In this document: piece by piece, positions 1-64,000 of the stretch
How the letters are laid out: each line of letters starts with the position of its first letter
Numbering within the stretch: the first letter of the stretch is position 1
Assembly: GCF_014643255.1 (NCBI RefSeq)
Contig: NZ_BMJI01000003.1
Span: forward strand, 62,001-126,000
Direction of reading: 5' to 3'
DNA from: Tersicoccus solisilvae
GTDB taxonomy: Bacteria > Actinomycetota > Actinomycetes > Actinomycetales > Micrococcaceae
DNA length: 64,000 nucleotides
Translations under genes and position numbers: made by a program
The notes under the pieces: model-generated
Told to the model about the DNA's origin: nothing
Database searches by the model: none
What the model saw: only the letters and a program-made list of their open reading frames with translations

Positions 1-75
1 GGCGCTCACGGTCTGACGGAGGTGTCGCCCGAACTCGCCGCGTCCGTGCGCGACGCCATCGTCACGGTCCGCTGA
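1..75 (+). CDS. C-terminal end of an unidentified protein (partial)
   Basis: An open frame enters from the left edge and ends at TGA 73-75, giving 24 residues (GAHGLTEVSPELAASVRDAI and four more). Codon use is typical of the window. The short 'LSPELAASV'-like end is faintly reminiscent of hydrogenase-maturation-type proteases, but this is too little to name the protein. The next gene starts about 70 bases later on the same strand, so the two may be co-transcribed. Confidence 0.5.
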   Translation, partial: GAHGLTEVSPELAASVRDAIVTVR

Positions 76-143
76 CCGACCCCGCTTCCGGGGCGAGCGC
101 GGTCTGGGCCGCCCGCCTGCGCGACGTCCTCTCGGGTGAGGCA

Positions 144-1250
144 ATGGCGCGGGACGCGTTCGACAGCGCGTACCAACCCATCGTCGACGTCGCGCGGGGC
201 ACCGTGGTGGGCTACGAGGCGCTGGCCCGGTTTCCCGGTTTCGAGGAGCGCAACCCGGAACGCTGGTTCGCGGTCGCCCGCGAGCACGGGTGCGCGGCCG
301 AGCTGGAGGCGGCCGCGCTGCGGTGCGCCCTGCGGCAGCGGCGGGCCCTGCCGCCGAACTGCTTCCTCACGGTCAACGTCTCCCCCGATCTGCTCGGCAC
401 CACCCCGGTGCGAGCGGTGTGGCGGGACGCCGCCGGCGAGGGCAACGGGGACCTGCGGGGCCTCGTGGTCGAGCTGACCGAGCAGGCCCCCATCGAGTCC
501 TATGCCGATCTGGAGGCAGACCTGGACCTGCTGCGCTCGGCCGGAGCGCTGATCGCCGTCGACGACGCCGGGTCCGGGTACGCCGGACTGCAGCACCTCG
601 TGCGGCTGCGGCCCTCGCTGATCAAGATCGATCGGGCCCTGATCCAGGACGTCGACCTCGACGAGACCAAGCGCGCCCTCGTCGAGATGCTCGGGACGTT
701 CGCCAGCAGGATCGACGCGTGGCTGCTGGCGGAGGGCATCGAACGGGCCGAGGAGCTGGCCACCCTGGCCGCCCTCGGGGTGCCGCTCGCGCAGGGTTAC
801 CACCTCGGTCGGCCGGGACCGCCGTGGGTCCCGATCGAGCCCGCCGTCGGGTTGCGGCTCGCCTCGGCGGCGCACCCGCACCGGACGGCGGAGCGGGAGT
901 TCCCTGGGGAGCGCACCGTCGAGGCGGCGCTGGAGGTGGTGCCGACCGTCACGGACGTGACGGCGGCGCCCGGCCTGTTCCGCGGCGGTGCGCACCTGCA
1001 CGCCGTCGTCCTGATCGACGAGCGAGACCGGCCCCTGGCCGTGATGGAGTCGACCGTCGATCTGTACGCGGTGGCGCCCGGCCTGCGGGTCAACGTGCAC
1101 ACCCCGCTGAGCGAGGCGCTCGAACGCGCCGTCACCCGGCCCCGTGCGCAGCGGTTCGAGCCGCTGCTGGTGACCGACGCGGCGGGCCGTTACCTCGGGA
1201 TCGCCCGGATGGAGCGGCTCATCATGGCCGTGACGACGCAGGTTCCCTGA
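144..1250 (+). CDS. EAL-domain cyclic-di-GMP phosphodiesterase with C-terminal CBS-like region
   Basis: 368 residues. The EAL domain spans about residues 10-235. The signature is GYEALARF (E25-A26-L27), followed by NVSPD, ELTEQAP, AVDDAGSGYAGL, LIKIDRALI, AEGIE and QGYHLGRP, so the metal- and substrate-binding Glu/Asn/Asp/Lys/Gln set is complete and the protein is expected to hydrolyse c-di-GMP to pGpG. Residues about 265-365 resemble a CBS pair (LIDERDRPLAV, LLVTDAAGRYLGIARMERL), a common actinobacterial EAL partner that may sense a nucleotide. There is no membrane segment, so it should be cytoplasmic. ATG 144 is used, but homologous-looking sequence extends about 20 codons upstream without an ATG or GTG, so a CTG start near 72 is possible. 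Confidence 0.88.
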   Translation: MARDAFDSAYQPIVDVARGTVVGYEALARFPGFEERNPERWFAVAREHGCAAELEAAALRCALRQRRALPPNCFLTVNVSPDLLGTTPVRAVWRDAAGEGNGDLRGLVVELTEQAPIESYADLEADLDLLRSAGALIAVDDAGSGYAGLQHLVRLRPSLIKIDRALIQDVDLDETKRALVEMLGTFASRIDAWLLAEGIERAEELATLAALGVPLAQGYHLGRPGPPWVPIEPAVGLRLASAAHPHRTAEREFPGERTVEAALEVVPTVTDVTAAPGLFRGGAHLHAVVLIDERDRPLAVMESTVDLYAVAPGLRVNVHTPLSEALERAVTRPRAQRFEPLLVTDAAGRYLGIARMERLIMAVTTQVP

Positions 1251-1302
1251 GCGACCCGCGACGGGACCTTCCCCCACCCGGCGACGGCGAGGCACGGCGC
1301 CT

Positions 1303-1308
1303 CTACAC
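1303..1308 (+). promoter_or_regulatory. Probable -10 box for a leaderless transcript
   Basis: TACACT lies 7 bases before the ATG at 1316, placing the transcription start at or next to the start codon. There is no Shine-Dalgarno sequence. Leaderless mRNAs are common in actinobacteria. The -35 is not recognisable. Confidence 0.4.
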
Positions 1309-1315
1309 TGGCGCC

Positions 1316-1735
1316 ATGACTGCGGATGCGAATGCCGGTGGTGTGGAACAGCTTCCCGAGCACGCGTGCTGGGAAGCGCTGCGGTCGGCGGAGGTGGGGC
1401 GGCTCGCGGTGGTCGTGGAGGACCACCCGGAGATCTTCCCGGTCAACTTCGTCGTGGACCACGGGACCGTGGTGTTCCGCAGCGCCGAGGGCAGCAAGGT
1501 CGACGCGGCGCTCTCGGGCCGGGCGCTGGCGTTCGAGGCGGATGGGGTGAGCAACGGGCAGGCGTGGAGCGTGATGGTCAAGGGCTTCGCGGAGTGGCCG
1601 CACGACGTCGACGACGCGGTCGCCGCGGCGGCGTTGCCGCTGTTCCCGTGGCAGGCCGGGGAGAAGAACCGGTTCGTGCGGGTGGTCCCGACCGAGGTGA
1701 GCGGCCGCCGCTTCGCCGTTCGCACCGCGGACTGA
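1316..1735 (+). CDS. Pyridoxamine 5'-phosphate oxidase-like flavin/heme-binding protein
   Basis: 139 residues, the usual size of the small split-barrel PNPOx-like family (Pyridox_ox_2 type). The N-terminal half shows the family pattern CWEALRSAEVGRLAVVV, then FPVNFVVDHGTVVFRSAEG and ALAFEADG..GQAWSVMVKGFAE. Such actinobacterial proteins usually bind FMN, F420 or heme in the cytoplasm, and the specific cofactor cannot be read from the sequence. It appears to be transcribed alone, probably leaderless. Convergent with the S4 gene 4 bases downstream. Confidence 0.8.
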   Translation: MTADANAGGVEQLPEHACWEALRSAEVGRLAVVVEDHPEIFPVNFVVDHGTVVFRSAEGSKVDAALSGRALAFEADGVSNGQAWSVMVKGFAEWPHDVDDAVAAAALPLFPWQAGEKNRFVRVVPTEVSGRRFAVRTAD

Positions 1736-1739
1736 GCTC

Positions 1740-2105
1740 TCAGTCCCGCCCGCGCAGCCGCTCCATCTCCCGGCGGTCCTTCTTGGTGGGCCGTCCGGCG
1801 CCGCGATCCCGTACCGGCACCTGCGGGATGGTGACGCGGGGCCGCTCCGGGGTGTGGTCGATGTAGCACTGGGCCGCCACGGGGGCGCCGACGCGCTTGG
1901 CGATGAGGCGCGTGACCTCGAGGGTGCGGTCGAACCCGTGCTGGCGAACCCGTACGGTCGCCCCGGGCACGACAGGCTGGGCGGCCTTGACCGGATTGCC
2001 GTCGAGTCTCACGTGCCCGGCCCGGCAGGCGGCCGTCGCCTCCGACCGGGTCTTGTAGAGCCGCACCGCCCACAGCCAGGCGTCGATGCGCACGGATCCC
2101 GTCAT
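1740..2105 (-). CDS. S4-domain RNA-binding protein (Hsp15-like)
   Basis: 121 residues. The S4 fold is at residues 5-65 (RIDAWLWAVRLYKTRSEATA, CRAGHVRLDGNPVKAAQPVV), followed by a basic tail GRPTKKDRREMERLRGRD. This matches the heat-shock protein 15 / RqcP-like class that binds rRNA or stalled 50S subunits. The start ATG 2105-2103 overlaps the stop of the upstream ArsR gene (ATGA), implying translational coupling. The pairing of a ribosome-associated S4 protein with an ArsR regulator is not one whose function I recognise. Confidence 0.85.
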   Translation of the reverse strand: MTGSVRIDAWLWAVRLYKTRSEATAACRAGHVRLDGNPVKAAQPVVPGATVRVRQHGFDRTLEVTRLIAKRVGAPVAAQCYIDHTPERPRVTIPQVPVRDRGAGRPTKKDRREMERLRGRD

Positions 2106-2458
2106 TCGGGCAAGGCTACCGTCGACTGCAACTGCTCCTGGGTGTGCTCGAGGATGTCGATCAGCAGACCCTTCGCCACCGCGAGCAGGTCCGCGACCGC
2201 CGGGTAGGCGAGCCGGTAGAACACCTGGCTGCCCTGCCGGTCGGCGACCACGAGGTTGTGCCGACGCAGCACGCCCAGGTGCTGGGAAAGGAGGGAAGCC
2301 TCCAGGTTCATGTCGGCCAGGAAATCGCTGACGGCGACGGGCTGATCTGCGGCCGAGAGGATCTCGAGGACGCGTACCCGCACCGGATGGGCGAGTCCCT
2401 TGAAGAGGTTGGCCTTGACCTCGTAGAGGGGACGCCGAGAGTTGGAGAACGGATCCAC
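2102..2458 (-). CDS. ArsR-family winged-helix transcriptional regulator
   Basis: 118 residues. The winged helix covers about residues 20-95: LFKGLAHPVRVRVLEIL, then recognition helix EASLLSQHLGVLRRHNLV and wing ADRQGSQVFYRL. No clear Cys/His metal-site cluster is visible, so it may sense something other than a metal. The start is GTG at 2458; no ATG is in frame upstream. A 42-bp near-perfect palindrome begins 7 bases upstream and is the obvious operator. First gene of a two-gene operon with the S4 protein. Confidence 0.85.
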   Translation of the reverse strand: MDPFSNSRRPLYEVKANLFKGLAHPVRVRVLEILSAADQPVAVSDFLADMNLEASLLSQHLGVLRRHNLVVADRQGSQVFYRLAYPAVADLLAVAKGLLIDILEHTQEQLQSTVALPE

Positions 2459-2464
2459 GCGATG

Positions 2465-2506
2465 ACGGTTTCACGGATTGACTAATTCGTCAATCCATGA
2501 AACCGT
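2465..2506. promoter_or_regulatory. Long palindromic operator upstream of the ArsR gene
   Basis: Two 18-bp arms (2465-2482 and 2489-2506) are reverse complements with one mismatch, around the spacer TAATTC. The centre contains TTGACTAATTCGTCAA, like ArsR/SmtB-type operators. Its position just upstream of the GTG start suggests autoregulation. Confidence 0.7.
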
Positions 2507-2603
2507 TGTCCCGTTGAGTCGGTGGCCACGATGGTACGGGGGCGAATCATCGCGACGGGGGGACGTCGACGCTGAGGCGGTACCGCCGCTGACCACGACA
2601 CGC

Positions 2604-2641
2604 AACGGGCCGCCCGGGTCTTTGGATCCGGGCGGCCCGTT
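2604..2641 (-). terminator. GC-rich hairpin downstream of the HNH gene
   Basis: Arms 2604-2617 and 2628-2641 form a 14-bp perfect stem of G/C-rich sequence around a 10-base loop. There is no U-tract. It lies 65 bases past the 3' end of the minus-strand HNH gene and is probably its terminator. Confidence 0.55.
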
Positions 2642-2705
2642 GTGCGTTCGTCACGGCGTCGCGTATCGCGCGTACTGAGTCGTGTATCGCCCGTACTGAG
2701 GGAAA

Positions 2706-4679
2706 TCAGAACGGTGGGTCTTCCGGATCCGCGACGTAGGTGCGACCGGCCGGCGACGTCCAGGTCAGCCGTGCCGCAGCCTCGCGACGATCGACCTCAG
2801 CGAACCAGCCTGATCGGGGTGCCGCGGAGGAGCGTGCCGCATCATCGGTCCCCGTACCCGGATCGGCCCCTTCCTGCTCCCGGCCGGCGAGCGATGGGCA
2901 ACGCAGCGTGTCGTCGGGGGTCCAGGATCCCCTGCTCGACGGCGATCGTCCCGGGCCGTCGACCTCCACCGACCACCCGGACTGGTGCTTGAGCACGTGG
3001 TGCTTGCGACACAGGTGCGCCAGGTTGTCGGCCTCGGTCCTGCCGCCGTCGACCCACGCGGTGACATGGTCGACGTCGCACCGGTCCGCGAGTCTGCGGC
3101 ACCCGGGGAAGCGGCAGGTCACATCCCGTACGGCGAGGGCGCGGCGGAGCTGTTGGGGGATCCGGTACTGCCGCCCGTCGGCGACCGCCACCGGGATCAC
3201 CGTCGTCGGCAACGGCCCGGCTCCCGCCTCGTGCAACGGCGGTGAAGAAGTGGCTTCGGGCAAGCGGTCACGCATCGGTGGGTGCGGCGACGGACCGTCG
3301 CGCGTCGGTGGTGAGCCACCGGCGGTGACCACGAGGCTGAACGACACCGCGAGGCCGGCGAGTCGACGTGCTTCCTCAGCGGCGATGGGACCGAGTGGGC
3401 TGAGGTCACCGGGGTGGCCGTCGCCGAGCAGGGTGGCCGCCGGAACGGTCAGGACTACCTGCGGCACGGGGGCGACGTCCCGCACGACCGCCCGACTCGC
3501 GTCGTCATCGGGCACGGGTGCCGGCCGAGTTCTTCCGCCGGTGGGTCCCCGTCGGGCCGGTTGCCCGTCGGCCGGCTGGGCCGGTTGCCCGTCGGGCGAC
3601 GACGGCGCCGCTGCCCCGCTCAGACCCGCTGTCAAGACGTCCACGTCGCTGACGAGGCCGCCGAGGAGGTCGGTGAGCACGTCCGCGCGCAGCTGGGCCA
3701 CGGTACGGTTCTTCGCTGCGGACGGCGCGTCTTCCGCACACTCGGTCTGCTGGAGCGATCGCGCGAGAGCAGACAGTCGGCCGTCGATCCGGTAGGCGAC
3801 GGCCGACGGGAGCAGCGCGCTCAACCGAGCCATGCCGTCGCGGTCGGGGCTGATGCGGACGAAGCGTTCGGTCAGGGCAGCGGAGTGCCGCTGGGAGAAC
3901 GTCTGCGGGTGGCACTGCTCGTGGAGCCGGCGGGCACGAGCGGAGAGCTTGCTCCTGCCGTCTCCCCGTCGGGCGGCGTCGAGCAGACCGTTCTCCGTGG
4001 CCTCGATGGCGTGCAGGAGCTGGTCGTGCGTCGCTTCGTCAGGGGCGGAGGCGAGGTCAGCGGCGTAGTCACCGACCTCGGCGGCGATCAGCGATGCGGC
4101 AGGCGCGGCGATCTCACCGTTGCGCAGCGCCGCGTCCGTCGACGTCAGCCGCTCGGCGAGCAACTCCGCACCGATGAGCATCCCGTGGGCGGCCGCCTCG
4201 CTGATGCGAAGCGCGCAGGCGATCTCGGCGACACCGCTCCGCTCCCCCACCGCCACGCGTTGAGCGCGTGACAGCCCGTGCTGACCGAGACGGTCGAGGT
4301 CGTCGTCGAGCTCGGGATGCGCGTCGACCCACCGCGTCTGCTCGGCGCACGATGCCCGCATGGTCTGCAGGATCAGTCGATTCTTCGCCCAGGCCAGCAG
4401 CGACTCGAGTCGGCGAACGACGTCGAGCGCCCCGACCGAGGCGGTCAGGTCCGGCAGGCCGTCCGCGCCCGACGAGGCCGCGCGGAGGATTCCGGCCAGG
4501 GCGTCGACCGGCTCGACGGCAGGATCCTGCGACCCGGCACTCTCGACGTGATCGGGGTGGCCGGTACCCGCGGCCCGCGGCGTCGTCGCGGCCAGGAGGC
4601 TCACCGCATCGGGCAGCCCGGGGAGCACAGCCGTCGTCGGCCTGCTCTGCTGCATCGGGAAGCCCGCTTCGCCTTCCAT
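2706..4679 (-). CDS. DUF222 / HNH endonuclease domain protein
   Basis: 657 residues. It has a large helical DUF222-type N-terminal region (ALDVVRRLESLLAWAKNRLI, ARRLHEQCHP, FVRISPDRDGMARLSALLP), a low-complexity Pro/Gly/Arg linker with repeats of PADGQPA, and a C-terminal HNH motif near residues 525-565 (CRFPGCRR, CDVDHVTAWVDGG, DNLAHLCRKHHVLKH). These multicopy actinobacterial proteins have been likened to intron- or 13E12-repeat-type elements; their role is unknown. ATG 4679 is chosen; an in-frame TTG at 4691 is an alternative. Monocistronic. Confidence 0.88.
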   Translation of the reverse strand: MEGEAGFPMQQSRPTTAVLPGLPDAVSLLAATTPRAAGTGHPDHVESAGSQDPAVEPVDALAGILRAASSGADGLPDLTASVGALDVVRRLESLLAWAKNRLILQTMRASCAEQTRWVDAHPELDDDLDRLGQHGLSRAQRVAVGERSGVAEIACALRISEAAAHGMLIGAELLAERLTSTDAALRNGEIAAPAASLIAAEVGDYAADLASAPDEATHDQLLHAIEATENGLLDAARRGDGRSKLSARARRLHEQCHPQTFSQRHSAALTERFVRISPDRDGMARLSALLPSAVAYRIDGRLSALARSLQQTECAEDAPSAAKNRTVAQLRADVLTDLLGGLVSDVDVLTAGLSGAAAPSSPDGQPAQPADGQPARRGPTGGRTRPAPVPDDDASRAVVRDVAPVPQVVLTVPAATLLGDGHPGDLSPLGPIAAEEARRLAGLAVSFSLVVTAGGSPPTRDGPSPHPPMRDRLPEATSSPPLHEAGAGPLPTTVIPVAVADGRQYRIPQQLRRALAVRDVTCRFPGCRRLADRCDVDHVTAWVDGGRTEADNLAHLCRKHHVLKHQSGWSVEVDGPGRSPSSRGSWTPDDTLRCPSLAGREQEGADPGTGTDDAARSSAAPRSGWFAEVDRREAAARLTWTSPAGRTYVADPEDPPF

Positions 4680-4691
4680 GAATCGAGTCAA

Positions 4692-4863
4692 TCAGGCGCC
4701 ACCGACAGAACTCGCCGCGGGTGGCATCCGGCCGAAGAAGTCTCGTGATCGACGACCACGATCCGCGTCGAAGATGGCGGCGATCGCCGGGACTGGCCGC
4801 GCACCCTGGCCGGGGCCGACCGACAGCGGGAACGACCGCCAGAGGGCGCCGATGGAGGGGCGG
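4692..4863. other. Intergenic, nothing recognised
   Basis: This stretch lies between the divergently placed HNH gene start and the 3' end of the small-protein gene. It presumably holds the HNH promoter, but no convincing hexamers or repeats were seen. Confidence 0.3.
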
Positions 4864-5031
4864 CTATGCCGTCCGGTAGCGCTGGGCGCTCAGGGCGATG
4901 CGGTCGGCATTGACGAGCATGCGGGCCCGGGCCTCGGTGCTGACGACGTGAGTCTCCCCCGAGGACGCCATCGGCACCACGAACTTGCCGTTCTCCTCGG
5001 TGTAGCCCTTGGGGGCGCGGGCGGCGTGCAT
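4864..5031 (-). CDS. Small hypothetical protein (55 aa)
   Basis: The frame from ATG 5031 to TAG 4864 encodes 55 residues: MHAARAPKGYTEENGKFVVP, then MASSGETHVVSTEARARMLV, then NADRIALSAQRYRTA. Third positions are almost all G/C, unlike the shadow frames here. The frame stays open 16 more codons upstream without ATG or GTG. There is no membrane segment or signal. The C-terminal half is predicted helical. I do not recognise the family. It stands alone between the HNH gene and RNase Z. Confidence 0.6.
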   Translation of the reverse strand: MHAARAPKGYTEENGKFVVPMASSGETHVVSTEARARMLVNADRIALSAQRYRTA

Positions 5032-5219
5032 CGGTCGATTCGCCGTCGACGTGGCGACCGGAACGAGCTGCGGCTGTCATCGCTGCCTCCTCCGTCGCTC
5101 ATTCGTACCTCCCGCCGTCCTCCACCGTCGAGAGTCACCGTAGCCGCCGGCGCCGACAGAACTGTCGCAGCGCGCGCTGCAGCCGTCACCGCTTCCGGTG
5201 AACCTGACACACTCGACCC

Positions 5220-6137
5220 ATGCGTGAGCTCGTCGTCCTCGGCACCGCCTCCCAGGTGCCCACCCGCACGCGCAACCACAACGGGTATCTGCTGCGGTGG
5301 GACGGCGAGGGGCTGCTGTTCGACCCGGGCGAGGGCACGCAGCGGCAGATGATCCTCGCCGGCGTCTCGGCCAGCCAGGTCACCCGCATCTGCCTCACCC
5401 ACGTGCACGGCGACCACTGCTACGGCCTGCCGGGCGTACTCTCGCGGATGGCGCTCGACGGGGTGTCCCACCCGGTGCATCTGCACTACCCCGCGTCCGG
5501 CGAGTCGGTGGTGGCGGCCCTCGTCTCCCTCGCCTCCCCCGGCGTCGACCTGCGCCTCCACCCTCACGGCGGTCCCGGCGAGTTCGCCGACGGCCTGCAC
5601 GTGCGCCCACTGGACCACCGGATCGAGGCCTACGGCTACCGGCTGGTCGAGCCCGACGGGCGGACGCTGCTACCGGAGCGGCTGGCGGACGCCGGGATCG
5701 CCGGACCCGACGTCGGGCGCCTGCAGCGCGGGGGCAGCGTCGACGGCGTCCGTCTCGAGGACGTCAGCGTGCCGCGGCCCGGCCAGCGGTTCGCGTTCGT
5801 CATGGACACCGCGCCGTGCGTGGGGGCCGAGGAGCTGGCCGACGGCGCCGACGTGCTCGTCGCCGAGTCGACCTTCGCGGACGACGACGCCGAGCTGGCC
5901 GCGCAGTACCGGCACCTCACGGCGGGTCAGGCCGGCGCGCTGGCGGGACGCGCCGGCGTCGGGACGCTGGTGCTCACGCACTTCTCGTCCCGGTACACCG
6001 ACGTCGAGCCGTTGGCCGCGCAGGCGAGAGCGCACGCCCCGGACACGACCGTCCTCGCCGCCGGCGACCTCGACCGGATCGATTTCCCGAAGCGGCGCTC
6101 CCCTCCTGACCTGCGCGGACACCACCGGCTAGGGTGA
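5220..6137 (+). CDS. rnz: Ribonuclease Z (tRNA 3' processing endonuclease)
   Basis: 305 residues, normal for the short-form metallo-beta-lactamase-fold RNase Z. It starts with the typical MRELVVLGTASQVPTRTRN. The Zn-binding motif HVHGDHCYGLPG is at residues 61-72, a second metal ligand Asp is in FVMDTAPC near residue 194, and the C-terminal ligand His is in LVLTHFSSRY. It cleaves 3' trailers from tRNA precursors in the cytoplasm. No Shine-Dalgarno is seen. Its TGA (6135-6137) lies just ahead of the radical SAM start, so read-through into that operon is likely. Confidence 0.93.
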   Translation: MRELVVLGTASQVPTRTRNHNGYLLRWDGEGLLFDPGEGTQRQMILAGVSASQVTRICLTHVHGDHCYGLPGVLSRMALDGVSHPVHLHYPASGESVVAALVSLASPGVDLRLHPHGGPGEFADGLHVRPLDHRIEAYGYRLVEPDGRTLLPERLADAGIAGPDVGRLQRGGSVDGVRLEDVSVPRPGQRFAFVMDTAPCVGAEELADGADVLVAESTFADDDAELAAQYRHLTAGQAGALAGRAGVGTLVLTHFSSRYTDVEPLAAQARAHAPDTTVLAAGDLDRIDFPKRRSPPDLRGHHRLG

Positions 6138-6142
6138 CCGGT

Positions 6143-7750
6143 ATGACACAGCCCGGCTCGGGGATGCCGCTGCGTGACTACCGCATCCATCGCTACGTCA
6201 ACGCGTTCTGTCCCCGGTGCCACGAGGAACGGCCCGAGCAACCCCTCGCCGACGTCCGCCGGCTGTCGGGCTGGCTCGCCGACCGGGACGGGCAGATCTG
6301 GCTCGAGCGGGGCTGTCCCGAGCACGGCCTGATCAGCACCCTCTACGACGAGTCGGCCGAGATCCTCACCTACCTCGAGCAGTGGACGGCCCCGACCAAG
6401 GTGCACGGGCCGGACACGCTCGGCAACTTCAAGCCGGTGCCCTCGGCGTACGAGGACGGGCTGCCCCAGATGCAGACCCAGCACACCTGCATCCTGCTCG
6501 AGGACCTCACCGACCACTGCAATCTGCGCTGCCCCACCTGCTTCGCCGAGTCCGGCCCAGCCGCGGCCGCCGTCGCCCCGCTCGCCGAGGTCCTCGCCTC
6601 CGTCGACGCGCGGCTGGCCAGGGAGAACGACCGGATCGACGTCCTCATGCTGTCCGGCGGCGAGCCCACCCTGTATCCGTGGCTCGAGCAGCTGCTGGAG
6701 CACCTTGTCGCCCGGCCCGTCGTGCGCATCCTGATCAACTCCAACGGCCTGCGGATCGCCCAGGACGACGCGCTCGTCGCCACCCTGAAGAAGCACCGCG
6801 AGCGGGTGGAGATCTACCTGCAGTACGACGGCGAGTCCGCCGAGTCCGCAGCGTTCCACCGCGGCGCCGACATCCGCCGGTTCAAGCAGCGCGCCATCGA
6901 GCGGCTCTCGGCCGCCGGCGTCTTCATGACCCTGACGATGACGGCGACCAAGGGTGTGAACGACGACGAGATCGGCGCCGTCATCCGCACCGCGATGGCG
7001 ACGCCGTACGTCGGCGGCGTCACCGTGCAGCCGGTGTTCGGCTCCGGGCGCTCCGCCGGCGTCGACCCGACCGACCGGCTCACCCACACCGGCGTCCTCG
7101 CCCGGCTCGGTCCGCAGACCAACGACGAGATCACCTGGCGCGACCTGACCGCCCTGCCCTGCAGCCACCCGCACTGCTGTTCCGTCGGCTACCTGCTCGA
7201 GGACGACAGCGGGACGTGGCGGTCGCTGACGTCGCTGATCGGGCACGAGCGGCTCAAGCAGTTCCTCGACCTGCAGCCGGACCTCATCGCCAACCGGATC
7301 GCCGACTCCAACGTCAACGCCAGCATCCGCGCCGTCGTGAAGAACTCGCTGCTGGACCTGCTGAGCGAGCAGTCCTCGCTCTCGCACCCGTCGATGAGCG
7401 ACATCTGGCGGGACATCTGCGTGAACTGCGATCTCGGCATCGGCACCCTGGCCACGCTCGCGGCGTCCAGGCTGCCCGGCCAGCACCAGCGGCTGCGCGC
7501 CATGATGGGCGAACGCGTGCTGCGCATCACCGTCAAGCCGTTCATGGACATCAACACGATGATCGAGGAGCGGCTCACCCAGTGCTGCGTGCATGTCGCG
7601 ACCGTCAACGAGTCAAGCGGCGCCCACCAGTGCGCGCCGTTCTGCGCGGTGCAGGCCTGGACGCCGCTCTCCCGGACGAGGATCTCGACGGCGACCGGCG
7701 CGACGACGGCCGGGGACGGACGTCGGCAGCTGCCGGTGAGCGTGCGGTGA
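6143..7750 (+). CDS. Radical SAM protein of the Tes / MJ0619 (COG1964) type
   Basis: 535 residues. The N-terminal Cys pair is CPRC at 23-26, followed by the family hallmark GCPEHG. The radical SAM motif is DHCNLRCPTCF, with C126, C130 and C133 in exact CxxxCxxC spacing, and SGGEPT at 171-176. The C-terminal part has the features of tetraether/membrane-spanning lipid synthases: PCSHPHCCSVGYLL (about 340), VNCDLG, VKPFMDINTM, QCCVHV (about 481) and CAPFCAVQAW (497-506), presumably auxiliary Fe-S ligands. Archaeal relatives join lipid tails by C-C bonds; the substrate here is unknown. ATG 6143 is chosen because AGGG at 6131-6134 is well spaced; GTG 6134 is possible. First of four overlapping or adjacent genes encoding membrane proteins. 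Confidence 0.85.
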   Translation: MTQPGSGMPLRDYRIHRYVNAFCPRCHEERPEQPLADVRRLSGWLADRDGQIWLERGCPEHGLISTLYDESAEILTYLEQWTAPTKVHGPDTLGNFKPVPSAYEDGLPQMQTQHTCILLEDLTDHCNLRCPTCFAESGPAAAAVAPLAEVLASVDARLARENDRIDVLMLSGGEPTLYPWLEQLLEHLVARPVVRILINSNGLRIAQDDALVATLKKHRERVEIYLQYDGESAESAAFHRGADIRRFKQRAIERLSAAGVFMTLTMTATKGVNDDEIGAVIRTAMATPYVGGVTVQPVFGSGRSAGVDPTDRLTHTGVLARLGPQTNDEITWRDLTALPCSHPHCCSVGYLLEDDSGTWRSLTSLIGHERLKQFLDLQPDLIANRIADSNVNASIRAVVKNSLLDLLSEQSSLSHPSMSDIWRDICVNCDLGIGTLATLAASRLPGQHQRLRAMMGERVLRITVKPFMDINTMIEERLTQCCVHVATVNESSGAHQCAPFCAVQAWTPLSRTRISTATGATTAGDGRRQLPVSVR

Positions 7751-7757
7751 GCCCGTC

Positions 7758-8078
7758 ATGAGCGACTACGCGCACCTGAACCAGTACGACGACGCCGTGG
7801 GCCGACCGGCGCCGTTCGACCCGCTCCGGCTGTGCGTGGTCACGACGGTCGCGGCGATCGCCTGTGTGGCCGGGCCGCTGGCGGTCCTGGTCTTCGCGCT
7901 GGTGGCGATCGGCGGGTACCTGCGGGCGCGGCGTGCCGGGCTGATGCGGTCGAAGTGCCGGCTCGGCGACACGAGGCTGGTGATCGCGTATCTGGCGGTG
8001 ATCGCCGTCGCGTCCGTGGCCGCAATCCCGCTGTGGGTGACGATGTGGCTGTCGCTGATTCCGGAGGTGACGCGATGA
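7758..8078 (+). CDS. Small two-helix membrane protein
   Basis: 106 residues with two hydrophobic stretches (about 28-52 and 75-98) separated by a basic loop RARRAGLMRSKCRLGDTR. It starts 7 bases after the radical SAM stop and its TGA overlaps the ATG of the Lgt-like gene (ATGA at 8075-8078), so translation is coupled. No family is recognised. Context suggests it is an accessory subunit, perhaps anchoring the radical SAM enzyme or the Lgt-like protein at the membrane. Confidence 0.75.
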   Translation: MSDYAHLNQYDDAVGRPAPFDPLRLCVVTTVAAIACVAGPLAVLVFALVAIGGYLRARRAGLMRSKCRLGDTRLVIAYLAVIAVASVAAIPLWVTMWLSLIPEVTR

Positions 8079-8908
8079 TTCCGACGCTGGCCGACCTGAT
8101 CCCGGGGCTTCCGCCGCTGGGGATGCACTCCGTCATGGTGGCGCTGGCCTTCGCGGCGGCCGGCGTCGTCTTCTCGATCGAACGACGACGACGGGGCGTC
8201 ACCGATCCGCGGATCGCGTACGTCGTGCTCGGCTGCGTCGCCGGCGCCGCGCTGGCCGCGCGGCTCGGCACCTGGTTCCAGCACCTGAACCCGGCCGAGA
8301 ACCTCAGCCTGGTCGACCAGTTGCTGCACGGCAACGCGTCGTTCCTCGCGGCGCTCTTCGGGGCGTGGATCGGGGTGCACGTGTCCAAGGCGATCGTGGG
8401 CTACCCCGACCGGACCGGTGACCTGTTCGCCCCGGCCGTGGCGCTGGCGATGGCGATCGGCCGGGTCGGGTGCCTGCTGACGGAGAACCCCGGGCTGCCC
8501 ACCGGATCCGGGTGGGGCATCGTGCTCGACCCGGCCGCCGCGGCCCGCGTAGGCGCGCCCGCCGGCGTCGGACTGCATCCGAGCTTCGTCTACGAGATCG
8601 CGTTCCACCTGGTGGCGTTCGGCGTGCTCTGGTTGTGGCTGCGGTTCACGCCGGTCGCGCCGGGCGAGCTGCTGACGCTGTACATCGCCGCGTACGCGGG
8701 CTTCCGGTTCCTCATCGAGTTCGTGCGCGACAACGACGTCGCGTGGCTGGGCCTGACGCGACCCCAGCTGTTCCTCGCGGTGACGATCCCGGTGCTGCTC
8801 GTGCGGATCGCCCTGCTGGTGCGCCGCGGGGCGTTCGACGGCGTGCTTCCGGGCTCACGTCGTTCGGCTTCCGGTGAGGCGGGTGTGACGCGTGAGCGAC
8901 ACGCCTGA
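8075..8908 (+). CDS. Prolipoprotein diacylglyceryl transferase (Lgt)-like membrane protein
   Basis: 277 residues with about seven hydrophobic segments. Lgt-like landmarks are MAIGRVGCLLTENPGLPTGS (compare GRxGNFxNGE), LHPSFVYEIAFHL (compare HPSQLYE) and FRFLIEFVRDND (compare RxxxExxR). The segment equivalent to the Lgt SFHGG motif reads ASFLAALFGAWIG, so the catalytic His is replaced by Leu and ordinary Lgt chemistry is doubtful. Shine-Dalgarno GGAGGTG is at 8063-8069. It sits in an operon with a lipid-synthase-type radical SAM protein, suggesting it handles a diacylglycerol-type lipid. Confidence 0.8.
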   Translation: MIPTLADLIPGLPPLGMHSVMVALAFAAAGVVFSIERRRRGVTDPRIAYVVLGCVAGAALAARLGTWFQHLNPAENLSLVDQLLHGNASFLAALFGAWIGVHVSKAIVGYPDRTGDLFAPAVALAMAIGRVGCLLTENPGLPTGSGWGIVLDPAAAARVGAPAGVGLHPSFVYEIAFHLVAFGVLWLWLRFTPVAPGELLTLYIAAYAGFRFLIEFVRDNDVAWLGLTRPQLFLAVTIPVLLVRIALLVRRGAFDGVLPGSRRSASGEAGVTRERHA

Positions 8909-9365
8909 GGAGCCGTGGCGGCCGGAGGAGCGGTCGGGTGCCCCGGAGCGACCGGGTGACCCCGTGCCGCCCGGGGCACCGGTCCCGCCCGAGCCGGCGC
9001 CGTTGCTCCCCCCGGCGCCACCGGTCTCCGGAGGCGCTCCCGGTAACCCCTATGGGCCGCCGGCCTCGGCTCCGGGTTCCCCCGGGATGAGCACCGGAGC
9101 GGGCGTCGGCATCGGCGTCGGTATCGGCTGCGGCGCGATGGTCCTCGCGACCGTCATCGGGCTGGTGACGCTGTCGGCGATCGCCACCGTCCTGCCCGGC
9201 CCGATCGGCTTCCTGTGGCCGTTCATCGCGATCCTCGTGGTCGGCGTCGTCATGATGTTCTCGCCGAGGACGAGGCCGATCGCGACCGGGATCCTGATCG
9301 TGACCCTCGTGTTCTCCATCGTCGTCATCGGCCCGTGTGTGGGGCTGCTGAGCGGCGAGCTGTAG
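8892..9365 (+). CDS. Proline-rich membrane protein
   Basis: 157 residues. The first 65 are Pro/Gly/Glu-rich and presumably cytoplasmic and disordered. Three hydrophobic helices follow (about 75-103, 107-124, 132-153), starting with a glycine-rich GVGIGVGIGCGAMVL. The start is GTG 8892, overlapping the Lgt-like gene by 17 bases, so it is the last gene of the operon. This layout is common in actinobacterial membrane proteins of unknown role. Nothing catalytic is visible. Confidence 0.75.
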   Translation: MSDTPEEPWRPEERSGAPERPGDPVPPGAPVPPEPAPLLPPAPPVSGGAPGNPYGPPASAPGSPGMSTGAGVGIGVGIGCGAMVLATVIGLVTLSAIATVLPGPIGFLWPFIAILVVGVVMMFSPRTRPIATGILIVTLVFSIVVIGPCVGLLSGEL

Positions 9366-9453
9366 TCATTCGCGTCCGCGGCCCGGAGGAGCCACCAGAT
9401 CGATGGGCTTCGCCCTCTGGACTCGGCGCCCCTGTTCTCTCAGGCTTGCTCGT

Positions 9454-9834
9454 ATGCGAGAAGTCATCAGCACCCCCGATGCTCCACGCTCTTCGCTGTA
9501 CAGCCAGGGCATCAAAGCGGATGGCCATGTCTACGTCTCAGGACTCGTCGGCATCGACGTCCGGTCGGGAGAGCTGGCGGGACCGACCATTCAGGAGCAG
9601 ACCCGTCAATCGCTGGCCAACTGTGAGTCCGTTCTGACCGCGGCGGGTGCCAACCTCGATGACGTGGTGGAGGTCGGGATCCTGCTTGCCGACCCGAGCG
9701 ACTTCGCCGGGATGAACGAGGAGTGGGCACGGTGGTTCCCCGCCGACCCGCCGGCGCGATACGTGGCGAAACTGGGCGCGGTGATCCCCGGGGTGCTCGT
9801 GTCGATCCGCATGGCCGCGGTCGTCGGTTCCTGA
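9454..9834 (+). CDS. RidA / YjgF family reactive-intermediate deaminase
   Basis: 126 residues, the normal size. Typical pieces are SSLYSQGIKADGHVYVSGLV, TRQSLANCESVLTAAGANLD, the Arg-containing PARYVAKL and the C-terminal VSIRMAAVVGS. The family hydrolyses enamine/imine intermediates such as 2-aminoacrylate in the cytoplasm. ATG 9454 fits the family start and has no leader Shine-Dalgarno, so the mRNA is probably leaderless. Monocistronic, followed by a hairpin. Confidence 0.85.
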   Translation: MREVISTPDAPRSSLYSQGIKADGHVYVSGLVGIDVRSGELAGPTIQEQTRQSLANCESVLTAAGANLDDVVEVGILLADPSDFAGMNEEWARWFPADPPARYVAKLGAVIPGVLVSIRMAAVVGS

Positions 9835-9877
9835 TGCCGTCACAGGGATGGCGGTAGCAGAACTGCCCTGACGGCAT
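9834..9877 (+). terminator. Hairpin after the RidA gene
   Basis: Arms ATGCCGTCACAGGG (9834-9847) and CCCTGACGGCAT (9866-9877) pair with a small bulge around an 18-base loop. It begins at the RidA stop codon. There is no U-tract, so it is a modest terminator candidate. Confidence 0.4.
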
Positions 9878-9992
9878 GAGCGTGACGAGCGCCCGCCGCA
9901 TCGATCGACTCGCCGCCGTCGAAGGGGTCCCCTTGCTGGCCCACGACCTCGGCGATTTCCAGATCGTCAACGACCTGGTCGACGTCCTGCTA
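9876..9992 (+). pseudogene. Possible relic of a PIN-domain (VapC-type) toxin C-terminus
   Basis: The frame from ATG 9876 reads RRIDRLAAVEGVPLLAHDL then GDFQIVNDLVDVLLRR. This resembles the end of VapC-type PIN domains (GVPLLTHDxDF). The N-terminal acidic motifs and any antitoxin partner are missing. The frame then runs into sequence with no resemblance. If real it is a dead fragment at the edge of the restriction island; similarity by eye only. Confidence 0.3.
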
Positions 9993-10125
9993 AGGCGTCG
10001 CTGCCCCAGGATGGCGACCCGCGTTGATTCGACGCCCTGCCCGCAGTTTGAAAACACTCGGCGGTCACTTCTTACGAAGGATGCCACCGATCGGGCACAC
10101 TTACCCCAGAACTCACGGGGGTGAC

Positions 10126-11979
10126 ATGGGCTCTTGTGCGACGCTTGATCGCAACACAGGGTGGGAGCGTACTGAGACCGACCTCAGCCGCGCCGTGCAG
10201 GACGGTGCCACCGTGCCCGTCTCGTTCGAGCCGCGCCTGATCAAGGTGCAGCTCGCGGCCGGTGTCGACGAGGAGACGCTCGTCGCCGCCGCTGACGAGG
10301 CCACCCTCGGGCTCGACGTCACCGAGCGGTCGCGGATGGAGCAGAGCGTCGCTGTCCTCAACGCCGTCTACGGGGCGCCGGAGCGGATCACCGCCCTGGC
10401 CGCCGATCTGGTGGCGCACTGGGAGGCCCGTCGGGAGGCGATGCGGCCGTTCATCGAGGTGCCGGGCAAGGCGATGATCGTCGGCGTCACCCGTGAGGTG
10501 TGCGCGCGGCTGTACGCGGAGATCGTCAAGCTGCGGCCAGAGTGGCACTCCGACGAGCTGGATCGCGGCGTCATCAAGGTCGTCTACTCGGGCGACGCGA
10601 CCGACCTGCCGCCCGTCTCCGCCCACGTACGCCGGGACTCGGAGAACGCGACCATCAAGCAGCGGCTCAAGGACCCCGACGACGAGCTGGAGCTGGTGAT
10701 CGTCAAGGACATGATGCTCACCGGGTACGACTCCCCACCGCTGCACACCCTGTACCTGGACCGACCGCTCAAGGGCGCGCTGCTGATGCAGACGCTGGCA
10801 CGGGTGAACCGGACATTCCGCGGCAAGTCCGACGGGTTGCTGGTGGCGTACGCGCCGCTGGCGGAGAACCCGAGCAAGGCGCTGGCCGAGTACACGCCGA
10901 CGGACCGGGAGAACAAGCCGGTGGGGCGGAACGTCGACGAGGCGGTGGCCCTGGCGACCACGCTGGTCGGCCAGATTCGGGCGCTGCTGGTCGGGCATGA
11001 CTGGCAGTCGGCTGCGGCGCGTGGTGGGCTGAAGGGGTACATCGACGCGCTCCTCGGTGCAGTCAACTACCTGCGGTCGCCGGAGACGCCGGGCAACCAG
11101 GTCTCCAAATCGGCCGACTCGCTTGCCGTCCGATTCCGCTCGCTGTCCGGTCAGCTGTCCCGGGCGTGGGCGCTGGCGTGTGGTCGGGAAACGCTGGCTT
11201 CGCTGCTCGGCGAGATCCGGGCGTGCGAGCAGATGCGCGTGTGGATGGCGAAGTTCGACGCGCAGGAGCGGCAGGACAGCGGGCAGCCGGTGCCGGCAGA
11301 CATCCAGCGCATGCTCGCCGGACTGATCGACACGGCGACGGCGACCGGCGACGTGCTCGACATCTACGCGGCCGCCGGCCTGCCGAAGCCCTCGCTGGAC
11401 GACCTGACGCCCGAATTCTTCCAGAAGGCACAGCAGGCGAAGAACCCGTCGCTGGCGATCGAGGCGCTGCGGAAGCTGGTGTCCGAGGAGTCGGCGCGCA
11501 CGACGCGAAACAACACGATCCGGCAGCGCCTGTTCTCGGAGCGGATCACCGAGCTGATGACGAAATACACCAACCAGCAGCTGACCTCGGCCGAGGTGAT
11601 CTCGGAGATGCTCGAGCTGGCGCAGGAGCTGGTGAAGGAGCTGGCGCAGGAGCTGGTGAAGGAGGCGGACCGCGGGAAGCAGTTCACTCCCCCGCTGTCG
11701 TCCGACGAGCTGACCTTCTACGACGCGGTGTCGCAGAACGACTCGGCCGTTTCCGTGCAGGGCGAGGGCGTCCTGGCGGACATCGCCCGCGAGCTGGTGG
11801 CGGTGATGCGGCGGGACGTGCGGACGGACTGGACTGTGCGCGACGACGTCCGGGCCAAGCTGAGGTCGTCGATCAAGAGGCTGCTAGCGAAGCACGACTA
11901 CCCGCCGGACAAGGCACCCGAGGCCATTGTGCTGGTCATGGAGCAGATGGAGTCGATGGCGGCACGATACGTCGCGTGA
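10126..11979 (+). pseudogene. hsdR: Truncated type I restriction subunit HsdR (C-terminal part)
   Basis: 617 residues from ATG 10126, preceded by a good GGGGGTG ribosome site. From residue 18 on it matches the second half of HsdR: SRAVQDGATVPVSFEPRL, the second RecA-like helicase domain (MIVGVTREVCARLY, VKDMMLTGYDSPPLHTLYLD, MQTLARVNRTFRGK) and the helical C-terminal region. The N-terminal PD-(D/E)xK nuclease, Walker A and DEAH motifs of full-length HsdR (about 1000 residues) are missing, and no hsdM or hsdS lies nearby, so it cannot restrict DNA. A 24-bp exact in-frame duplication is present. The junction falls near 10150-10185. Confidence 0.8.
11617..11664 (+). repeat. Exact 24-bp tandem duplication inside the hsdR relic
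   Basis: Bases 11617-11640 and 11641-11664 are identical and encode LAQELVKE twice in frame. The lack of any divergence suggests a recent slippage event. Confidence 0.9.
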
Positions 11980-12089
11980 TCAGACACCCAGATGCGAGTA
12001 TCCAGTCGCGCAGAGGTAGCCGGATATCCACTGATTACGTCGATCAAAAAAGATTATGACCAGAGGCACTTCAAGAATCGAGAGCAGTC

Positions 12090-12848
12090 TTGGGCAATGA
12101 CGATTACACCGAACGGAGTTCGCGCGAAGCGGTCGACGACGCGCTTACCAATAAAGCGGGGGCCCGGGCTCGAAAGAAGGCAGCGCTAGCCCTCGGAGAT
12201 GCGATGATCGAAACCGGAGAGATCCTTTGGCATGCAGGATACTTCGTTGGACCCGATCGCGTAATTGGCGACTGGCCAAGCGAATTCGGAAGTAACAGCG
12301 TCGTCGGAATTTCTACTGCCTTGCAAATTGGCGGCGAACTGATTGAAAGTTCCGCGCGTTTACTCGAAGCCGAGAAGCGCTATGCTGCGATGGCGTTGAT
12401 TCGACAAGTCGTTGAAGTTGAATATCTCGGGTGGGCATTTGCGGAAGACGCCAATCGGACCGCTGCGACGTGGCTCCATGCCGATTCTGAAGAGCGACGA
12501 AAGTTGTGGCAGCCTCGCCACCTCCGCGATTCATCCTCAGGCTTGTTTCGCGGAAGTGACTACGCACTTCATTGCGAACGGGGCGGACACCCAACTCCGG
12601 AAGCCCGGCGATTTCTCCCCGGACATTCGGACGTAATTGATGAAGGATTCATCTGGTACGAAATTTGCGTCCACGGCGGCAGTGCCTGGGACTACTTTAT
12701 GACGGCACTAGACCGCCAACCGAGTTCGACTCCATTCCAGGATCACATCGAAAGCTTGAAGTCTTTCTCCACCTTCCGAAAGGCGTGGGAGAATTGGCAA
12801 GCGGATGACATGCTGATCGACCTTGTAGGAACAGACCCGATGACTTAG
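12090..12848 (+). CDS. Hypothetical protein in AT-richer accessory DNA
   Basis: 252 residues from TTG 12090 (no in-frame ATG nearby; the true start may be a little downstream). Codon use is visibly more A/T-rich than any neighbour (many AAT, GAA, TTT, ATT codons), so it is probably acquired. The body looks helical: MALIRQVVEVEYLGWAFAED, WLHADSEERRKLWQPRHLRD and RGGHPTPEARRFLPGHSD. The spaced Arg/Glu and helical look are vaguely HEPN-like, but no catalytic RxxxxH is clear. It follows the hsdR relic and may be a restriction- or defence-island passenger. Function unknown. Confidence 0.65.
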   Translation: MGNDDYTERSSREAVDDALTNKAGARARKKAALALGDAMIETGEILWHAGYFVGPDRVIGDWPSEFGSNSVVGISTALQIGGELIESSARLLEAEKRYAAMALIRQVVEVEYLGWAFAEDANRTAATWLHADSEERRKLWQPRHLRDSSSGLFRGSDYALHCERGGHPTPEARRFLPGHSDVIDEGFIWYEICVHGGSAWDYFMTALDRQPSSTPFQDHIESLKSFSTFRKAWENWQADDMLIDLVGTDPMT

Positions 12849-12883
12849 CTCGTTGAGTACTTATGCTTCCGAGACGGCAGCGA

Positions 12884-12907
12884 CGGGCGGCACCGAAGTG
12901 CCGCCCG
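12884..12907 (-). terminator. Hairpin with UUCG-type loop after nrdF
   Basis: Arms 12884-12893 and 12898-12907 form a perfect 10-bp G/C stem. On the minus strand the loop reads UUCG closed by C-G, a very stable tetraloop. It sits between convergent genes and should end the nrdF transcript. Confidence 0.65.
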
Positions 12908-12935
12908 CCGTCGTCTTAGGTCAGTTTGACAGAAC

Positions 12936-14200
<1,265 letters not shown>

Positions 14201-14319
14201 GATCTACCTCCTCGGTAGTCAGGCCCCGCTTGGAGTTGCCGGTTGCTCCGACAGACCGCTCCTTTGTAGACTCAAACTTCCCGGCTCGAACGTTGGGAAG
14301 CCTCGTCCAGCGAGGCGCT

Positions 14320-14351
14320 GAGAGGTCAGGTGTTGGCGCACCTGGCCTCTC
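14320..14351. terminator. Hairpin downstream of nrdE
   Basis: Arms GAGAGGTCAGGTG (14320-14332) and CACCTGGCCTCTC (14339-14351) pair over 13 bp with one G-U, around a 6-base loop. On the plus strand it is followed by TTTGTGT. On the minus strand there is no U-run, so it may attenuate rather than end nrdE transcription. Confidence 0.5.
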
Positions 14352-14393
14352 TTTGTGTCTGACGTCTCCGCCAGAACTCTTCTACTCGCACTA

Positions 14394-14426
14394 TGTTGCG
14401 CTAAACCCAAGCCTGTTGCGCTAAAC
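14394..14426. repeat. 13-bp direct repeat past the nrdE stop
   Basis: TGTTGCGCTAAAC occurs at 14394-14406 and exactly again at 14414-14426, 20 bp apart (two helical turns). It starts 4 bases after the nrdE stop codon. The role is unknown; a protein-binding site is possible. Confidence 0.7.
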
Positions 14427-14429
14427 GCA

Positions 14430-16640
14430 TCACAACATGCAGGAAACGCAATTCTCCACCTCGGTTCCCTCGAGGGCCAGCTGGCGCAGGCGGATGTAGT
14501 AGATCGTCTTGATGCCCTTGCGCCACGCGTAGATCTGCGCCTTGTTGATGTCGCGGGTGGTCGCCGTGTCCTTGAAGAAAAGCGTCAGCGACAGGCCCTG
14601 GTCCACGTGCTGCGTGGCGGCCGCGTACGTGTCGATGATCTTCTCGTAGCCGATCTCGTACGCGTCCTGGAAGTACTCCAGGTTGTCGTTGGTCATGTAC
14701 GGCGCCGGGTAGTAGACGCGCCCCAGCTTGCCTTCCTTGCGGATCTCGATCTTCGACGCCACCGGGTGGATCGACGACGTCGAGTGGTTGATGTAGCTGA
14801 TCGAGCCGGTCGGCGGGACGGCCTGCAGGTTCTGGTTGTAGATGCCGTGCTCCATGACGGACGCCTTCAGCTCGCGCCAGTCATCCTGCGTGGGGATGTG
14901 CACGTGGGCGAAGAGCTCCCGGACGCGAGCCGTCGCCGGCTCCCACGACGCCTCGGTGTACTTGTCGAAGAAGACGCCGGACGCGTAGTCCGAGTTCTCG
15001 AACCCGCCGAACGCCGTGCCGTGCTCCATCGCCAGCAGGTTGGAGGCCCGCAGCGCGTGGAACAGGACCGTGTAGAAGTAGATGTTGGTGAAGTCCAGGC
15101 CCTCCTCGGACCCGTAGTGCACCCGCTCCCGCGCCAGGTACCCGTGCAGGTTCATCTGCCCGAGGCCGATGGCGTGCGAGGACTTGTTGCCCTCCGCGAC
15201 CGACGGCACCGAGGAGATGTAGGACATGTCCGACACCGCGGACAGGGCCCGGATCGCCGTCTCGATGGACATCCCGAAGTCTTCCGAGTCCATCGTCTTC
15301 GCGATGTTCATCGACCCGAGGTTGCAGGAGATGTCCTTGCCGACGACGTCGTAGGAAAGGTCCTCGTTCAGCTCCGACGGCGCCGAGACCTGCAGGATCT
15401 CCGAGCACAGGTTCGACATGGTGATCTTGCCGGCGATCGGGTTGGCCTTGTTCACCGTGTCCTCGAACACGATGTACGGGTAGCCAGACTCGAACTGGAT
15501 CTCCGCCAGGGTCTGGAAGAACTCCCGCGCGCTGATCTTCGTCTTCTTGATCCGCGCGTCGTCGACCATCTCCTCGTACTTCTCGGTGACGTTCACGTCC
15601 GAGAAGGGGATGCCGTAGACGCGCTCGACGTCGTACGGGGAGAAGAGGTACATGTCCTCGTTGCGCTTGGCCAGTTCGAACGTGATGTCCGGGATGACGA
15701 CGCCGAGGGACAGGGTCTTGATCCGGATCTTCTCGTCCGCGTTCTCCCGCTTGGTGTCGAGGAACCGGTAGATGTCCGGGTGGTGGGCGTGCAGGTACAC
15801 CGCGCCGGCGCCCTGCCGCGCGCCCAGCTGGTTGGCGTAGGAGAAGGAGTCCTCGAGCAGCTTCATCACGGGGATGACGCCGGAGGATTGGTTCTCGATC
15901 TGCTTGATCGGCGCGCCGTGCTCACGGATGTTGGTCAGCGACAGGGCGACGCCGCCGCCCCGCTTGGACAGCTGCAGCGCGGAGTTCACGCCGCGGGCGA
16001 TGGACTCCATGTTGTCCTCGATGCGCAGCAGGAAGCAGGAGACCAGCTCGCCGCGCTGGGCCTTGCCCGCGTTGAGGAAGGTCGGGGTGGCCGGCTGGAA
16101 GCGGCCGGCGATGATCTCGTCCACGAGGTGCTCGGCGAGGGCCTGGTCACCGCGGGCCAGCGCCATGGCGACCATGCACACCCGGTCCTCGAACCGCTCG
16201 AGGTAGCGCTTCCCGTCGAAGGTCTTCAGCGTGTACGAGGTGTAGTACTTGAACGCGCCGAGGAAGGTCTCGAACCGGAACTTCTTCGCGTACGCCCGGT
16301 TGTAGAGCGAGCGGATGAAGTCCATCGGGTACTGGTCCAGCACCTCGCGCTCGTAGTACTGGTGCTTGACCAGGTAGTCGAGCTTCTCCTCCAGGTCGTG
16401 GAAGAAGACGGTGTTGTTGTTGACGTGCTGCAGGAAGTACTGGTGCGCCGCTTCCCGGTCCGCGCCGAACTGGATCTTCCCGTCCGCGTCGTACAGGTTC
16501 AGCATCGCGTTGAGCTCGTGATAGCCGAGCCCCTGGAACGCGGCCGGGAGCGCCTTGTCCTCATGGCCCTTCTCGGGCACGACGACGTCGCGGTCGTCGA
16601 CGAGGGTCTGCGCGTCTAGCTGTGCGAGTGTCGTGTCCAA
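14430..16640 (-). CDS. nrdE: Class Ib ribonucleotide reductase alpha (catalytic) subunit
   Basis: 736 residues from TTG 16640. The family start ([40 protein letters not shown]) follows at once and no ATG precedes it. The active-site Cys residues are in GELVSCFLL and SNLCSEIL, the radical-transfer Tyr pair is in [13 protein letters not shown] and the C-terminal redox pair is CVSC at the extreme end. It reduces ribonucleoside diphosphates. Residues typical of the NrdE class (no ATP cone) are seen. It overlaps nrdI by 25 bases. Electrons come from NrdH and the radical from NrdF. Confidence 0.96.
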
Positions 16641-17116
16641 AACTCTTCCAATCCCTGGGTGACGGCGGCCACGTCGTCGGACGTGCCCATCAGTTCGAAG
16701 CGGTACAGGACGGGCACCGCGCACTTCGCGGCGATGATGTCCGCCGCCTCGCCGTAGTGCTCGCCGAAGTTCGTGTTGCCGGCGCCGATGACCCCGCGGA
16801 TCAGGCGCCGGTTCTGTTCCTGGTTGAGGAACGTGATGACCTGCCGGGGAACCGCCCCGACGCGGACGCTGCCGGCCCCGTAGGTGGGAACGACGAGCAC
16901 GTACGGTGCGGTCACCAGCGGCGTCGGCTCGGCCGCGCGCAGCGGGAGACGGATGCCGTCGATCCCGAGCCGCTCCACGAACCGCGCCGTGTTGTTGGTG
17001 ACCGAGGAGAAGTACACGAGCGACCCGGCGGGCACCCGCGCGTGACCCGGGGCCTCGGCCTGCGCCCGGAAGCGGGCGAAGTCGGCCGCGGTGAGGGTGG
17101 CACTGGCCGTGCTCAT
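16616..17116 (-). CDS. nrdI: NrdI flavodoxin-like activator of NrdF
   Basis: 166 residues. It has the flavodoxin FMN loop [17 protein letters not shown] near residues 35-51, [28 protein letters not shown] and [11 protein letters not shown] at the end. It supplies the oxidant for assembling the Mn-tyrosyl cofactor of NrdF. The N-terminus ([20 protein letters not shown]) is about 30 residues longer than minimal NrdI. It is second in the nrdHIE order, 131 bases after nrdH. Confidence 0.93.
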
Positions 17117-17247
17117 GCGTTCACCTCGCTCTGGCTGTCCTGCTGGGGGGAGGGTTGACGGACTCGGCCGTCCCCTCGCCGATGGTGAGGAGACGGCCGG
17201 AGGGGCGTGACCGCCCCCGAGCTGCTGCCGGCGTTCAGATCACCCGG

Positions 17248-17496
17248 TCAGGCCACCGACGAGGCGGAGACCCCGGCCGTGATGGTCGCGATCTTGTCCG
17301 GGCGGAACCCGGACCACGAGTCGTCATCGGTGACGACGACGGGGGCCTGCAGGTAGCCCATCGCCTTCAGCTCCTCGAGGGCCTGCGGGTCCTGGGAGAT
17401 GTCCACGCTCTGGTAGACGACGCCCTTCTTGTCGAGCGCCCGGTAGGTGGCGTTGCACTGCACGCACGCCGGCTTGGTGTAGACGGTGACCGCCAT
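17248..17496 (-). CDS. nrdH: NrdH glutaredoxin-like redoxin
   Basis: 82 residues. Thioredoxin fold with redox motif CVQC at residues 11-14 (TVYTKPACVQCNATYRALDK) and the NrdH C-terminal signature DSWSGFRPDKI. It passes electrons from thioredoxin reductase to NrdE. ATG 17496 has a GGGGAGGGG ribosome site. It is the first gene of the nrd operon, about 40 bases downstream of an NrdR-like box. Confidence 0.95.
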   Translation of the reverse strand: MAVTVYTKPACVQCNATYRALDKKGVVYQSVDISQDPQALEELKAMGYLQAPVVVTDDDSWSGFRPDKIATITAGVSASSVA

Positions 17497-17841
17497 GGCC
17501 CCTCCCCTTCGTCGAAGCTTTCCCTCGGTGTACGTCGATACTACATCTAGTGTTCGGCGCTGGGAACGACCCCAAGATGATGTATTGCACGCGTGTCATT
17601 CGGTGCACCGGGTGTCCACAGGCAGAGGGCCCGCGAACGCTCGCCAACCCGCGGATCCCTGCGGTTGCCGGGCCCGCCGTCCACAGCCTGTGCAGGACGG
17701 GATCCCCACATCCACACCGGCGTGTCCCGCCCGCTCCCGCGTGTCGCACCACCACCGCTGGTGCCGACACGCACCCGAGAACCCCATCATCTGGTCAACG
17801 CTCGGGCGGGCTCGGGTATGCCCCGGATCAGCTGGAGAGAC
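17497..17841. other. nrd promoter region and gene-free spacer
   Basis: The left part holds the NrdR-like box and presumed nrd promoter. The rest, up to the end of the TPR-like gene, contains several GTCCACA words and short imperfect palindromes but no convincing gene. Confidence 0.5.
17538..17553. promoter_or_regulatory. NrdR-box-like operator upstream of nrdH
   Basis: ATACTACATCTAGTGT is a near-palindrome close to the known NrdR consensus (ACACWATATWGTGT type). NrdR boxes usually occur in pairs about 31 bp apart; a weak second candidate ACCCCAAGATGATGTA begins at 17569. It suggests ATP/dATP-responsive repression of nrdHIE by NrdR. Confidence 0.7.
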
Positions 17842-18678
17842 TCACCACTGCTTGGCGCCCGGCGGCGGCGCGTCGGCGTCGTTCTGGTCGTCCTGCGGGC
17901 CCCCCGGGGCGCGATCCTGGGCGGCCTCGCGTTGACGCTGCTCCAGCTCCTGCTGGCGCGGGTCGGTGCCGGGCGCGGGCGTGGGACCGGCCGACGGCGA
18001 CGGGGTGCCCGGGGTGGGCGACGGCGTCGGGCCGGCCGACGGCGGCGAGGACGGCGCCTGCTGCTTGTCCTGCAGCCGCTCCTCCGCCTGCCGCAGCTGC
18101 TGTCCGGAGTCCTGCGACTGCTGCGGGTCCTCGAAGCAGTCCGGCGGGGCGTCCCCGACCACCTGCTGTGCCTGCTCGTAGAGGGCCCGGGCGTCCGCCG
18201 CCCGGCCCTGTCCGGTGAGCTCGTCGCCGCGCTTCTCGATGGCCAGCACGAGGTTGACGCGCACCGGGCAGTCGTTGACGCCGCCGCCGACCAGCTCGAG
18301 CGCGCGGGTGAACTCGGTGCGCGCGCCCTCCCAGTCCGAGCGCAGCACGTCGGCGTCGCCGGCGGCCACGTGCGCCTTGTAGGGCTCGACGACGTTGACG
18401 ACGCCGAGCCGCTCGGCGGCCGTACCGACGCCGGGGGCGTCCTGCCGCTCCCAGGCGTCCGCGGCCTGGCCGCCGAACAGGGGCAGGCTCAGCAGCTTGG
18501 CGGCGACCAGCAGGGCCAGCAGGACGACGGGTGCGGAGAACCACAGCAGCCGGCGCCGGACCCGGCGGCGTCCGATCTCCAGGTCCGCGGCACTCAGCCA
18601 GCCCCCGCTGTCCGACGCGGAGGGGTCGCCCGGCAGAGCCGGGGATCCGGGCATCGTGTCCGTCTCAGCGCGGCGCAT
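17842..18678 (-). CDS. Membrane-anchored TPR-like protein of the MoxR/VWA operon (BatC-like)
   Basis: 278 residues. It has a cytoplasmic N-terminus, one transmembrane helix at about 47-68 (LLWFSAPVVLLALLVAAKLL), and a probable TPR region (AHVAAGDADVLRSDWEGART, RAADARALYEQAQQVVGD). A long Pro/Ser/Thr-rich low-complexity tail follows, with repeats of PTPSPTPG and PSAGPTPAPG. ATG 18678 overlaps the upstream VWA stop by 14 bases; ATG 18654 is an alternative. It is the last gene of the operon. It resembles BatC by position and layout rather than by a diagnostic motif. Confidence 0.75.
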   Translation of the reverse strand: MRRAETDTMPGSPALPGDPSASDSGGWLSAADLEIGRRRVRRRLLWFSAPVVLLALLVAAKLLSLPLFGGQAADAWERQDAPGVGTAAERLGVVNVVEPYKAHVAAGDADVLRSDWEGARTEFTRALELVGGGVNDCPVRVNLVLAIEKRGDELTGQGRAADARALYEQAQQVVGDAPPDCFEDPQQSQDSGQQLRQAEERLQDKQQAPSSPPSAGPTPSPTPGTPSPSAGPTPAPGTDPRQQELEQRQREAAQDRAPGGPQDDQNDADAPPPGAKQW

Positions 18679-19753
18679 CGGTCACCTCCGGGAGGCGTTC
18701 GGACACCGGGACCCGGACGCGCCCGGCTCGGCGGGAAACAGCCCGCCGTGGCGCCAGCCGCAGCAAATCCGCGCCGAGCAGGTAGAGCTCGCGGGCAACG
18801 ATGCCGACCGCGGCCGCGGCGAGGATCCAGTACAGCTCGTACCGGCCGGCGACGGACCCCGCCTGGGCGGCGAGCCGGCCGGCGTCGGTGGCGGTCAGGG
18901 CGTGCTCGATCGGGTCGCCGGCGGAGCGGTGGGTGTAGGGCACGCCGAGCTGCCCGGCGACGGTGCGCAGCCGGTCCTCGTCGATCACGGACTTCGCGTC
19001 GACGGCCGGGGTGACCGACCGGTCCTGCACGTAGTCGGCGCGCTCGCCCGCCACGTACCCCTCGTTGGCCTTCATCCTGCCGCCGGCGGCGGTGCCGTAG
19101 CCGAGCACCGCTCCCCCGTTGACCGCGCCGGACGGGACGGTGAAGGGGGTGGGCGCCTGCCCGTCGGTCTGCTCGCCGTCCCCGAAGTAGAAGACGACGC
19201 GCGCGCGTTCGGGGTGCGCCGCCCGCGCCCGCTCGAGCTGCTGGGTGAGCAGCGGCGCGGCGACGGTCACCGAACTGCCGCGCGAGTAGGTGGTGACCTC
19301 GGGCCGGAGCACCTCCATCGCCGTGGTCACCGCGGTGGCGTCGCCGGTCAGCGGCAGTCGGGTCAGGGCGGAGGAGTCGAAGGTGATCAGGGAGAACCGG
19401 GCGCCGGGCAGCGCCGCGACCAGCCGGGCCGCGTCCTGCCGCACGCCGTCCAGGCGCGGCTTGGCCCCGCCGTAGTCCTCGGCCACGATCGACGCCGTCG
19501 TGTCCACGACGAAGAAGACGTCCAGGTCCGCACTGGCGTTCTGGGTGGTGCCCGCGCCGGGGATGCCGGGGCGGAACGCGGCGGCCACGACGAGCGCGAC
19601 GAGGCCGGCCCGCCACAGCCACGACCGGGACAGCGACGTCCCCCGCGCACCGGGCGCACGCCGCTCGGCCCACCAGCGCCAGGCGCAGAAGGCGAGCAGG
19701 GCGACGCCAGCGACCAGCAGGAGGGGCACGGGCAGCACCGGCATCGTCGTCAT
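18665..19753 (-). CDS. VWA-domain membrane protein (second of pair, BatB-like)
   Basis: 362 residues. Two N-terminal hydrophobic segments (about 5-22 and 40-57), then a von Willebrand A domain with a modified MIDAS start VVDTTASI (DxTxS instead of DxSxS), FSLITFDSSALTRLPLTGDA and VVFYFGDGEQTDG. A C-terminal hydrophobic helix follows (WILAAAAVGIVARELYLLGA). ATG 19753 overlaps the upstream VWA stop (ATGA). MoxR-associated VWA proteins are thought to act in metal-dependent protein assembly or chaperone roles at the membrane. Confidence 0.85.
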   Translation of the reverse strand: MTTMPVLPVPLLLVAGVALLAFCAWRWWAERRAPGARGTSLSRSWLWRAGLVALVVAAAFRPGIPGAGTTQNASADLDVFFVVDTTASIVAEDYGGAKPRLDGVRQDAARLVAALPGARFSLITFDSSALTRLPLTGDATAVTTAMEVLRPEVTTYSRGSSVTVAAPLLTQQLERARAAHPERARVVFYFGDGEQTDGQAPTPFTVPSGAVNGGAVLGYGTAAGGRMKANEGYVAGERADYVQDRSVTPAVDAKSVIDEDRLRTVAGQLGVPYTHRSAGDPIEHALTATDAGRLAAQAGSVAGRYELYWILAAAAVGIVARELYLLGADLLRLAPRRAVSRRAGRVRVPVSERLPEVTDAPR

Positions 19754-20730
19754 CGGCGCAGCCTCCAGGCCAGCGGCAGCAGCAGGACCACGCCGAGCAG
19801 GGCGGCGACCAGCACGCCGTTCGGCCGGTCGCCCGCGGTCGCCTGCGGCGCGGACGTCAGCGCGGTGGCCTCCCGGGACTGCACCCGGGCGATGATCTGC
19901 TCCACGGCATCGGCGTCGTCGATGGCGTAGTAGTCCCCGTCGGTGGACTCGACCGCCTGCTGCATCTGCGCGCTCGCCCGGTCCCGGCCGCTGCCCAGCC
20001 CGAACTGGGCCGGGTTGAGCCCGTACACCCGGATGCCGTCCTTCGTGGCCAGGTCCGCCGCCTCGGCCGTCGTGTAGAGGGGCCGGCCGGCGAGCCGGTT
20101 GTCGGTGGAGAGGACGATCGACCGGGTCCGCGGCTGGCCCTTCTGGTCGAAGCTGTTGACGCACGTCGCCAGGCCGTCGCCGATCAGGGAGGAGCCGGTG
20201 CCGGTGAAGGTGCCCGCGAAGAATTCGATGTCCGAGGAGGAGAAGTCGAAGGCCTTGCCGGCGGTGGCCAACTGCTCGGCGACGAACTCGTAGTCGTCCG
20301 TCAGCGGGAAGACCTGCACGGCGGAGCTGTTGAAGATGACCATGCCGATCCGCTCCCCGTTGAACCCGCGGGCGAGCCGTTCGAACACGTCGACGACCTC
20401 GGCGTTGAACGAGAGCATCGACCCGGAGACGTCCATGCAGAGGATGATGTCGCGGTTCTTCTTCTGCGGGTCCAGGGCCGACGTCGACGTCGGCCGGGCG
20501 GCCGCCACGCCGAGCGCGACGACGAGGCCGAGGACGAGGGCGATGGCCGCGGCGAGGGTCACCCGGTACCGGCGCAGGGCCGCCGCGTACCCGGGCAGCG
20601 CGGTCAGCCGCTCGGTGTGGGCGACCGGGACGGCGGCCCCGCGGCGACGCCGGTGCCGCAGCAGCAGCCAGACGACGACACCGAGCACGACGGCGACGAC
20701 GGGCAGCATCCACCACTGGATCAGCGCCAC
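19750..20730 (-). CDS. VWA-domain membrane protein (first of pair, BatA-like)
   Basis: 326 residues. There are hydrophobic segments at about 8-24, 59-77 and 303-321. A canonical MIDAS is at residues 97-103 (CMDVSGSML), with GERIGMVIFNSSAVQVFPLT, GTGSSLIGDGLATCVN and SIVLSTDN. The VWA domain is expected to face outside, between the membrane helices. It overlaps the upstream gene by 10 bases and the downstream one by 4. Part of the MoxR-DUF58-VWA operon. Confidence 0.88.
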   Translation of the reverse strand: MALIQWWMLPVVAVVLGVVVWLLLRHRRRRGAAVPVAHTERLTALPGYAAALRRYRVTLAAAIALVLGLVVALGVAAARPTSTSALDPQKKNRDIILCMDVSGSMLSFNAEVVDVFERLARGFNGERIGMVIFNSSAVQVFPLTDDYEFVAEQLATAGKAFDFSSSDIEFFAGTFTGTGSSLIGDGLATCVNSFDQKGQPRTRSIVLSTDNRLAGRPLYTTAEAADLATKDGIRVYGLNPAQFGLGSGRDRASAQMQQAVESTDGDYYAIDDADAVEQIIARVQSREATALTSAPQATAGDRPNGVLVAALLGVVLLLPLAWRLRR

Positions 20731-21248
20731 GCGCTCACCACCTCCCGGGCCGCGTCGACGGCACGCCGGGCGTCGGCGGCCTCGGGGACGCCGAACTCCG
20801 CCGGGTACAGCACGGCGACGGCGTCGGCGACGTCGGCCACGCCGGAGGCACCGGAGGCACCGGATACGGGCGCGCCGGTGGTCGTGCTGCCGGAGAGGCT
20901 GTTGCCGGACAATTCCCGCAGGTCCGCGAGCGTCATCGTGTGCGCGGAGACACCCGAGGCCTGGTGGGCGAACACCCGCACGAGGCGGCTGAGCCGCTGG
21001 TGCGCCTGCCGGGCGGTCAGTTCCCCGCGGTCCGCGGCGACGGCGACGGCGTCGATGCGGGCCAGGTAGTCACGCTGCAGGCCGGGCAGCCCCTCCGGGC
21101 CGGGCACCTGCCACTTCTTCCGGGACCGGCGGGTGCTGGCCAGCGCCCAGATGTACCAGGCCGCCACGGCGGCGAGCAGCCCGAGACCGATCCACAGCCA
21201 CACCGGCTCGTACGGCAGCGGGCCGTAGAAGCGGCCGCCGTCGTTCAC
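20721..21248 (-). CDS. Membrane protein of the MoxR/VWA operon (DUF4381-like position)
   Basis: 175 residues. A single N-terminal hydrophobic helix (about 16-36) is followed by a basic stretch STRRSRKKW and a soluble helical domain (LQRDYLARIDAVAVAADRGE, ARQAHQRLSRLVRVFAHQAS). A Gly/Ala/Ser linker and a C-terminal helical piece end the protein. Genes at this position in Bat-type operons often encode DUF4381-like proteins; similarity here is by location and topology. Confidence 0.7.
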   Translation of the reverse strand: MNDGGRFYGPLPYEPVWLWIGLGLLAAVAAWYIWALASTRRSRKKWQVPGPEGLPGLQRDYLARIDAVAVAADRGELTARQAHQRLSRLVRVFAHQASGVSAHTMTLADLRELSGNSLSGSTTTGAPVSGASGASGVADVADAVAVLYPAEFGVPEAADARRAVDAAREVVSAWR

Positions 21249-21269
21249 GAGACGTCCCTGAGCATGGGG

Positions 21270-22172
21270 TCACCGCGCACGGCGGTGGCTCTCCAGGAGC
21301 GCGAACATGGCGGGCACGACATCGGCGGTGGCGCCGACGCGTTGGTGGGCGATGCCGAGCGACCGCAGCGCCGCGGTGGTGTTCTCCCGCAGCTGCTCGG
21401 CGGCCCGGCGGTACTGATCGGTGAGCCGCCGGTCCCGACGCAGCGACTCGGGCAGCCAGGCGTCGGAGGCGACGTCGACCATCGCGTCGTCGCCGCCGGG
21501 GCCCGGGTCGGTGACGGGAGAGGTCAGGTCGGCGTCCTCGACGGTCAGCCAGAGGATCTCGTGCTGGACGCGCAGCCGCCGCAGCAGGTCTCTCGTCTCC
21601 GGGCCGATCGGCGCCTCGTCGGCGACGACGAACAGCAGCATCCGGCGGCCGGAGGAGTCCGCGACGTAGCGCAGGAGGCCGTCCGTGTCGCTGGCGGGAC
21701 CGTCGAGGCGCGTGCCGCGGTACACCTCCTGCAGCAGCCGCTCCAGGTGGGGCTCCCCCGCCAGCAGCGGCAGGGAGCTGCCCCCGTCGGCGTCGGCGCG
21801 GGCCAGCCCCACCAGGTCGGCGTGCCGGCTGGCGAGATAGCCCATCACCCCGAACGCCATGATCGCGACGTCCCGCTTGGACTCCCCGCTGCGCGTGACG
21901 GCCGCCATGTTCCGGCCGGTGTCCGCGACCAGCAGCACGAGCTGTTTGCGCACGGCCACGTACCGTTTGACCAGGGTGCTGCCCTGCCGGGCGGTGGCCT
22001 TCCAGTCGATGTCGCGGACCTCGTCGCCGGCCACGTAGGTGCGCAGGTCCTCGAAGTCCAGGCTGCGGCCCTTGAACACGGACGCGTACTCGCCGTCGAG
22101 CAGGCCACGGGTGCGCCGGTGCAGATGCACGAACATCGACGACTTCACCCGGGTGAGCAGGGTCTCGGTCAT
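21270..22172 (-). CDS. DUF58-domain protein
   Basis: 300 residues from ATG 22172. Hallmarks of DUF58 are RRTRGLLDGEYASVFKGRSL, FEDLRTYVAGDEVRDIDWKA, TARQGSTLVKRYVAVRKQLV and the VWA-like LLVADTGRNMAAVTRSGESK. It has no membrane helix. The protein is encoded 32 bases after MoxR and works with MoxR AAA+ ATPases in poorly understood protein-maturation systems. Confidence 0.88.
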   Translation of the reverse strand: MTETLLTRVKSSMFVHLHRRTRGLLDGEYASVFKGRSLDFEDLRTYVAGDEVRDIDWKATARQGSTLVKRYVAVRKQLVLLVADTGRNMAAVTRSGESKRDVAIMAFGVMGYLASRHADLVGLARADADGGSSLPLLAGEPHLERLLQEVYRGTRLDGPASDTDGLLRYVADSSGRRMLLFVVADEAPIGPETRDLLRRLRVQHEILWLTVEDADLTSPVTDPGPGGDDAMVDVASDAWLPESLRRDRRLTDQYRRAAEQLRENTTAALRSLGIAHQRVGATADVVPAMFALLESHRRAR

Positions 22173-22204
22173 GACGTGTCGGTTCTGTTCCGGTGGCGGG
22201 AGGG

Positions 22205-23224
22205 TCAGGGGGTGCGGACGGCCGCGACGACGGCGTCGATGATGGTCTCGACCGGCACGCCCTGGGCGACGGCCTCGAAGCCGAGAATGAGGCGGTGCCG
22301 CAGCACCCGGTGGGCGAGGGACTTCACGTCCTCGGGCAGCACGTGGTCCCGCCGGTCGAGCAGGGCGACGGCCCGCGCCGCCTGGGCGAAGGCGATGCTC
22401 GCGCGCGGGCTCGCCCCGAACTCGATGTACCGGGCCAGCCGCGGGTCGATGTAGCGCGCCGCGTTCCGGGTCACGTAGACCAGCCCGACGATGTACTCCC
22501 CGATGGTCCGGTCCAGGTAGACCTGCCGGCTCGTGGCCTGCAGGGTCTGCACGTCGTGCAGCTCGAGCACCGCGGGGTGGACCCGGTCGGGGGCGTAGAC
22601 GCCGGCGTCGATGCGGCGCAGCATCTCCGCCTCCTCCACCGGCGTCGGGTAGTCGAGCACGTCCTTGAGCATGAAGCGGTCCATCTGCGCCTCGGGCAGC
22701 TGGTAGGTGCCCTCCTGCTCGATGGGGTTCTGGGTGGCCAGCACGAGGAACGGCTCGGGCAGCGAGTACTCGGTGCCGCCGATCGTCGTCTGCCGCTCCT
22801 GCATGGCCTCGAGCATCGCGCTCTGCGTCTTGGCGCTGGAGCGGTTGATCTCGTCGAGGAGGACGACGTTGGCGTGCACCGGGCCGAGCTGGGTGACGAA
22901 CGCGGCCTGCGCGGCGTCGTAGATCTGGGTGCCGACGATGTCGGAGGGCAGCAGGTCCGGGGTGCACTGGATGCGCCGGAACGTGCCGTTGACGGCGGCG
23001 GCGAGCGTGGTGGCCGCCGTGGTCTTGGCCAGGCCGGGCACGGATTCGAGCAGCACGTGGCCGCCGGTGAGCAGGGCGACAAGCAGGGTCTCCCGCAGGC
23101 GCTGCTGGCCGACCACCTTGGCGTCGTAGGCGCTCGCGACCGCGGTGAGCGACCGTTCGGCGGCGGCCATGGTCTCGGCGTCGATGGCGGTCGACCGAAG
23201 GGACGCACTCGCGGACTGGCTCAC
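22205..23224 (-). CDS. MoxR-family AAA+ ATPase
   Basis: 339 residues. Walker A is LESVPGLAKTTAATTLAAAV (about 60-79), Walker B is VVLLDEINRSSAKTQSAMLE, sensor 1 is FLVLATQNPIEQEGTYQLPE and the arginine finger region is AQMDRFML. The lid domain contains GASPRASIAFAQAARAVALL. A cytoplasmic chaperone-like ATPase that acts with VWA and DUF58 partners. It is the first gene of a six-gene minus-strand operon (MoxR, DUF58, DUF4381-like, VWA, VWA, TPR), divergent from the flotillin gene. Confidence 0.93.
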   Translation of the reverse strand: MSQSASASLRSTAIDAETMAAAERSLTAVASAYDAKVVGQQRLRETLLVALLTGGHVLLESVPGLAKTTAATTLAAAVNGTFRRIQCTPDLLPSDIVGTQIYDAAQAAFVTQLGPVHANVVLLDEINRSSAKTQSAMLEAMQERQTTIGGTEYSLPEPFLVLATQNPIEQEGTYQLPEAQMDRFMLKDVLDYPTPVEEAEMLRRIDAGVYAPDRVHPAVLELHDVQTLQATSRQVYLDRTIGEYIVGLVYVTRNAARYIDPRLARYIEFGASPRASIAFAQAARAVALLDRRDHVLPEDVKSLAHRVLRHRLILGFEAVAQGVPVETIIDAVVAAVRTP

Positions 23225-23415
23225 GGTCAGCTCCTGCTCCGTCGGATGACATCGAGATCTCTCGCTGCTCGAAGCCTAGCCGAGGTGGCAGGAGCGGTGG
23301 GCGCACTCCCGGCGTCCGCTCAGGAACCGATCCCTCCCCCGATCCCGCCCGCAATGGCAGGATGGTGACATCCCGCGCTCTCACGTGCGGCTTCATTCGA
23401 TCCAGGGGGAATCCA

Positions 23416-25011
23416 TTGGACGCATTCGTGCCCATCATCGTCGTCGCGGCGATCGTCGTCGTCATCCTCGTCGTGCTCGTGCTGATGCTGATGCGCAGCT
23501 ACCGCATCGCCGCGCCGAACGAGGCGCTCATCATCACGGGTCGCAGTGCCCGGACCAGCCCCAACGGGGACATCGACCTCGAATCCGGCGGCGCCCGGGT
23601 GGTCATCGGCGGGCGGGCCATCGTGCGGCCCATTTTCGACCGCGCCTTCGTGCTCAGCCTGAGCTCCCGGCAGATCCCGGTGGAGGTCGAGGGCTATTCG
23701 ATGAACGGCATCTTCCTGCGGCTGCGCGGGGTGGCTCAGGTGAAGGTGGGCGGCAACGTCGACGACGTCCGCAAGGCCTCCCAGCGCTTCCTGGACCAGC
23801 AGCAGCAGATCGACCACTACACCCAGGAGATCCTCTCCGGCACCCTGCGCGCCGTCGTCGGCACGCTCACCGTCGAGCAGATCATCCGCGACCGCGCGTC
23901 CTTCGCGAGCCAGGTCCAGGCCGAGGCCGAGCACTCCATGAACAACCAGGGCCTGGTCATCGACACGTTCCAGATCTCGGCCGTCGAGGACGACGGCTCC
24001 TACCTGCGCGACTGGGGCCGGCCCGAGGCGGCGCTCGTCGCCAAGCGGGCGGCGATCGCCGAGTCCGACGCTAACCGTGAGGCCACCCAGGCCAGGAACG
24101 TGAACCTGCAGCAGGAGGCCGAGTCGAAGCAGGCCTTCGACCTGCGCCAGGCGGAGATCAAGGAGCAGACCGACGCGCGGCAGGCGGTGGCCGACGCCGC
24201 CGGCCCGCTGGCCCGCGCCGCCCAGCAGCAGCGGATCATCGAGCAGGAGGAGCTGATCGCGGTCCGCAACAACGACCTGCGGGAGAAGCAGCTCATCGCC
24301 GAGGTGCACAAGCCGGCCGAGGCCAAGCGCTACGCCGAGCAGCAGGACGCGGACTCGAAGAAGTACGCACGGATCGCGGACTCGGAGGCCCAGCTGGCCG
24401 ACGAGCGCAATCGGGCCGAGTCCCGGAAGGTCTCCGCGGACTCCGAGGCCCACGCCATCGAGGCACGCGGCCGCGCCGAGGCCGAGATCGAGCTGCAGCG
24501 TCGCTCGAAGGACGCCGAGGCGGTGCGCCTGGAAGGCCAGGCCCAGGCGGACGCGCTCCGGGCCCAGGGCGACGCGGAGGCCAGCTCGCTGCGAGCCCGC
24601 GGTGAGGCGGAGGCCACCTCCATCCGCGCCAAGGGCGAGGCGGAGGCGAAAACCACCCGCGCCCGCGCCGAGGCGTACCAGCAGTTCAACGACGCCGCGG
24701 TGCTCGCCCAGGTGCTCGAGGTGCTGCCGACCGTCGCGGGCGAGCTCGCCCGCCCGTACTCGAACATCGAGAAGCTGTCCGTGTTCTCGACCGACGGCGA
24801 GGCGAAGATCGGCCAGAACATCTCGCTGGGTCTGGCGCAAGTGCTCGAGATGGTCGGTTCCACCACGGGCGTCGACTTCACCGAGACCCTGCAGCGCGCA
24901 GCTCGGGGTGGCCGGGAGGTGCGCGCCCGTGCCGAGGCCGGCGCCGCGTCCGACGGTGCCGCGGCTCGCGCGAACGGCTCGCACGGGGCGCCGCCGGCGC
25001 AGGAGAGCTGA
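23416..25011 (+). CDS. Flotillin-like SPFH-domain membrane protein
   Basis: 531 residues from TTG 23416, chosen because AGGGGGA at 23404-23410 is well spaced and the hydrophobic anchor follows at once; a GTG at 23362 is the longer option. The transmembrane helix is residues 5-27 (VPIIVVAAIVVVILVVLVLM). The SPFH domain covers about 35-215 (QIPVEVEGYSMNGIFLRLRG). A long charged, Ala/Glu/Arg-rich coiled coil covers about 215-430 (repeats of RAKGEAEAK type), then a conserved flotillin tail. It probably scaffolds membrane microdomains. Followed by a strong terminator. Confidence 0.9.
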   Translation: MDAFVPIIVVAAIVVVILVVLVLMLMRSYRIAAPNEALIITGRSARTSPNGDIDLESGGARVVIGGRAIVRPIFDRAFVLSLSSRQIPVEVEGYSMNGIFLRLRGVAQVKVGGNVDDVRKASQRFLDQQQQIDHYTQEILSGTLRAVVGTLTVEQIIRDRASFASQVQAEAEHSMNNQGLVIDTFQISAVEDDGSYLRDWGRPEAALVAKRAAIAESDANREATQARNVNLQQEAESKQAFDLRQAEIKEQTDARQAVADAAGPLARAAQQQRIIEQEELIAVRNNDLREKQLIAEVHKPAEAKRYAEQQDADSKKYARIADSEAQLADERNRAESRKVSADSEAHAIEARGRAEAEIELQRRSKDAEAVRLEGQAQADALRAQGDAEASSLRARGEAEATSIRAKGEAEAKTTRARAEAYQQFNDAAVLAQVLEVLPTVAGELARPYSNIEKLSVFSTDGEAKIGQNISLGLAQVLEMVGSTTGVDFTETLQRAARGGREVRARAEAGAASDGAAARANGSHGAPPAQES

Positions 25012-25041
25012 GCGCTCCCCTCTCCGTCCCGCTGACGACGA

Positions 25042-25076
25042 CGCGCCCCGGCCCTCCGCACGAGGACCGGGGCGCG
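25042..25076. terminator. Bidirectional hairpin terminator
   Basis: Arms 25042-25056 and 25062-25076 make a 15-bp G/C-rich stem with one mismatch around a 5-base loop. It sits between the convergent flotillin and App1-like genes. Confidence 0.7.
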
Positions 25077-25105
25077 CCGGCGTGGTCAGTGGCCGAGCGG
25101 CGCGG

Positions 25106-26257
25106 TCAGGGCCGGCCCCCGCGGTCGGGGTCGAGCAGGCCGGCGTCGGCGAGCTGGGCGGCCAGCCCCCGCCCGTCCGGGCCGGTGAGCCACTGCACGC
25201 CGTTGGCCATCGGCTGTGGCTCCCGGGCCAGGCCGCCGGCCAGCACCGCTTCCGACGCCGAGAGTTCGCGGATGCACACGGCGGCCACGTTCTGCGGGTA
25301 GCGGCGGGCGAACTCGCCGTAGATCGCCGGGTCGTGCTGGCCGTCGTCGCCGATCAGGATCCACTTGACGTGCGGGAACTCCTCGGCGAGCCGGCGCAGA
25401 CTGTTGACCTTGTGCTGCTGGCCGCTGCGGAACCAGCGTTCGTGGGTGGGGCCCCAGTCGGTCAGCAGCAGCGGGCCGTCCGGGTAGAGGTTGCGGCTGA
25501 GGAAGCGGCGCAGCGTCGGGGCGACGTTCCAGGCGCCGGTGGAGAGGTAGAGGAAGGCGGCGCCCGCGTACTGGCGGTGCAGCCGCTCGTAGAGCACGGC
25601 CATGCCGGGGGTCGGGGTGCGGGCGTGCTCGTCCAGGACGAACGTGTTCCACGCGGCGAGCATGGGCCGGGGCAGGGCCGTGACCATGACAGTGTCGTCG
25701 ATGTCGGACACGACGCCGATCTGCTGTTCGTCCGCGACGACGTGCACCTGGGCGGTCTGCGGAGTCGAGCCCTCCGTGGACAACCCGATCTCGTGCCACC
25801 CCGGCGGCAGGTCGACGTCGACGGCGACGTCGATGACGCCGCCGTGGTCCGCGGTGACCTCCACCTCGGTGTCGCCGATCCGCACCGTCACGACGGCGTC
25901 GGCGATGGGGATCGACAGGAAGGACCGCCAGCCGCGCACGCTGAGCACGTCCTCGCCGGTGAAGCGGTCCAGCAATCGTTCCCGGGTCATCACCGCCCGG
26001 CCGAGCACGCGGATCCAGGAGGTCGTGCCGTACCCGGTGGACGGGACCACGGTGGGCGTGAAGTTCCGGCGCCGGGCGCGGCCCTCCCGCCAGGCGTGGA
26101 CCCGCTCCTCGACGCGGTAGGCGATGTTGCTGGCCTGCTCCTTCGCCTCGATCAGCAGCTCCTGCGCCTCCGGGAACCGCTCGGGGATGCCGTCACTGCG
26201 GCGCCACGCCCGGCGCAGGCGCTGCAGGGGCGGGCTCGGGTCTGGCTGCTCAGGCAT
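25106..26257 (-). CDS. App1-like phosphatidate phosphatase family protein (DUF2183)
   Basis: 383 residues. A central beta-rich domain (about 110-180) precedes a HAD-like catalytic part: VVSDIDDTVMVTALPRP carries the DxDxT motif (about 185-195), then FLYLSTGAWNVAPTLRRFL, LLLTDWGPTHERWF and the acidic loop ILIGDDGQHDPAIYGEFARR. In yeast App1 this domain dephosphorylates phosphatidate and related lipids; the bacterial substrate is unproven. No membrane helix or signal peptide. Monocistronic and convergent with the flotillin gene. Confidence 0.85.
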   Translation of the reverse strand: MPEQPDPSPPLQRLRRAWRRSDGIPERFPEAQELLIEAKEQASNIAYRVEERVHAWREGRARRRNFTPTVVPSTGYGTTSWIRVLGRAVMTRERLLDRFTGEDVLSVRGWRSFLSIPIADAVVTVRIGDTEVEVTADHGGVIDVAVDVDLPPGWHEIGLSTEGSTPQTAQVHVVADEQQIGVVSDIDDTVMVTALPRPMLAAWNTFVLDEHARTPTPGMAVLYERLHRQYAGAAFLYLSTGAWNVAPTLRRFLSRNLYPDGPLLLTDWGPTHERWFRSGQQHKVNSLRRLAEEFPHVKWILIGDDGQHDPAIYGEFARRYPQNVAAVCIRELSASEAVLAGGLAREPQPMANGVQWLTGPDGRGLAAQLADAGLLDPDRGGRP

Positions 26258-26293
26258 CCGCCCAGCTTACTGAAGGCGCGATCCGGCCCGGTC

Positions 26294-26407
26294 TCACTCC
26301 TTGACCGCTCCGGCGCTCGCGTTCATGATCCGCCGCTGGAAGACGGCGAACACGACGGCCACCGGGATCGTCATCGGGGCCGCGGCCGCGAGCTTGAGCG
26401 GGAACTG
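26294..26407 (-). pseudogene. Relic of a sugar ABC transporter permease C-terminus
   Basis: In one minus-strand frame ending at TGA 26294 the codons read FPLKLAAAAPMTIPVAVVFA then VFQRRIMNASAGAVKE. This is the typical end of MalG-type carbohydrate permeases (..IPVVLVFxxFQRxxVxGxxAGAVKG). Upstream of about 26407 the resemblance stops and the frame is lost, so only about 38 codons of the gene remain. Confidence 0.6.
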
Positions 26408-26715
26408 CGCTCTCGGCCGCGGCCACGGTCTGGTTCACGGTCTGACTCACGACTCGACCTCCCGACGTGCCCGGCGCCGACCCGGACGCCCGTCGCGCTC
26501 GGCCATCACCCGCCGCAGCCGTAACCGGCCTCCTGCCATCCGCAGGCGTGGGCGGCGGCGTCCTGGGCCGCGGTGGCGCGCGCCCTGGAGCCCCGCTGAG
26601 CGAACCCCCCTTCGTGACGTGCGGCGATATCCTTCCGTCGGACGTGGCGGCCCCCTACGCTGTGCGCAGGGGGCCGGAGAACGCAGGGGAAGACGACATG
26701 GTGGAGTGCGGGCAG

Positions 26716-26772
26716 CGAGATGTCGTGCGGTGTCGTCAGACGTCGCTCATGACGACAGCCATCGACATCTCG
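26716..26772. repeat. 57-bp palindromic element, copy A
   Basis: The outer stem is CGAGATGTCG / CGACATCTCG (26716-26725, 26763-26772). The inner stem is TGTCGTCA / TGACGACA (26731-26738, 26750-26757). It ends 14 bases before the start of the first paralogous membrane-protein gene. Copy B at 27953-28009 has the same length and outer stem but a different, still self-complementary inner stem. Confidence 0.9.
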
Positions 26773-26786
26773 GCGAGCCGAGCCGC

Positions 26787-27401
26787 ATGAGCTCGCACCG
26801 GTGGGCGCTGTATGCCCCGATTCCGGAGAGCACGAACCGGCTCGACCGGCTGGGGCGGTTCGGCCTGGCCGCCACCGGGGTGGCCTACGCACTCCTCTTT
26901 CCCGCGCTCATGACGGTCATCGACGGCTTCCGTGCCGGCTGGTTCCGCGGCAACGTGTCCACGAACGTCGGCTACTGGATCGCCGGCCCGCTGTACGGAT
27001 CGCTGTGCCTCTGGTTGATCCTTCGCCGCCGGCGGCGTCTGCGGACCCGCGACCGCGACCAACTGCGGCTGGACGTGCGGGTGTTCCGCGCGCTCCGCGC
27101 CCGGCAGCTGCCGGAGGACGCCGACGGGATGCTCCACCCGCTGACCAGCCTGCGCGACGGCGCCGGGGTGCAGACCGTCATCGCGCCCCTGGCCGCCGGC
27201 GCCTTCGGCGGCTACGCGGTGTACCGCGCCGGCACCACGACGGACCCCGGATTCGCCGCCCTCGCCTGGGTCGTCGCCGTCGTCGTCGCGGTCCTCGGCG
27301 TCGTCGCCCTGGTGAGTGGCGCGCGCAGGTGGCGGACCGGCAACGTGCTACTGGCCCAGTGGTGGGAGCGGGAACGGGCGCACGAGGCGGCGGACGCATG
27401 A
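26787..27401 (+). CDS. Hypothetical membrane protein, paralogue 1
   Basis: 204 residues. The N-terminal motif HRWALYAPIPESTNRLDRLG is shared with the next gene. There are hydrophobic helices at about 27-47 and 62-80, then two more at about 130-148 and 160-182, separated by an Arg-rich cytoplasmic part (LRRRRRLRTRDRDQLRLDVR). The start ATG lies 14 bases after palindrome copy A, with no Shine-Dalgarno. The stop overlaps the next ATG (ATGA). Unknown function. The pair looks like an internal duplication. Confidence 0.75.
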   Translation: MSSHRWALYAPIPESTNRLDRLGRFGLAATGVAYALLFPALMTVIDGFRAGWFRGNVSTNVGYWIAGPLYGSLCLWLILRRRRRLRTRDRDQLRLDVRVFRALRARQLPEDADGMLHPLTSLRDGAGVQTVIAPLAAGAFGGYAVYRAGTTTDPGFAALAWVVAVVVAVLGVVALVSGARRWRTGNVLLAQWWERERAHEAADA

Positions 27402-27931
27402 GCCGGCCGAATCGCTGGGCGCTCTACGCCCGCGACCCGGAGAGCGCCAGCCCGATCGACCGAAGGGGGCCGTTCGGCCTGGCGGTGCTCGCCCTCGGCT
27501 CGGCGGCGTGCTTCGCCGTGGTCGAGATGGCAGCGCTGACCCTCCTGGTCCCGAGACGGATCCAGCCGCTCACCGGCGAGCTGATTCTGATCACCTCAGG
27601 CGGAGGACTGCTGTTCGGGGTGCCCATGGCGGCGCTCTGGGTGTGGTCCCGTCGAAAGGCGCGGTTGAGGGACGACCGTCAACCGCTGGTCGGTCAACTG
27701 CATCGAGCCTGGCATGCGCGGCGGATCCCGGACCAGCCGTTGCCCGGATTCCGCGAGGAGATCGAGAAGTCCGCCGGACGAGGGCGCGGATCGATCGCGA
27801 TCGTCGTCTTTCTCCATGTCGCCCTGGTCGTGTGGTTGGTCCTCCGGGTCTCGACCACAGCGGACCCGACCCTGGTGGCGTTGGGCTGGGCCACCGTGCT
27901 CGTCCTCGCGTCGCTCCTCTGCGTGAGCTGA
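27398..27931 (+). CDS. Hypothetical membrane protein, paralogue 2
   Basis: 177 residues. It starts MSRPNRWALYARDPESASPI, matching the start of the preceding protein (HRWALYAPIPESTNRLD). Predicted helices are at about 27-48, 62-82, 135-150 and 157-175, with a basic loop SRRKARLRDD between them, the same topology as paralogue 1 but shorter. Translation is coupled through ATGA. Palindrome copy B starts 22 bases after the stop. Unknown function. Confidence 0.75.
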   Translation: MSRPNRWALYARDPESASPIDRRGPFGLAVLALGSAACFAVVEMAALTLLVPRRIQPLTGELILITSGGGLLFGVPMAALWVWSRRKARLRDDRQPLVGQLHRAWHARRIPDQPLPGFREEIEKSAGRGRGSIAIVVFLHVALVVWLVLRVSTTADPTLVALGWATVLVLASLLCVS

Positions 27932-27952
27932 CCGCGACGGCCCCTGGAGCCG

Positions 27953-28009
27953 CGAGATGTCGTTCGGCGCCGTCATCGGATCCCCATGACGGCGCGAATC
28001 GACATCTCG
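27953..28009. repeat. 57-bp palindromic element, copy B
   Basis: The outer stem is CGAGATGTCG / CGACATCTCG (27953-27962, 28000-28009), identical to copy A. The inner stem is GCGCCGTCAT / ATGACGGCGC (27967-27976, 27986-27995), different from copy A but again fully complementary. It lies between convergent genes and could act as a terminator. Confidence 0.9.
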
Positions 28010-28024
28010 CCGCAGAAAAGACCG

Positions 28025-28948
28025 TCAGGCCGTGCCGACCGCCCGGCGCAGGTGCTCGGCGATGAGCGCGTAGCTCGTCCGCGCCAGCTCGTCGTCGAAC
28101 CCGTCGTAGCCGTGGTCCGCCCCCGCGATCTCCCGGTACTCGACCAGGGCGCCGACCGAGGCGAGCCGGTCCGCGTACCGCTTCGCCTCGTCGTGGAGGA
28201 TGTCGTACTCCGCGGCGATGACGACGGCGGGAGCGATGCCGGTCAGGTCCACGGTATCGGCGGCGCCGGCCGGGGACACGAGCCGATCCGTGCGATCGGC
28301 CGGCGGCGGGACGTACGCGGTGTCGAACACCTCGCGCATCCAGGGGCGCAGCAGGGGCTTCGCCAGCGGCGAGTGCTTCTGCTGCGGGTCGATCGACAGA
28401 TCCAGGGCCGGGTAGTGCAGCACCTGCAGCGCGATGGCGGGGTCGGCCTGCTCGAATGCCAGGCGGGAGGCGCCCGCGGCCAGGCTGCCACCCGCGCTCT
28501 GCCCCCCGACGGTCAGCCGGCTGCCGTCCCATCCGTGCTCGGTGCCGTGCGCGACGACCCAGCGCAGCACCTCGTGCATCTGATACGTGGCCACGGGAAA
28601 CCGGTGCCGGGGAGCGACGACGTAGTCGACGTTGAGCACCACCGCCCCGGTCTGGGCCGCGAGCGCCCGGCACAGCGGATCGTCCAGCTCGGTCGTCGCC
28701 ATCACGAAGCCGCCGCCGTGCAGATTGACGTGGACGGGAGGCGTCGCCGACACCGGCGCGAGCGGCCGGTAGACCGTCGTGCGAGCGATCCCGACCGACG
28801 TCGGGATCACGAGCTCCTCGGTCGTCGCGGTGAACTCCGGCAGCCGGGCACGCATGCGCGCGGTCAGCCGGTGGCCCGCGGCCATCGTGCCGGCCTGCAT
28901 CAGGCGCGCGACGGCGGAGGCGACGGGCGGGCGGGACAGGATCGACAC
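28025..28948 (-). CDS. Alpha/beta-hydrolase, hormone-sensitive-lipase family esterase
   Basis: 307 residues. The oxyanion motif is NLHGGGFVMATTE, the nucleophile elbow is VGGQSAGGSLAAGAS (GxSxG), the acid is in IAAEYDILHDE and the His is in AGADHGYDGFDDE. This is the class IV (HSL) pattern, so it is a carboxylesterase probably acting on short acyl or aryl esters in the cytoplasm. No signal peptide. Monocistronic, divergent from the acetyltransferase gene. Confidence 0.9.
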   Translation of the reverse strand: MSILSRPPVASAVARLMQAGTMAAGHRLTARMRARLPEFTATTEELVIPTSVGIARTTVYRPLAPVSATPPVHVNLHGGGFVMATTELDDPLCRALAAQTGAVVLNVDYVVAPRHRFPVATYQMHEVLRWVVAHGTEHGWDGSRLTVGGQSAGGSLAAGASRLAFEQADPAIALQVLHYPALDLSIDPQQKHSPLAKPLLRPWMREVFDTAYVPPPADRTDRLVSPAGAADTVDLTGIAPAVVIAAEYDILHDEAKRYADRLASVGALVEYREIAGADHGYDGFDDELARTSYALIAEHLRRAVGTA

Positions 28949-29003
28949 GAGCGAACCTCCTGGTCGGCAGCCTTCACCCTAGCCACCTCCGTAGGCTGGT
29001 CGC

Positions 29004-29582
29004 ATGGTGGACTACTTCGCGGGCGATCCCCGCACCAACCGCGAGCGCATGCTCGCCGGGGAGCTCTACATCGCGGACGACCCGGAGAGCGAGGCCGAGT
29101 CCCGCCGCGGCATGAAGCTGGCCGCCGAGTTCGCCGCCGCCTACCCCGAGGACCCCATCCGTGCCCAGGCAGTCCTCGGGCGCCTCTTCCGGCACGTCGG
29201 TGAGGACGTGCACGTCAAGCCGCCGGTCTACGTCGACTACGGCTCCTTCATCTCGGTCGGCGCGCACACGTTCATCAACTACGGACTGACCGCGCTCGAC
29301 GTCGCCCCGAGCACGATCGGCGAGCACTGCCAGCTCGGCCCTCACGTCCAGCTGCTGACGCCGACCCACCCGCTGGACCCGCAGCCGCGGCGGGACAAGC
29401 TCGAGGCCGCCCAGCCCATCACCCTCGAGGACAACGTCTGGCTCGGCGGCGGCGTCATCGTCTGCCCCGGCGTCACCATCGGCGAGAACAGCGTCATCGG
29501 CGCCGGCGCCGTCGTCACCCGCGACATCCCGCCGAACTCGGTCGCCGTCGGCAACCCGGCCCGCGTGATCAAGACCCTGTGA
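29004..29582 (+). CDS. Maltose/galactoside O-acetyltransferase family (left-handed beta-helix)
   Basis: 192 residues. It begins with the Mac domain pattern RERMLAGELYIADDPE. Hexapeptide repeats follow from about residue 70 to 180 (VYVDYGSFISVGAHTFINYG, LGPHVQLLTPTHPLDP, VWLGGGVIVCPGVTIGENSV). The catalytic His is in PTHPLD. It transfers acetyl from acetyl-CoA to a sugar hydroxyl. Its stop overlaps the GTG of the GH15 gene, so both are expressed together. Confidence 0.9.
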   Translation: MVDYFAGDPRTNRERMLAGELYIADDPESEAESRRGMKLAAEFAAAYPEDPIRAQAVLGRLFRHVGEDVHVKPPVYVDYGSFISVGAHTFINYGLTALDVAPSTIGEHCQLGPHVQLLTPTHPLDPQPRRDKLEAAQPITLEDNVWLGGGVIVCPGVTIGENSVIGAGAVVTRDIPPNSVAVGNPARVIKTL

Positions 29583-31405
29583 GCGAGCCGGCACCGGTCG
29601 CGCCGACGCGCGACGACGACGGGGACGCCGACCTGCGCTCCTACGCCGCGATCGGGGACGGCCGGACGATGGCCCTGGTCGCCCTGGACGGGCGGATCGA
29701 CTGGCTGCCGTTGCCCGGCCTGAACGGCGTGCCCGCCTTCTGCGCCCTGCTCGACGCCGACCTCGGCGGCTACTACGGCGTCCGTCCGGTCGACGACTTC
29801 ACCGTCACCCGGGAGTACGTCGGCGCGACCAACATCCTCGCCACCACCTTCACGACGGCGACCGGCAGCATGCGGCTCACCGACGCCCTCAACGTGGGCG
29901 TGGCCGGCCGGCTCCCCTGGGTCGAACTGGCCCGCCGGGTCGAGGGGCTGACCGGCACCGTGCCGATGCGCGCCGTCGTCATGCCCGGCACCGCCCTGCG
30001 CACCGCCTCCCCCTGGCTGCACGACACCGTGCACGGGCTGGTGCTGCGGCTGGACGGGCTCACCCTCGGGGTGCGCGCCGGGGAGGGCACCGACGTCAGC
30101 ACCGAGGACGTGAGCCTGCGGATCACGTTCACGGCCACCGCGGGATCCCGGCACGTCGTCGGGCTCGTCGCGACCGAGAAGGAGCCGCTGTTCCTGCAGC
30201 CGCCCGCCGAGCTCGACGCCGGCATCGACCGGACCATCGACGCGTGGCGGGCCTGGAGCGACCAGTTCTCCTGGGACGGGCCGTGGCAGGACCAGGTGCA
30301 CCGCAGCGCCCTCGTCCTCAAGCTGCTGCTGTACGCCCCGACCGGCGGGATGACGGCCGCGGCGACGACGTCGTTGCCGGAGTCGACGACGGCGCCGAAG
30401 AACTGGGACTACCGGTTCGCCTGGGTGCGCGACACCGCGTACGGGCTCAAGGCGCTGTTCCGGTTCGGGCTGCGCGAGGAGACGCACGCCGCGATGAGCT
30501 GGATGCTGCGCCGCGTCCGCGAGCACGGCCCGCAGCCGCAGATCTTCTACGCCCTGGACGGGTCGCTGCCCCCGGCGCGGGAGCAGCGCACGGATGCGCC
30601 AGGGTGGCGCGGCATCGGCCCGGTGGTGAACGGCAACGCCGCCGCCGACCAGCTGCAGTTGGGGATCTTCGGCGACCTGTTCACCATCGTCCGGCTCTAC
30701 GTCGACCACGGCCACGTGCTCGACACCGAGACGGGACGCGTGCTCGCCGCCATCGCGGACCTGGCCTGCGACCGGTGGCGCGAGCCGGACGCCGGGATGT
30801 GGGAGCTGAAGGAGAACCGGCACTACGTCACCTCGAAGCTCGGCGCCTGGGAGGCACTGACCGGCGCGGTGCGCCTGGCCGAGGTCGGCCAGATCCCGGG
30901 CGATGCCCGCCGCTGGCAGGCCGAGGCGGAGAAGATCCGGGAGTGGGTGCAGACGGAGGGGTGGGACGAGAACCGGCAGACCTACACCTGGTACCCCGGG
31001 TCGACGGAGCTCGACGCCTCCATCCTGCTCCATGCCATCAGCGGCTTCGAGCGTGGCGACCGGATGCGTTCGACGATTCGTGCCCTCCGGGACCAGCTCG
31101 GTTCGGGGCCCTACCTCCACCGCTACTCGGGCATGCAGCGCCAGGAGCACGCGTTCGCGGCCTGTTCGTTCTGGCTCGTCTCCGCACTGCACCTGACCGG
31201 CGACCGCGCCGACGCGCGGACGCTGATGGACGAGCTGGTGCGAGTGCTGCCCAACGACGTCGGGATGATGGCCGAGATGGTCGATCCCGCGACCGGGGAC
31301 TTCTGGGGCAACCTCCCCCAGGCGCTCAGCCACCTGGCCCTGGTCAACGCGGCGATCACGCTGGCCGATGCGGACGGCGACTCGGCCGACGGCGCGGCCG
31401 ACTGA
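29579..31405 (+). CDS. Glycoside hydrolase family 15 protein (glucoamylase/trehalase type)
   Basis: 608 residues from GTG 29579, overlapping the acetyltransferase stop. An N-terminal beta-sandwich domain (about 15-215, IGDGRTMALVALDGRIDWLP) precedes the (alpha/alpha)6 barrel (about 230-595), with NWDYRFAWVRDTAYGLKALF, the general acid Glu in WELKENRHYVTSKLGAW and the base Glu near QRQEHAFAACSFWLVSALHL. No secretion signal, so it probably acts on intracellular alpha-glucans or trehalose. The specific sugar is undetermined. Confidence 0.88.
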   Translation: MSEPAPVAPTRDDDGDADLRSYAAIGDGRTMALVALDGRIDWLPLPGLNGVPAFCALLDADLGGYYGVRPVDDFTVTREYVGATNILATTFTTATGSMRLTDALNVGVAGRLPWVELARRVEGLTGTVPMRAVVMPGTALRTASPWLHDTVHGLVLRLDGLTLGVRAGEGTDVSTEDVSLRITFTATAGSRHVVGLVATEKEPLFLQPPAELDAGIDRTIDAWRAWSDQFSWDGPWQDQVHRSALVLKLLLYAPTGGMTAAATTSLPESTTAPKNWDYRFAWVRDTAYGLKALFRFGLREETHAAMSWMLRRVREHGPQPQIFYALDGSLPPAREQRTDAPGWRGIGPVVNGNAAADQLQLGIFGDLFTIVRLYVDHGHVLDTETGRVLAAIADLACDRWREPDAGMWELKENRHYVTSKLGAWEALTGAVRLAEVGQIPGDARRWQAEAEKIREWVQTEGWDENRQTYTWYPGSTELDASILLHAISGFERGDRMRSTIRALRDQLGSGPYLHRYSGMQRQEHAFAACSFWLVSALHLTGDRADARTLMDELVRVLPNDVGMMAEMVDPATGDFWGNLPQALSHLALVNAAITLADADGDSADGAAD

Positions 31406-31409
31406 GTAC

Positions 31410-31922
31410 TCACGCCGCCGCAGCGATGGTCGCCCCGATGCACACGCCGAGGCAGGAGAAGAACACGACCCCGGCGAACAGGGCGTGGAAGATAACCGTG
31501 CGCGGCATCCGGCCCCGGAAGACGGCAGCGATCGCCGCGCCGTAGTCCGGCCAGAAGCCGCGGCGCTCACCGGTCAGCCGCCGGCCGCGGGCGATGAGCA
31601 GGGAGTCGCCGAGGCTGTTGCCGGCCGTGATCGCGGCGAGGGCGAGCCATGCCGGCAGCACGTTGCCGCTGACCAGGAAGCCGATCCACAGCGCGAGGCC
31701 GGTGAGGGAGAGACCGACGTGCGTGAGGACCGTCGAGGCCGAGCGCCCGGCAGCGTTCCGGAGCGTGCCTGACTTGCGGAGCATGCTCGACCTGCGGAGC
31801 GTGCCTGACCTGCGGAGCGTGCTCGACCTGCGGAGCGTACTCGACCTGCGGAGCCATCGGACCAGCAGAGCCACGCCCGCGGCCGCCTGGATGATCCACG
31901 CCGCGAGCACCACGAGTGCCAT
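31410..31922 (-). CDS. Membrane protein with an 18-bp tandem repeat
   Basis: 170 residues from ATG 31922. Residues 1-22 form a hydrophobic helix. Then comes a strongly basic repeat of six-residue units (RRSSTL, RRSSTL, RRSGTL, RRSSML, RKSGTL), followed by three or four helices (about 72-90, 96-110, 148-168). The later part (GFWPDYGAAIAAVFRGRMPR) is of unknown family. It is divergent from the TetR gene across a shared palindrome, so it is the likely target of that regulator. Confidence 0.7.
   Translation of the reverse strand: MALVVLAAWIIQAAAGVALLVRWLRRSSTLRRSSTLRRSGTLRRSSMLRKSGTLRNAAGRSASTVLTHVGLSLTGLALWIGFLVSGNVLPAWLALAAITAGNSLGDSLLIARGRRLTGERRGFWPDYGAAIAAVFRGRMPRTVIFHALFAGVVFFSCLGVCIGATIAAAA
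31759..31848. repeat. Five 18-bp tandem repeats
   Basis: Five units of the form CGGAGCGTGCTCGACCTG, with 0-2 changes each, run head to tail inside the membrane-protein gene and encode basic Arg/Ser/Thr/Leu units on the minus strand. Copy number is likely to vary by slippage. Confidence 0.9.
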
Positions 31923-31937
31923 GCCTCGAACGGTACG

Positions 31938-31967
31938 ACGTTCGTAGTGCCTTGTCACTACGAACGT
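31938..31967. promoter_or_regulatory. TetR operator between divergent genes
   Basis: Perfect 12-bp arms ACGTTCGTAGTG (31938-31949) and CACTACGAACGT (31956-31967) are separated by 6 bases. They lie between the membrane-protein gene and the TetR gene, ideal for control of both. Confidence 0.8.
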
Positions 31968-31992
31968 AGTAGTCCGATGCTACGGTGAGCCG

Positions 31993-32541
31993 GTGAGCAC
32001 TCGGGAACGCGCCATTGCCGCGGCGATCCGCCTGGTCGGCACCCAGGGCGTCCGCGCCCTGACCCACGGGCGCGTCGATGCGGAAGCCGGCCTGCCGCGG
32101 GGGTCGACGTCGAACCACTTCCGCACCCGCGCCGCCCTCGTCGCCGGGGTCACCGACTGGATCGCCGAGCAGGAGCGGGCGCTACTGGCCGCGTCGATGA
32201 CCTCGCCGGGGACCCTGGACGAGGTGGTCGACGCCTTCTGCGGCGTTCTCGAGGACCTGACCGGCGCGAACGCCGACCGCACGCGGACCCGGTACGCCCT
32301 GTTCCTCGAGATGGGCGGCCACGCGGACGTCCAGGCGCCGCTGCGCGCCCAGCGGGTGCGCTTCGAGGCGTGGACGCGGGAGCTGCTCACGTCGCTCGGC
32401 GCGACCCAGCCGGACGCGGCGACCCGGGCGTTCATGGCCTTCAGCGCCGGCCTCATCCTCAACCGGCTGACGGTGGACCGGGACGCTCCGCTGCGCCCGA
32501 CCGTCGAGCTCGCCGTCCGCGGCTGCATCGCCGCCGTCTGA
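31993..32541 (+). CDS. TetR-family transcriptional regulator
   Basis: 182 residues from GTG 31993. The N-terminal HTH is STRERAIAAAIRLVGTQGVR, ALTHGRVDAEAGLPRGSTSN and HFRTRAALVAGV (about 2-50). The C-terminal ligand domain (about 70-180) includes RTRTRYALFLEMGGHADVQA. A TACGGT -10-like sequence 6 bases before the start suggests a leaderless mRNA. Likely represses itself and the divergent membrane-protein gene. Confidence 0.88.
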   Translation: MSTRERAIAAAIRLVGTQGVRALTHGRVDAEAGLPRGSTSNHFRTRAALVAGVTDWIAEQERALLAASMTSPGTLDEVVDAFCGVLEDLTGANADRTRTRYALFLEMGGHADVQAPLRAQRVRFEAWTRELLTSLGATQPDAATRAFMAFSAGLILNRLTVDRDAPLRPTVELAVRGCIAAV

Positions 32542-32572
32542 CGGCGTCGTCGGCGGGATCGGTGGGTGGCCG

Positions 32573-32770
32573 TCAGCCGGTGGCGTCGTCCCGGTTGCCG
32601 AGCCAGGCGAGCAGGTCGGCGTCGTCGGAGGTGAACCGCTGCAGCTCTTCGCCCCCGTCGCACCGGCACAGCGCGACCGTGACCCCGGTGGCGGACCGCC
32701 CCACCACGCGCCAGTGGCCGCCCGCGTCATCCCAGCGGCGCAGCGTCTCCAGGTCGGCTGCGGCGCTCAT
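32573..32770 (-). CDS. Small hypothetical protein (65 aa)
   Basis: 65 residues from ATG 32770, read as AAADLETLRRWDDAGGHWRV then VGRSATGVTVALCRCDGGEE and LQRFTSDDADLLAWLGNRDD. The middle looks like a short beta-sheet (WRVVG, VTVALCRC) with acidic ends. The ATG overlaps the stop of the 51-aa gene (ATGA), so the two are coupled. The GC-rich third positions support it. No family is recognised. Confidence 0.65.
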   Translation of the reverse strand: MSAAADLETLRRWDDAGGHWRVVGRSATGVTVALCRCDGGEELQRFTSDDADLLAWLGNRDDATG

Positions 32771-32922
32771 CCGGCGCTCCCGGCAGCGCCGTTCACCAGG
32801 TCGGCGAGCACGGTGGCGTGGCTCAGCTCGACCTCGAGTCCGGCAGGGTAGTGGTCGGCGATCCGGGCGTACGTGCCGGGGTCGTCGACCCGGGCCGCCC
32901 GGTACCGATCGCGCGTCGCCAT
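32767..32922 (-). CDS. Small hypothetical protein (51 aa)
   Basis: 51 residues from ATG 32922: MATRDRYRAARVDDPGTYAR, IADHYPAGLEVELSHATVLA, DLVNGAAGSAG. It has no hydrophobic segment. The start is 26 bases after the ACR3-like gene and the stop overlaps the 65-aa gene, giving a three-gene minus-strand operon. Third positions are nearly all G/C. Unknown role. Confidence 0.6.
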   Translation of the reverse strand: MATRDRYRAARVDDPGTYARIADHYPAGLEVELSHATVLADLVNGAAGSAG

Positions 32923-32948
32923 GGTGCCAGCCTGTCACGCCCGCCGCT

Positions 32949-33950
32949 TCACCGCCCGGCCCATGAGCCGTCGTGAACCCCACCCCGACGCTGTTCCGGG
33001 ATCAGCCGCGGTACCAGGCGGACCAGGATCACCAGGACGATCAGTTCGACGAGCGTCTGTGTCACCACGATGCCGGGCACCACCGCCATCTCCCCGGGCA
33101 GTCCGAGGGTGATGGGCAGCACGACGAGCGAGTTGCGGGTGACGCCGGTGAGGACGACGGCGCGCCGGCCGGCGACATCCAGGCGGGCGACTCGGCCGGC
33201 GACAACGCCCACCGCCACCATGAGGACCGCGAACAGGACGAAGACCGGGACGGCGAGCAGCACCGTCGTCGGCCGGCTCACCGCACGCGTGATCTGCGAG
33301 GCGACGACGACCGCGAGCGTCGCCATCATCAGCGGCACCATCGCGGCCGCCCCGCCGTCCAGGAGCACGGCGGCCGCGCGGACGTCCCGCTCCCGTGCGG
33401 CCTGCGTCAGCCACGCCGCGGCCAGCGGCAGCGCGATGAGGGCCAGGAAGGCGGTCAGGAACGGACCGAGGTCCAGCAGGCCGAGGACGCCGGGGCCGAC
33501 GGCGAGCGCCAGCACGGCCGGGACCGCCAGCAGCTGGACGAGCATCAGCACCGGCGTCGACGCGACGAGTCGGTCCGCCGCGCCACCGGCCAGCCCGGTG
33601 AAGACGATGACGTAGTCGATGCAGGGCGCCAGCAGGACGACGAGCGCCCCCAACAGCAGGGCCGGCCGGCCGGCGAGGATCGTGGACAGCGCCAGCGCCA
33701 CGACGGGGACGGCGACGAAGTTCACGGCCAGCACGGTGACCAAGAAGCGGCGGTCGGCCAGCGCCGCACCGATCCGCGCGACGGGCACGGCCAGGAATGT
33801 CGCGTAGAGCAGGAGGGCCAGCACCGGCAGGATCATCGCCTCGGCCGGCACGGCGGTCCCCGGAATCAGCAGCCCGGCGGCGGCACCGACGGCGATCGAC
33901 CCCAGGTACAGGGCCACCTGGTGCCGCTCCATCCACGCCCGTCCGGTCAC
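32949..33950 (-). CDS. ACR3 / bile-acid-symporter superfamily transporter (arsenite-efflux-like)
   Basis: 333 residues with about ten transmembrane helices. ACR3-like marks are the conserved Cys in helix 4 (LLAPCIDYVIVFTGL) and the later TRNSLVVLPITLGLPGE. ACR3 carriers export arsenite; related members move other anions, and no arsR or arsC lies next to it, so the substrate is only presumed. Followed closely by two tiny genes on the same strand. Confidence 0.75.
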   Translation of the reverse strand: MTGRAWMERHQVALYLGSIAVGAAAGLLIPGTAVPAEAMILPVLALLLYATFLAVPVARIGAALADRRFLVTVLAVNFVAVPVVALALSTILAGRPALLLGALVVLLAPCIDYVIVFTGLAGGAADRLVASTPVLMLVQLLAVPAVLALAVGPGVLGLLDLGPFLTAFLALIALPLAAAWLTQAARERDVRAAAVLLDGGAAAMVPLMMATLAVVVASQITRAVSRPTTVLLAVPVFVLFAVLMVAVGVVAGRVARLDVAGRRAVVLTGVTRNSLVVLPITLGLPGEMAVVPGIVVTQTLVELIVLVILVRLVPRLIPEQRRGGVHDGSWAGR

Positions 33951-34004
33951 GCCTCCATCCTGCCCGCTCTTCCCTGCCGGGCCGCGCGGGCTCCCCAGAA
34001 CGCC

Positions 34005-34043
34005 GGCAGGCCCGGACCCCGTCGCACGGGATCCGGACCTGCC
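34005..34043 (-). terminator. Hairpin after the MetE-family gene
   Basis: Arms 34005-34022 and 34026-34043 form an 18-bp stem with two G-U-type mismatches and a 3-base loop. It lies 17 bases past the minus-strand MetE-like stop and before the ACR3-like gene. Confidence 0.65.
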
Positions 34044-34059
34044 GAGGTGAATCGACGGC

Positions 34060-35289
34060 TCAGACGAGCACGTCCGCCGTCTTCCACAGCCGCTTGGTGG
34101 CCAGGGCCGCGCCCTGGCCGAGCGCCTCGAGCTTGGCGACGGCGATCTGCGGGTGCACGCGGCCCCCGAGCCCGCAGTCCGTCGACGCGATCACCCGCTC
34201 GCGGCCCACCAGCGAGGCGAACCGCTCGATCCGGTCGGCGACCAGCTCGGGGTGCTCGATGACGTTGGTCGCGTGGGAGACGACGCCCGGGATGATCGAC
34301 TTGCCCTCGGGCAGCTCCGTGTCCTGCCAGACCCGCCACTCGTGCTCGTGCCGGACGTTGCCGGCCTCGAACGAGTAGGCGCCGGCGTTGACCTGCAGCA
34401 CCGTGTCGACGATGTCCTGGAACGGGATGTCGGTGGTGTGCGGACCGTGCCAGGAGCCCCAGCACACGTGCAGGCGGACCTTCTCCTGCGGGATGCCGCG
34501 CAGCGCCCAGTTGGTGGCCTCGATGCGCACCTTGAGGAAGTCGAGGTAGTCCTCGACCGTGGGCTCGGGGTTGATCTGGTCCCAGCTCTCGGCGAGCGAC
34601 GGGTCGTCCAGCTGGACGGTCAGGCCGCCGTCGACGATCGCGAGGTACTCCTCGCGCATGGCCTCAGCGGACGCCCACACGAGTTCCTCGGGCGTCTTGT
34701 AGTAGTCGTTGCCGATCCGCGCACACGAGCCCGGCGAGAGGGAGGCGAGGAACCCGTCCTCGATGCCGGCCTTCGCCAGGGCGGTCGTGAGGTTGGTGAC
34801 GTCGGAGCGGACCAGGTCGTGGCCGGTGTAAGTCAGCGGGGCGACGACCTTCGGCTGGATGACGGGCTTGCGGCCAGTCAGGACGCCGCCGTTGGGGTCG
34901 GTGTACGCCTCGCGGAACCGGGACCAGTCGCGCCGGTCCGGGAAGGACGTCAGGACGATGTTGCCGGGGCTGGACCGATGCACCTCGGGGTCGGCCCAGC
35001 GGTCCCCGTCGCCGGGCTGCAGGCCGCCGAGCCGGGAGAACGAGTAGTTCCACCAGGCGCCGTAGTCGACGTCGTTGCTCATCTCGTGGCCGTACTCGCC
35101 GTCGTTCGGGATGTCGATGCCGAGTTTCTTCTGCCGGGCGACGATGTCGACGACGGACGCCTCGAGCAGTTCACGGAACTCGTCGGTGATCCCGTCGGCC
35201 TGCCGGGCCGCGTTGGCGGCGAGCAGTTCCGGGGTCCGGGGCAGCGACCCGGTGTGGGTCACGCGGATGTGGTCGGTGTTCAAGGACAT
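34060..35289 (-). CDS. Single-domain cobalamin-independent methionine synthase-family protein
   Basis: 409 residues, equal to the C-terminal catalytic half of MetE only. Features are RVTHTGSLPRTPELL at the start, GIDIPNDGEYGHEM, the zinc-site HVCWGSWHGPH (His and Cys ligands, about 270-280) and the final Cys ligand in IASTDCGLGGRVHPQ. Such short proteins act as core-MetE methyl- or alkyl-transferases on varied thiols, including the epoxyalkane:CoM transferase branch. The substrate is not evident. Good ribosome site GAGAGG. Monocistronic. Confidence 0.82.
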   Translation of the reverse strand: MSLNTDHIRVTHTGSLPRTPELLAANAARQADGITDEFRELLEASVVDIVARQKKLGIDIPNDGEYGHEMSNDVDYGAWWNYSFSRLGGLQPGDGDRWADPEVHRSSPGNIVLTSFPDRRDWSRFREAYTDPNGGVLTGRKPVIQPKVVAPLTYTGHDLVRSDVTNLTTALAKAGIEDGFLASLSPGSCARIGNDYYKTPEELVWASAEAMREEYLAIVDGGLTVQLDDPSLAESWDQINPEPTVEDYLDFLKVRIEATNWALRGIPQEKVRLHVCWGSWHGPHTTDIPFQDIVDTVLQVNAGAYSFEAGNVRHEHEWRVWQDTELPEGKSIIPGVVSHATNVIEHPELVADRIERFASLVGRERVIASTDCGLGGRVHPQIAVAKLEALGQGAALATKRLWKTADVLV

Positions 35290-35571
35290 GGCAGGGCCAC
35301 CTCTCCATCGGTCCTGGCAGTAGCACCGTGCCCGAATCGGGAGGTTGCTGCGGCGTCGACGAGCCAGGTCTCTCGGCCGCTCCGGATGGTTACCCCGCCA
35401 GAACTACCAGAGGCGTGGCCGAGCGCGCAAAGGATGTCGCCGCACGCCGACCCGGAGCAGCGGCTACACCGAGTGGGACGGAGGTGGCGGCTGTGACGAG
35501 ATCGGGATGACTCCTGTCACACCGGTCACACTCGGTGTCGTGGTTGCACCGCTGCTCCGGCCGACCCGGCG

Positions 35572-37599
35572 TCAGAAGCGGTCGCGCCCGTACCCGAACA
35601 CGTATTCCGCGCCGGTGGCGTCGATGTAGGCGTAGCCGGTCGGCTCGTCTGCGCCCGGCACATCGGAGGCGTTGCCGCGCACCGCGGCGTCGTCGGCCGG
35701 AATCGTGTACGGCAGCGTCCCTGACGGGGTGATCGCGCCGCGGATCAGGTCGACCAGCGCGTCGGTGAGGACGCCGAAGGTGCCGACGACGGCCGACGCG
35801 CCCGGTGCTACCCGGTCCAGCAGCCACGGGTTGGTGAAGTTGACGGCGAGCACCGTCGGCACCCGCTCCTCGATCTCGACGATGCGATCGGCGTCGATCC
35901 CGGTCTCGGCGTCCAGGGCGATGGAGAGGTCGGTGTCGGGCTTGTCGTTGAGCAGGGACATGCCCGGCCGCACCCACAGCAGCGCGTGGGTGGCGTCCTC
36001 GAGCACGTCGACCACGGTGATGCCGTCCGTCCCGGCGAGCGCGTCGCTCACCTCGCCGGCGATCGTCGCCGTCTCCCCCGCCGCGTCGTTGCCGGTGAAC
36101 ACCTCGACGTAGAGGCGGACGACGTCGTCCTCACGCGCCAGCGGCAGCACCCCGGCGTCGTTGCGCAGCAGCACGAGCGACTTCCGGTGCGCCTCGTCCG
36201 CGAGCGCCTGGATGCCCGAGTCCTCGGCGATGGCCTGGGCGGCGTCGGGGTCGACGTACGGGTTCTCGAACAGGCCCAGCTCCATCATCTCGGTCAGCAG
36301 GTAGGTCACCGAGCGGTCGAGCTGCGCGGCGCTGACCAGTCCCTGCTCGACGGCGTCGATGAGCGGCTGCGGATTGCCGTCACCGGCGAACGCGTTGACG
36401 CCGGCGTCGATGGCGCGGGCGAATCGCTCGGAGCGGGTCGCGGACTCCATCCCCCAGGGCATGCCGGTGGAGATGCCGGTGTCGGAGTTGATGTAGCCGG
36501 TGAAGCCGAGCTCGTTCCGCAGCACCTCGGTGAGCAGGTACTTGTCGTAGGCGAAGCCGACCTCGTCGAACGGCCGGCCGTTCTTCAGCTGCGCGGCCGA
36601 CATGGCGTTGATGGTCGTCGCGTAGTAGGGCATGATCGACGTCGTCCCGGCCTCGATCGCCGCCTGGAACACCGGCAGGTGGTAGCGGTAGAGGCTGCCC
36701 GCGGTGGGGTACGGCTGGTAGCGGCCGTGCTCGAAGTGCGGGTCGTGGCCCTTGTCGCGCGGGCCGCCGCCCGGAAAGTGCTTGGTGGTCAGCGACACCG
36801 AGTGGGCGCCGAGCGTGCGCCCCTGGAAGCCGCGGGTGACCGCGCCGATCATCGCCGCGGCCCGCTCCGGGTTCTCCCCGAAGGTGCCCGAGGCGCGGGA
36901 CCAGCGCGGTTCGGTGACGATGTCCGCCATGTACATGTAGCCCTTGGTGATGCCGGCGGCGCGCCACTGCCGGGCGGCGAGCCGGCCGAACTCCTCGACG
37001 AGATCGGCGTCGCCCGTGGCGGCCAGGCCCAGCTCGCCGGGCCACTGCGACATCTGGTCGGCGGCCTCGGCGACGCCGAAGATGGCGCTGTCGGAGACGT
37101 GGTTGCGCGGGTTGGAGACCATGACGACGGGGATGCCGTGCGTCGAGGACTCCGCCAGCTCCTGCAGGGCGTTGGTCCAGACGGCGAGATCGTGCGACGT
37201 CGGGTTGTCGCGGATGATCAGATACCGCAGGCCCAGGTCGTTGATCGCCTTCTCGGAGCCGGTGTAGTCGAGGACGGGCGGGTCGAAGCGGTACGTCGAG
37301 GAGGTCTCGGCGGCCCAGAAGTTCGTGTCGGACCACTTCTCGTGCGTGTTCAGCAGGCCCTGGTCCGGGTCCTCGATGATGGCGGAGGCGCCCATGTAGT
37401 GGGACGTGATGAGCATCAGGCCGGCCTTCTCCGCCGTCGTCATCCGCCCGACGAGGTCGGCCACCCGCTCGGCAACCGGCAGGCGCCAGTCCTCGTACGG
37501 GTCGAGGACGCCATTGCCGTTGAGGTCCTTGAACTCGAGGCCGTCGACGGTGAGGATCCGGCTGCTGCGCGCCCCGAGAGTCGGCTGGGTGGTGGGCAT
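35572..37599 (-). CDS. Glycoside hydrolase family 3 beta-glucosidase-like enzyme
   Basis: 675 residues from ATG 37599. The start carries a Ca-loop-like DLNGNGVLDPYEDWRLP. The (beta/alpha)8 domain spans about 50-430 with GRTLGAHSVSLTTKHFPGGG (KHFPGG motif) and the nucleophile Asp in FTGYINSDTGISTGMPWG. The C-terminal alpha/beta sandwich begins near SLVLLRNDAGVLPLARED. No signal peptide, so it is cytoplasmic. Family members cleave beta-glucosides, xylosides or N-acetylglucosaminides; specificity is not visible here. Confidence 0.88.
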   Translation of the reverse strand: MPTTQPTLGARSSRILTVDGLEFKDLNGNGVLDPYEDWRLPVAERVADLVGRMTTAEKAGLMLITSHYMGASAIIEDPDQGLLNTHEKWSDTNFWAAETSSTYRFDPPVLDYTGSEKAINDLGLRYLIIRDNPTSHDLAVWTNALQELAESSTHGIPVVMVSNPRNHVSDSAIFGVAEAADQMSQWPGELGLAATGDADLVEEFGRLAARQWRAAGITKGYMYMADIVTEPRWSRASGTFGENPERAAAMIGAVTRGFQGRTLGAHSVSLTTKHFPGGGPRDKGHDPHFEHGRYQPYPTAGSLYRYHLPVFQAAIEAGTTSIMPYYATTINAMSAAQLKNGRPFDEVGFAYDKYLLTEVLRNELGFTGYINSDTGISTGMPWGMESATRSERFARAIDAGVNAFAGDGNPQPLIDAVEQGLVSAAQLDRSVTYLLTEMMELGLFENPYVDPDAAQAIAEDSGIQALADEAHRKSLVLLRNDAGVLPLAREDDVVRLYVEVFTGNDAAGETATIAGEVSDALAGTDGITVVDVLEDATHALLWVRPGMSLLNDKPDTDLSIALDAETGIDADRIVEIEERVPTVLAVNFTNPWLLDRVAPGASAVVGTFGVLTDALVDLIRGAITPSGTLPYTIPADDAAVRGNASDVPGADEPTGYAYIDATGAEYVFGYGRDRF

Positions 37600-37711
37600 G
37601 GGGGTCCTTCCGGGCGAGCGGCATCGTCGACAATCGTTCCCGAGGCTAGTGAGCCACGCCTCGCGCTGCCCGGGGTTGCCAGCGGTTGCCGCGCGGGGAC
37701 GGGTACCCGGC

Positions 37712-38299
37712 TCAGCGACGCAGCTGCGCGAAGGCGTCCTCGAAGGCGGCACCGACGTCGAGGACGGCGAGGATGCGATCGCGCAGCTCGCCGATGGGCC
37801 GATCGTCGAGTTCGACCCGCCCGGGCTCCTCCGGCACCGCACCGATCGCCCGCAGTAGCCGGTCCTCCTCCGTCTCGGAGATGCCCCCGATCACCGGCAC
37901 GTCCTCCAGCGCGTCGCGCAGTTCGGCCTGGCCGGCGCCGGTGCTGCTGCGCAGGACGGTGATCGCCGCGTCGAGCCAGGACTCGTCGTCGTCCTCCAGC
38001 TCGTCGATCGCCGCGGTGATCAGCTGGTACAGGTACAGGGTGGCGGCGCGCGCGGCGGGGTAGGCCTCCTCGTGCTCATCGAACGGCAGGGCGAGCGCTC
38101 GATCCACGTACCGCTCCGCCCTGGCGCGATCGTTCCTCCACGCGCGTGCTGCCTTGGCGAGGAGGTTCTCCGCGCCGATCAAGAGCGAGGCGCTGAACGG
38201 CAACAGCGTCCGGCCCGACGCGAGCTCCGCCCCTCCTAGCGGTCGATCGGCGAGGTCATGCAGGAGGGATCGTGCCATCGCCTTCGGGTCCTCGGTCAT
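37712..38299 (-). CDS. Hypothetical helical protein (195 aa)
   Basis: 195 residues from ATG 38299, rich in Ala, Leu, Asp and Glu and probably all-helical: LAKAARAWRNDRARAERYVD, ALALPFDEHEEAYPAARAAT, LYLYQLITAAIDELEDDDES. TPR-like spacing is possible but not clear. No membrane segment. Monocistronic, divergent from a truncated methyltransferase. No family is recognised. Confidence 0.65.
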   Translation of the reverse strand: MTEDPKAMARSLLHDLADRPLGGAELASGRTLLPFSASLLIGAENLLAKAARAWRNDRARAERYVDRALALPFDEHEEAYPAARAATLYLYQLITAAIDELEDDDESWLDAAITVLRSSTGAGQAELRDALEDVPVIGGISETEEDRLLRAIGAVPEEPGRVELDDRPIGELRDRILAVLDVGAAFEDAFAQLRR

Positions 38300-38380
38300 G
38301 GCACGAGGCTAGTACCGCCCGCCCGGTCGTGTCCCATCCACCCCTCGACATCGCGGCTCCACCGGAGCCGATTGGGAATC

Positions 38381-38776
38381 ATGACGACGCCGATCGCCAT
38401 CGAGGGGCTGCGGCAGGTGCGGCTGGGCCTGCTGAGCCGGCGGGACCTGCTGAGCCGGCTGACCGGGACGGTGGTGGAGATCGGCTCCGGGGCGGGCCGC
38501 AATCTGCCCGACCTGCCGGCGTCGGTCGACTGGATCGGCACCGAACCGAACCGCCGTCTGCGTACCACGCTGGCCGCCGCCGCCCGGGAACGGGGACTGC
38601 GTCCGCCGCTGGCCGCGCGGGCCGAGGCGCTGCCGGTGGAGACGGGCAGCGCGGACGTCGTCCTGTCCGTGGTGGTGCTGTGCAGCGTGGACGATGTCGA
38701 TGCCGGCCTGCGCGAGGCCCGCCGGGTGCGACGGACCGGGCCGGTTTCGTGCGCACCTGCCTCGACGCCTACCTGA
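38381..38776 (+). pseudogene. Truncated SAM-dependent methyltransferase
   Basis: 131 residues from ATG 38381. The front half of a class I methyltransferase is clear: GTVVEIGSGAGRNLPDLPAS (SAM motif I), WIGTEPNRRLRTTL, ALPVETGSADVVLSVVVLCS and DAGLREARRV. After this, where a PGG-rich strand and about 70 more residues are expected, the frame turns into PVSCAPASTPT and stops. A PGRF-like continuation is visible in another frame, so a frameshift or deletion near 38735 has probably broken the gene. Confidence 0.65.
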
Positions 38777-38858
38777 TCAAGGGTGGCCCCCGGGCTTCGC
38801 CTGGCCGTTCGTGGTGTTCGACGGCGTGGTTCAGGCCTCACGTGAGACCTGTCAGCGA

Positions 38859-39125
38859 TCAGTTGCCGAACATCGGCCGGTCGTCGAGGGCTGCCTGGAC
38901 CTGGCTCACCGTCAAGCCAGTCACGGAGGCGACCCAGCCACGTGACCCATCGCCTCTTGCCACGACCTCACGCACGAGTGAACCGAGGCGGTCGGCGCAG
39001 CGATTGACCGACGTCATGGCCTCACGGAGCTCGTCCGTCATCGCCGCGAGCCGCTCGGCGTCGTCCTCGGATCCGGCGATCACCTGCTGCGACTGATCGT
39101 CGAACTCGAACCGCCAGTCCGCCAT
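38859..39125 (-). CDS. Small hypothetical protein (88 aa)
   Basis: 88 residues from ATG 39125. It opens with MADWRFEFDDQSQQVIAGSE, then a helical middle DDAERLAAMTDELREAMTSV and a C-terminal part GWVASVTGLTVSQVQAALDD that resembles a helix-turn-helix. No partner gene is evident. The in-frame upstream extension has poor codon use, so the shorter start is preferred. Unknown function. Confidence 0.6.
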   Translation of the reverse strand: MADWRFEFDDQSQQVIAGSEDDAERLAAMTDELREAMTSVNRCADRLGSLVREVVARGDGSRGWVASVTGLTVSQVQAALDDRPMFGN

Positions 39126-39267
39126 GGTGCCTCTCTTGTCGTCGCGACCAGGGTAGGGACACGCCCGTCGGCGGGTCCACTCGGGCACGAGGCGACGGTG
39201 CGCGACGTTGATTCGTCATCAGGGGCGGACCATCCACATTGTCGGTGCTCCCTGGCAGCATGACGAC

Positions 39268-40671
39268 ATGGGGCCAGCACCGGAAGCTCAAGATCTCCCC
39301 CGTCACCGTTGTTCCGTCTCCGCGCTGCGCGCGCAGGTGGAGCAACAGGTGAGGATGAGCGTCGAACTCTTCGGGGAGATCAGGGAGTGCCGGATCTACG
39401 GGGGCATGGCGCACGCCACGTTGATCGAATATGCGACGGGCAGACCAACGGCGTCGCTTCCGTCGCTTCACCTCACCGCAAGGTCGTCGGTGCTGCAGGT
39501 CGGTGTGGGCGACGTCGTCGATGTCACCGGCACGCTCGTCGTCGACGCGAAGAGCCTCGGCACACGACTCGAGGTGACAGGGATCAAACACCGGCCACAC
39601 GCCGGACTTGGGCCCGTTGCACGCGCTCTCCGCTCCGACGCGGTTCGCGGCGATCCCCGGCTGTCCGAGGCTGCGCGCGTGCTGATGGAGAGGGCGACAC
39701 GAAACCGCGGAAGCATCGACCTCGCCCTCCCGTCACCTCTCCGGCTGCACTGCATCGGTCCTCGACACGGCGCCACCCGAGCGGACATCGCCGGGCCACT
39801 GAGCCCGCCAGAACTCCGCGTCCAAGCCACCTGGGCAAGTCCCGCGTCCTTCCACGAGCCCGACCAGATCATCGCCGAGCTGGCAAAGGTCAAGGACGCC
39901 GACCTGATCCTGCTCTACCGCGGAGGCGGCACCTGGCGAGACTGGCTGCCGCTCAGCGACATCGGTCTCCTCAATGCGGTCGTCGCCTCGCCCGTCCCGG
40001 TCATGACCGCGCTTGGCCACAGTGCTGATCAGCCGCTCGTCAGCGTCGTCTCCGCCGTCGACGTCTCCACTCCCACTGAGGCGGCGCATCAGATCGCCGC
40101 TCGACTGCGCCGAAGCAGCGGACCGCCGCACACTCGCCGACGGGTGGGCGGCAAGGCGTGGCCGCCTGCACCGCCTGCCGCCCGCCCCGTCGTCATGGAC
40201 GAGGAGGTGAAACGGCAGCTGGAGGAGACGCGCGTGCGCCTCGTGCAGCTGGAGGAGCACGCGACGGCGCTCCGCGCGGACGCCGCCTCGGCACACGATG
40301 CCGCTCGATGGCAACACCACCATCGCGTCGCGTGCACTCGTGCGCTGGCGCTCGAGAGAATCGGGACGCGCGGACGCTCGCACGCGCTCATCACGCTTCT
40401 TGCCGGGGTCATGGCGTGTATCGCTCTGTCACAGGCGGGCACCACCCTGCTCGGCCCGTCACTTCCTCTCCTGTTCGCGCTCGTGGGCATCGCATTGCCG
40501 GTTCTCGTTCTCCACTTCCTGCGAGCGCGGAAGCGGGCCGTTCGTCCACGTCGCCGCGTCCGTCGACGATCCCCGACGCAGTCTCCGCCCCCGTTCGGTT
40601 CCGAGGCCTGGTTCAGCGGCATGGAGGCGGTGCGAACACCACGACGAATGCGAGCTCTCGATCACCATTGA
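39268..40671 (+). CDS. XseA-like (exonuclease VII large-subunit-type) protein with C-terminal membrane anchor
   Basis: 467 residues. The N-terminus is an OB-fold-like region (SVSALRAQVEQQVRMSVELF, VGVGDVVDVTGTLVVDAKSL). The catalytic core keeps the XseA landmarks LILLYRGGGTWRDWLPLSDI, SPVPVMTALGHSADQPLV and VDVSTPTEAAHQIAARL (GHxxD and TPTEAA). A coiled coil (VKRQLEETRVRLVQLEEHAT, about 315-350) leads to two hydrophobic helices (about 376-393 and 397-415) and a very basic Arg-rich tail. No xseB lies nearby, and canonical XseA has no membrane helices. It may be a nuclease held at the membrane, possibly in DNA uptake or defence. Monocistronic. Confidence 0.78.
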   Translation: MGPAPEAQDLPRHRCSVSALRAQVEQQVRMSVELFGEIRECRIYGGMAHATLIEYATGRPTASLPSLHLTARSSVLQVGVGDVVDVTGTLVVDAKSLGTRLEVTGIKHRPHAGLGPVARALRSDAVRGDPRLSEAARVLMERATRNRGSIDLALPSPLRLHCIGPRHGATRADIAGPLSPPELRVQATWASPASFHEPDQIIAELAKVKDADLILLYRGGGTWRDWLPLSDIGLLNAVVASPVPVMTALGHSADQPLVSVVSAVDVSTPTEAAHQIAARLRRSSGPPHTRRRVGGKAWPPAPPAARPVVMDEEVKRQLEETRVRLVQLEEHATALRADAASAHDAARWQHHHRVACTRALALERIGTRGRSHALITLLAGVMACIALSQAGTTLLGPSLPLLFALVGIALPVLVLHFLRARKRAVRPRRRVRRRSPTQSPPPFGSEAWFSGMEAVRTPRRMRALDHH

Positions 40672-40743
40672 GCCGATATTCCCGGCGAACGAGGTACTGA
40701 CAGAGCCTCCCTCCCGTCCTCGTGCCCGCGTAGCGTGGCCGTC

Positions 40744-41724
40744 ATGGAGTACACACGACTGGGATCGTCGGGACTGAAGGTCAGCCGCATCGTGCTCGGC
40801 TGCATGAGCTTCGGCACGCCGGGCTCGCAGCTGGAGTGGTCGCTGGGCGACGACGACGCCGAGCCGATCTTCCGGCAGGCCGTCGAGGCGGGCATCACCT
40901 TCTGGGACACCGCCAACATCTACGGGCACGGCTCGTCGGAGGAGATCGTCGGCCGCGCCATCGGCACGTACACCTCTCGCGAGCAGGTGGTCCTCGCGAC
41001 CAAGCTCTTCTCCCCCATGCACGACGGCCCGGGCGGCCAGGGTCTGTCGCGCAAGGCCGTGATGGAGCAGGTGGACGCCTCGCTGAAGCGCCTGGACACC
41101 GACTACATCGACCTCTACCAGATCCACCGGTTCGACCCCGAGGTCCCGGTCGAGGAGACGATGGAGGCCCTGCACGACGTCGTCAAGGCCGGCAAGGTGC
41201 GCTACCTCGGCGCCTCCTCGATGTGGGCGTGGCAGTTCGCGAAGCTGCAGTCGGCCGCGTACGAGGGCGGTTGGACGCCGTTCGTCTCCATGCAGGACCA
41301 GTACAACCTGCTGATGCGCGAGGAGGAGCGCGAGATGTTCGGCCTGCTCGAGGACCAGGGTGTCGGCTGCATCCCGTGGTCCCCGCTCGCTGGCGGCAAG
41401 GTCGCCCGGCCGTGGGGCCAGCACGGCACCAAGCGCTCGGACGAGGACCGGCAGACCGACATGTTCGGCCGGCCGCTGTGGCGCGACGGCGACGAGCAGG
41501 TGGTGAACGCCGTCGAGAAGATCGCCGGCGAGCGCGGCGTGTCCATGGCGCAGGTCGCCCTCGCGTGGGTGCTACGCAATCCCGTGGTGACCGCCCCCAT
41601 CGTCGGCGCCACCAAGCAGCACCACCTCGAGGACGCCGTCGCCGCGCTGGACCTGGAGCTGACCGACGACGAGGTGGGCGCGCTCGAGGAGCACTACGAG
41701 CTGCGCGAGCCGACCTTCTTCTAG
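40744..41724 (+). CDS. Aldo/keto reductase (first of pair)
   Basis: 326 residues. Typical AKR pieces: MEYTRLGSSGLKVSRIVLGC, FWDTANIYGHGSSEEIVGRA (catalytic Asp/Tyr), VVLATKLF (Lys), YIDLYQIHRFDPEVP (His) and the NADPH-binding end APIVGATKQHHLEDAVAALD. A cytoplasmic NADPH-dependent carbonyl reductase of the YajO/Tas-like group. ATG 40744 has no Shine-Dalgarno and a TAGCGT hexamer 8-9 bases upstream, so it may be leaderless. First of four co-directional genes. Confidence 0.92.
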   Translation: MEYTRLGSSGLKVSRIVLGCMSFGTPGSQLEWSLGDDDAEPIFRQAVEAGITFWDTANIYGHGSSEEIVGRAIGTYTSREQVVLATKLFSPMHDGPGGQGLSRKAVMEQVDASLKRLDTDYIDLYQIHRFDPEVPVEETMEALHDVVKAGKVRYLGASSMWAWQFAKLQSAAYEGGWTPFVSMQDQYNLLMREEEREMFGLLEDQGVGCIPWSPLAGGKVARPWGQHGTKRSDEDRQTDMFGRPLWRDGDEQVVNAVEKIAGERGVSMAQVALAWVLRNPVVTAPIVGATKQHHLEDAVAALDLELTDDEVGALEEHYELREPTFF

Positions 41725-41765
41725 ATCGGCACCGCCCCCGAGAGACTCGACCAGCAAGGAGACCC

Positions 41766-42782
41766 ATGGACTGCCGACCCCTCGGACGCACCGGCGTCCA
41801 GGTCAGCCCGCTCTGCCTCGGCGCCATGATGTTCGGCCCCTGGGGCACCGACGACCGCGCCGACGCCATCCGCATCATCCACCGCGCGCTCGACGCCGGG
41901 ATCAATGTCGTCGACACCGCCGACGTCTACTCGGCCGGGGTCTCCGAGGAGATCGTCGGCGAGGCGCTGCAGGGACGGCGTGACGACGTCGTGCTCGCCA
42001 CCAAGTTCGCGCTGCCGATGGACGACGACGTCAACCACCGGGGCGGGTCGCGGCGCTGGATCATGCGCGAGGTGGAGAACTCGCTGCGCCGGCTGCGGAC
42101 CGACCACCTCGACCTCTACCAGGTGCACCGCCCGAGCGCCGACATCGACGTCGAGGAGACCCTCGGCGCGCTCACCGACCTCGTGCGGCAGGGCAAGGTC
42201 CGCTACCTCGGCTCCTCGTCCTACTCCGGGTCGCAGATCGTCGAGGCGCAGTGGGCGGCGCGGGAGCGCCACCTCGAGCGGTTCGTCACCGAGCAGCCGC
42301 CGTACTCGATCCTCGTCCGGGGCATCGAGGAGGACGTGCTGGCCACGACGCAGCGGCACGGCATGGGCACCCTGACCTACAGTCCGCTCTCCGGCGGCTG
42401 GCTCTCGGGCCGGTACCGGAAGGACGCGCCGAGCGCACCTGCGTCGAGCCGCCGGCCGAGCGCCCGGTTCGACATGAGCGCCCCCGCCAACCAGCGCAAG
42501 CTCGACGTCGTCGAGGACCTGGCGCAGCTGGCGGAGAGCGCAGGCATGAGCCTGATCGAGCTGTCCATCGCGTTCGTCATCAACCACCCGGGCGTGACGG
42601 CGGCGATCGTCGGACCGCGCACGATGGAGCAGCTCGAGTCCTACCTGCCGGCCGCGGACATCACGCTGACGGACGACGTGCTGGACCGGATCGACGAGAT
42701 CGTCGCGCCGGGCGTGACGCTCAATCCCGACGACAACAGCTACGGCGACCGGGAGCTGCAGCCGGCGTCGCGTCGACGGTGA
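41766..42782 (+). CDS. Aldo/keto reductase (second of pair)
   Basis: 338 residues. LGRTGVQVSPLCLGAMMFGP, NVVDTADVYSAGVSEEIVGE (catalytic Asp/Tyr), VVLATKFALPM (Lys), LDLYQVHRPSADIDVEETL (His) and AAIVGPRTMEQLESYLPAAD make a complete AKR. It differs clearly from the upstream AKR, so it is not a recent duplicate. Ribosome site AAGGAG at 41757-41762. The stop overlaps the GTG of the next gene. Confidence 0.92.
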   Translation: MDCRPLGRTGVQVSPLCLGAMMFGPWGTDDRADAIRIIHRALDAGINVVDTADVYSAGVSEEIVGEALQGRRDDVVLATKFALPMDDDVNHRGGSRRWIMREVENSLRRLRTDHLDLYQVHRPSADIDVEETLGALTDLVRQGKVRYLGSSSYSGSQIVEAQWAARERHLERFVTEQPPYSILVRGIEEDVLATTQRHGMGTLTYSPLSGGWLSGRYRKDAPSAPASSRRPSARFDMSAPANQRKLDVVEDLAQLAESAGMSLIELSIAFVINHPGVTAAIVGPRTMEQLESYLPAADITLTDDVLDRIDEIVAPGVTLNPDDNSYGDRELQPASRRR

Positions 42783-43645
42783 ACGCGCCGGTGACCCGGC
42801 AGTCACACCCGCTGGTCGGCGTCACCGTCGTCTCGCTCGCGATCAACCTGCCCGGCCCGCTGGCCGTGGGTCGGCTGGCGTCGCTCGGGGCGTCGGTGAC
42901 GAAGGTCGAACCGCCGTCCGGGGACCCGCTCCGGGCGGCCGCACCGGCCTGGTACCGCGACCTGCACCGGGACGTGACCGTGGTGACGCTGGACCTGAAG
43001 CGGGAGGCCGCCCGTCTCGAGGAGCTGCTGACCGGCGCGGACGTGCTCGTCACGGCGATGCGCGCGGAGGCGGCTGCACGACTCGGGCTGCCGGAGTTGG
43101 TCGCGCGGCTCGGCCTGGCGCACGTCGAGATCGTCGGACACGACGACGGCCGGCCCGGGCACGACCTCACGTTCCAGGCGGAGGCCGGGCTGCTGTCCTC
43201 GACCGACGCGGAGTTGTCGATGCCGGTGGCTCCCGTCGCCGACCTGCTCGGTGCCGAACGAGCGGTGTCCGCCGCGCTGGTCGCCCTGCGGCTGCGGGAA
43301 GTGGGTGCCCCGGCGCACCAGCGCGTCGTCCTCGCCGAGGCGGCACACGACGCGGCGGCCGCCCTCCGGCACGGGCTCACCGGTCCCGGTACGCCGCTCG
43401 GCGGCGGCCTGGAGCAGTACGGGCTGTACGCGACGGCCGATGGGCACGTCGCCGTCGCGGCGATCGAGCCGCACTTCGCCGCACGGCTGACGCAGCTCGT
43501 CGGTGGCACCCGTGCGGAGCTGACCGCGCGGTTCGCGGAGGACACGTCGGCGGCGTGGGAGCGGTTCGGCCGCGAGCGGGACCTGCCCATCGTCACCGTC
43601 CACCAGATTTCCCAGCACGACCAACCAACCGAAGGAGACACATGA
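42779..43645 (+). CDS. CaiB/BaiF CoA-transferase-like protein (short form)
   Basis: 288 residues from GTG 42779 (GTGA overlap with the AKR). The family start is clear: HPLVGVTVVSLAINLPGPLA, VGRLASLGASVTKVEPPSGD, DVTVVTLDLKREA. The later EQYGLYATADGHVAVAAIEP is also family-like. At about 290 residues it is shorter than standard formyl-CoA-transferase-like enzymes (about 400) and closer to methylacyl-CoA racemase-like short members. The substrate is unknown. The stop overlaps the next ATG. Confidence 0.78.
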   Translation: MNAPVTRQSHPLVGVTVVSLAINLPGPLAVGRLASLGASVTKVEPPSGDPLRAAAPAWYRDLHRDVTVVTLDLKREAARLEELLTGADVLVTAMRAEAAARLGLPELVARLGLAHVEIVGHDDGRPGHDLTFQAEAGLLSSTDAELSMPVAPVADLLGAERAVSAALVALRLREVGAPAHQRVVLAEAAHDAAAALRHGLTGPGTPLGGGLEQYGLYATADGHVAVAAIEPHFAARLTQLVGGTRAELTARFAEDTSAAWERFGRERDLPIVTVHQISQHDQPTEGDT

Positions 43646-44328
43646 GCACCATCGCCATCGTCGGAGCAGGCAAGGGACTCGGCGCCGCCGTCGCCCGCAA
43701 GTTCGGATCCGAGGGGTTCGACGTCGCGCTGATCGCGCGCAACCAGGAGCGGGTCGACGCACTGGCCGCGGAGCTGCAGGGTGAGGGCATCACCGCCCGC
43801 GGGTACACCGCAAACGTGCGGGACCCGCAGTCGCTCATCGCCGCGCTGGATCGGGCGACGCAGGAACTCGGCCTGATCGAGGTGCTGCAGTACAGCCCGC
43901 TGCCGCAGAAGGAGTTCCTGCGCCCGGTCCTGGAGACCACGGTCGAGGACCTCAAGGGCGCCGTCGAGTTCTCCATCTACGGGCCGGTCGCCGCCGCCCA
44001 CCAGGTGCTGCAGGGCATGCGCACGCTGGGCACGGGCTCGATCCTGCTCGTCAACGGCGGGTCGGGCGCGAAGCCGAGCTCCGGCGTCGCGGGCACGTCG
44101 ATCGCCTTCGCGGGCGAGACGGCGTTCGCCGCCATGCTGCACGAGACGCTGAAGGACGAGAACATCGGCGTCGGGCAGATCATCATCCCCGGCGCGATGG
44201 GGGACGAGGGCTCGACCAAGAGCCCGGCCGCGGTCGCCGACAAGCTGTGGCACCTGCACACCCACCACGACGAGTTCCGGGTGTACGCGGAAGAGCTGCC
44301 GGGGTCGTGGGAGCCCACGGCCTCCTGA
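43642..44328 (+). CDS. SDR-family protein lacking the usual catalytic tyrosine
   Basis: 228 residues. A Rossmann start STIAIVGAGKGLGAAVARKF and ALIARNQERVDALAAELQGE are clear. Where SDR enzymes have YxxxK, this protein reads SIAFAGETAFAAMLHETLKD, so Tyr is absent and classical dehydrogenase activity is doubtful. It may bind NAD(P) or act as a non-redox SDR. Last of a four-gene AKR-AKR-CaiB-SDR operon (ATGA overlap) and followed by a strong terminator. Confidence 0.82.
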   Translation: MSTIAIVGAGKGLGAAVARKFGSEGFDVALIARNQERVDALAAELQGEGITARGYTANVRDPQSLIAALDRATQELGLIEVLQYSPLPQKEFLRPVLETTVEDLKGAVEFSIYGPVAAAHQVLQGMRTLGTGSILLVNGGSGAKPSSGVAGTSIAFAGETAFAAMLHETLKDENIGVGQIIIPGAMGDEGSTKSPAAVADKLWHLHTHHDEFRVYAEELPGSWEPTAS

Positions 44329-44343
44329 CCGCCTGACACGAAC

Positions 44344-44385
44344 GCGAGCCCCGACACCCATCTGGTGCCGGGGATCGCTGTTTTC
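44344..44385 (+). terminator. Rho-independent terminator of the AKR operon
   Basis: Arms GCGAGCCCCGACACC (44344-44358) and GGTGCCGGGGATCGC (44364-44378) pair with two mismatches and a 5-base loop, followed by TGTTTTC. Confidence 0.8.
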
Positions 44386-44393
44386 GGGGGGCG

Positions 44394-45176
44394 TCAGCCG
44401 GCGAGGAACGGGACGAGGAGCGCCGCCAGGGCCTCCGGGCCCGCGTCGTGGCCCTGGTCCTCGATGACGGAGAACGTGCCGTTCGGCACCGTGCGGGCCA
44501 CCTCCTCGGCGCCGAAACGCAGGAAGGCCGGACTCGCGCCGCCCGCGATCGCCAGCACCGGCACCGGGATCTCCGCCCACCGCGCCGGCACCGAGCTGTC
44601 CCCCATCACGGCGTCGTCGTAGGCAAGGGTCGGGGCGAGGGTTTCCATGCCCGCCCACGCCGGCGAACCGCGCATGCCCGCGACGGCCTCCGGCGGCATC
44701 CCCACCCGGCGCAGGAACGCGGCCACCGCCTCATCGGGTCGGTCCGCCGCCAGTGCGGCGGTGAGCTCGGCGGTGTACGCCGCCGCCGCCGGGCGCGCCT
44801 GTTCGGGCATGAACGGGGGTTCGAACACGGCGACGCGACCGACCTGTCCGGGGCCCAGTGCGGCGGCCGCGGCGAGAGCCAGCGCTCCCCCGGACGAGAT
44901 CCCGACGAGGGCAACGGGTCCGCCGGTCGCGGCGATCAGCGCGGCGAGATCCTCGATCTCCCGTTCGACCGCGTACGGCGCCGTGTCCGAGCTTCGCCCG
45001 CGTCCGCGACGGTCGTAGAGGTGCACGGTCAGCCGGTCCCGCAACTGCTCGGCCAGCGGCCGCATCGGACCGGACTCGCGGAAGCACATCGCGCCGTCGA
45101 TGAGCACGACGGACGGGCCGGACCCGGTGGTCTCGTGGTCGATGACGGTTCCGTCAGCGGAGATGGTCTGGGACAT
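44394..45176 (-). CDS. Alpha/beta-hydrolase
   Basis: 260 residues. SVVLIDGAMCFRESGPMRPL, LYDRRGRGRSSDTAPYAVER, nucleophile elbow VGISSGGALALAAA (GxSxG) and a C-terminal His in IEDQGHDAGPEALAAL. No signal peptide. The substrate is not predictable. Its 5' end overlaps the SRPBCC gene by 23 bases, placing it third in an ArsR-SRPBCC-hydrolase operon, a frequent actinobacterial arrangement. Confidence 0.85.
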   Translation of the reverse strand: MSQTISADGTVIDHETTGSGPSVVLIDGAMCFRESGPMRPLAEQLRDRLTVHLYDRRGRGRSSDTAPYAVEREIEDLAALIAATGGPVALVGISSGGALALAAAAALGPGQVGRVAVFEPPFMPEQARPAAAAYTAELTAALAADRPDEAVAAFLRRVGMPPEAVAGMRGSPAWAGMETLAPTLAYDDAVMGDSSVPARWAEIPVPVLAIAGGASPAFLRFGAEEVARTVPNGTFSVIEDQGHDAGPEALAALLVPFLAG

Positions 45177-45720
45177 CGATTCCTCCCTGGCTGGGCGATC
45201 CGTCGCGGACCGCGGTGGTGGTGTACGCGGCCGGCATGCCGCGGCCGAGCAGCCCGTTCAGTTCGTCGAGCGCCGCGCCGAAGCCGCGTTCGACACCCCG
45301 GGCGATGGCGGCGTCGCGATCCGTCGTGGAGTGGTACCGGAGCTCCGCCGTGAGGAGGGTGATGTTGCCGGTGGCCGCCAGGGTGAGGGTGGTGACGGTG
45401 GGGGCGAGCGCCGTGGTCACCGCACCGTGCTCGTCAGAGGAGTTCTCGACCCAGGAGATCCGCTCGGGCGGCACGATGTCCCGGTACACCGCTCGCATCC
45501 AGTGCTCCTGGCCGTCCGTGCTGCGCAGCCGGTAGTGCCAGATGCCGCCAGGTCGGAAGTCCACGGTGCAGTCGACGACGGGACAGGACGGCGGGCCCCA
45601 CCAGCGTCGGAGATGCTCGGGACGGGACAGGGCCCGGAAGACCTTCTCCCGCGGGGCGGTGAAACGCCGGGTGAGGATGAGGGCCTGCGGCAGCCGCGTC
45701 ACCGTGGTCGCCGCGATCAT
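45154..45720 (-). CDS. SRPBCC / AHSA1-domain protein
   Basis: 188 residues from ATG 45720, which overlaps the stop of the ArsR gene (ATGA). The AHSA1 pattern is FTAPREKVFRALSRPEHLRR, WWGPPSCPVVDCTVDFRPGG and IWHYRLRSTDGQEHWMRAVY. These START-like proteins bind small hydrophobic molecules in a deep cavity and are often coded next to ArsR regulators, as here. The extra C-terminal tail (TTTAVRDGSPSQGGIDVPDH) is beyond the normal domain. Confidence 0.87.
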   Translation of the reverse strand: MIAATTVTRLPQALILTRRFTAPREKVFRALSRPEHLRRWWGPPSCPVVDCTVDFRPGGIWHYRLRSTDGQEHWMRAVYRDIVPPERISWVENSSDEHGAVTTALAPTVTTLTLAATGNITLLTAELRYHSTTDRDAAIARGVERGFGAALDELNGLLGRGMPAAYTTTAVRDGSPSQGGIDVPDHLR

Positions 45721-46076
45721 CCGTCCTCCTCGGGCATCTCGTCGAGGTAGTCCTCGAGCCGGTCGATGCTGGCCGACCACAGCCGCGTGTGGCGGCGCGC
45801 CCAGGCCTCGACGCGTTCGAAGGCGCCGGTTTCCAGGTGGCAGTGCCGACGCTGTGCCTCGCGGCGGCGCGAGATGAGTCCGGCGCGCTCGAGCACGGTG
45901 AGATGCTTCGAGATCGCCGAGGTGCCGAGGGGGAAGCCCGCGGCGAGCTCCGAGACGGTCGCGTCTCCGTCACGGAGCCGATCGACCAGGGCGAGGCGTG
46001 TCGGATCGGCCAGGGCCGTGAACGTCAGCGCCAGCTCGTCACTTCGCCCCTTATTTCCGCTAACGGAAATTTCCAT
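45717..46076 (-). CDS. ArsR-family regulator of the SRPBCC operon
   Basis: 119 residues. Winged helix at about 15-90: LTFTALADPTRLALVDRLRD, GDATVSELAAGFPLGTSAIS, KHLTVLERAGLISRRREAQR. No metal-binding Cys pair, as is usual for ArsR members paired with AHSA1 genes. A palindrome overlaps codons 2-8 and probably serves autoregulation. First gene of a three-gene operon. Confidence 0.87.
   Translation of the reverse strand: MEISVSGNKGRSDELALTFTALADPTRLALVDRLRDGDATVSELAAGFPLGTSAISKHLTVLERAGLISRRREAQRRHCHLETGAFERVEAWARRHTRLWSASIDRLEDYLDEMPEEDG
46053..46070. promoter_or_regulatory. Short palindrome at the ArsR start
   Basis: ATTTCCG (46053-46059) and CGGAAAT (46064-46070) are perfect 7-bp arms around CTAA, overlapping the first codons of the ArsR gene. 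A plausible operator. Confidence 0.55.
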
Positions 46077-46216
46077 ATGAGTAAAGTAAGCCGGGGTTTC
46101 GCCGCGGTCAAGAAGGTAGAGGCCAGAAGCCTGCCGTCACCGGTGTGTGCCGCGTGCCGATCCCCAGTGGGGCGCGCATGACGACCGTTCAATGGACGAC
46201 GATGGTGTCCGACTCG

Positions 46217-46345
46217 CTCAGTTGCCGTCGGCGAGGCGTCGGATCTCCGGCGCCACCGGCCGGCCGGCCTTCTCACGGGCCTTGATGTAGACCTTCGCGG
46301 CGGCCTGCCGATTCGCCGCGCTCCGGGCGCGGAAGGGCTTCTCCC
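46217..46345 (-). pseudogene. C-terminal fragment of an unidentified protein
   Basis: A minus-strand frame ending at TGA 46217 reads EKPFRARSAANRQAAAKVYI then KAREKAGRPVAPEIRRLADGN. It has G/C-rich third positions and a plausible helical, DNA-binding-like composition. Upstream the frame has no usable start codon and turns Arg/Pro-rich, so a beginning is missing. Family not recognised. Confidence 0.35.
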
Positions 46346-46557
46346 CGGCGGAGGGGGGTGCTCTCCTGGCGAACCTGCTGGACCACGGCGGGCGACCAGG
46401 AACGGCGCTGCCGCGCGGGGCGGCGGTCTCCCCAGCCGAGTGCGTGTGCCCTGGTCATCCATCCTCGATTCCGGTGGCTCCAGTCTGCCGAGCGTCGTTG
46501 ACGTCGTCCAGCGACGCAGTCGCGTCGTCGTTCAGCCAGGCGAGCACCTCGCGCAGC

Positions 46558-46677
46558 GACGGCGGGCGCGTGCTCGTCGACACCGGCCTGACGGAACTGC
46601 ACCCGCTGGTCGCGGACATGGATCCGCACCTGACTCCCCTGGCCACGCAGGAGGGGGCGATCTCGACCCGGAGCTGA
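46558..46677 (+). pseudogene. Relic of a metallo-beta-lactamase-fold (lactonase-like) protein
   Basis: In one plus-strand frame the codons read GGRVLVDTGLTELHPLVAD then MDPHLTPL, the typical early segment of MBL-fold lactonase-like hydrolases (RVLVDTGxxxLHP..), ending at TGA 46675-46677. The HxHxDH zinc motif and everything after it are missing, so it is a fragment only. The assignment is by eye. Confidence 0.4.
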
Positions 46678-46706
46678 TGTGGCTCCGGGAACTCGCGGCC
46701 CGCGCG

Positions 46707-47807
46707 TCAGAAGGTGATGATCGGCTTGATCGTCTGCCCGCTCTTCGAGTCCTCGAACGCCTGGTTGATCGACGCCAGCGGATACGTCTGCGTCAGCTTC
46801 TCGATCGGGAACTTCCCCTGTCGCCACAGGTGCACCAGGGCCGGGATGAACTGCTGGGGGACGGCGTCGCCCTCGATGATGGTGCGGAAGGACCAGCCCT
46901 TCATCAACGAGCTGCCGACCTCGAAGGACACCTCGTCGCCCGGGGTCGGGGCGCCGACCAGACCCACGCGGCCGTTGATGCCGACCGAGTCGGCGGCCTG
47001 GCGGGTGACCGCGGTGATGCCCGTCGTGTCCAGGGCGACCCGGAAGCCCTCTCCCCCGGTGATCTCCTCCACGCGGGCCGCAAGGTCCTCGGAACCGGAG
47101 TTGATCGTGTGGGTCGCCCCGAACTCGCGGGCCGCCTCCAGCCGCGAGTCGACGAGGTCGATGGCGACGATCGTCGTCGCGCCGATGGCCGCCGCCGCCA
47201 TCGTCGCCGCCGACCCGACCGCGCCGGTGCCGAAAATCGCCACCGACTCCCCCGCGCGGACGGCCATCGAGTTGATGATCGCGCCGGCGCCGGTCATCAA
47301 CCCGCAGCCGAGCGGCCCGAGGAGTTCCAGCGGGGCGTCGTCGTCGACCTTGACGACGGAGCGCTCGGCCGCGTTGACGTGGGTGGCGAAGGACGACTGG
47401 CCGAAGAAGTGGGAGGAGACGGAGGTGTCGCCGTCGCGCAGGGCCGTGGAGCCGTCGGGCCGGGTGCCGGCGAAGTTCCGGTCGTACATCTCGACGCAGT
47501 AGGAGGGGCGGCCCGCCAGGCACTGCCGGCAGGCGCCGCAGGAGTTGAAGCCGAGCACCACCTTGTCGCCCGGCTTCACCGACCGCACGGCGGAGCCGAC
47601 CTCCTCGACGACACCGGCACCCTCGTGGCCGAGCACCGCCGGCAGCGGCGTCGGGTAGACCTGGTCACGGATGATCGCGTCGGTGTGACAGACGCCGGTG
47701 GCGACGATCTTGACGCGCACCTCGGTCGGCCGGAGGTCGTCCAGCTGCAGGGTGGTGATCTCGAACGGCTCGCCCTTGCCTCGGGTGATGGCTGCCGTGA
47801 TGTCCAT
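46707..47807 (-). CDS. Zinc-dependent alcohol dehydrogenase (aryl-alcohol dehydrogenase type)
   Basis: 366 residues from ATG 47807 with AGGAG ribosome site. Catalytic Zn site: GVCHTDAIIRDQ, LGHEGAGVVEEVG; structural Zn: SCGACRQCLAGRPSYC; catalytic third ligand GCGLMTGAGAI; cofactor motif VAIFGTGAVGSAATMAAAAI and an Asp at the end of the following strand (IVAIDLVDSRL), so NAD+ is preferred. The layout is that of benzyl/aryl-alcohol dehydrogenases. Monocistronic. It could feed the nearby catabolic region but is separated from it by a broken gene. Confidence 0.9.
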   Translation of the reverse strand: MDITAAITRGKGEPFEITTLQLDDLRPTEVRVKIVATGVCHTDAIIRDQVYPTPLPAVLGHEGAGVVEEVGSAVRSVKPGDKVVLGFNSCGACRQCLAGRPSYCVEMYDRNFAGTRPDGSTALRDGDTSVSSHFFGQSSFATHVNAAERSVVKVDDDAPLELLGPLGCGLMTGAGAIINSMAVRAGESVAIFGTGAVGSAATMAAAAIGATTIVAIDLVDSRLEAAREFGATHTINSGSEDLAARVEEITGGEGFRVALDTTGITAVTRQAADSVGINGRVGLVGAPTPGDEVSFEVGSSLMKGWSFRTIIEGDAVPQQFIPALVHLWRQGKFPIEKLTQTYPLASINQAFEDSKSGQTIKPIITF

Positions 47808-47910
47808 CGATGACTCCTTCGTCGGGGGTGGATCGGCGGTCACGACCGACTCTAGACTCCCCCACCGACGAGTCGCGCCGGCTCCGGCCCCGGTGCGGGC
47901 CTCGGCGCCG

Positions 47911-48631
47911 TCATCCGAAGAGCCACTGGACCTCGGTGCGGTCGTTGCGCCAGTCGCGGTACTCGAAGACGAGGTTGATGATGGTCGTCAGGATCGCCAC
48001 CACCAGAGCCGACGCGATGCGTTCGCCGTACCCCTTGACCTCGCCCCACAGGACGCCGCCCCATCCGAGGCACGGGTGTCAGCGATGCGGCCGCGGTGAG
48101 CATGGTGAGCAGGACCAGCCAGAGCAGGAGACTCCGTTCCCGGGGGCGCTCCGTCACCACGTAGGTGGCGAACCGCAGGGTGCGCGGGGTCGCGATGACG
48201 CCCTTGGCCAGCGTCCGCTCGTCGCCGGCCGGCCGGATGACCACCTCGTCGTCCAGGCGAAGATCCGTCGCCGCGCCGCCGAACGCCTGCATGAACGCCC
48301 GTGGGAGGGCCCCGGCCACCGTGTTCACCGCGTGCTTGATCGCCTCGATGCTCTCCGTCGTCCCAAAGAGGCGGATCAGCATGACCTCATCGCGTTCGAG
48401 GCTGACGATGCCCTCGACGGAGTCCACCTGGATGAAGAGGCACTCGCTCACGGCGAGTTGCTGCTGCACGGCGTCCGGCAGGCGCGCCCGGAGGCGCTCG
48501 ACCTGCGCCCGGCGCCAGGCCTCGGTCTCCGGTCCCTGGTGCGGCAGCCAGGAGGTGCTGCGGAGCGCCTCGACGGCATCGTCGCGGGTCAGCGTCCGGC
48601 CCGGCGTGGGGAGGGTGAGGACGGCGCGCAC
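47911..48631 (-). pseudogene. Membrane protein gene interrupted by a +1 frameshift
   Basis: From GTG 48631 the frame encodes a soluble domain (CLFIQVDSVEGIVSLERDEV, RLFGTTESIEAIKHAVNTVA) and a hydrophobic helix (SLLLWLVLLTMLTAAASLTP). Near 48060-48075 the sense-looking sequence moves to another frame: WGGVLWGEVKGYGERIASAL, VVAILTTIINLVFEYRDWRN, DRTEVQWLFG, stop at 47911. The total distance is one base more than a multiple of three. Both halves have matching codon use, so a single-base insertion or a sequencing error split one gene of about 240 codons with two membrane helices. Family unknown. Confidence 0.75.
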
Positions 48632-48725
48632 GTTCCGATTTTCGCAGACGAGGGCCGGCACAGGAGGAGGATGTCGCACGGCGATTCTCGACGGGCCACG
48701 TCGACCACGGTCGAGGCAACCGTCT

Positions 48726-48775
48726 CGTCCCGGCGTTCCTGCCCGCTGGTGCTGCGGGGCAGGAATGCCGGGACG
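48726..48775 (-). terminator. Strong hairpin terminator of the ABC importer operon
   Basis: Arms 48726-48744 and 48757-48775 form a 19-bp G/C-rich stem with a single G-U, around a 12-base loop, 31 bases after the permease stop on the minus strand. Confidence 0.75.
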
Positions 48776-48805
48776 CGTGATGTCGGCGCATCGACCGGGT
48801 GCTGG

Positions 48806-49825
48806 TCACGTCCCGGAGCGCTGACGGCGACCGAGGTAGGTCGACAAGCCGACGGCCGCAAGGAGGGCCACACCGTTGAACACGTTCGAGGCCCATCCAC
48901 TCGCGCCGGACAGCGTCAGACCGCTCACCGAGATCGACACGAACACGGCACCGATGATGGTTCCCACCACGTTGAAGAACCCCGGGCGGATCGCCGTCGC
49001 ACCGAGGAAGACCGCGGCCAGTGCAGGAAAGAGCAGCGAGTTGCCATCGGACGCCGATCCCGATCCGGTTCGCGACAGCTGGAGTACACCTGCGACTCCC
49101 GCGATGGTCCCGGCGACGATGAAGCTCCACCACACGTTCCTGGTCACCGGTAGCCCGACCAGCTTCGCCGCGGTCGCATTGGAGCCGATCGCGTACAGCG
49201 AGCGCCCGTACGGCGTGTGCGTGAAGAAATACCACGCCACGGCGCCGACCGCGAGGGTGATGAAGAAGACCAGGGGGATGCCCAGCAGCCGGGAGGAGCC
49301 GAAGCGGACGAGCGCCGGATCGATGCCTCCGATGATCGTCTGCCCGTTCGTGTACCAGATCATCAGGCCCGAGAGCAGCATGGCCATCCCCAGTGTCGTG
49401 ACGAACGGACTCATCCCGAGCCTCGTGACGAAAAAACCGTTCACCACTCCCACCAGCATCCCCAGCAGGATGGGCAGGACGATCGCGACCCAGAGGGGCA
49501 GGCCCAGCTTGGCCATGAACCCGGCGCAGAGCACCTGGGACATCGCCGCCGTCGCGCCCAGGGAGAAGTCGAAGTAGCCGGACACCAGCGGGAACAGTGC
49601 TGCGACAGCGACGAGTGCGACCACTGCTTGGCTGCCGAGTATCACATTGAGGTTGTTGATCGTGGGGAATGCTCGCGATGATGCCGGGAAGAAGGCGAAG
49701 AACACCCAGACCAGCACGGTCAGGGCGGGCAGCGCGTACCCCTCGAGCAGCTTCAGTCGCATCGGCCGACGCTTCACCGGAACGGCGGCGGCATCAGCCG
49801 TCGTGGCAGGCATGGTCTGTGTCAT
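48806..49825 (-). CDS. Sugar-type ABC transporter permease (RbsC/BPD_transp_2 family)
   Basis: 339 residues with eight to ten hydrophobic helices. Typical family segments: LFPLVSGYFDFSLGATAAMS, LGMLVGVVNGFFVTRLGMSP, FVTTLGMAMLLSGLMIWYTN, and GSNATAAKLVGLPVTRNVWW near the EAA-like contact site. It forms the channel of a ribose-type importer. ATG 49825 overlaps the ATPase stop (ATGA). Third gene of the binding protein-ATPase-permease operon. Confidence 0.93.
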   Translation of the reverse strand: MTQTMPATTADAAAVPVKRRPMRLKLLEGYALPALTVLVWVFFAFFPASSRAFPTINNLNVILGSQAVVALVAVAALFPLVSGYFDFSLGATAAMSQVLCAGFMAKLGLPLWVAIVLPILLGMLVGVVNGFFVTRLGMSPFVTTLGMAMLLSGLMIWYTNGQTIIGGIDPALVRFGSSRLLGIPLVFFITLAVGAVAWYFFTHTPYGRSLYAIGSNATAAKLVGLPVTRNVWWSFIVAGTIAGVAGVLQLSRTGSGSASDGNSLLFPALAAVFLGATAIRPGFFNVVGTIIGAVFVSISVSGLTLSGASGWASNVFNGVALLAAVGLSTYLGRRQRSGT

Positions 49826-51420
49826 GATCGCGTCTCCGTGCTCGCATCGTTCATTTTCTTCTCGCGCAGGACCAGGCTCGTCAGTCCGTCGACGTCGAGT
49901 TCGCCGGCGAGGACCTCGTCACTGATCTCTCCACGACTGAGGACGAGGGTCCGGTCACACAGCGCGTGGATCTCCGCCAGGTCGCTGGAGGCGACCACGA
50001 CCGCGCAACCGTCGGCGGCGGCGCGGCGGATGATGTCATAGATGTCCGCGCGGCTCATCACGTCGACGCCCTGGGTCGGCTCGTCCAACAGCAGCAACGT
50101 CGGCTTCCGCTGCATCCATCGGGCGATCACGACCTTCTGCTGGTTTCCACCGGACATCGCGGAGAACAGCGCGTCCGGACCGGCGACCTTCACGCCGAAT
50201 GACCGGATGAGATCCGTGGCTCTGCGCCGTTCGCGGCCACGCGGCATGAACCCGTGGGTCCAGTTGTCCGTGAGCGTGCCGATGGCGAGGTTCTCCGACA
50301 CCGTCCGCTCCAGGAACGCTGCCTCTCCCGCACGGTCCTCGGGCACCAACCCGATACCGGCAGCCATCGCGTCGCCGATGTTCTTCGGACGGTACGGCGT
50401 GCCGTCGAAGTCCATGCTTCCGGCTTCCGCCGCGTGCTCCCCGAAGATCACCTTCAGGATGCTCGAGCGTCCGGAACCGACGAGGCCCGCAAGTCCGAGG
50501 ATCTCGCCGCGATGCACGGTGAAGTCGATGCCGCGCAGCGGTCCACCCCGAAGTCCCGACACCGAGAACACCGGCGCCCGATCCCCGCTGGACGCCTCGC
50601 CCGTGGGCCGGAGCGCCTTCACCGCACGCCCGGCCATGGTCTGGATCAGCTCGTCTTCGGTAGGAGAATCGTCGACGATGGTGCCTGCCACCCGACCGTC
50701 GCGGTAGATCGTGAAGTCGTCGGCCACAGCGAGCACCTCGCGCAACCGATGGCTGACGATCACGACCGTCTGTCCCAGTTCGGCACGACGCCGTACGCGT
50801 TGCAGCAGCACCTCCGACTCGTGCGCGGCCAGCCGTGCCGTCGGTTCATCGAGCACGAGAACCCGGCGATTGTCCTCGTCCTGGTCCTGCAACGCACGGG
50901 CGATCGCGACCATCGTGCGGTCGGACGGTCGCAGCTCGCGCACCGGTGTCTCGGCACGCGCGTCCAGCTCGTACTCCCCCAACAGGGCGTTGACGCGGCG
51001 CCGCAGCGTTCGCCAGTCGATTCCGGGGCCCCGACGCGGATACCCGTTGTCGAGTGCGAAGTTCTCCTCGATGGAGAGGTCCTCGAACAGGCCGAGGTCC
51101 TGGTGCACGAAGCGCGTGCCGGCGGCCTGGGCGGTCGTCGGCGTGTAACCGTGCTGCAGGTCGAACGGCTGCCCGAAGATCTCGAGCTCGCCAGCGTCGG
51201 CCGAGTACACGCCGGCGAGAATCTTGATCGTTGTGCTCTTGCCCGAGCCGTTGCCGCCGAGAAGGGCGTGAACCGTTCCGGGACGCACCACCAGAGACAC
51301 GTCGTCCAACGCGCGAGTGCCCGAGAAGTCCTTGCTGAGATGAGCCAGACGCAGCGCCGCGGCCGTCTCCAGGTCTCCCGGAGACGCCGCCGACGCGCCG
51401 CCTATCACCGCGTTCGTCAC
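49822..51420 (-). CDS. Sugar-type ABC transporter ATPase with two nucleotide-binding domains
   Basis: 532 residues from GTG 51420 (GTGA overlap with the binding-protein stop). Domain 1 (about 25-265) has Walker A LLGGNGSGKSTTIKILAGVY and Walker B RVLVLDEPTARL, but a degenerate signature (ELRPSDRTMVAIARAL instead of LSGGxxQ). Domain 2 (about 280-515) has a degenerate Walker A GLVGSGRSS and a good signature AMSGGNQQKVVIARWM. This is the RbsA/XylG layout, though the weak first signature is less usual. Confidence 0.92.
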   Translation of the reverse strand: MTNAVIGGASAASPGDLETAAALRLAHLSKDFSGTRALDDVSLVVRPGTVHALLGGNGSGKSTTIKILAGVYSADAGELEIFGQPFDLQHGYTPTTAQAAGTRFVHQDLGLFEDLSIEENFALDNGYPRRGPGIDWRTLRRRVNALLGEYELDARAETPVRELRPSDRTMVAIARALQDQDEDNRRVLVLDEPTARLAAHESEVLLQRVRRRAELGQTVVIVSHRLREVLAVADDFTIYRDGRVAGTIVDDSPTEDELIQTMAGRAVKALRPTGEASSGDRAPVFSVSGLRGGPLRGIDFTVHRGEILGLAGLVGSGRSSILKVIFGEHAAEAGSMDFDGTPYRPKNIGDAMAAGIGLVPEDRAGEAAFLERTVSENLAIGTLTDNWTHGFMPRGRERRRATDLIRSFGVKVAGPDALFSAMSGGNQQKVVIARWMQRKPTLLLLDEPTQGVDVMSRADIYDIIRRAAADGCAVVVASSDLAEIHALCDRTLVLSRGEISDEVLAGELDVDGLTSLVLREKKMNDASTETRS

Positions 51421-52565
51421 TTCCCCCACGCCTTGAGGAACTTCGAACGGAAGTCGACCGAACCCTCGTATCCGCCCGACATCGGCATGTTGTGGTCGGC
51501 GTCGATGACCTGCACGGACTGGCCGATGTAGGCCGGATCCTGCTTGTTCATCACCCTGAGCGCGGTGTCGATCGATCCCCATCCCTGCCACGCGTTGCCC
51601 ATGGCGACCGTCGCATTGATCCCGGATTTGCCGTTGCGGATCATGTCGATGGCGCCGTCGCCGCCGAAGGCGCCGATCACCGTGAGCTTGTCGGCGAGGC
51701 CGGCCTGGTCGATCGCCGCGGCGAGCCCCGTCTCGAGATAGCTGTCGGTGGGAACGATCAGGGCGTTCGCGTCGGGATTGGCCAGCAGCGCGCTGGTGAC
51801 CTTCTGCAGGTAGGAGTTGTCGGCCGTTTCCGGATCGGAGACGTCGATGGTCTGCAGAACCTCGCCGCCACCCAGCTTGGCGAGCTGGTCCTTGAAGGAC
51901 TGGGTGATCCAGGGACCCCAGGCGTTGGTGGTGCTGTTGATAACGATGGCCTTCACGTTGCCGTTGTTCTTGCCGTAGACGTAGTCGGCCATGAGCTGAC
52001 CGAAGACACCGAAGAAACCGGTCTTGGGTGCGTCCTTGAGCCACAGCCGCTCCGAGTTCCACACCTTCGGGGAACAGTCGTCGACGCCCCCGCCACCGAT
52101 GATGGTGACGCCGGCATCGTGCGCCTCCTTGAAGGCGGCCGCGGCCGCGCTGCAACTGATGCCGATCGGCACGAGGACGTCGGCGCCACCCGCGATGGCC
52201 TGCCGGATCGCGGTGGCGAAACCCTCAGGATTGAGCTTCCCGTCGACGATCTTGCCGGTTCCGCCGGCCTTCTCGGCTGCCTCCACCACGGCCGCGGCAG
52301 GCTGGTGGCAGGTGGCGAGCTGCTCGCCGCACGACATCACGTACACGTTCATACTCTTGGGAACGGTGGTCGACGCGAGGTCCGACAGGTCCGAGCCCAC
52401 GCCCTTGTACGCCTCGTCGAGGGCTTGCTGGACACCGGCACTGGTTTCACCGCCACCGGTGTTGGTCGCGTCGCCGGACGTACCAGCGCCATCGCTGCAG
52501 CCGGAGAGGACGAGCGCGGCGAGGATGAGCGCGGATGCTGTCTGCGCTGCCTTGGCCTTGATCAC
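51417..52565 (-). CDS. Periplasmic-type substrate-binding lipoprotein of the ABC importer
   Basis: 382 residues from GTG 52565 with GGAGG ribosome site. Signal with lipobox: AQTASALILAALVLSGCSDG (Cys about 22), so it is membrane-anchored outside. The mature part is Peripla_BP_4-like (KAGGTGKIVDGKLNPEGFAT, AIRQAIAGGADVLVPIGISC, SCSAAAAAFKEAHDAGVTII). Two Cys-containing loops (VYVMSCGEQLATCHQPAAAV, GVDDCSPKVW) are not seen in typical ribose-binding proteins, so the ligand may not be a sugar. First gene of the importer operon. Confidence 0.9.
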   Translation of the reverse strand: MIKAKAAQTASALILAALVLSGCSDGAGTSGDATNTGGGETSAGVQQALDEAYKGVGSDLSDLASTTVPKSMNVYVMSCGEQLATCHQPAAAVVEAAEKAGGTGKIVDGKLNPEGFATAIRQAIAGGADVLVPIGISCSAAAAAFKEAHDAGVTIIGGGGVDDCSPKVWNSERLWLKDAPKTGFFGVFGQLMADYVYGKNNGNVKAIVINSTTNAWGPWITQSFKDQLAKLGGGEVLQTIDVSDPETADNSYLQKVTSALLANPDANALIVPTDSYLETGLAAAIDQAGLADKLTVIGAFGGDGAIDMIRNGKSGINATVAMGNAWQGWGSIDTALRVMNKQDPAYIGQSVQVIDADHNMPMSGGYEGSVDFRSKFLKAWGK

Positions 52566-52690
52566 AACTTGCCTCCATGAGATCGGCGACGGCGCTGGAC
52601 TCAAGACGGCCGCGCTGCCGCAGGGATCGGTTCGGTGACCCTGATCACACAGTCAAGAGGCAGGAAGGAGCGAGAACCAGTGGGACGTGG

Positions 52691-52705
52691 CGATGGAAAC
52701 CATCG
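52691..52705. promoter_or_regulatory. Palindrome between the importer and the divergent SDR gene
   Basis: CGATGG AAA CCATCG: perfect 6-bp arms in the shared intergenic region. It could be the operator of the nearby LysR or another regulator. Short, so only suggestive. Confidence 0.4.
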
Positions 52706-52739
52706 ACGGGCAGGATGAGTGCGGTCCGTGACGTGTCCC

Positions 52740-52745
52740 TAGAGT
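52740..52745 (+). promoter_or_regulatory. Probable -10 box of the SDR gene
   Basis: TAGAGT ends 8 bases before ATG 52754, suggesting a leaderless transcript. No Shine-Dalgarno is present. Confidence 0.35.
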
Positions 52746-52753
52746 CAACGTCC

Positions 52754-53539
52754 ATGACGATGACGACGCCCTCCGCCGCCGAGCTCTTCTCGCTGGAGGG
52801 CACGGTTGCCCTGGTCACCGGGGCGACCTCCGGGCTGGGCCTGGCCGCCGCCGAGGCGCTGGCCTCCGCGGGCGCGCGCACCGTTCTCAGTGGCCTCGAG
52901 TCGGCACACCCGGGACGGATCGCGGCAGAGCGCGCGATCGACGGCTTGCCGATCGAGGGCATCGCCTGCGACGTGACGTCACAGGCCCAACTGGAAGAAC
53001 TCGTCGCTCGGACGCTCGACCGGCACGGGCGGATCGACACGGTGTTCTGCAACGCCGGTCTCGCACTCGACATCGGCCCGCACACGACCAGCACCGACGA
53101 GCAACTGGACCGGATGTTCGACGTGCACGTGCGCAGTGTGCTCCGGCTGGCCAACCTCACCCTCCCGCAGATGGCCGCGCACGGTGGCGGCTCGTTCATC
53201 ATCATGTCGAGCCTGTCCGGCCTGCGCGGAAACGCCCGGCTCGGCTTGTACGGCGTGACGAAGGCCGCCAACGCCCAGCTTGCCCGCAACCTCGCGGTGC
53301 AGTGGGGCGAGCACGGCGTACGGGTGAACGCGATCTCGCCGGGCGTCATCGCCACGGAGTTCGCCAAGCCCATCACCGAGGGCGAGGAGCGGGAGGCGCG
53401 GCTGGCGAAGACGCCGATGCGCCGCTTCGGGGACGCGAGTCACGTGGCAGGTACGTTGCTGTACCTGGCCTCCGCGGCAGGCGGATTCACGACCGGCCAG
53501 AACATCGTCGTCGACGGCGGCACCCTGGTGGCCGACTGA
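52754..53539 (+). CDS. Short-chain dehydrogenase/reductase
   Basis: 261 residues. NAD(P)-binding TGATSGLGLAAAEALASAGA (TGxxxGxG), NAG motif FCNAGLAL, catalytic Ser in FIIMSSLSGLRG, YxxxK in GLYGVTKAANAQLARNLAVQ and the C-terminal FTTGQNIVVDGGTLVAD. A complete classical SDR, probably acting on a hydroxy or keto intermediate of the adjacent catabolic region. Divergent from the ABC importer and convergent with the LysR gene. Confidence 0.92.
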   Translation: MTMTTPSAAELFSLEGTVALVTGATSGLGLAAAEALASAGARTVLSGLESAHPGRIAAERAIDGLPIEGIACDVTSQAQLEELVARTLDRHGRIDTVFCNAGLALDIGPHTTSTDEQLDRMFDVHVRSVLRLANLTLPQMAAHGGGSFIIMSSLSGLRGNARLGLYGVTKAANAQLARNLAVQWGEHGVRVNAISPGVIATEFAKPITEGEEREARLAKTPMRRFGDASHVAGTLLYLASAAGGFTTGQNIVVDGGTLVAD

Positions 53540-53586
53540 TGGACGGACGTGCTCACGCAGCGAGCTGGGCCTCCAGCCACGACTAC

Positions 53587-54546
53587 TCAGCGGAGCTTCT
53601 GAGCGCCCGTCCTGGTTGAGGGGCGCAACGGCAGATCGGAGCCGAACTCGACGCGCTCGGCTGTCTTGCGGAGAATGCCCACGAGCCAGCGCAGGGCAGG
53701 ATCGTCCTTCTTCGACGGATGCCAGTAGACGACCTCGACCAGCATCGGCACCGGGACGGGCGTACGGGCGACCATGAGCCCCAGTTGATCCCCGTAGAGA
53801 TCGGCGACCCGCTCGGGCACGAAACCATACCCGTCGGTGCCCTGGATCATGAACGGCACGGGGAGGAAATCGGACACCCTCATTGCGACGACCGGCGTCA
53901 CCCCCGCACTCATGAGCGCATTGTTCGCGACCATCGGCACCCCATCGGCGAAGGTCACGTCCACGTACGGAAGCGTCTTCAGATCCTCCATGGAGAGCGC
54001 ACCGTCTTGCAGGCGCGGATGGTCCCGACGCACGAGGCAGACGAAACGGTCCGAGAACAGCGACTGGTGCTTGCCGGGCAGCGAGCGGTCGGACGTGGCG
54101 ACGATGACGTCCTTGCGGAGCAGGTCCACCGGGTCGACCTGGTACAGCGCGTCGAATTCCACCGAGGTGCCCGGGGCCTCGTCCGCGAGGACCTCCAGCA
54201 ATGGAGCCGTCATCACGGACAGGGCGTAGTCGGATGCCGAGATCCGGAACCGCCGGTCGCTCGTAGCGGGGTCGAAGGCCGGGCGGAGCGTGAAGGTCCG
54301 GTCGACCTGGACCACCGCTTCGCGGACGATCGGCTGCAGGGCTCGGGCCCTGTCGGTGAGTTCGAACGTGCGGCCACTGCGGATCAACAAGGGATCGCCG
54401 ATCACCTTGCGGAGCTTGGCGACCGCGCCGCTGACGGCGGGTTGCGTGAGCCCAATGGCCTCGCCGGCGCGGGTCAGGCTGCGCTCGGTGAGGACGGCAT
54501 CGAGTACCACGACGAGATTGATGTCGATGCCACGAAGATCGTCCAT
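53587..54546 (-). CDS. LysR-family transcriptional regulator
   Basis: 319 residues from ATG 54546. HTH at about 20-45: VLTERSLTRAGEAIGLTQPA, VSGAVAKLRKVIGDPLLIRS. The effector domain (about 90-300) starts RRFRISASDYALSVMTAPLL and is of the NodD/PcpR-like group that often senses aromatic compounds. It sits downstream of the fumarylacetoacetase operon on the same strand and faces the SDR gene; it may control the importer or this operon. Confidence 0.9.
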   Translation of the reverse strand: MDDLRGIDINLVVVLDAVLTERSLTRAGEAIGLTQPAVSGAVAKLRKVIGDPLLIRSGRTFELTDRARALQPIVREAVVQVDRTFTLRPAFDPATSDRRFRISASDYALSVMTAPLLEVLADEAPGTSVEFDALYQVDPVDLLRKDVIVATSDRSLPGKHQSLFSDRFVCLVRRDHPRLQDGALSMEDLKTLPYVDVTFADGVPMVANNALMSAGVTPVVAMRVSDFLPVPFMIQGTDGYGFVPERVADLYGDQLGLMVARTPVPVPMLVEVVYWHPSKKDDPALRWLVGILRKTAERVEFGSDLPLRPSTRTGAQKLR

Positions 54547-54618
54547 ACCGTGAGTCCCGCTCCTCTGCGCGTCGCTCACAGCATAACCAGGCAACAGGTC
54601 CGACCCGCGCGGGTCCGG

Positions 54619-55581
54619 TCAGAGCCGGTCTGCACCGTAGGTGCGTCGCGCCCGGGGGACCGTGTACGCGGGACTGGTCCGATCGACGATCGTGTTCTCG
54701 ATGGTGCCCAGACCCTCCACGGTCATCGTGACGACATCACCGACCTTCAGCGGCGGCGGTGTCAGGGTCCCGCTGCGCGCCCAGTGTTCGGACAGAGCGC
54801 CTCGTGAGGCGGTGCCCGTCGCGAGCACGTCGCCGGCGCCCACCCAGGCATCTCGAGACGCATGCACGAGCAGCTCCTCGAACGACCAGGACATGTTGCG
54901 CAGGTTGTCGGTGCCGACGACCTCACCGTTGATGGCGACAGACATCTCCAGGGCGTACCGGTCGCCCTCCCGGTACTGCTCCAGCTCGTCGGGCGTCGTG
55001 AGCCACGGACCGAGGGTGTTGGCGAAGTCCTTGCCCTTGGAGGGGCCGAGTCCCACCCGCATCTCGTTGCCCTGGACGTCCCGTGCCGACCAGTCGTTAA
55101 GGATGCAGAAGCCGGCGATGTGCTCGAATGCCTCCTCGAGAGAGACATCACGGACCGTGTTCTTCACGATCATGGCCACCTCGAGCTCGAAGTCGAGCTT
55201 CTGCGTGAACGGAGGCATCGGGATGCCGGTTCCGGTCGGCACGACCGACCAGGGATTCATGAACAGGAACGCCGGCGCTTCATACCACTGCTCGGGCACG
55301 GTGCCGTCACCGGGCTCGTTCTTCTTCATGCCGGCGATGTGCGCCTCGAACGCCAGGAAGTCCCGCATGGCGCGCGGCTCGACAGGTGAGAGCAGCTCCG
55401 TCTCCGAGACGGCCTTGCGCTGCTGTTTCCCGCTGCGCAACAGGACGTCGTAACGCTCGGCCTCCGGTGCCCGCAACAACGGCAGGATCTCAGCGTCCAG
55501 GGGAAGATCGTGCACTCGATCGTGGCGGACCGTGCCGGTGTGCGCGATCCCCCGCTCCACGTACCGGACGTACCGGGGCAT
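54619..55581 (-). CDS. Fumarylacetoacetate hydrolase family enzyme 1
   Basis: 320 residues from ATG 55581 (TGATG overlap with the ABM gene). Family core: MRDFLAFEAHIAGMKK, LDFELEVAMIVKNTVRDVSL (acidic metal ligands), FCILNDWSARDVQGNEMRVG, LGPSKGKDFANTLGPWLTTP and GDVLATGTASRG. A divalent-metal enzyme that hydrolyses or decarboxylates beta-dicarbonyl or acylpyruvate compounds, usually in aromatic ring-fission pathways. The N-terminal 75 residues form the extra domain seen in longer members. About half-identical by eye to the second copy below. Confidence 0.9.
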   Translation of the reverse strand: MPRYVRYVERGIAHTGTVRHDRVHDLPLDAEILPLLRAPEAERYDVLLRSGKQQRKAVSETELLSPVEPRAMRDFLAFEAHIAGMKKNEPGDGTVPEQWYEAPAFLFMNPWSVVPTGTGIPMPPFTQKLDFELEVAMIVKNTVRDVSLEEAFEHIAGFCILNDWSARDVQGNEMRVGLGPSKGKDFANTLGPWLTTPDELEQYREGDRYALEMSVAINGEVVGTDNLRNMSWSFEELLVHASRDAWVGAGDVLATGTASRGALSEHWARSGTLTPPPLKVGDVVTMTVEGLGTIENTIVDRTSPAYTVPRARRTYGADRL

Positions 55582-55874
55582 CAGTAGTCCAGGGTCTCGT
55601 AGAAGTCGCGCTGACGCGTCTCCAGGGCGGGGATCGCCTGACCGAGCGCCCACTGCTCGAAGTGCGGGTAGGTGCCGTGCTTCTTGAAGGCGGCCTCGTC
55701 GGTGTACACCTCGAAGATGCGGAAGACGTTCGACTCCTCCGGGCTCTGGTACGCCTGGTAGTACAGGTTGCCGGGCTCGTCGCGGGAAGCCGGCGAGAGC
55801 TTCGCCAGAGCGGAGCGGACGGTCTCCTCCTCTCCGGACTTGGCGATCCAGGTTGCGCTGCAGACGAAGGCCAT
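55581..55874 (-). CDS. ABM-family (antibiotic biosynthesis monooxygenase-like) protein
   Basis: 97 residues from ATG 55874. Ferredoxin-like ABM pattern: FVCSATWIAKSGEEETVRSA, LYYQAYQSPEESNVFRIFEV, YTDEAAFKKHGTYPHFEQWA. Such small dimeric proteins are quinol monooxygenases or degrade heme; in a catabolic operon a cofactorless oxidation of a phenol is possible. Its stop overlaps the start of FAH enzyme 1, so the two are co-translated. Confidence 0.87.
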   Translation of the reverse strand: MAFVCSATWIAKSGEEETVRSALAKLSPASRDEPGNLYYQAYQSPEESNVFRIFEVYTDEAAFKKHGTYPHFEQWALGQAIPALETRQRDFYETLDY

Positions 55875-55991
55875 CAGGGTTCCCCTCTCGAGTTCACGGC
55901 CGGATTGTTCCCGGTCGTCTTTCACGCTACGGATGCCCCGTGGCCTCGACCACCGGTCCGGATCGATGCCTCCCATCGGCCGAGGACGAGG

Positions 55992-56969
55992 TCAGCGGGT
56001 GCGGACCCGCGGGCGGCTGCGGGCCGGGGGAATGTCAGGAACCGGCCGGCTGCACCCCACCCTGCCGGTGAGCGTGCCCAGACGCTCCACGTCCAGCGTG
56101 ACCTCGTCCCCCTCGACCAGCGGTGGAGGCGTGCGAACACCGTGGCGTCCCCACAGTTCGCCCAGGCATCCTCCGTTGCCCGCCGTGCCGGATCCCAGCA
56201 CGTCGCCGGGGACCACGCGCGTGTTGCGCGAGGCGTAGGCGACCAGCTCCCCGAAGGGCCACCCCATGTTCGAGAGCAGGTCGTACCCGACCCGTTCGCC
56301 GTTGATCCGCGCCTCCAGCTCGAGGGCCAGGAACCCCTCGTCGTCGATGAGATCGGAGACCTCGTCCGCCGAGACGATCCATGGGCCGAGTGCCGTGCCA
56401 AAGTCCTTGCCCTTGGCCGGCCCCAGTCGCACCTGCATCTCACGGGCCTGCACATCGCGGGCGGACCAGTCGTTCATGATCGTGTACCCGAAGATCGCCC
56501 GCGCACCCTCGGCCGCCGTGAGGTCCACTCCGCCGCGGGGCGGGGCACCGATGACCGCCGCGACCTCGAGTTCGAAGTCCAGCGCCTCCGTGGCCGGCGG
56601 GGTGACCGCCTCGTCGGGGCCGAGCACGGAGTGTGGGTTGGTGAAGTAGAACGTGGGATAGCGGTACCAGGAATCGGGCACACCCCCGACGCCGTCCACG
56701 GAGACCGAGACTCCCTCGACGTGCTCCTCGAAGGCGACGAAGTCCCGGATCGTCGGTGGGTCGAGTGGAGCGAGCAGCCGCACATCCCCCAGTGCGGGCT
56801 CGCTGCCGTCGGCGGCGCCGACCAGCCGCTCCCCCGCCGCCAGGGCCGCGTCGAGCCCGGCCTCGAGCAGACCGGCCGTCGTCGTGTCGTCCGCGAAGGC
56901 GATCATCCGGCCTTCATGCACGATCCCCTCGTGCTCGGCCCCTCGGTGCTTCCAGCGTGCAATGCGCAT
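55992..56969 (-). CDS. Fumarylacetoacetate hydrolase family enzyme 2
   Basis: 325 residues from ATG 56969. TIRDFVAFEEHVEGVSVSVD, LDFELEVAAVIGAPPRGGVD (metal ligands), YTIMNDWSARDVQAREMQVR, LGPAKGKDFGTALGPWIVSA and GDVLGSGTAGNG. It parallels enzyme 1 along its whole length, so the operon carries two diverged copies with presumably successive or alternative substrates. It starts 1 base after the cyclase stop, and the ABM gene follows after a 117-base gap. Confidence 0.9.
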   Translation of the reverse strand: MRIARWKHRGAEHEGIVHEGRMIAFADDTTTAGLLEAGLDAALAAGERLVGAADGSEPALGDVRLLAPLDPPTIRDFVAFEEHVEGVSVSVDGVGGVPDSWYRYPTFYFTNPHSVLGPDEAVTPPATEALDFELEVAAVIGAPPRGGVDLTAAEGARAIFGYTIMNDWSARDVQAREMQVRLGPAKGKDFGTALGPWIVSADEVSDLIDDEGFLALELEARINGERVGYDLLSNMGWPFGELVAYASRNTRVVPGDVLGSGTAGNGGCLGELWGRHGVRTPPPLVEGDEVTLDVERLGTLTGRVGCSRPVPDIPPARSRPRVRTR

Positions 56970-56970
56970 C

Positions 56971-57738
56971 TCAGTCCTCCAGTATCGCGACGGCGCGGGT
57001 CCAGCCGGCGGAGGCACCGCGCACCTTGGTTGGGAAGCAAGCGACGGTGAACCCGTCGTCCGGCAGCGCCTCGAGGTTCTGCAGCTTCTCGATCTGGCAG
57101 TAGGCGACGTCGGCACCGGCCTTGTGGCCTTCCCAGACGGTGCTGGCGTCGCCGGTCTCCTCGAAGATCCGCCGGCCGATGCTCACGGGCATGTCCCACC
57201 CCCAGGCGTCGGTGCCGACGACGCGGACACCCCGGTCGGTGAGGTGCTTCGTGGCCTCGCGACCGAATCCGATCCCGGTGTCGATGTAGTCGTCCTGTCC
57301 GTAGGCAGCCGAGGCGACCGTGTGCACGAGCACGATGTCGTACGGCAGGAGCTCGTGCCCGGCCCTCGAGAGCGCGTCGTCGATATCGGCAGTGGTGACC
57401 AGGTGCCCGTTCGGGAGGTGCCGCAGGTCCAGCTTCACGCCAGGTCGGTAGAACCAGTCCAGTGGCACCTCGTCGATGCTCCACGCCTTCTCCCCGCCGT
57501 TCATGGTGGGGTGGTAGTGCCATGGGGCATCGACATGGGTACCGGCGTGCGTGGTGACGGTCATCGTCTCGGCCGCCAGCCCCTTCCCCTCGGGGAGCTG
57601 CTCGGGGAGGATCCCGTACATCGCCTGCAGGTCCGCGAGTCCGGCGATGTGGTCTTTGTAGTCGATCCTCGGCCGCAGGAACGGCGGATCGACGGGAACG
57701 ACGTCGTCCAGCGGCATCGAGAGATCGATGATGGGCAT
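56971..57738 (-). CDS. Cyclase/kynurenine-formamidase-family metal hydrolase
   Basis: 255 residues from ATG 57738. The metal motif THAGTHVDAPWH (about 64-75) is the HxGTHxDxPxH signature; other marks are PIIDLSMPLDDVVPVDPPFL at the start, KLDLRHLPNGHLVTTADIDD and RVVGTDAWGWDMP. The family hydrolyses N-formylkynurenine, isatin or related amides and lactones. The long insert after the motif (YHPTMNGGEKAWSIDEVPLD) suggests a subgroup distinct from kynurenine formamidase. Adjacent to FAH enzyme 2 with 1 base between them. Confidence 0.87.
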   Translation of the reverse strand: MPIIDLSMPLDDVVPVDPPFLRPRIDYKDHIAGLADLQAMYGILPEQLPEGKGLAAETMTVTTHAGTHVDAPWHYHPTMNGGEKAWSIDEVPLDWFYRPGVKLDLRHLPNGHLVTTADIDDALSRAGHELLPYDIVLVHTVASAAYGQDDYIDTGIGFGREATKHLTDRGVRVVGTDAWGWDMPVSIGRRIFEETGDASTVWEGHKAGADVAYCQIEKLQNLEALPDDGFTVACFPTKVRGASAGWTRAVAILED

Positions 57739-57827
57739 GTGGTCTCCTCGACTCGGCGTCCCTACATCCTGGGTCAACGCGCGTCGCGGCGGCACTGGGT
57801 ACCAGGGATGGCTCACATCGCGGAGTG

Positions 57828-58556
57828 CTAGATCCGGCTCTCCCCGCCGTCCACGAGCAGCGTCTGCCCAGTCATGAAGGCCGCGTCGTCGGAGACGGCG
57901 AAGGAGACCACCGCGGCAATGTCGCCGGGCTCGCCGGTTCGCGGGATGGCTTGACGGGAGCGGACCACGGCGAAATGCTCCGCCGGCACGTCGTGCAGCG
58001 CGTGCGAGGTCGCCGTCAGGCCGGGCGCCACCGCGTTCACGGTGATCCCGTCGCGTCCGAGCTCGGTGGCCAGGGCGCGGACCATACCGGTGAGAGCTCC
58101 CTTGCTGGCGATGTAGTGCGTCATCCCGGGTGGAGGGGCGAACTGGCTCGACGACGTGATCATCACGATCCGGCCCCAGCCGGAAGCCTGCAGGTCGGGA
58201 AGCGCTGCGCGCACGATATGGAAGGCACCGTCCACGTTCACCCGGAACGTGCGCGACCATGCCTCCGGGTCGAGCTCGCCGAACGGCAGGACCACCTGAT
58301 ACGCCGCGCAGTGCACGACGATCGACACCGGGCCGGCCACGTCGTGGACGTGGTCGACGGCGGATGCTACGGCTGAACGATCGGTGATGTCGCAGCCGAT
58401 GTCGATGATGCCCGGGCGAGGTGCGTCCGGAGCAGCGACGTCCAGACTCGCCACGACCAGTCCGTCGGCCTTCAGCCGCTCGGCGATCGCCGCTCCGATG
58501 CCGCTGGCACCGCCGGTCAGCACGACGACGCGTGACGATCCAGGGCCGGCGGTCAC
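57828..58556 (-). CDS. Short-chain dehydrogenase/reductase of the oxidase operon
   Basis: 242 residues from GTG 58556, which overlaps the oxidase stop (GTGA). VVVLTGGASGIGAAIAERLK, CDITDRSAVASAVDHVHDVA, IVMITSSSQF (Ser), THYIASKGALTGMVRALATE (YxxxK), NAVAPGLTAT and MTGQTLLVDGGES give a full classical SDR. Probably handles an alcohol or ketone product of the flavoprotein oxidase encoded just upstream. Confidence 0.92.
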   Translation of the reverse strand: MTAGPGSSRVVVLTGGASGIGAAIAERLKADGLVVASLDVAAPDAPRPGIIDIGCDITDRSAVASAVDHVHDVAGPVSIVVHCAAYQVVLPFGELDPEAWSRTFRVNVDGAFHIVRAALPDLQASGWGRIVMITSSSQFAPPPGMTHYIASKGALTGMVRALATELGRDGITVNAVAPGLTATSHALHDVPAEHFAVVRSRQAIPRTGEPGDIAAVVSFAVSDDAAFMTGQTLLVDGGESRI

Positions 58557-60151
58557 CACGTCTCTCGCAGCTGGGCGGGCCAGATGCCGTGGCGGCCGGG
58601 GTTGAGGATTCCCTGCGGGTCGACGGCGTCCTTGATCTTCTCCACGAACCGGCGGTAGGCGTGATCGTTGAAACCGTACTGCTCCTGCGCGAGGTCCATG
58701 AACTGCAGGTGCGCGCGGTATTCGCCGTAGCCGATCCTGCCGCCCTCGCGCACGAGTTCCTGCATGACGCGATAGCCGCTGACCGTGGACTCTTCGTCGT
58801 CGATGTCGAAGGTGATGCCGGCGACGCTGCACAGCGACCGCTCGTTGATCACGATCAGGTCGGCGGTGTGGTCGAGGCCGTTGCGCTCGAACTGCGCCTT
58901 CAGCCACATCTGCAGGTCGTACACCTGACGGCCGGACAGCGGCGCCACCGGAGCGAAGCTCATGTGCCCGCCGTGCTCACCGCCGCGCCAGCCCGCCATC
59001 GTGTTCCAGTCGAGGTTCGGCACGCCGGCGTACACGCGGTCGGAGGGATCGGGGAGGCTAGCCCACCGGTCCGGCCCCGTGGTGGTGTGCCGGATCGATG
59101 CACCAGCGATCGGGCCGAACGCCGCGGTGACCTTGCGCAGCTTGATCGCAGCGATCTCCGCATCGTCGTAGAAGGCGAAGCGCAGGTGCCAGCGGCCGAT
59201 GCCGAGCTTCGCGGCGATCTCGTCGATCACCCCGTCGGGAATCACCCCCTCCTTCGGCTCGTACCACGTCGTCCGCGGGGCGATCGTGCTGGCGATCAGG
59301 AGCGTGTTCAGGATGCAGGGAACACCGTCGATCGTGCCGTCCAGCCGGAGGCGCCTCAGCGTGTCGACGAGAGGGATGAGGTCCTCGTCCCGCGGGACGT
59401 CCACGTGGACGTGGGTGATCGCCTCCGGCTTGGGCATCAGCCACAGGCCGAGCTTGGTGACGACGCCGAAGTTGCCCTGGAAGAACAGCGGCTCGATCGT
59501 CGGACCGAGGTTGCGCGTGTAGAGGTTCCAGCTGGCATTGCCCTCCATGGCGCCCATGCCGGTGCGCAGCAGCTCTCCTTCGGCGGTCACCACCTCCAGG
59601 CCGCAGATGTTGCGCCAGTCCTTGCCGTACGGCAGATAGGTCAGCCCGTTATCCTGCTGGTTGCCGCCCATCGACCCCCAGCCGAGGTCGGGCACGCTCA
59701 CCATCAGGTCGGCTCCCGCCGCCTCGATCGCGTCGTAGATGTCCTGGAAGCTCGCGCCGGGCTCGATGAGGGCGACACCCAGCTCCGTGTCGATCTCGAG
59801 GACCCGGTTCATGCGGCGGAAGTTGATGGTGATGCCGCCGGACACGCGGGGAGCCGCACCACCGTAGCCGTTGTTCCGGCCCTGTCCCTGCGCCCACAGG
59901 GGAACGGCGTATCGGGCGGCGGTCCGCACAATCTCCTGCACCTGTTCGGCGCTGTCGGGGAACACGACACCGGCCGTGGCGAAGGCATCCCACTCCGGGG
60001 GCTGATAGGGGTCGCGGTACTCGCCGCCGTCACCGGTGATGACGCGATCGGCGCCGATGCACCCGGCGATCTCGCCCAGCGCCGCCTGCACCGTGGCGGT
60101 GCCGACCGCGGCCGTCACCACGGGGAGGAAATCGGGGGTGACTCTGCTCAT
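58553..60151 (-). CDS. FAD-linked oxidase of the vanillyl-alcohol oxidase / 4-cresol dehydrogenase family
   Basis: 532 residues, normal length. The FAD-binding PCMH part is clear: ATAGVVFPDSAEQVQEIVRT, LWAQGQGRNNGYGGAAPRVS, ALIEPGASFQDIYDAIEAAG, VPDLGWGSMGGNQQDNGLTY and PLFFQGNFGVVTKLGLWLMP. The C-terminus has the family GFNDHAYRRFVEKIKDAVDP, QGILNPGRHGIW. Members oxidise para-substituted phenols (vanillyl alcohol, eugenol, p-cresol), so a phenolic substrate is likely but not proven. Ribosome site GAGAGAG. First gene of the TetR-controlled operon. Confidence 0.9.
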   Translation of the reverse strand: MSRVTPDFLPVVTAAVGTATVQAALGEIAGCIGADRVITGDGGEYRDPYQPPEWDAFATAGVVFPDSAEQVQEIVRTAARYAVPLWAQGQGRNNGYGGAAPRVSGGITINFRRMNRVLEIDTELGVALIEPGASFQDIYDAIEAAGADLMVSVPDLGWGSMGGNQQDNGLTYLPYGKDWRNICGLEVVTAEGELLRTGMGAMEGNASWNLYTRNLGPTIEPLFFQGNFGVVTKLGLWLMPKPEAITHVHVDVPRDEDLIPLVDTLRRLRLDGTIDGVPCILNTLLIASTIAPRTTWYEPKEGVIPDGVIDEIAAKLGIGRWHLRFAFYDDAEIAAIKLRKVTAAFGPIAGASIRHTTTGPDRWASLPDPSDRVYAGVPNLDWNTMAGWRGGEHGGHMSFAPVAPLSGRQVYDLQMWLKAQFERNGLDHTADLIVINERSLCSVAGITFDIDDEESTVSGYRVMQELVREGGRIGYGEYRAHLQFMDLAQEQYGFNDHAYRRFVEKIKDAVDPQGILNPGRHGIWPAQLRETW

Positions 60152-60195
60152 CTGCTCTCTCCTTCGAGTTGCGGCACGGAGGGCCGCTCTATCAT

Positions 60196-60225
60196 TCAAA
60201 ACCGTAGCGAGCGCTATGGTTTTGA
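60196..60225. promoter_or_regulatory. 30-bp palindromic operator of the oxidase operon
   Basis: Arms TCAAAACCGTAGCG (60196-60209) and CGCTATGGTTTTGA (60212-60225) match as reverse complements with one mismatch and 2 bases between. It lies between the divergent oxidase operon and the TetR gene, about 45 bases before the oxidase start. A textbook TetR operator. Confidence 0.85.
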
Positions 60226-60304
60226 TTCCAGTCTCCTTGTCGGCGAGGGACAATGCCTGCCTGCCGATATCACGTATCGAGCGACCCTGTGCGTGCGGGA
60301 TCGC

Positions 60305-60310
60305 TAGGCT
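60305..60310 (+). promoter_or_regulatory. Probable -10 box of the TetR gene
   Basis: TAGGCT ends 6 bases before ATG 60317, consistent with a leaderless mRNA. No Shine-Dalgarno. Confidence 0.4.
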
Positions 60311-60316
60311 GGGCCC

Positions 60317-60958
60317 ATGCCCGCCGGTGACCTTCGTCCGCCCCGGCAGGAGCGCACCCAGGCCGCGTGGGAGCGGATCCTCGATGCGGGTGTCGCGATT
60401 CTCGATGAGCACGGGTACGAGGGATTCACCATCGCGTCCATCTGCGCGCGAGCCGGGGTCACCCCACCGACGATCTACGCACGCGTCCGCGGCAAGGAGG
60501 CGCTCTTCTTCGCCGTGTTCGAGCACGGCTTCGAGCCCGTGCGACGCCGACAGCAGGAGGAACTGACGGCAGCGGGCACCGGCACGGTATCGCCGCAGGA
60601 CGCCGTCCGACAGGCCATCACCGCCATCGTGACCACGACCCTCGTGCACGAGCGGTTCCTGCGCACGATCGTCCACCGGGCCGAGGACGACGACGAGATC
60701 GCCCGGCGCACGCGCGACGCGAGGGCAGGAACCGCGACGCGATTCCGCGAGCTGGTACTGCGGCACCCGGAGGCGCTCCGCGATGCCGCACCGGAGCGGA
60801 TCGACAGGTGCTTCCGTGTCGTTTTCGCCGCGCTTATGGCGCGCGTCGCCTTCGGCACGTCGCTCGACATCGGCGCGGAGACCAGCGACGCCGAGTTCCT
60901 CTCCGACCTCCAGGAGATCGCCCTGCGCACCCTGTTCCGCGAGACCGCTGCCTCGTAG
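60317..60958 (+). CDS. TetR-family regulator of the oxidase operon
   Basis: 213 residues. HTH: RQERTQAAWERILDAGVAIL, DEHGYEGFTIASICARAGVT, PPTIYARVRGKEALFFAVFE (about 10-65). The ligand-binding C-terminal domain is helical (AVRQAITAIVTTTLVHERFL, RTIVHRAEDDDEIARRTRDA). Divergent from the oxidase operon with a strong palindrome between, so it most likely represses both until a pathway compound binds. Confidence 0.9.
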   Translation: MPAGDLRPPRQERTQAAWERILDAGVAILDEHGYEGFTIASICARAGVTPPTIYARVRGKEALFFAVFEHGFEPVRRRQQEELTAAGTGTVSPQDAVRQAITAIVTTTLVHERFLRTIVHRAEDDDEIARRTRDARAGTATRFRELVLRHPEALRDAAPERIDRCFRVVFAALMARVAFGTSLDIGAETSDAEFLSDLQEIALRTLFRETAAS

Positions 60959-60978
60959 GGCCGACGGTCTCGCGGAAC
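60934..60978. terminator. Bidirectional hairpin between TetR and aldolase genes
   Basis: Perfect 14-bp arms GTTCCGCGAGACCG (60934-60947) and CGGTCTCGCGGAAC (60965-60978). The left arm overlaps the last codons of the TetR gene. It separates convergent genes. Confidence 0.75.
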
Positions 60979-60988
60979 CGGAAGGGGC

Positions 60989-62008
60989 TCAGGCCGGATT
61001 GCGTCCGATGAAGAACTCCGAGAAGGGGTCGGCCGTCGGCTCGAAGCCCGACGCGATCAGACCCTGCTTGAGCGTGTTCATCTGTGGGTCGTGGATGCGC
61101 TGGGTCGGCAACCGCAGCGGGCCGCCGTTGTAGCCGCGCAGCCAGCCCTGGAACTTCCACAGCTGCCGGTCGATGAAATGGCCGCCGTTCAGCTGCTGTG
61201 CCATGGCGCCCTTCGCCTTCCGGGCCGGGTGCATCTTCCAGTACAGCTCGGTGACCTCGTTGAATCTGCCGGCTCGCAGCAACCGCATCGCCTCGGGGAT
61301 CGTCGGCCCCCAGAACTCGTGATCGCTCGTGGCGGACAACTGGATCGGGATCAACTGGCCCAGCGGCAGCAGCTCACCCTCGATGGGGCACGAGATGACG
61401 ACCTCCTCGCCGAACAGGCGGTGCGCCTCGACGATGCCCATGATGGAGGGGAAGCCGCCCTCGGCCTTGATCACGGCGATGTTGGGGATGTCGTCCAGCA
61501 GCCGGCGGATGAGCCGTGCGGGGATGTCCGAGGGGTGGATGCGACTGCTGAAACCCCACAGGAACATCGGGAACAGGATCACCGCGAGGTTCGTGGCGTC
61601 GCACACGGCCTTCGTGTAGTCGTAGATCTCCTGCTCGGACTGTGGGTAGAAATTCGGCGGGTAGGACAACAGCACGAGCTCGGCGCCGGAGGCCTCAGCG
61701 CCCTTCACGGCCTCGACGTTCTGCTCGAGGGTGCTCCAGCTCGCGTGATGAACCACGACGAGGTCTCCCCCCGCCTCGTCCTTCATGATCTCGAGGAACC
61801 TCAGGTATTCGGGCAGCGTGATGTTGACCTCGGAGACTCCCAGCGAACCGAGGAAGCCGTGCTCCCTGGCGAGCCGGACGTCGTGCCGGATGCCCTTCTC
61901 GTTGATGGCGGTGAGGTCGTTCGTGAACGAGGGGATGGTGCAGTTCACCGCGCCGACGAGGCGCTCCCTGGCCCAGTCACGCGCTTCTGTCCTGGTGTAG
62001 TCAGCCAT
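60989..62008 (-). CDS. DapA-family (dihydrodipicolinate synthase-like) aldolase/hydratase-aldolase
   Basis: 339 residues. (beta/alpha)8 class I aldolase: VNCTIPSFTNDLTAINEKGI, GSLGVSEVNITLPEYLRFLE, VLLSYPPNFYPQSEQEIYDY (Tyr near the active site) and the Schiff-base Lys in NIAVIKAEGGFPSIMGIV. At about 340 residues with a long C-terminal extension it is larger than DapA (about 290), closer to hydratase-aldolases such as those cleaving benzylidenepyruvates. It would release an aldehyde and pyruvate or similar. Third gene of the GntR-led operon. Confidence 0.87.
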   Translation of the reverse strand: MADYTRTEARDWARERLVGAVNCTIPSFTNDLTAINEKGIRHDVRLAREHGFLGSLGVSEVNITLPEYLRFLEIMKDEAGGDLVVVHHASWSTLEQNVEAVKGAEASGAELVLLSYPPNFYPQSEQEIYDYTKAVCDATNLAVILFPMFLWGFSSRIHPSDIPARLIRRLLDDIPNIAVIKAEGGFPSIMGIVEAHRLFGEEVVISCPIEGELLPLGQLIPIQLSATSDHEFWGPTIPEAMRLLRAGRFNEVTELYWKMHPARKAKGAMAQQLNGGHFIDRQLWKFQGWLRGYNGGPLRLPTQRIHDPQMNTLKQGLIASGFEPTADPFSEFFIGRNPA

Positions 62009-62023
62009 GGTCTCTCTCTCGTG

Positions 62024-63031
62024 TCACTTGCGGATGGTGAGGATGCCGACGGGCAACGGGGTGCCCAGGCCCCGTTCGACGGCGAGTTCGTACAGCGACT
62101 CGGCCAGGACGATGTCCTGGAACCCGCTGCCCGTGGATTTGTAGATGGCGATGCCGTGTCCGGGCCGTCCGGCCCGTCCGCCGAGCAGGTCGTGCAGCGA
62201 CACGGTGACCGCTGCGGGATCGTGGCCGGCCCGCCGTGCGGCGATCAGGTCGCCGCTGTCGTGCAGCACTTCCTCCATCGCGTCGGCCACCACGAGGGCG
62301 GCCCGGCCGACGAGTGCCGGATCGAGTTCGAACTGTGACGGCGTGGTGGAGCCGACCGAGACGATGGTCGCGTCGTCGCCCACCCACTCCGAGAGCACGG
62401 TCGGCGTATCGTCCCGCGAGCGGGCCGCCGCCAGCACCAGGCCGGCACCCTCGACGGCGTCGCGGGCGGTCTCGACCGCGGTGATCGGCAGGCCGAGCTC
62501 TTCCCCCAGTTCCTCGGCGAAGCGTTCGCGGTTCGCTCGGGTCGGACTCGAGACACGCGCCGCCGTGATGTCGGCGACCCGCGAGGCGGCGCGCAGCTGC
62601 GCGCGGGCCTCGAATCCGGAGCCGACGACGGCCGCCGTGACCGGACCGCCCGGCAGCAACGCGGTGAGGGCCGCCGCAGCGGTCCCGGCCGTCCGCAGCC
62701 CCGTGACGCGGTTGCCGTCGACGAGGGCGGCGAGCCGGGAGTCCTGCTGGTCGAAGAGCGTGATGAGATAGCTGGCAAGGCCGTTGCGCATGGAGGCGGC
62801 GATCGTCTTGGATCCGGCGAATCGCGCCCCGGGAGGGGCCGACGTCATCACCCGCTGCCAACCGGCGGCCGTCGAGGCGACCGCCCGCTCGGGAGTCGTC
62901 CCGGGCACGTCCCCGCGGAGGTAGGCCTCCCGGAGGGCGGCGATCACGCGGTCCCAGTCGGCGAGCGCGGCGACGTCCTCATCGGTGAGGAACAGCGTCG
63001 CGGGCTCCGCGCGGAATCCGTCATCGGTCAT
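62024..63031 (-). CDS. Ornithine cyclodeaminase / mu-crystallin family protein
   Basis: 335 residues. FAGSKTIAASMRNGLASYLI (substrate Lys region), LVDGNRVTGLRTAGTAAAAL (catalytic Arg), Rossmann VTAAVVGSGFEARAQLRAAS (GxGxxA-like), SVGSTTPSQFELDPALVGRA and VADAMEEVLHDSGDL (Asp). The family includes cyclodeaminases, ketimine/imine reductases and alanine dehydrogenases; which of these applies is unclear. It overlaps the GntR gene by 11 bases and precedes the aldolase by 15. Confidence 0.88.
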   Translation of the reverse strand: MTDDGFRAEPATLFLTDEDVAALADWDRVIAALREAYLRGDVPGTTPERAVASTAAGWQRVMTSAPPGARFAGSKTIAASMRNGLASYLITLFDQQDSRLAALVDGNRVTGLRTAGTAAAALTALLPGGPVTAAVVGSGFEARAQLRAASRVADITAARVSSPTRANRERFAEELGEELGLPITAVETARDAVEGAGLVLAAARSRDDTPTVLSEWVGDDATIVSVGSTTPSQFELDPALVGRAALVVADAMEEVLHDSGDLIAARRAGHDPAAVTVSLHDLLGGRAGRPGHGIAIYKSTGSGFQDIVLAESLYELAVERGLGTPLPVGILTIRK

Positions 63032-63719
63032 GGTTCAACTCCGTTCGGTTCTCGGCGACGACGTCCGCGAGGAGGCCGTCGGCCAGGGATTGGACGCCAC
63101 CGCGCATCGCGAGGAAGCTTTCCCAGAGATGCCGCCGGGTGACAGCGCACGCGGCCGGCGGGTCGCGTCGTGCACAGGCCGCGAGGATCTCGGCGTGGAA
63201 TGCCGCGGCCGTGTCGTTCTTCACCTCCACGTGCAGGCGGATACGGTCCGCCTCGTCCTGGAGGATCGTGATCAGCCGTGACAGTGTCGGGCTGTCGGCG
63301 GCGTCGTAGACGATGCCGTGGAACTCACGGTTCAGACGATTGAAGGCCTCGGCGTCCGGCGCTCGAGAGACGATGTCCAGATGGATCCGTCGCATCCGCT
63401 CGACGTCCCCGTCGGACAGCCGCGGCACGCCCAGCAGCGTCGCCCGCCCCTCGAGATCGATGCGCAACGCCGTGATCTCCTCGAGCTGATTCGGGTCGAT
63501 GCCGGTGACCACCGTGCCGCGGTAGGGCTGGCGGGTGACCAGGCCCAGTGCCTCCAGCTGGAGGATCGCCTCGCGCACGGGCGTGTGGCTGACACCGAGT
63601 TCGGCGCACAGGTCGTTGATCTCGACGCGCGCGCCGGCGACGAGTTCCCCGGTGACGATGCGGTCACGGAGCACGCGGACCACCTGGTCCGTCATCCGTC
63701 GGGGCTGCAGTGCCGTCAT
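63021..63719 (-). CDS. GntR-family regulator (FCD subfamily)
   Basis: 232 residues from ATG 63719. The winged helix is RMTDQVVRVLRDRIVTGELV, AGARVEINDLCAELGVSHTP, VREAILQLEALGLVTRQPYR (about 5-72). The FCD effector domain (about 85-215) contains the acidic/His metal-binding pattern (LNREFHGIVYDAAD, HAEILAACARRD). An upstream ATG at 63734 is possible, but it would put the start inside the operator-like repeats. First gene of the operon with the cyclodeaminase-like and aldolase genes. Confidence 0.9.
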   Translation of the reverse strand: MTALQPRRMTDQVVRVLRDRIVTGELVAGARVEINDLCAELGVSHTPVREAILQLEALGLVTRQPYRGTVVTGIDPNQLEEITALRIDLEGRATLLGVPRLSDGDVERMRRIHLDIVSRAPDAEAFNRLNREFHGIVYDAADSPTLSRLITILQDEADRIRLHVEVKNDTAAAFHAEILAACARRDPPAACAVTRRHLWESFLAMRGGVQSLADGLLADVVAENRTELNHDR

Positions 63720-63732
63720 GTTCACCAGAGTC

Positions 63733-63753
63733 ATCGAATATCGAATATCGAAC
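63733..63753. promoter_or_regulatory. Three tandem heptamers, probable GntR operator
   Basis: ATCGAAT, ATCGAAT and ATCGAAC follow head to tail just upstream of the GntR gene and in the divergent region with the aldehyde dehydrogenase gene. Because ATATTCGAT is nearly self-complementary, overlapping palindromes are also formed. Confidence 0.6.
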
Positions 63754-63857
63754 CAGTCGCTCGGGAGCATGCCAGTCATCGTCGTTCGCGATGGCTTCCG
63801 AGTGCGGCGCCACCGTACGCTCGCCGGGAAGCCCGACCCTTCCCAGAGGAGCACCCC

Positions 63858-64000
63858 ATGGCCATCGCGACGACCAACCCGTTCACGGGTCAGACGGAAA
63901 AAACCTTCGACGCCCACTCCGAGGAGGAGGTGGAACGGCGAATCGCCGCCGCGCAGGCCGCGTTCGATGCGCTCCGCGGCACGTCGTTCGCCCAGCGCTC
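63858..64000 (+). CDS. NAD(P)-dependent aldehyde dehydrogenase, N-terminal part (succinate-semialdehyde dehydrogenase-like)
   Basis: The first 47 codons run off the right edge: MAIATTNPFTGQTEKTFDAH then SEEEVERRIAAAQAAFDALR and GTSFAQR. This is the typical start of GabD/SSADH-type aldehyde dehydrogenases (TNPxTGE..KTF, AFxxWRxTSFAxRA). Ribosome site AGAGGAG. A -10-like TACGCT lies at 63815-63820. Divergent from the GntR operon, so probably co-regulated, and suited to oxidise an aldehyde from the aldolase step. The active site is outside the window. Confidence 0.85.
   Translation, partial: MAIATTNPFTGQTEKTFDAHSEEEVERRIAAAQAAFDALRGTSFAQR

Follow-up and report, generated by a model that had tools for sequence, protein, structure and literature searches.

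What does a radical SAM protein related to Tes do in an actinobacterium, in a gene cluster that also encodes a relative of Lgt? The question is raised by a locus of Tersicoccus solisilvae (GCF_014643255.1), which was analysed within a window of 64,000 nucleotides (contig NZ_BMJI01000003.1, positions 62,001-126,000, forward strand). An initial annotation had inferred from its four open reading frames an undescribed lipid- or lipoprotein-modifying cassette. The genes and their main features are given below in window coordinates, all of them on the forward (+) strand.

6143..7750, +: Tes/TrsS-like radical SAM protein (rSAM), 535 aa (Pfam, phmmer match to 7tol, fold)
6134, +: alternative GTG start of rSAM, 9 bases upstream
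6209..6325, +: rubredoxin-like metal site C23-x2-C26 ... C58-x2-H61 of rSAM (invariant, 27 homologues)
6518..6541, +: radical SAM cluster motif C126-x3-C130-x2-C133 (CNLRCPTC) (sequence; invariant)
7532..7645, +: C-terminal cluster region of rSAM, VKPFMD...QCCVHV...CAPFC (alignment with MJ Tes)
7758..8078, +: TM2, two-helix membrane protein, 106 aa (alignment of 21 homologues)
8075..8908, +: LGTL, Lgt paralogue, 277 aa (PF01790, E 4e-27; model pLDDT 84)
8126..8128, +: LGTL H18, at the position of E. coli Lgt Tyr26 (invariant)
8345..8347, +: LGTL L91, at the H103 position (SFLAALFG)
8462..8473, +: LGTL R130-x2-C133, the Lgt signature GRxGN with Asn146 replaced by Cys (invariant)
8705..8728, +: LGTL R211, E215 and R218, equivalent to E. 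coli R239, E243 and R246 (invariant, 24 homologues)
8892..9365, +: CTC, Pro-rich membrane protein, 157 aa (family invariably carrying G-x-C near the C terminus)
9270..9362, +: C-terminal element of CTC, with positively charged residues, a hydrophobic stretch of about 20 residues, G147-P-C149 and an 8-residue tail (profile, 89 homologues)

A closed four-component cassette

The coupling of start and stop codons noted in the initial annotation was confirmed: 7 bases separate the rSAM stop from the ATG of the TM2 gene, the TM2 and LGTL genes share an ATGA overlap of 4 bases, and the LGTL gene overlaps that of CTC by 17 bases. Conservation of the gene set, for which a survey had been proposed, turned out to be stronger than guessed. 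The rSAM and LGTL genes adjoin, in either order, in 76/76 well-covered actinobacterial loci, 64 of which also contain TM2 and 63 the C-terminal motif of CTC. When 247 Actinomycetes genomes were searched, rSAM of the cassette type was found in 17, accompanied by LGTL in 17/17, by CTC in 16/17 and by TM2 in 12/17; none of these three proteins was found in the 230 genomes lacking the cassette rSAM (Fisher p for co-occurrence with rSAM of 1e-26 for LGTL, 3e-24 for CTC and 8e-17 for TM2). TM2 and CTC are confined to cassette genomes among the genomes searched. As the Cys-rich motifs of rSAM are invariant or nearly so in 26 homologues (65-88% identity), and as co-occurrence extends across the 247 genomes, the cassette is not a product of chance.

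rSAM, LGTL, TM2 and CTC form a closed four-component cassette. Its distribution is patchy and in some cases plasmid-borne; neither fusions between its genes nor conserved neighbours beyond them were found. The RNase Z gene located upstream overlaps the GTG start in T. solisilvae, but it adjoins the cassette in 0/80 other loci and was rejected as a member. PADLOC gave no match for LGTL, TM2 or CTC, and a role in anti-phage defence was discarded.

Relation of rSAM to Tes and TrsS

The motifs on which the initial annotation relied, the CxxxCxxC spacing of CNLRCPTC together with PCSHPHCC, VKPFMD, QCCVHV and CAPFC, are all present in rSAM. Pfam identifies Radical_SAM (5e-17) and Zn_ribbon_HMPTM (1.6e-11) domains, and phmmer aligns the protein over its full length with Tes (7tol; E 1e-35). 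The structure comparison that had been suggested agrees: with a model of pLDDT 63, the best fold match is 7TOL (Z 21.4 over 361 residues), followed by an entry at 12.9; the next-best matches include SkfB and SuiB. No membrane segment is present in rSAM, which is therefore presumably cytosolic.

Likeness to Tes/GDGT-MAS (MJ0619, 7TOL) comprises domain order, fold, the radical SAM motif, the C-x2-C/C-x2-H site and an aligning set of C-terminal Cys. C126, C130 and C133 are invariant in the rSAM family and reproduce the CX3CX2C motif of Tes. Equally invariant are C23, C26, C58 and H61, in a pattern identical to that of the rubredoxin-like Fe site of Tes (C9-x2-C12...C33-x2-H36; PMC9433317). In the alignment, C345, C481, C482 and C501 correspond to Cys residues of Tes and are possible ligands of a C-terminal auxiliary cluster. 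rSAM differs from Tes, however, in several respects. Identity is 22%, and rSAM occurs with an Lgt paralogue. The columns of the Tes [Fe4S4]N ligands C73/C77/C80 do not hold Cys, while the His is kept as H114. At the positions of Met439 and Tyr459, both fully conserved in 1000 archaeal homologues of Tes, the cassette family invariably has Lys (K465) and Val (V485); Tes variants at these two residues remain active in vitro (PMC9433317). In the tree, which includes a single Tes sequence, the 17 cassette rSAM sequences make up one clade (support 100/100, branch 4.1), and this phylogeny places them outside Tes. Against the curated NCBIfam models, rSAM scores 159 bits for Tes (NF045702, cut-off 450) and, as its best, 196 bits for TrsS (NF045646, cut-off 490). 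Hence the designation as a Tes-type enzyme stands with respect to homology and fold, but not with respect to membership of Tes: rSAM has the Tes fold but is not Tes, as it forms its own clade, scores 159 against 450 and is devoid of three Tes features.

That rSAM is instead a TrsS variant performing TrsS chemistry seems very improbable to us. The radical SAM (seleno)protein TrsS provides the highest curated score and a full-length match, but this score is below the cut-off, the clade is separate, and two TrsS-like plasmid loci (L157 and L158) pair with a methyltransferase, a partner which the cassette does not have. Moreover, rSAM has lost the N-terminal auxiliary-cluster ([Fe4S4]N) Cys, which most TrsS-like proteins retain. 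Prokaryotic viperin (pVip) was rejected, the match being partial (37 bits over about 85 residues) and confined to the rSAM core.

LGTL and the two small membrane proteins

LGTL matches PF01790 with 95.4 bits (cut-off 24.9), and 5azb is the best and only significant PDB match of its model. R130, R211, E215 and R218, invariant in 24 homologues, correspond to R143, R239, E243 and R246 of E. coli Lgt; the equivalents of E151 and G154 are also kept. In the E. coli enzyme, several of these residues bind phosphatidylglycerol (PG) or are indispensable (PMC4728403, PMC13251419). HPSxxYE likewise has its equivalent in LGTL. Unlike Lgt (PF01790, 5AZB), LGTL shows the replacements Y26H, H103L and N146C and a shorter arm region, and its gene always adjoins that of rSAM. 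E. coli Lgt requires six residues, and Y26, H103 and N146 are three of them (PMC13251419).

The initial annotation had argued from the lost catalytic His, an argument that did not hold. H103 is replaced by W in ordinary actinobacterial Lgt (PMC13251419), including both canonical Lgts encoded in the T. solisilvae genome; since these two also lack H103, its loss in LGTL is not diagnostic. The LGTL homologues have Leu at this column, Ile in one, and not Y/W/F as in the Lgt of other phyla. The informative marks of LGTL are Tyr26 to His and Asn146 to Cys, both invariant in the family (H18 and C133), with the PG-binding arginines kept. The same Y26H/N146C signature is shared by MSMEG_5408, the second Lgt homologue of M. 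smegmatis, described solely as a presumed low-activity Lgt (PMC13251419). With two ordinary Lgts encoded in the same genome, LGTL does not serve as the housekeeping enzyme. HGGL, the region proposed to bind the lipobox peptide, has been remodelled in LGTL, which a different acceptor would lead one to expect.

Neither TM2 nor CTC has a Pfam match. In the alignment of 21 TM2 homologues, C26 (DPLRLC) and C67 (S-K/R-C) are invariant. An observation that goes beyond the initial annotation is the invariant C-terminal Cys in the family of the fourth gene: the last transmembrane helix of CTC ends in an invariant G-x-C, usually 5-13 residues before the C terminus. In 89 homologues, a net charge of +1 to +4 precedes 19-20 hydrophobic residues (24 in 1/89) and then the Cys. 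The proteins on which this geometry was measured had been retrieved with a profile of the region itself, a procedure that favours uniformity. The canonical lipobox [LVI][ASTVI][GAS]C occurs in 0/89 of these proteins. The element resembles an uncleavable, C-terminally placed lipobox with the geometry of a lipoprotein signal peptide, and from the charge distribution its Cys is predicted to be extracytoplasmic. Most genomes have a single copy of CTC, and it is present only inside the cassette; one score cut-off gives 6 loci with a duplicated CTC, and a looser one gives up to three copies; no convincing CTC-like protein was found elsewhere in the T. solisilvae genome. Weak matches of the CTC tail to phrog_1172 (E 0.004) and PF24191 (E 0.011) pointed to BigNuz gp25; this protein contains no Cys, and a phage-borne counterpart was rejected.

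Possible roles of the cassette

Our preferred mechanism, put forward tentatively as a whole, combines modification of phospholipid tails with lipidation of the C-terminal Cys of CTC. LGTL would still bind PG and transfer its diacylglyceryl group, the acceptor being the extracytoplasmic Cys of CTC, in an uncleaved and C-terminally placed equivalent of the lipobox. With less assurance, rSAM might abstract hydrogen from phospholipid alkyl chains, like Tes, and join or thiolate them; modified, possibly cross-linked tails could then be present in the donor lipid or in the completed anchor. TM2 may hold the soluble rSAM to the membrane complex. Co-occurrence, gene adjacency, the Tes-like fold and domain order, the kept rubredoxin-like site and C-terminal Cys, the retained PG-linked residues and remodelled HGGL region of LGTL, its non-housekeeping nature and the lipoprotein-signal-like geometry of CTC are consistent with this mechanism. 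Three of the six required E. coli Lgt residues are changed, however, and LGTL may therefore transfer nothing; a mostly single-copy, cassette-only CTC fits the role of a subunit just as well as that of a substrate; and rSAM lacks Met439, Tyr459 and the Cys that ligate [Fe4S4]N in Tes. In its most specific form, a new protein lipidation in which LGTL places diacylglyceryl on the uncleaved C-terminal Cys of CTC and rSAM couples tails of the lipid or the donor, so that actinobacteria, mycobacteria among them, would have a protein anchor with modified tails that perhaps spans the membrane, the proposal is doubtful.

Lipids could possibly be the sole target, a view to be held with reserve. rSAM would couple or modify phospholipid fatty-acyl tails, and LGTL, TM2 and CTC would constitute a complex in which the Lgt fold just binds and presents PG, without protein lipidation. 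Joining of fatty-acid tails, the type of function proposed in the initial annotation, is described for the bacterial membrane-spanning lipid synthase Mss (PMC11868695). The Tes fold and putative C-terminal cluster Cys of rSAM agree with such a role, as do the two PG sites of the Lgt fold (PMC4728403), the replacement of all three of Y26, H103 and N146, and a CTC that is usually a single-copy dedicated partner. It leaves unexplained, however, the strict retention of R143/R239/E243/R246 and the presence in CTC and TM2 of invariant Cys that are predicted to be extracytoplasmic, and the loci with duplicated CTC speak against it.

We consider it unlikely that rSAM modifies the two small membrane proteins, for instance at a conserved Cys, in the manner of RiPP maturases, and that LGTL then anchors or processes what results. 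The existence of small dedicated proteins in which Cys are invariant, and the presence of SkfB and SuiB among the next-best folds, would fit; but a lipid enzyme, Tes, is by far the closest fold, Pfam shows no precursor-recognition domain, and the charge-based prediction places the CTC Cys away from a cytosolic enzyme. Quite improbable, too, is that LGTL serves as a further diacylglyceryl transferase for ordinary lipoproteins: its PF01790 score above the cut-off and the label given to the mycobacterial homologue are countered by its strict coupling to the rSAM gene, its absence from 230/247 genomes, a non-conserved lipobox-contact region and lgt equivalog scores far under the cut-offs (TIGR00544, 53 vs 119; NF000778, 64 vs 334).

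Coming back to tail modification combined with CTC lipidation, the cassette has the look of a system, undescribed so far, for membrane lipids or for protein lipidation. In this respect the initial annotation is borne out in part, as to a conserved set, of which our literature search found no published description, whereas the chemistry is what we infer. Bacterial Tes relatives are widespread and their functions open (PMC8941075, PMC9433317). One branch of them is seen here to gain fixed partners, which confines the search for the rSAM substrate to the membrane and allows tests in common laboratory actinobacteria. The cassette could also account for the odd mycobacterial Lgt homologues carrying Y26H/N146C. 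The invariant C-terminal G-x-C of CTC is new here, and if its Cys is lipidated, it would constitute a protein anchor unlike that of N-terminal lipoproteins.

The gene cluster and its distribution

Four genes lying on one strand are tightly packed as a single unit (window 6143-9365):

6143-7750, cluster strand: rSAM, Tes/TrsS-like radical SAM protein of 535 residues with an N-terminal metal-ribbon domain (Pfam Radical_SAM, 5e-17; Zn_ribbon_HMPTM, 1.6e-11)
7758-8078, cluster strand: TM2, two-helix membrane protein, no family match in the Pfam search
8075-8908, cluster strand: LGTL, third gene, Lgt homologue (PF01790, 4e-27)
8892-9365, cluster strand: CTC, Pro-rich membrane protein with a C-terminal Cys, no family match in the Pfam search

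Every sequence motif quoted in the initial annotation was found in the window. The host genome (3.34 Mb) contains two canonical lgt genes besides LGTL, and the closest rSAM matches (86-88% identity) belong to the genus Microbacterium, pointing to an actinobacterial host near that genus. The surrounding DNA includes:

2706-4691, minus strand: DUF222/HNH protein of a kind common in actinobacteria
10024-11979, plus strand: C-terminal portion of the R subunit of a type I restriction enzyme (covering profile positions 469-1023 of 1029), resembling a remnant because the N-terminal half is missing
12001-16000: GC of 0.61, versus about 0.72 in flanking DNA, with a short unknown gene (12090-12848) and minus-strand putative ribonucleotide reductase subunit genes

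A scan of a genome collection retained 80 loci, all of them actinobacterial judging by their record titles (Microbacterium, Agromyces, Leucobacter, Knoellia, Janibacter, Nocardioides, Ornithinimicrobium, Nocardia, Mycobacterium, Actinoplanes, Microtetraspora and others). Conservation of the gene set was borne out in the loci of at least 9 kb (n = 76): LGTL adjoins rSAM in all 76, following it in Microbacteriaceae and preceding it in most other families, while TM2 was detected in 64 and CTC in 63. Across the loci no conserved neighbours besides the cassette genes were found, and the RNase Z gene that precedes the cassette in the window adjoins no other copy. Among 247 evenly sampled Actinomycetes genomes, rSAM scoring above 900 bits was counted as cassette type; it occurs in 17 genomes from several families and about 9-10 genera, one further genome having a weak relative at 209 bits. 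All 17 of these genomes encode LGTL, 16 encode CTC and 12 TM2, none of the three being present in the remaining 230 (Fisher p of 1e-26, 3e-24 and 8e-17, respectively, by a test that ignores shared ancestry). The rSAM-LGTL pair is also found outside the class, within the same phylum (loci L095, L098 and L099), and relatives of rSAM at 27-30% identity (L086-L094) gave no LGTL match. Cassette copies also occur in M. avium and M. branderi, on plasmids and close to insertion sequences. Considering these counts, the scattered distribution and the plasmid copies, the gene set is a closed, patchy cassette, and probably a mobile one.

In mycobacterial plasmid cassettes, LGTL and rSAM are separated by two CTC genes in tandem (L116, 7223-7992; L118, 7140-7995), and no TM2 was detected; an Xre/RES gene pair and IS110 lie near the former, IS200/IS605 near the latter. 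In Actinoplanes (L070, L083), the opposite strand carries CTC-like genes upstream of the cassette.

The radical SAM protein and the Lgt paralogue

When rSAM was searched against solved structures by sequence, the tetraether synthase Tes (PDB 7tol) ranked first (E 1e-35, residues 16-501), followed by a RiPP maturase (1e-4). Although the AlphaFold model has only moderate confidence (pLDDT 63, pTM 0.70), it matches 7tol far above all others (Foldseek 8e-20; Z 21.4 across 361 residues, next entry 12.9). Tes contains four metal sites (PMC9433317). rSAM retains the rubredoxin-like ligands (C23, C26, C58, H61), the radical SAM motif, and four Cys (C345, C481, C482 and C501) that align with the C-terminal cluster region; the N-terminal [4Fe-4S] cluster site keeps its His but not its three Cys ligands. 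Tes Met439 and Tyr459, universal in archaeal Tes yet dispensable for in vitro activity (PMC9433317), are replaced by an invariant Lys and an invariant Val. Scores fall far under the curated cut-offs (Tes, 159 versus 450; TrsS, 196 versus 490), and in a maximum-likelihood tree with one Tes sequence and several long-branched rows, cassette rSAM forms a single, fully supported clade (branch of 4.1 changes per column) outside Tes and TrsS-like proteins. Thus the Tes-type reading proposed initially stands for architecture and fails for membership: rSAM is built like a Tes-class enzyme but is not a Tes.

The L098 protein (minus strand, about 1278-1498) carries, after the residue matching window rSAM residue 355, an in-frame insert made up of repeats of 30 residues that are nearly identical to one another (DLARTRGRGSRGPERVVPGGSGGGGAPPEE). 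An M. vanbaalenii plasmid (L157) groups a TrsS-like radical SAM gene with genes for a methyltransferase, another radical SAM protein, CcdA and a disulfide oxidoreductase; this is a different, redox-flavoured system within the same superfamily.

The LGTL model is good (pLDDT 84), its single significant PDB match being E. coli Lgt, whose R143, R239, E243, R246, E151 and G154 have retained equivalents. LGTL had been described as lacking the catalytic His. The H103 column does hold Leu, or Ile in one homologue, yet that is no proof of inactivity, since Trp stands there in actinobacterial Lgts (PMC13251419) and in both canonical Lgts of the host. What distinguishes the family from Lgt are two invariant changes, Tyr26 to His and Asn146 to Cys. 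Both occur in MSMEG_5408, a second mycobacterial Lgt homologue of presumed low activity (PMC13251419), which we infer to belong to the LGTL family. Because three (Y26, H103, N146) of the six residues that Lgt needs in E. coli are altered, transferase activity may have been lost.

The small membrane proteins and a possible lipid pathway

TM2 is predicted to form two helices. One invariant Cys precedes the first helix (DPLRLC), and the positive-inside rule would place it on the extracytoplasmic side; a second invariant Cys lies in the positively charged loop. CTC homologues share, behind highly variable Pro-rich N-terminal parts, a C-terminal element of positive residues, 19-20 hydrophobic residues (24 in 1 of 89), G-x-C and a tail usually of 5-13 residues; since the proteins were collected by a profile of that same region, part of this uniformity in spacing comes from the selection. 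Several loci have two CTC copies, one Microbacterium locus three and the host genome one. The layout matches that of a lipoprotein signal peptide, with the Cys predicted by charge to be extracytoplasmic, but the canonical lipobox pattern matches none of the 89 proteins, and a -1 residue that is mostly Pro, Phe or Ile speaks against cleavage.

Beyond the obligate gene association, folds and conserved residues established here, a scheme can be proposed. LGTL, judging from its retained residues, would bind phosphatidylglycerol and would transfer diacylglyceryl to the CTC C-terminal Cys, an acceptor suggested by the matching membrane side, by geometry like that of a signal peptide and by the remodelling of the acceptor region. 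rSAM, going by its fold, might take hydrogen from lipid alkyl chains and then join or thiolate them; a sulfur-bound lipid intermediate occurs in Tes itself (PMC9433317). We regard this entire chain as a leading but tentative proposal, held with low confidence, and a lipid-only complex with LGTL as scaffold is about as likely.

A literature search of open-access papers found none pairing the cassette genes. The components are variants of known families, and their combination, together with the CTC family, appears to be undescribed.
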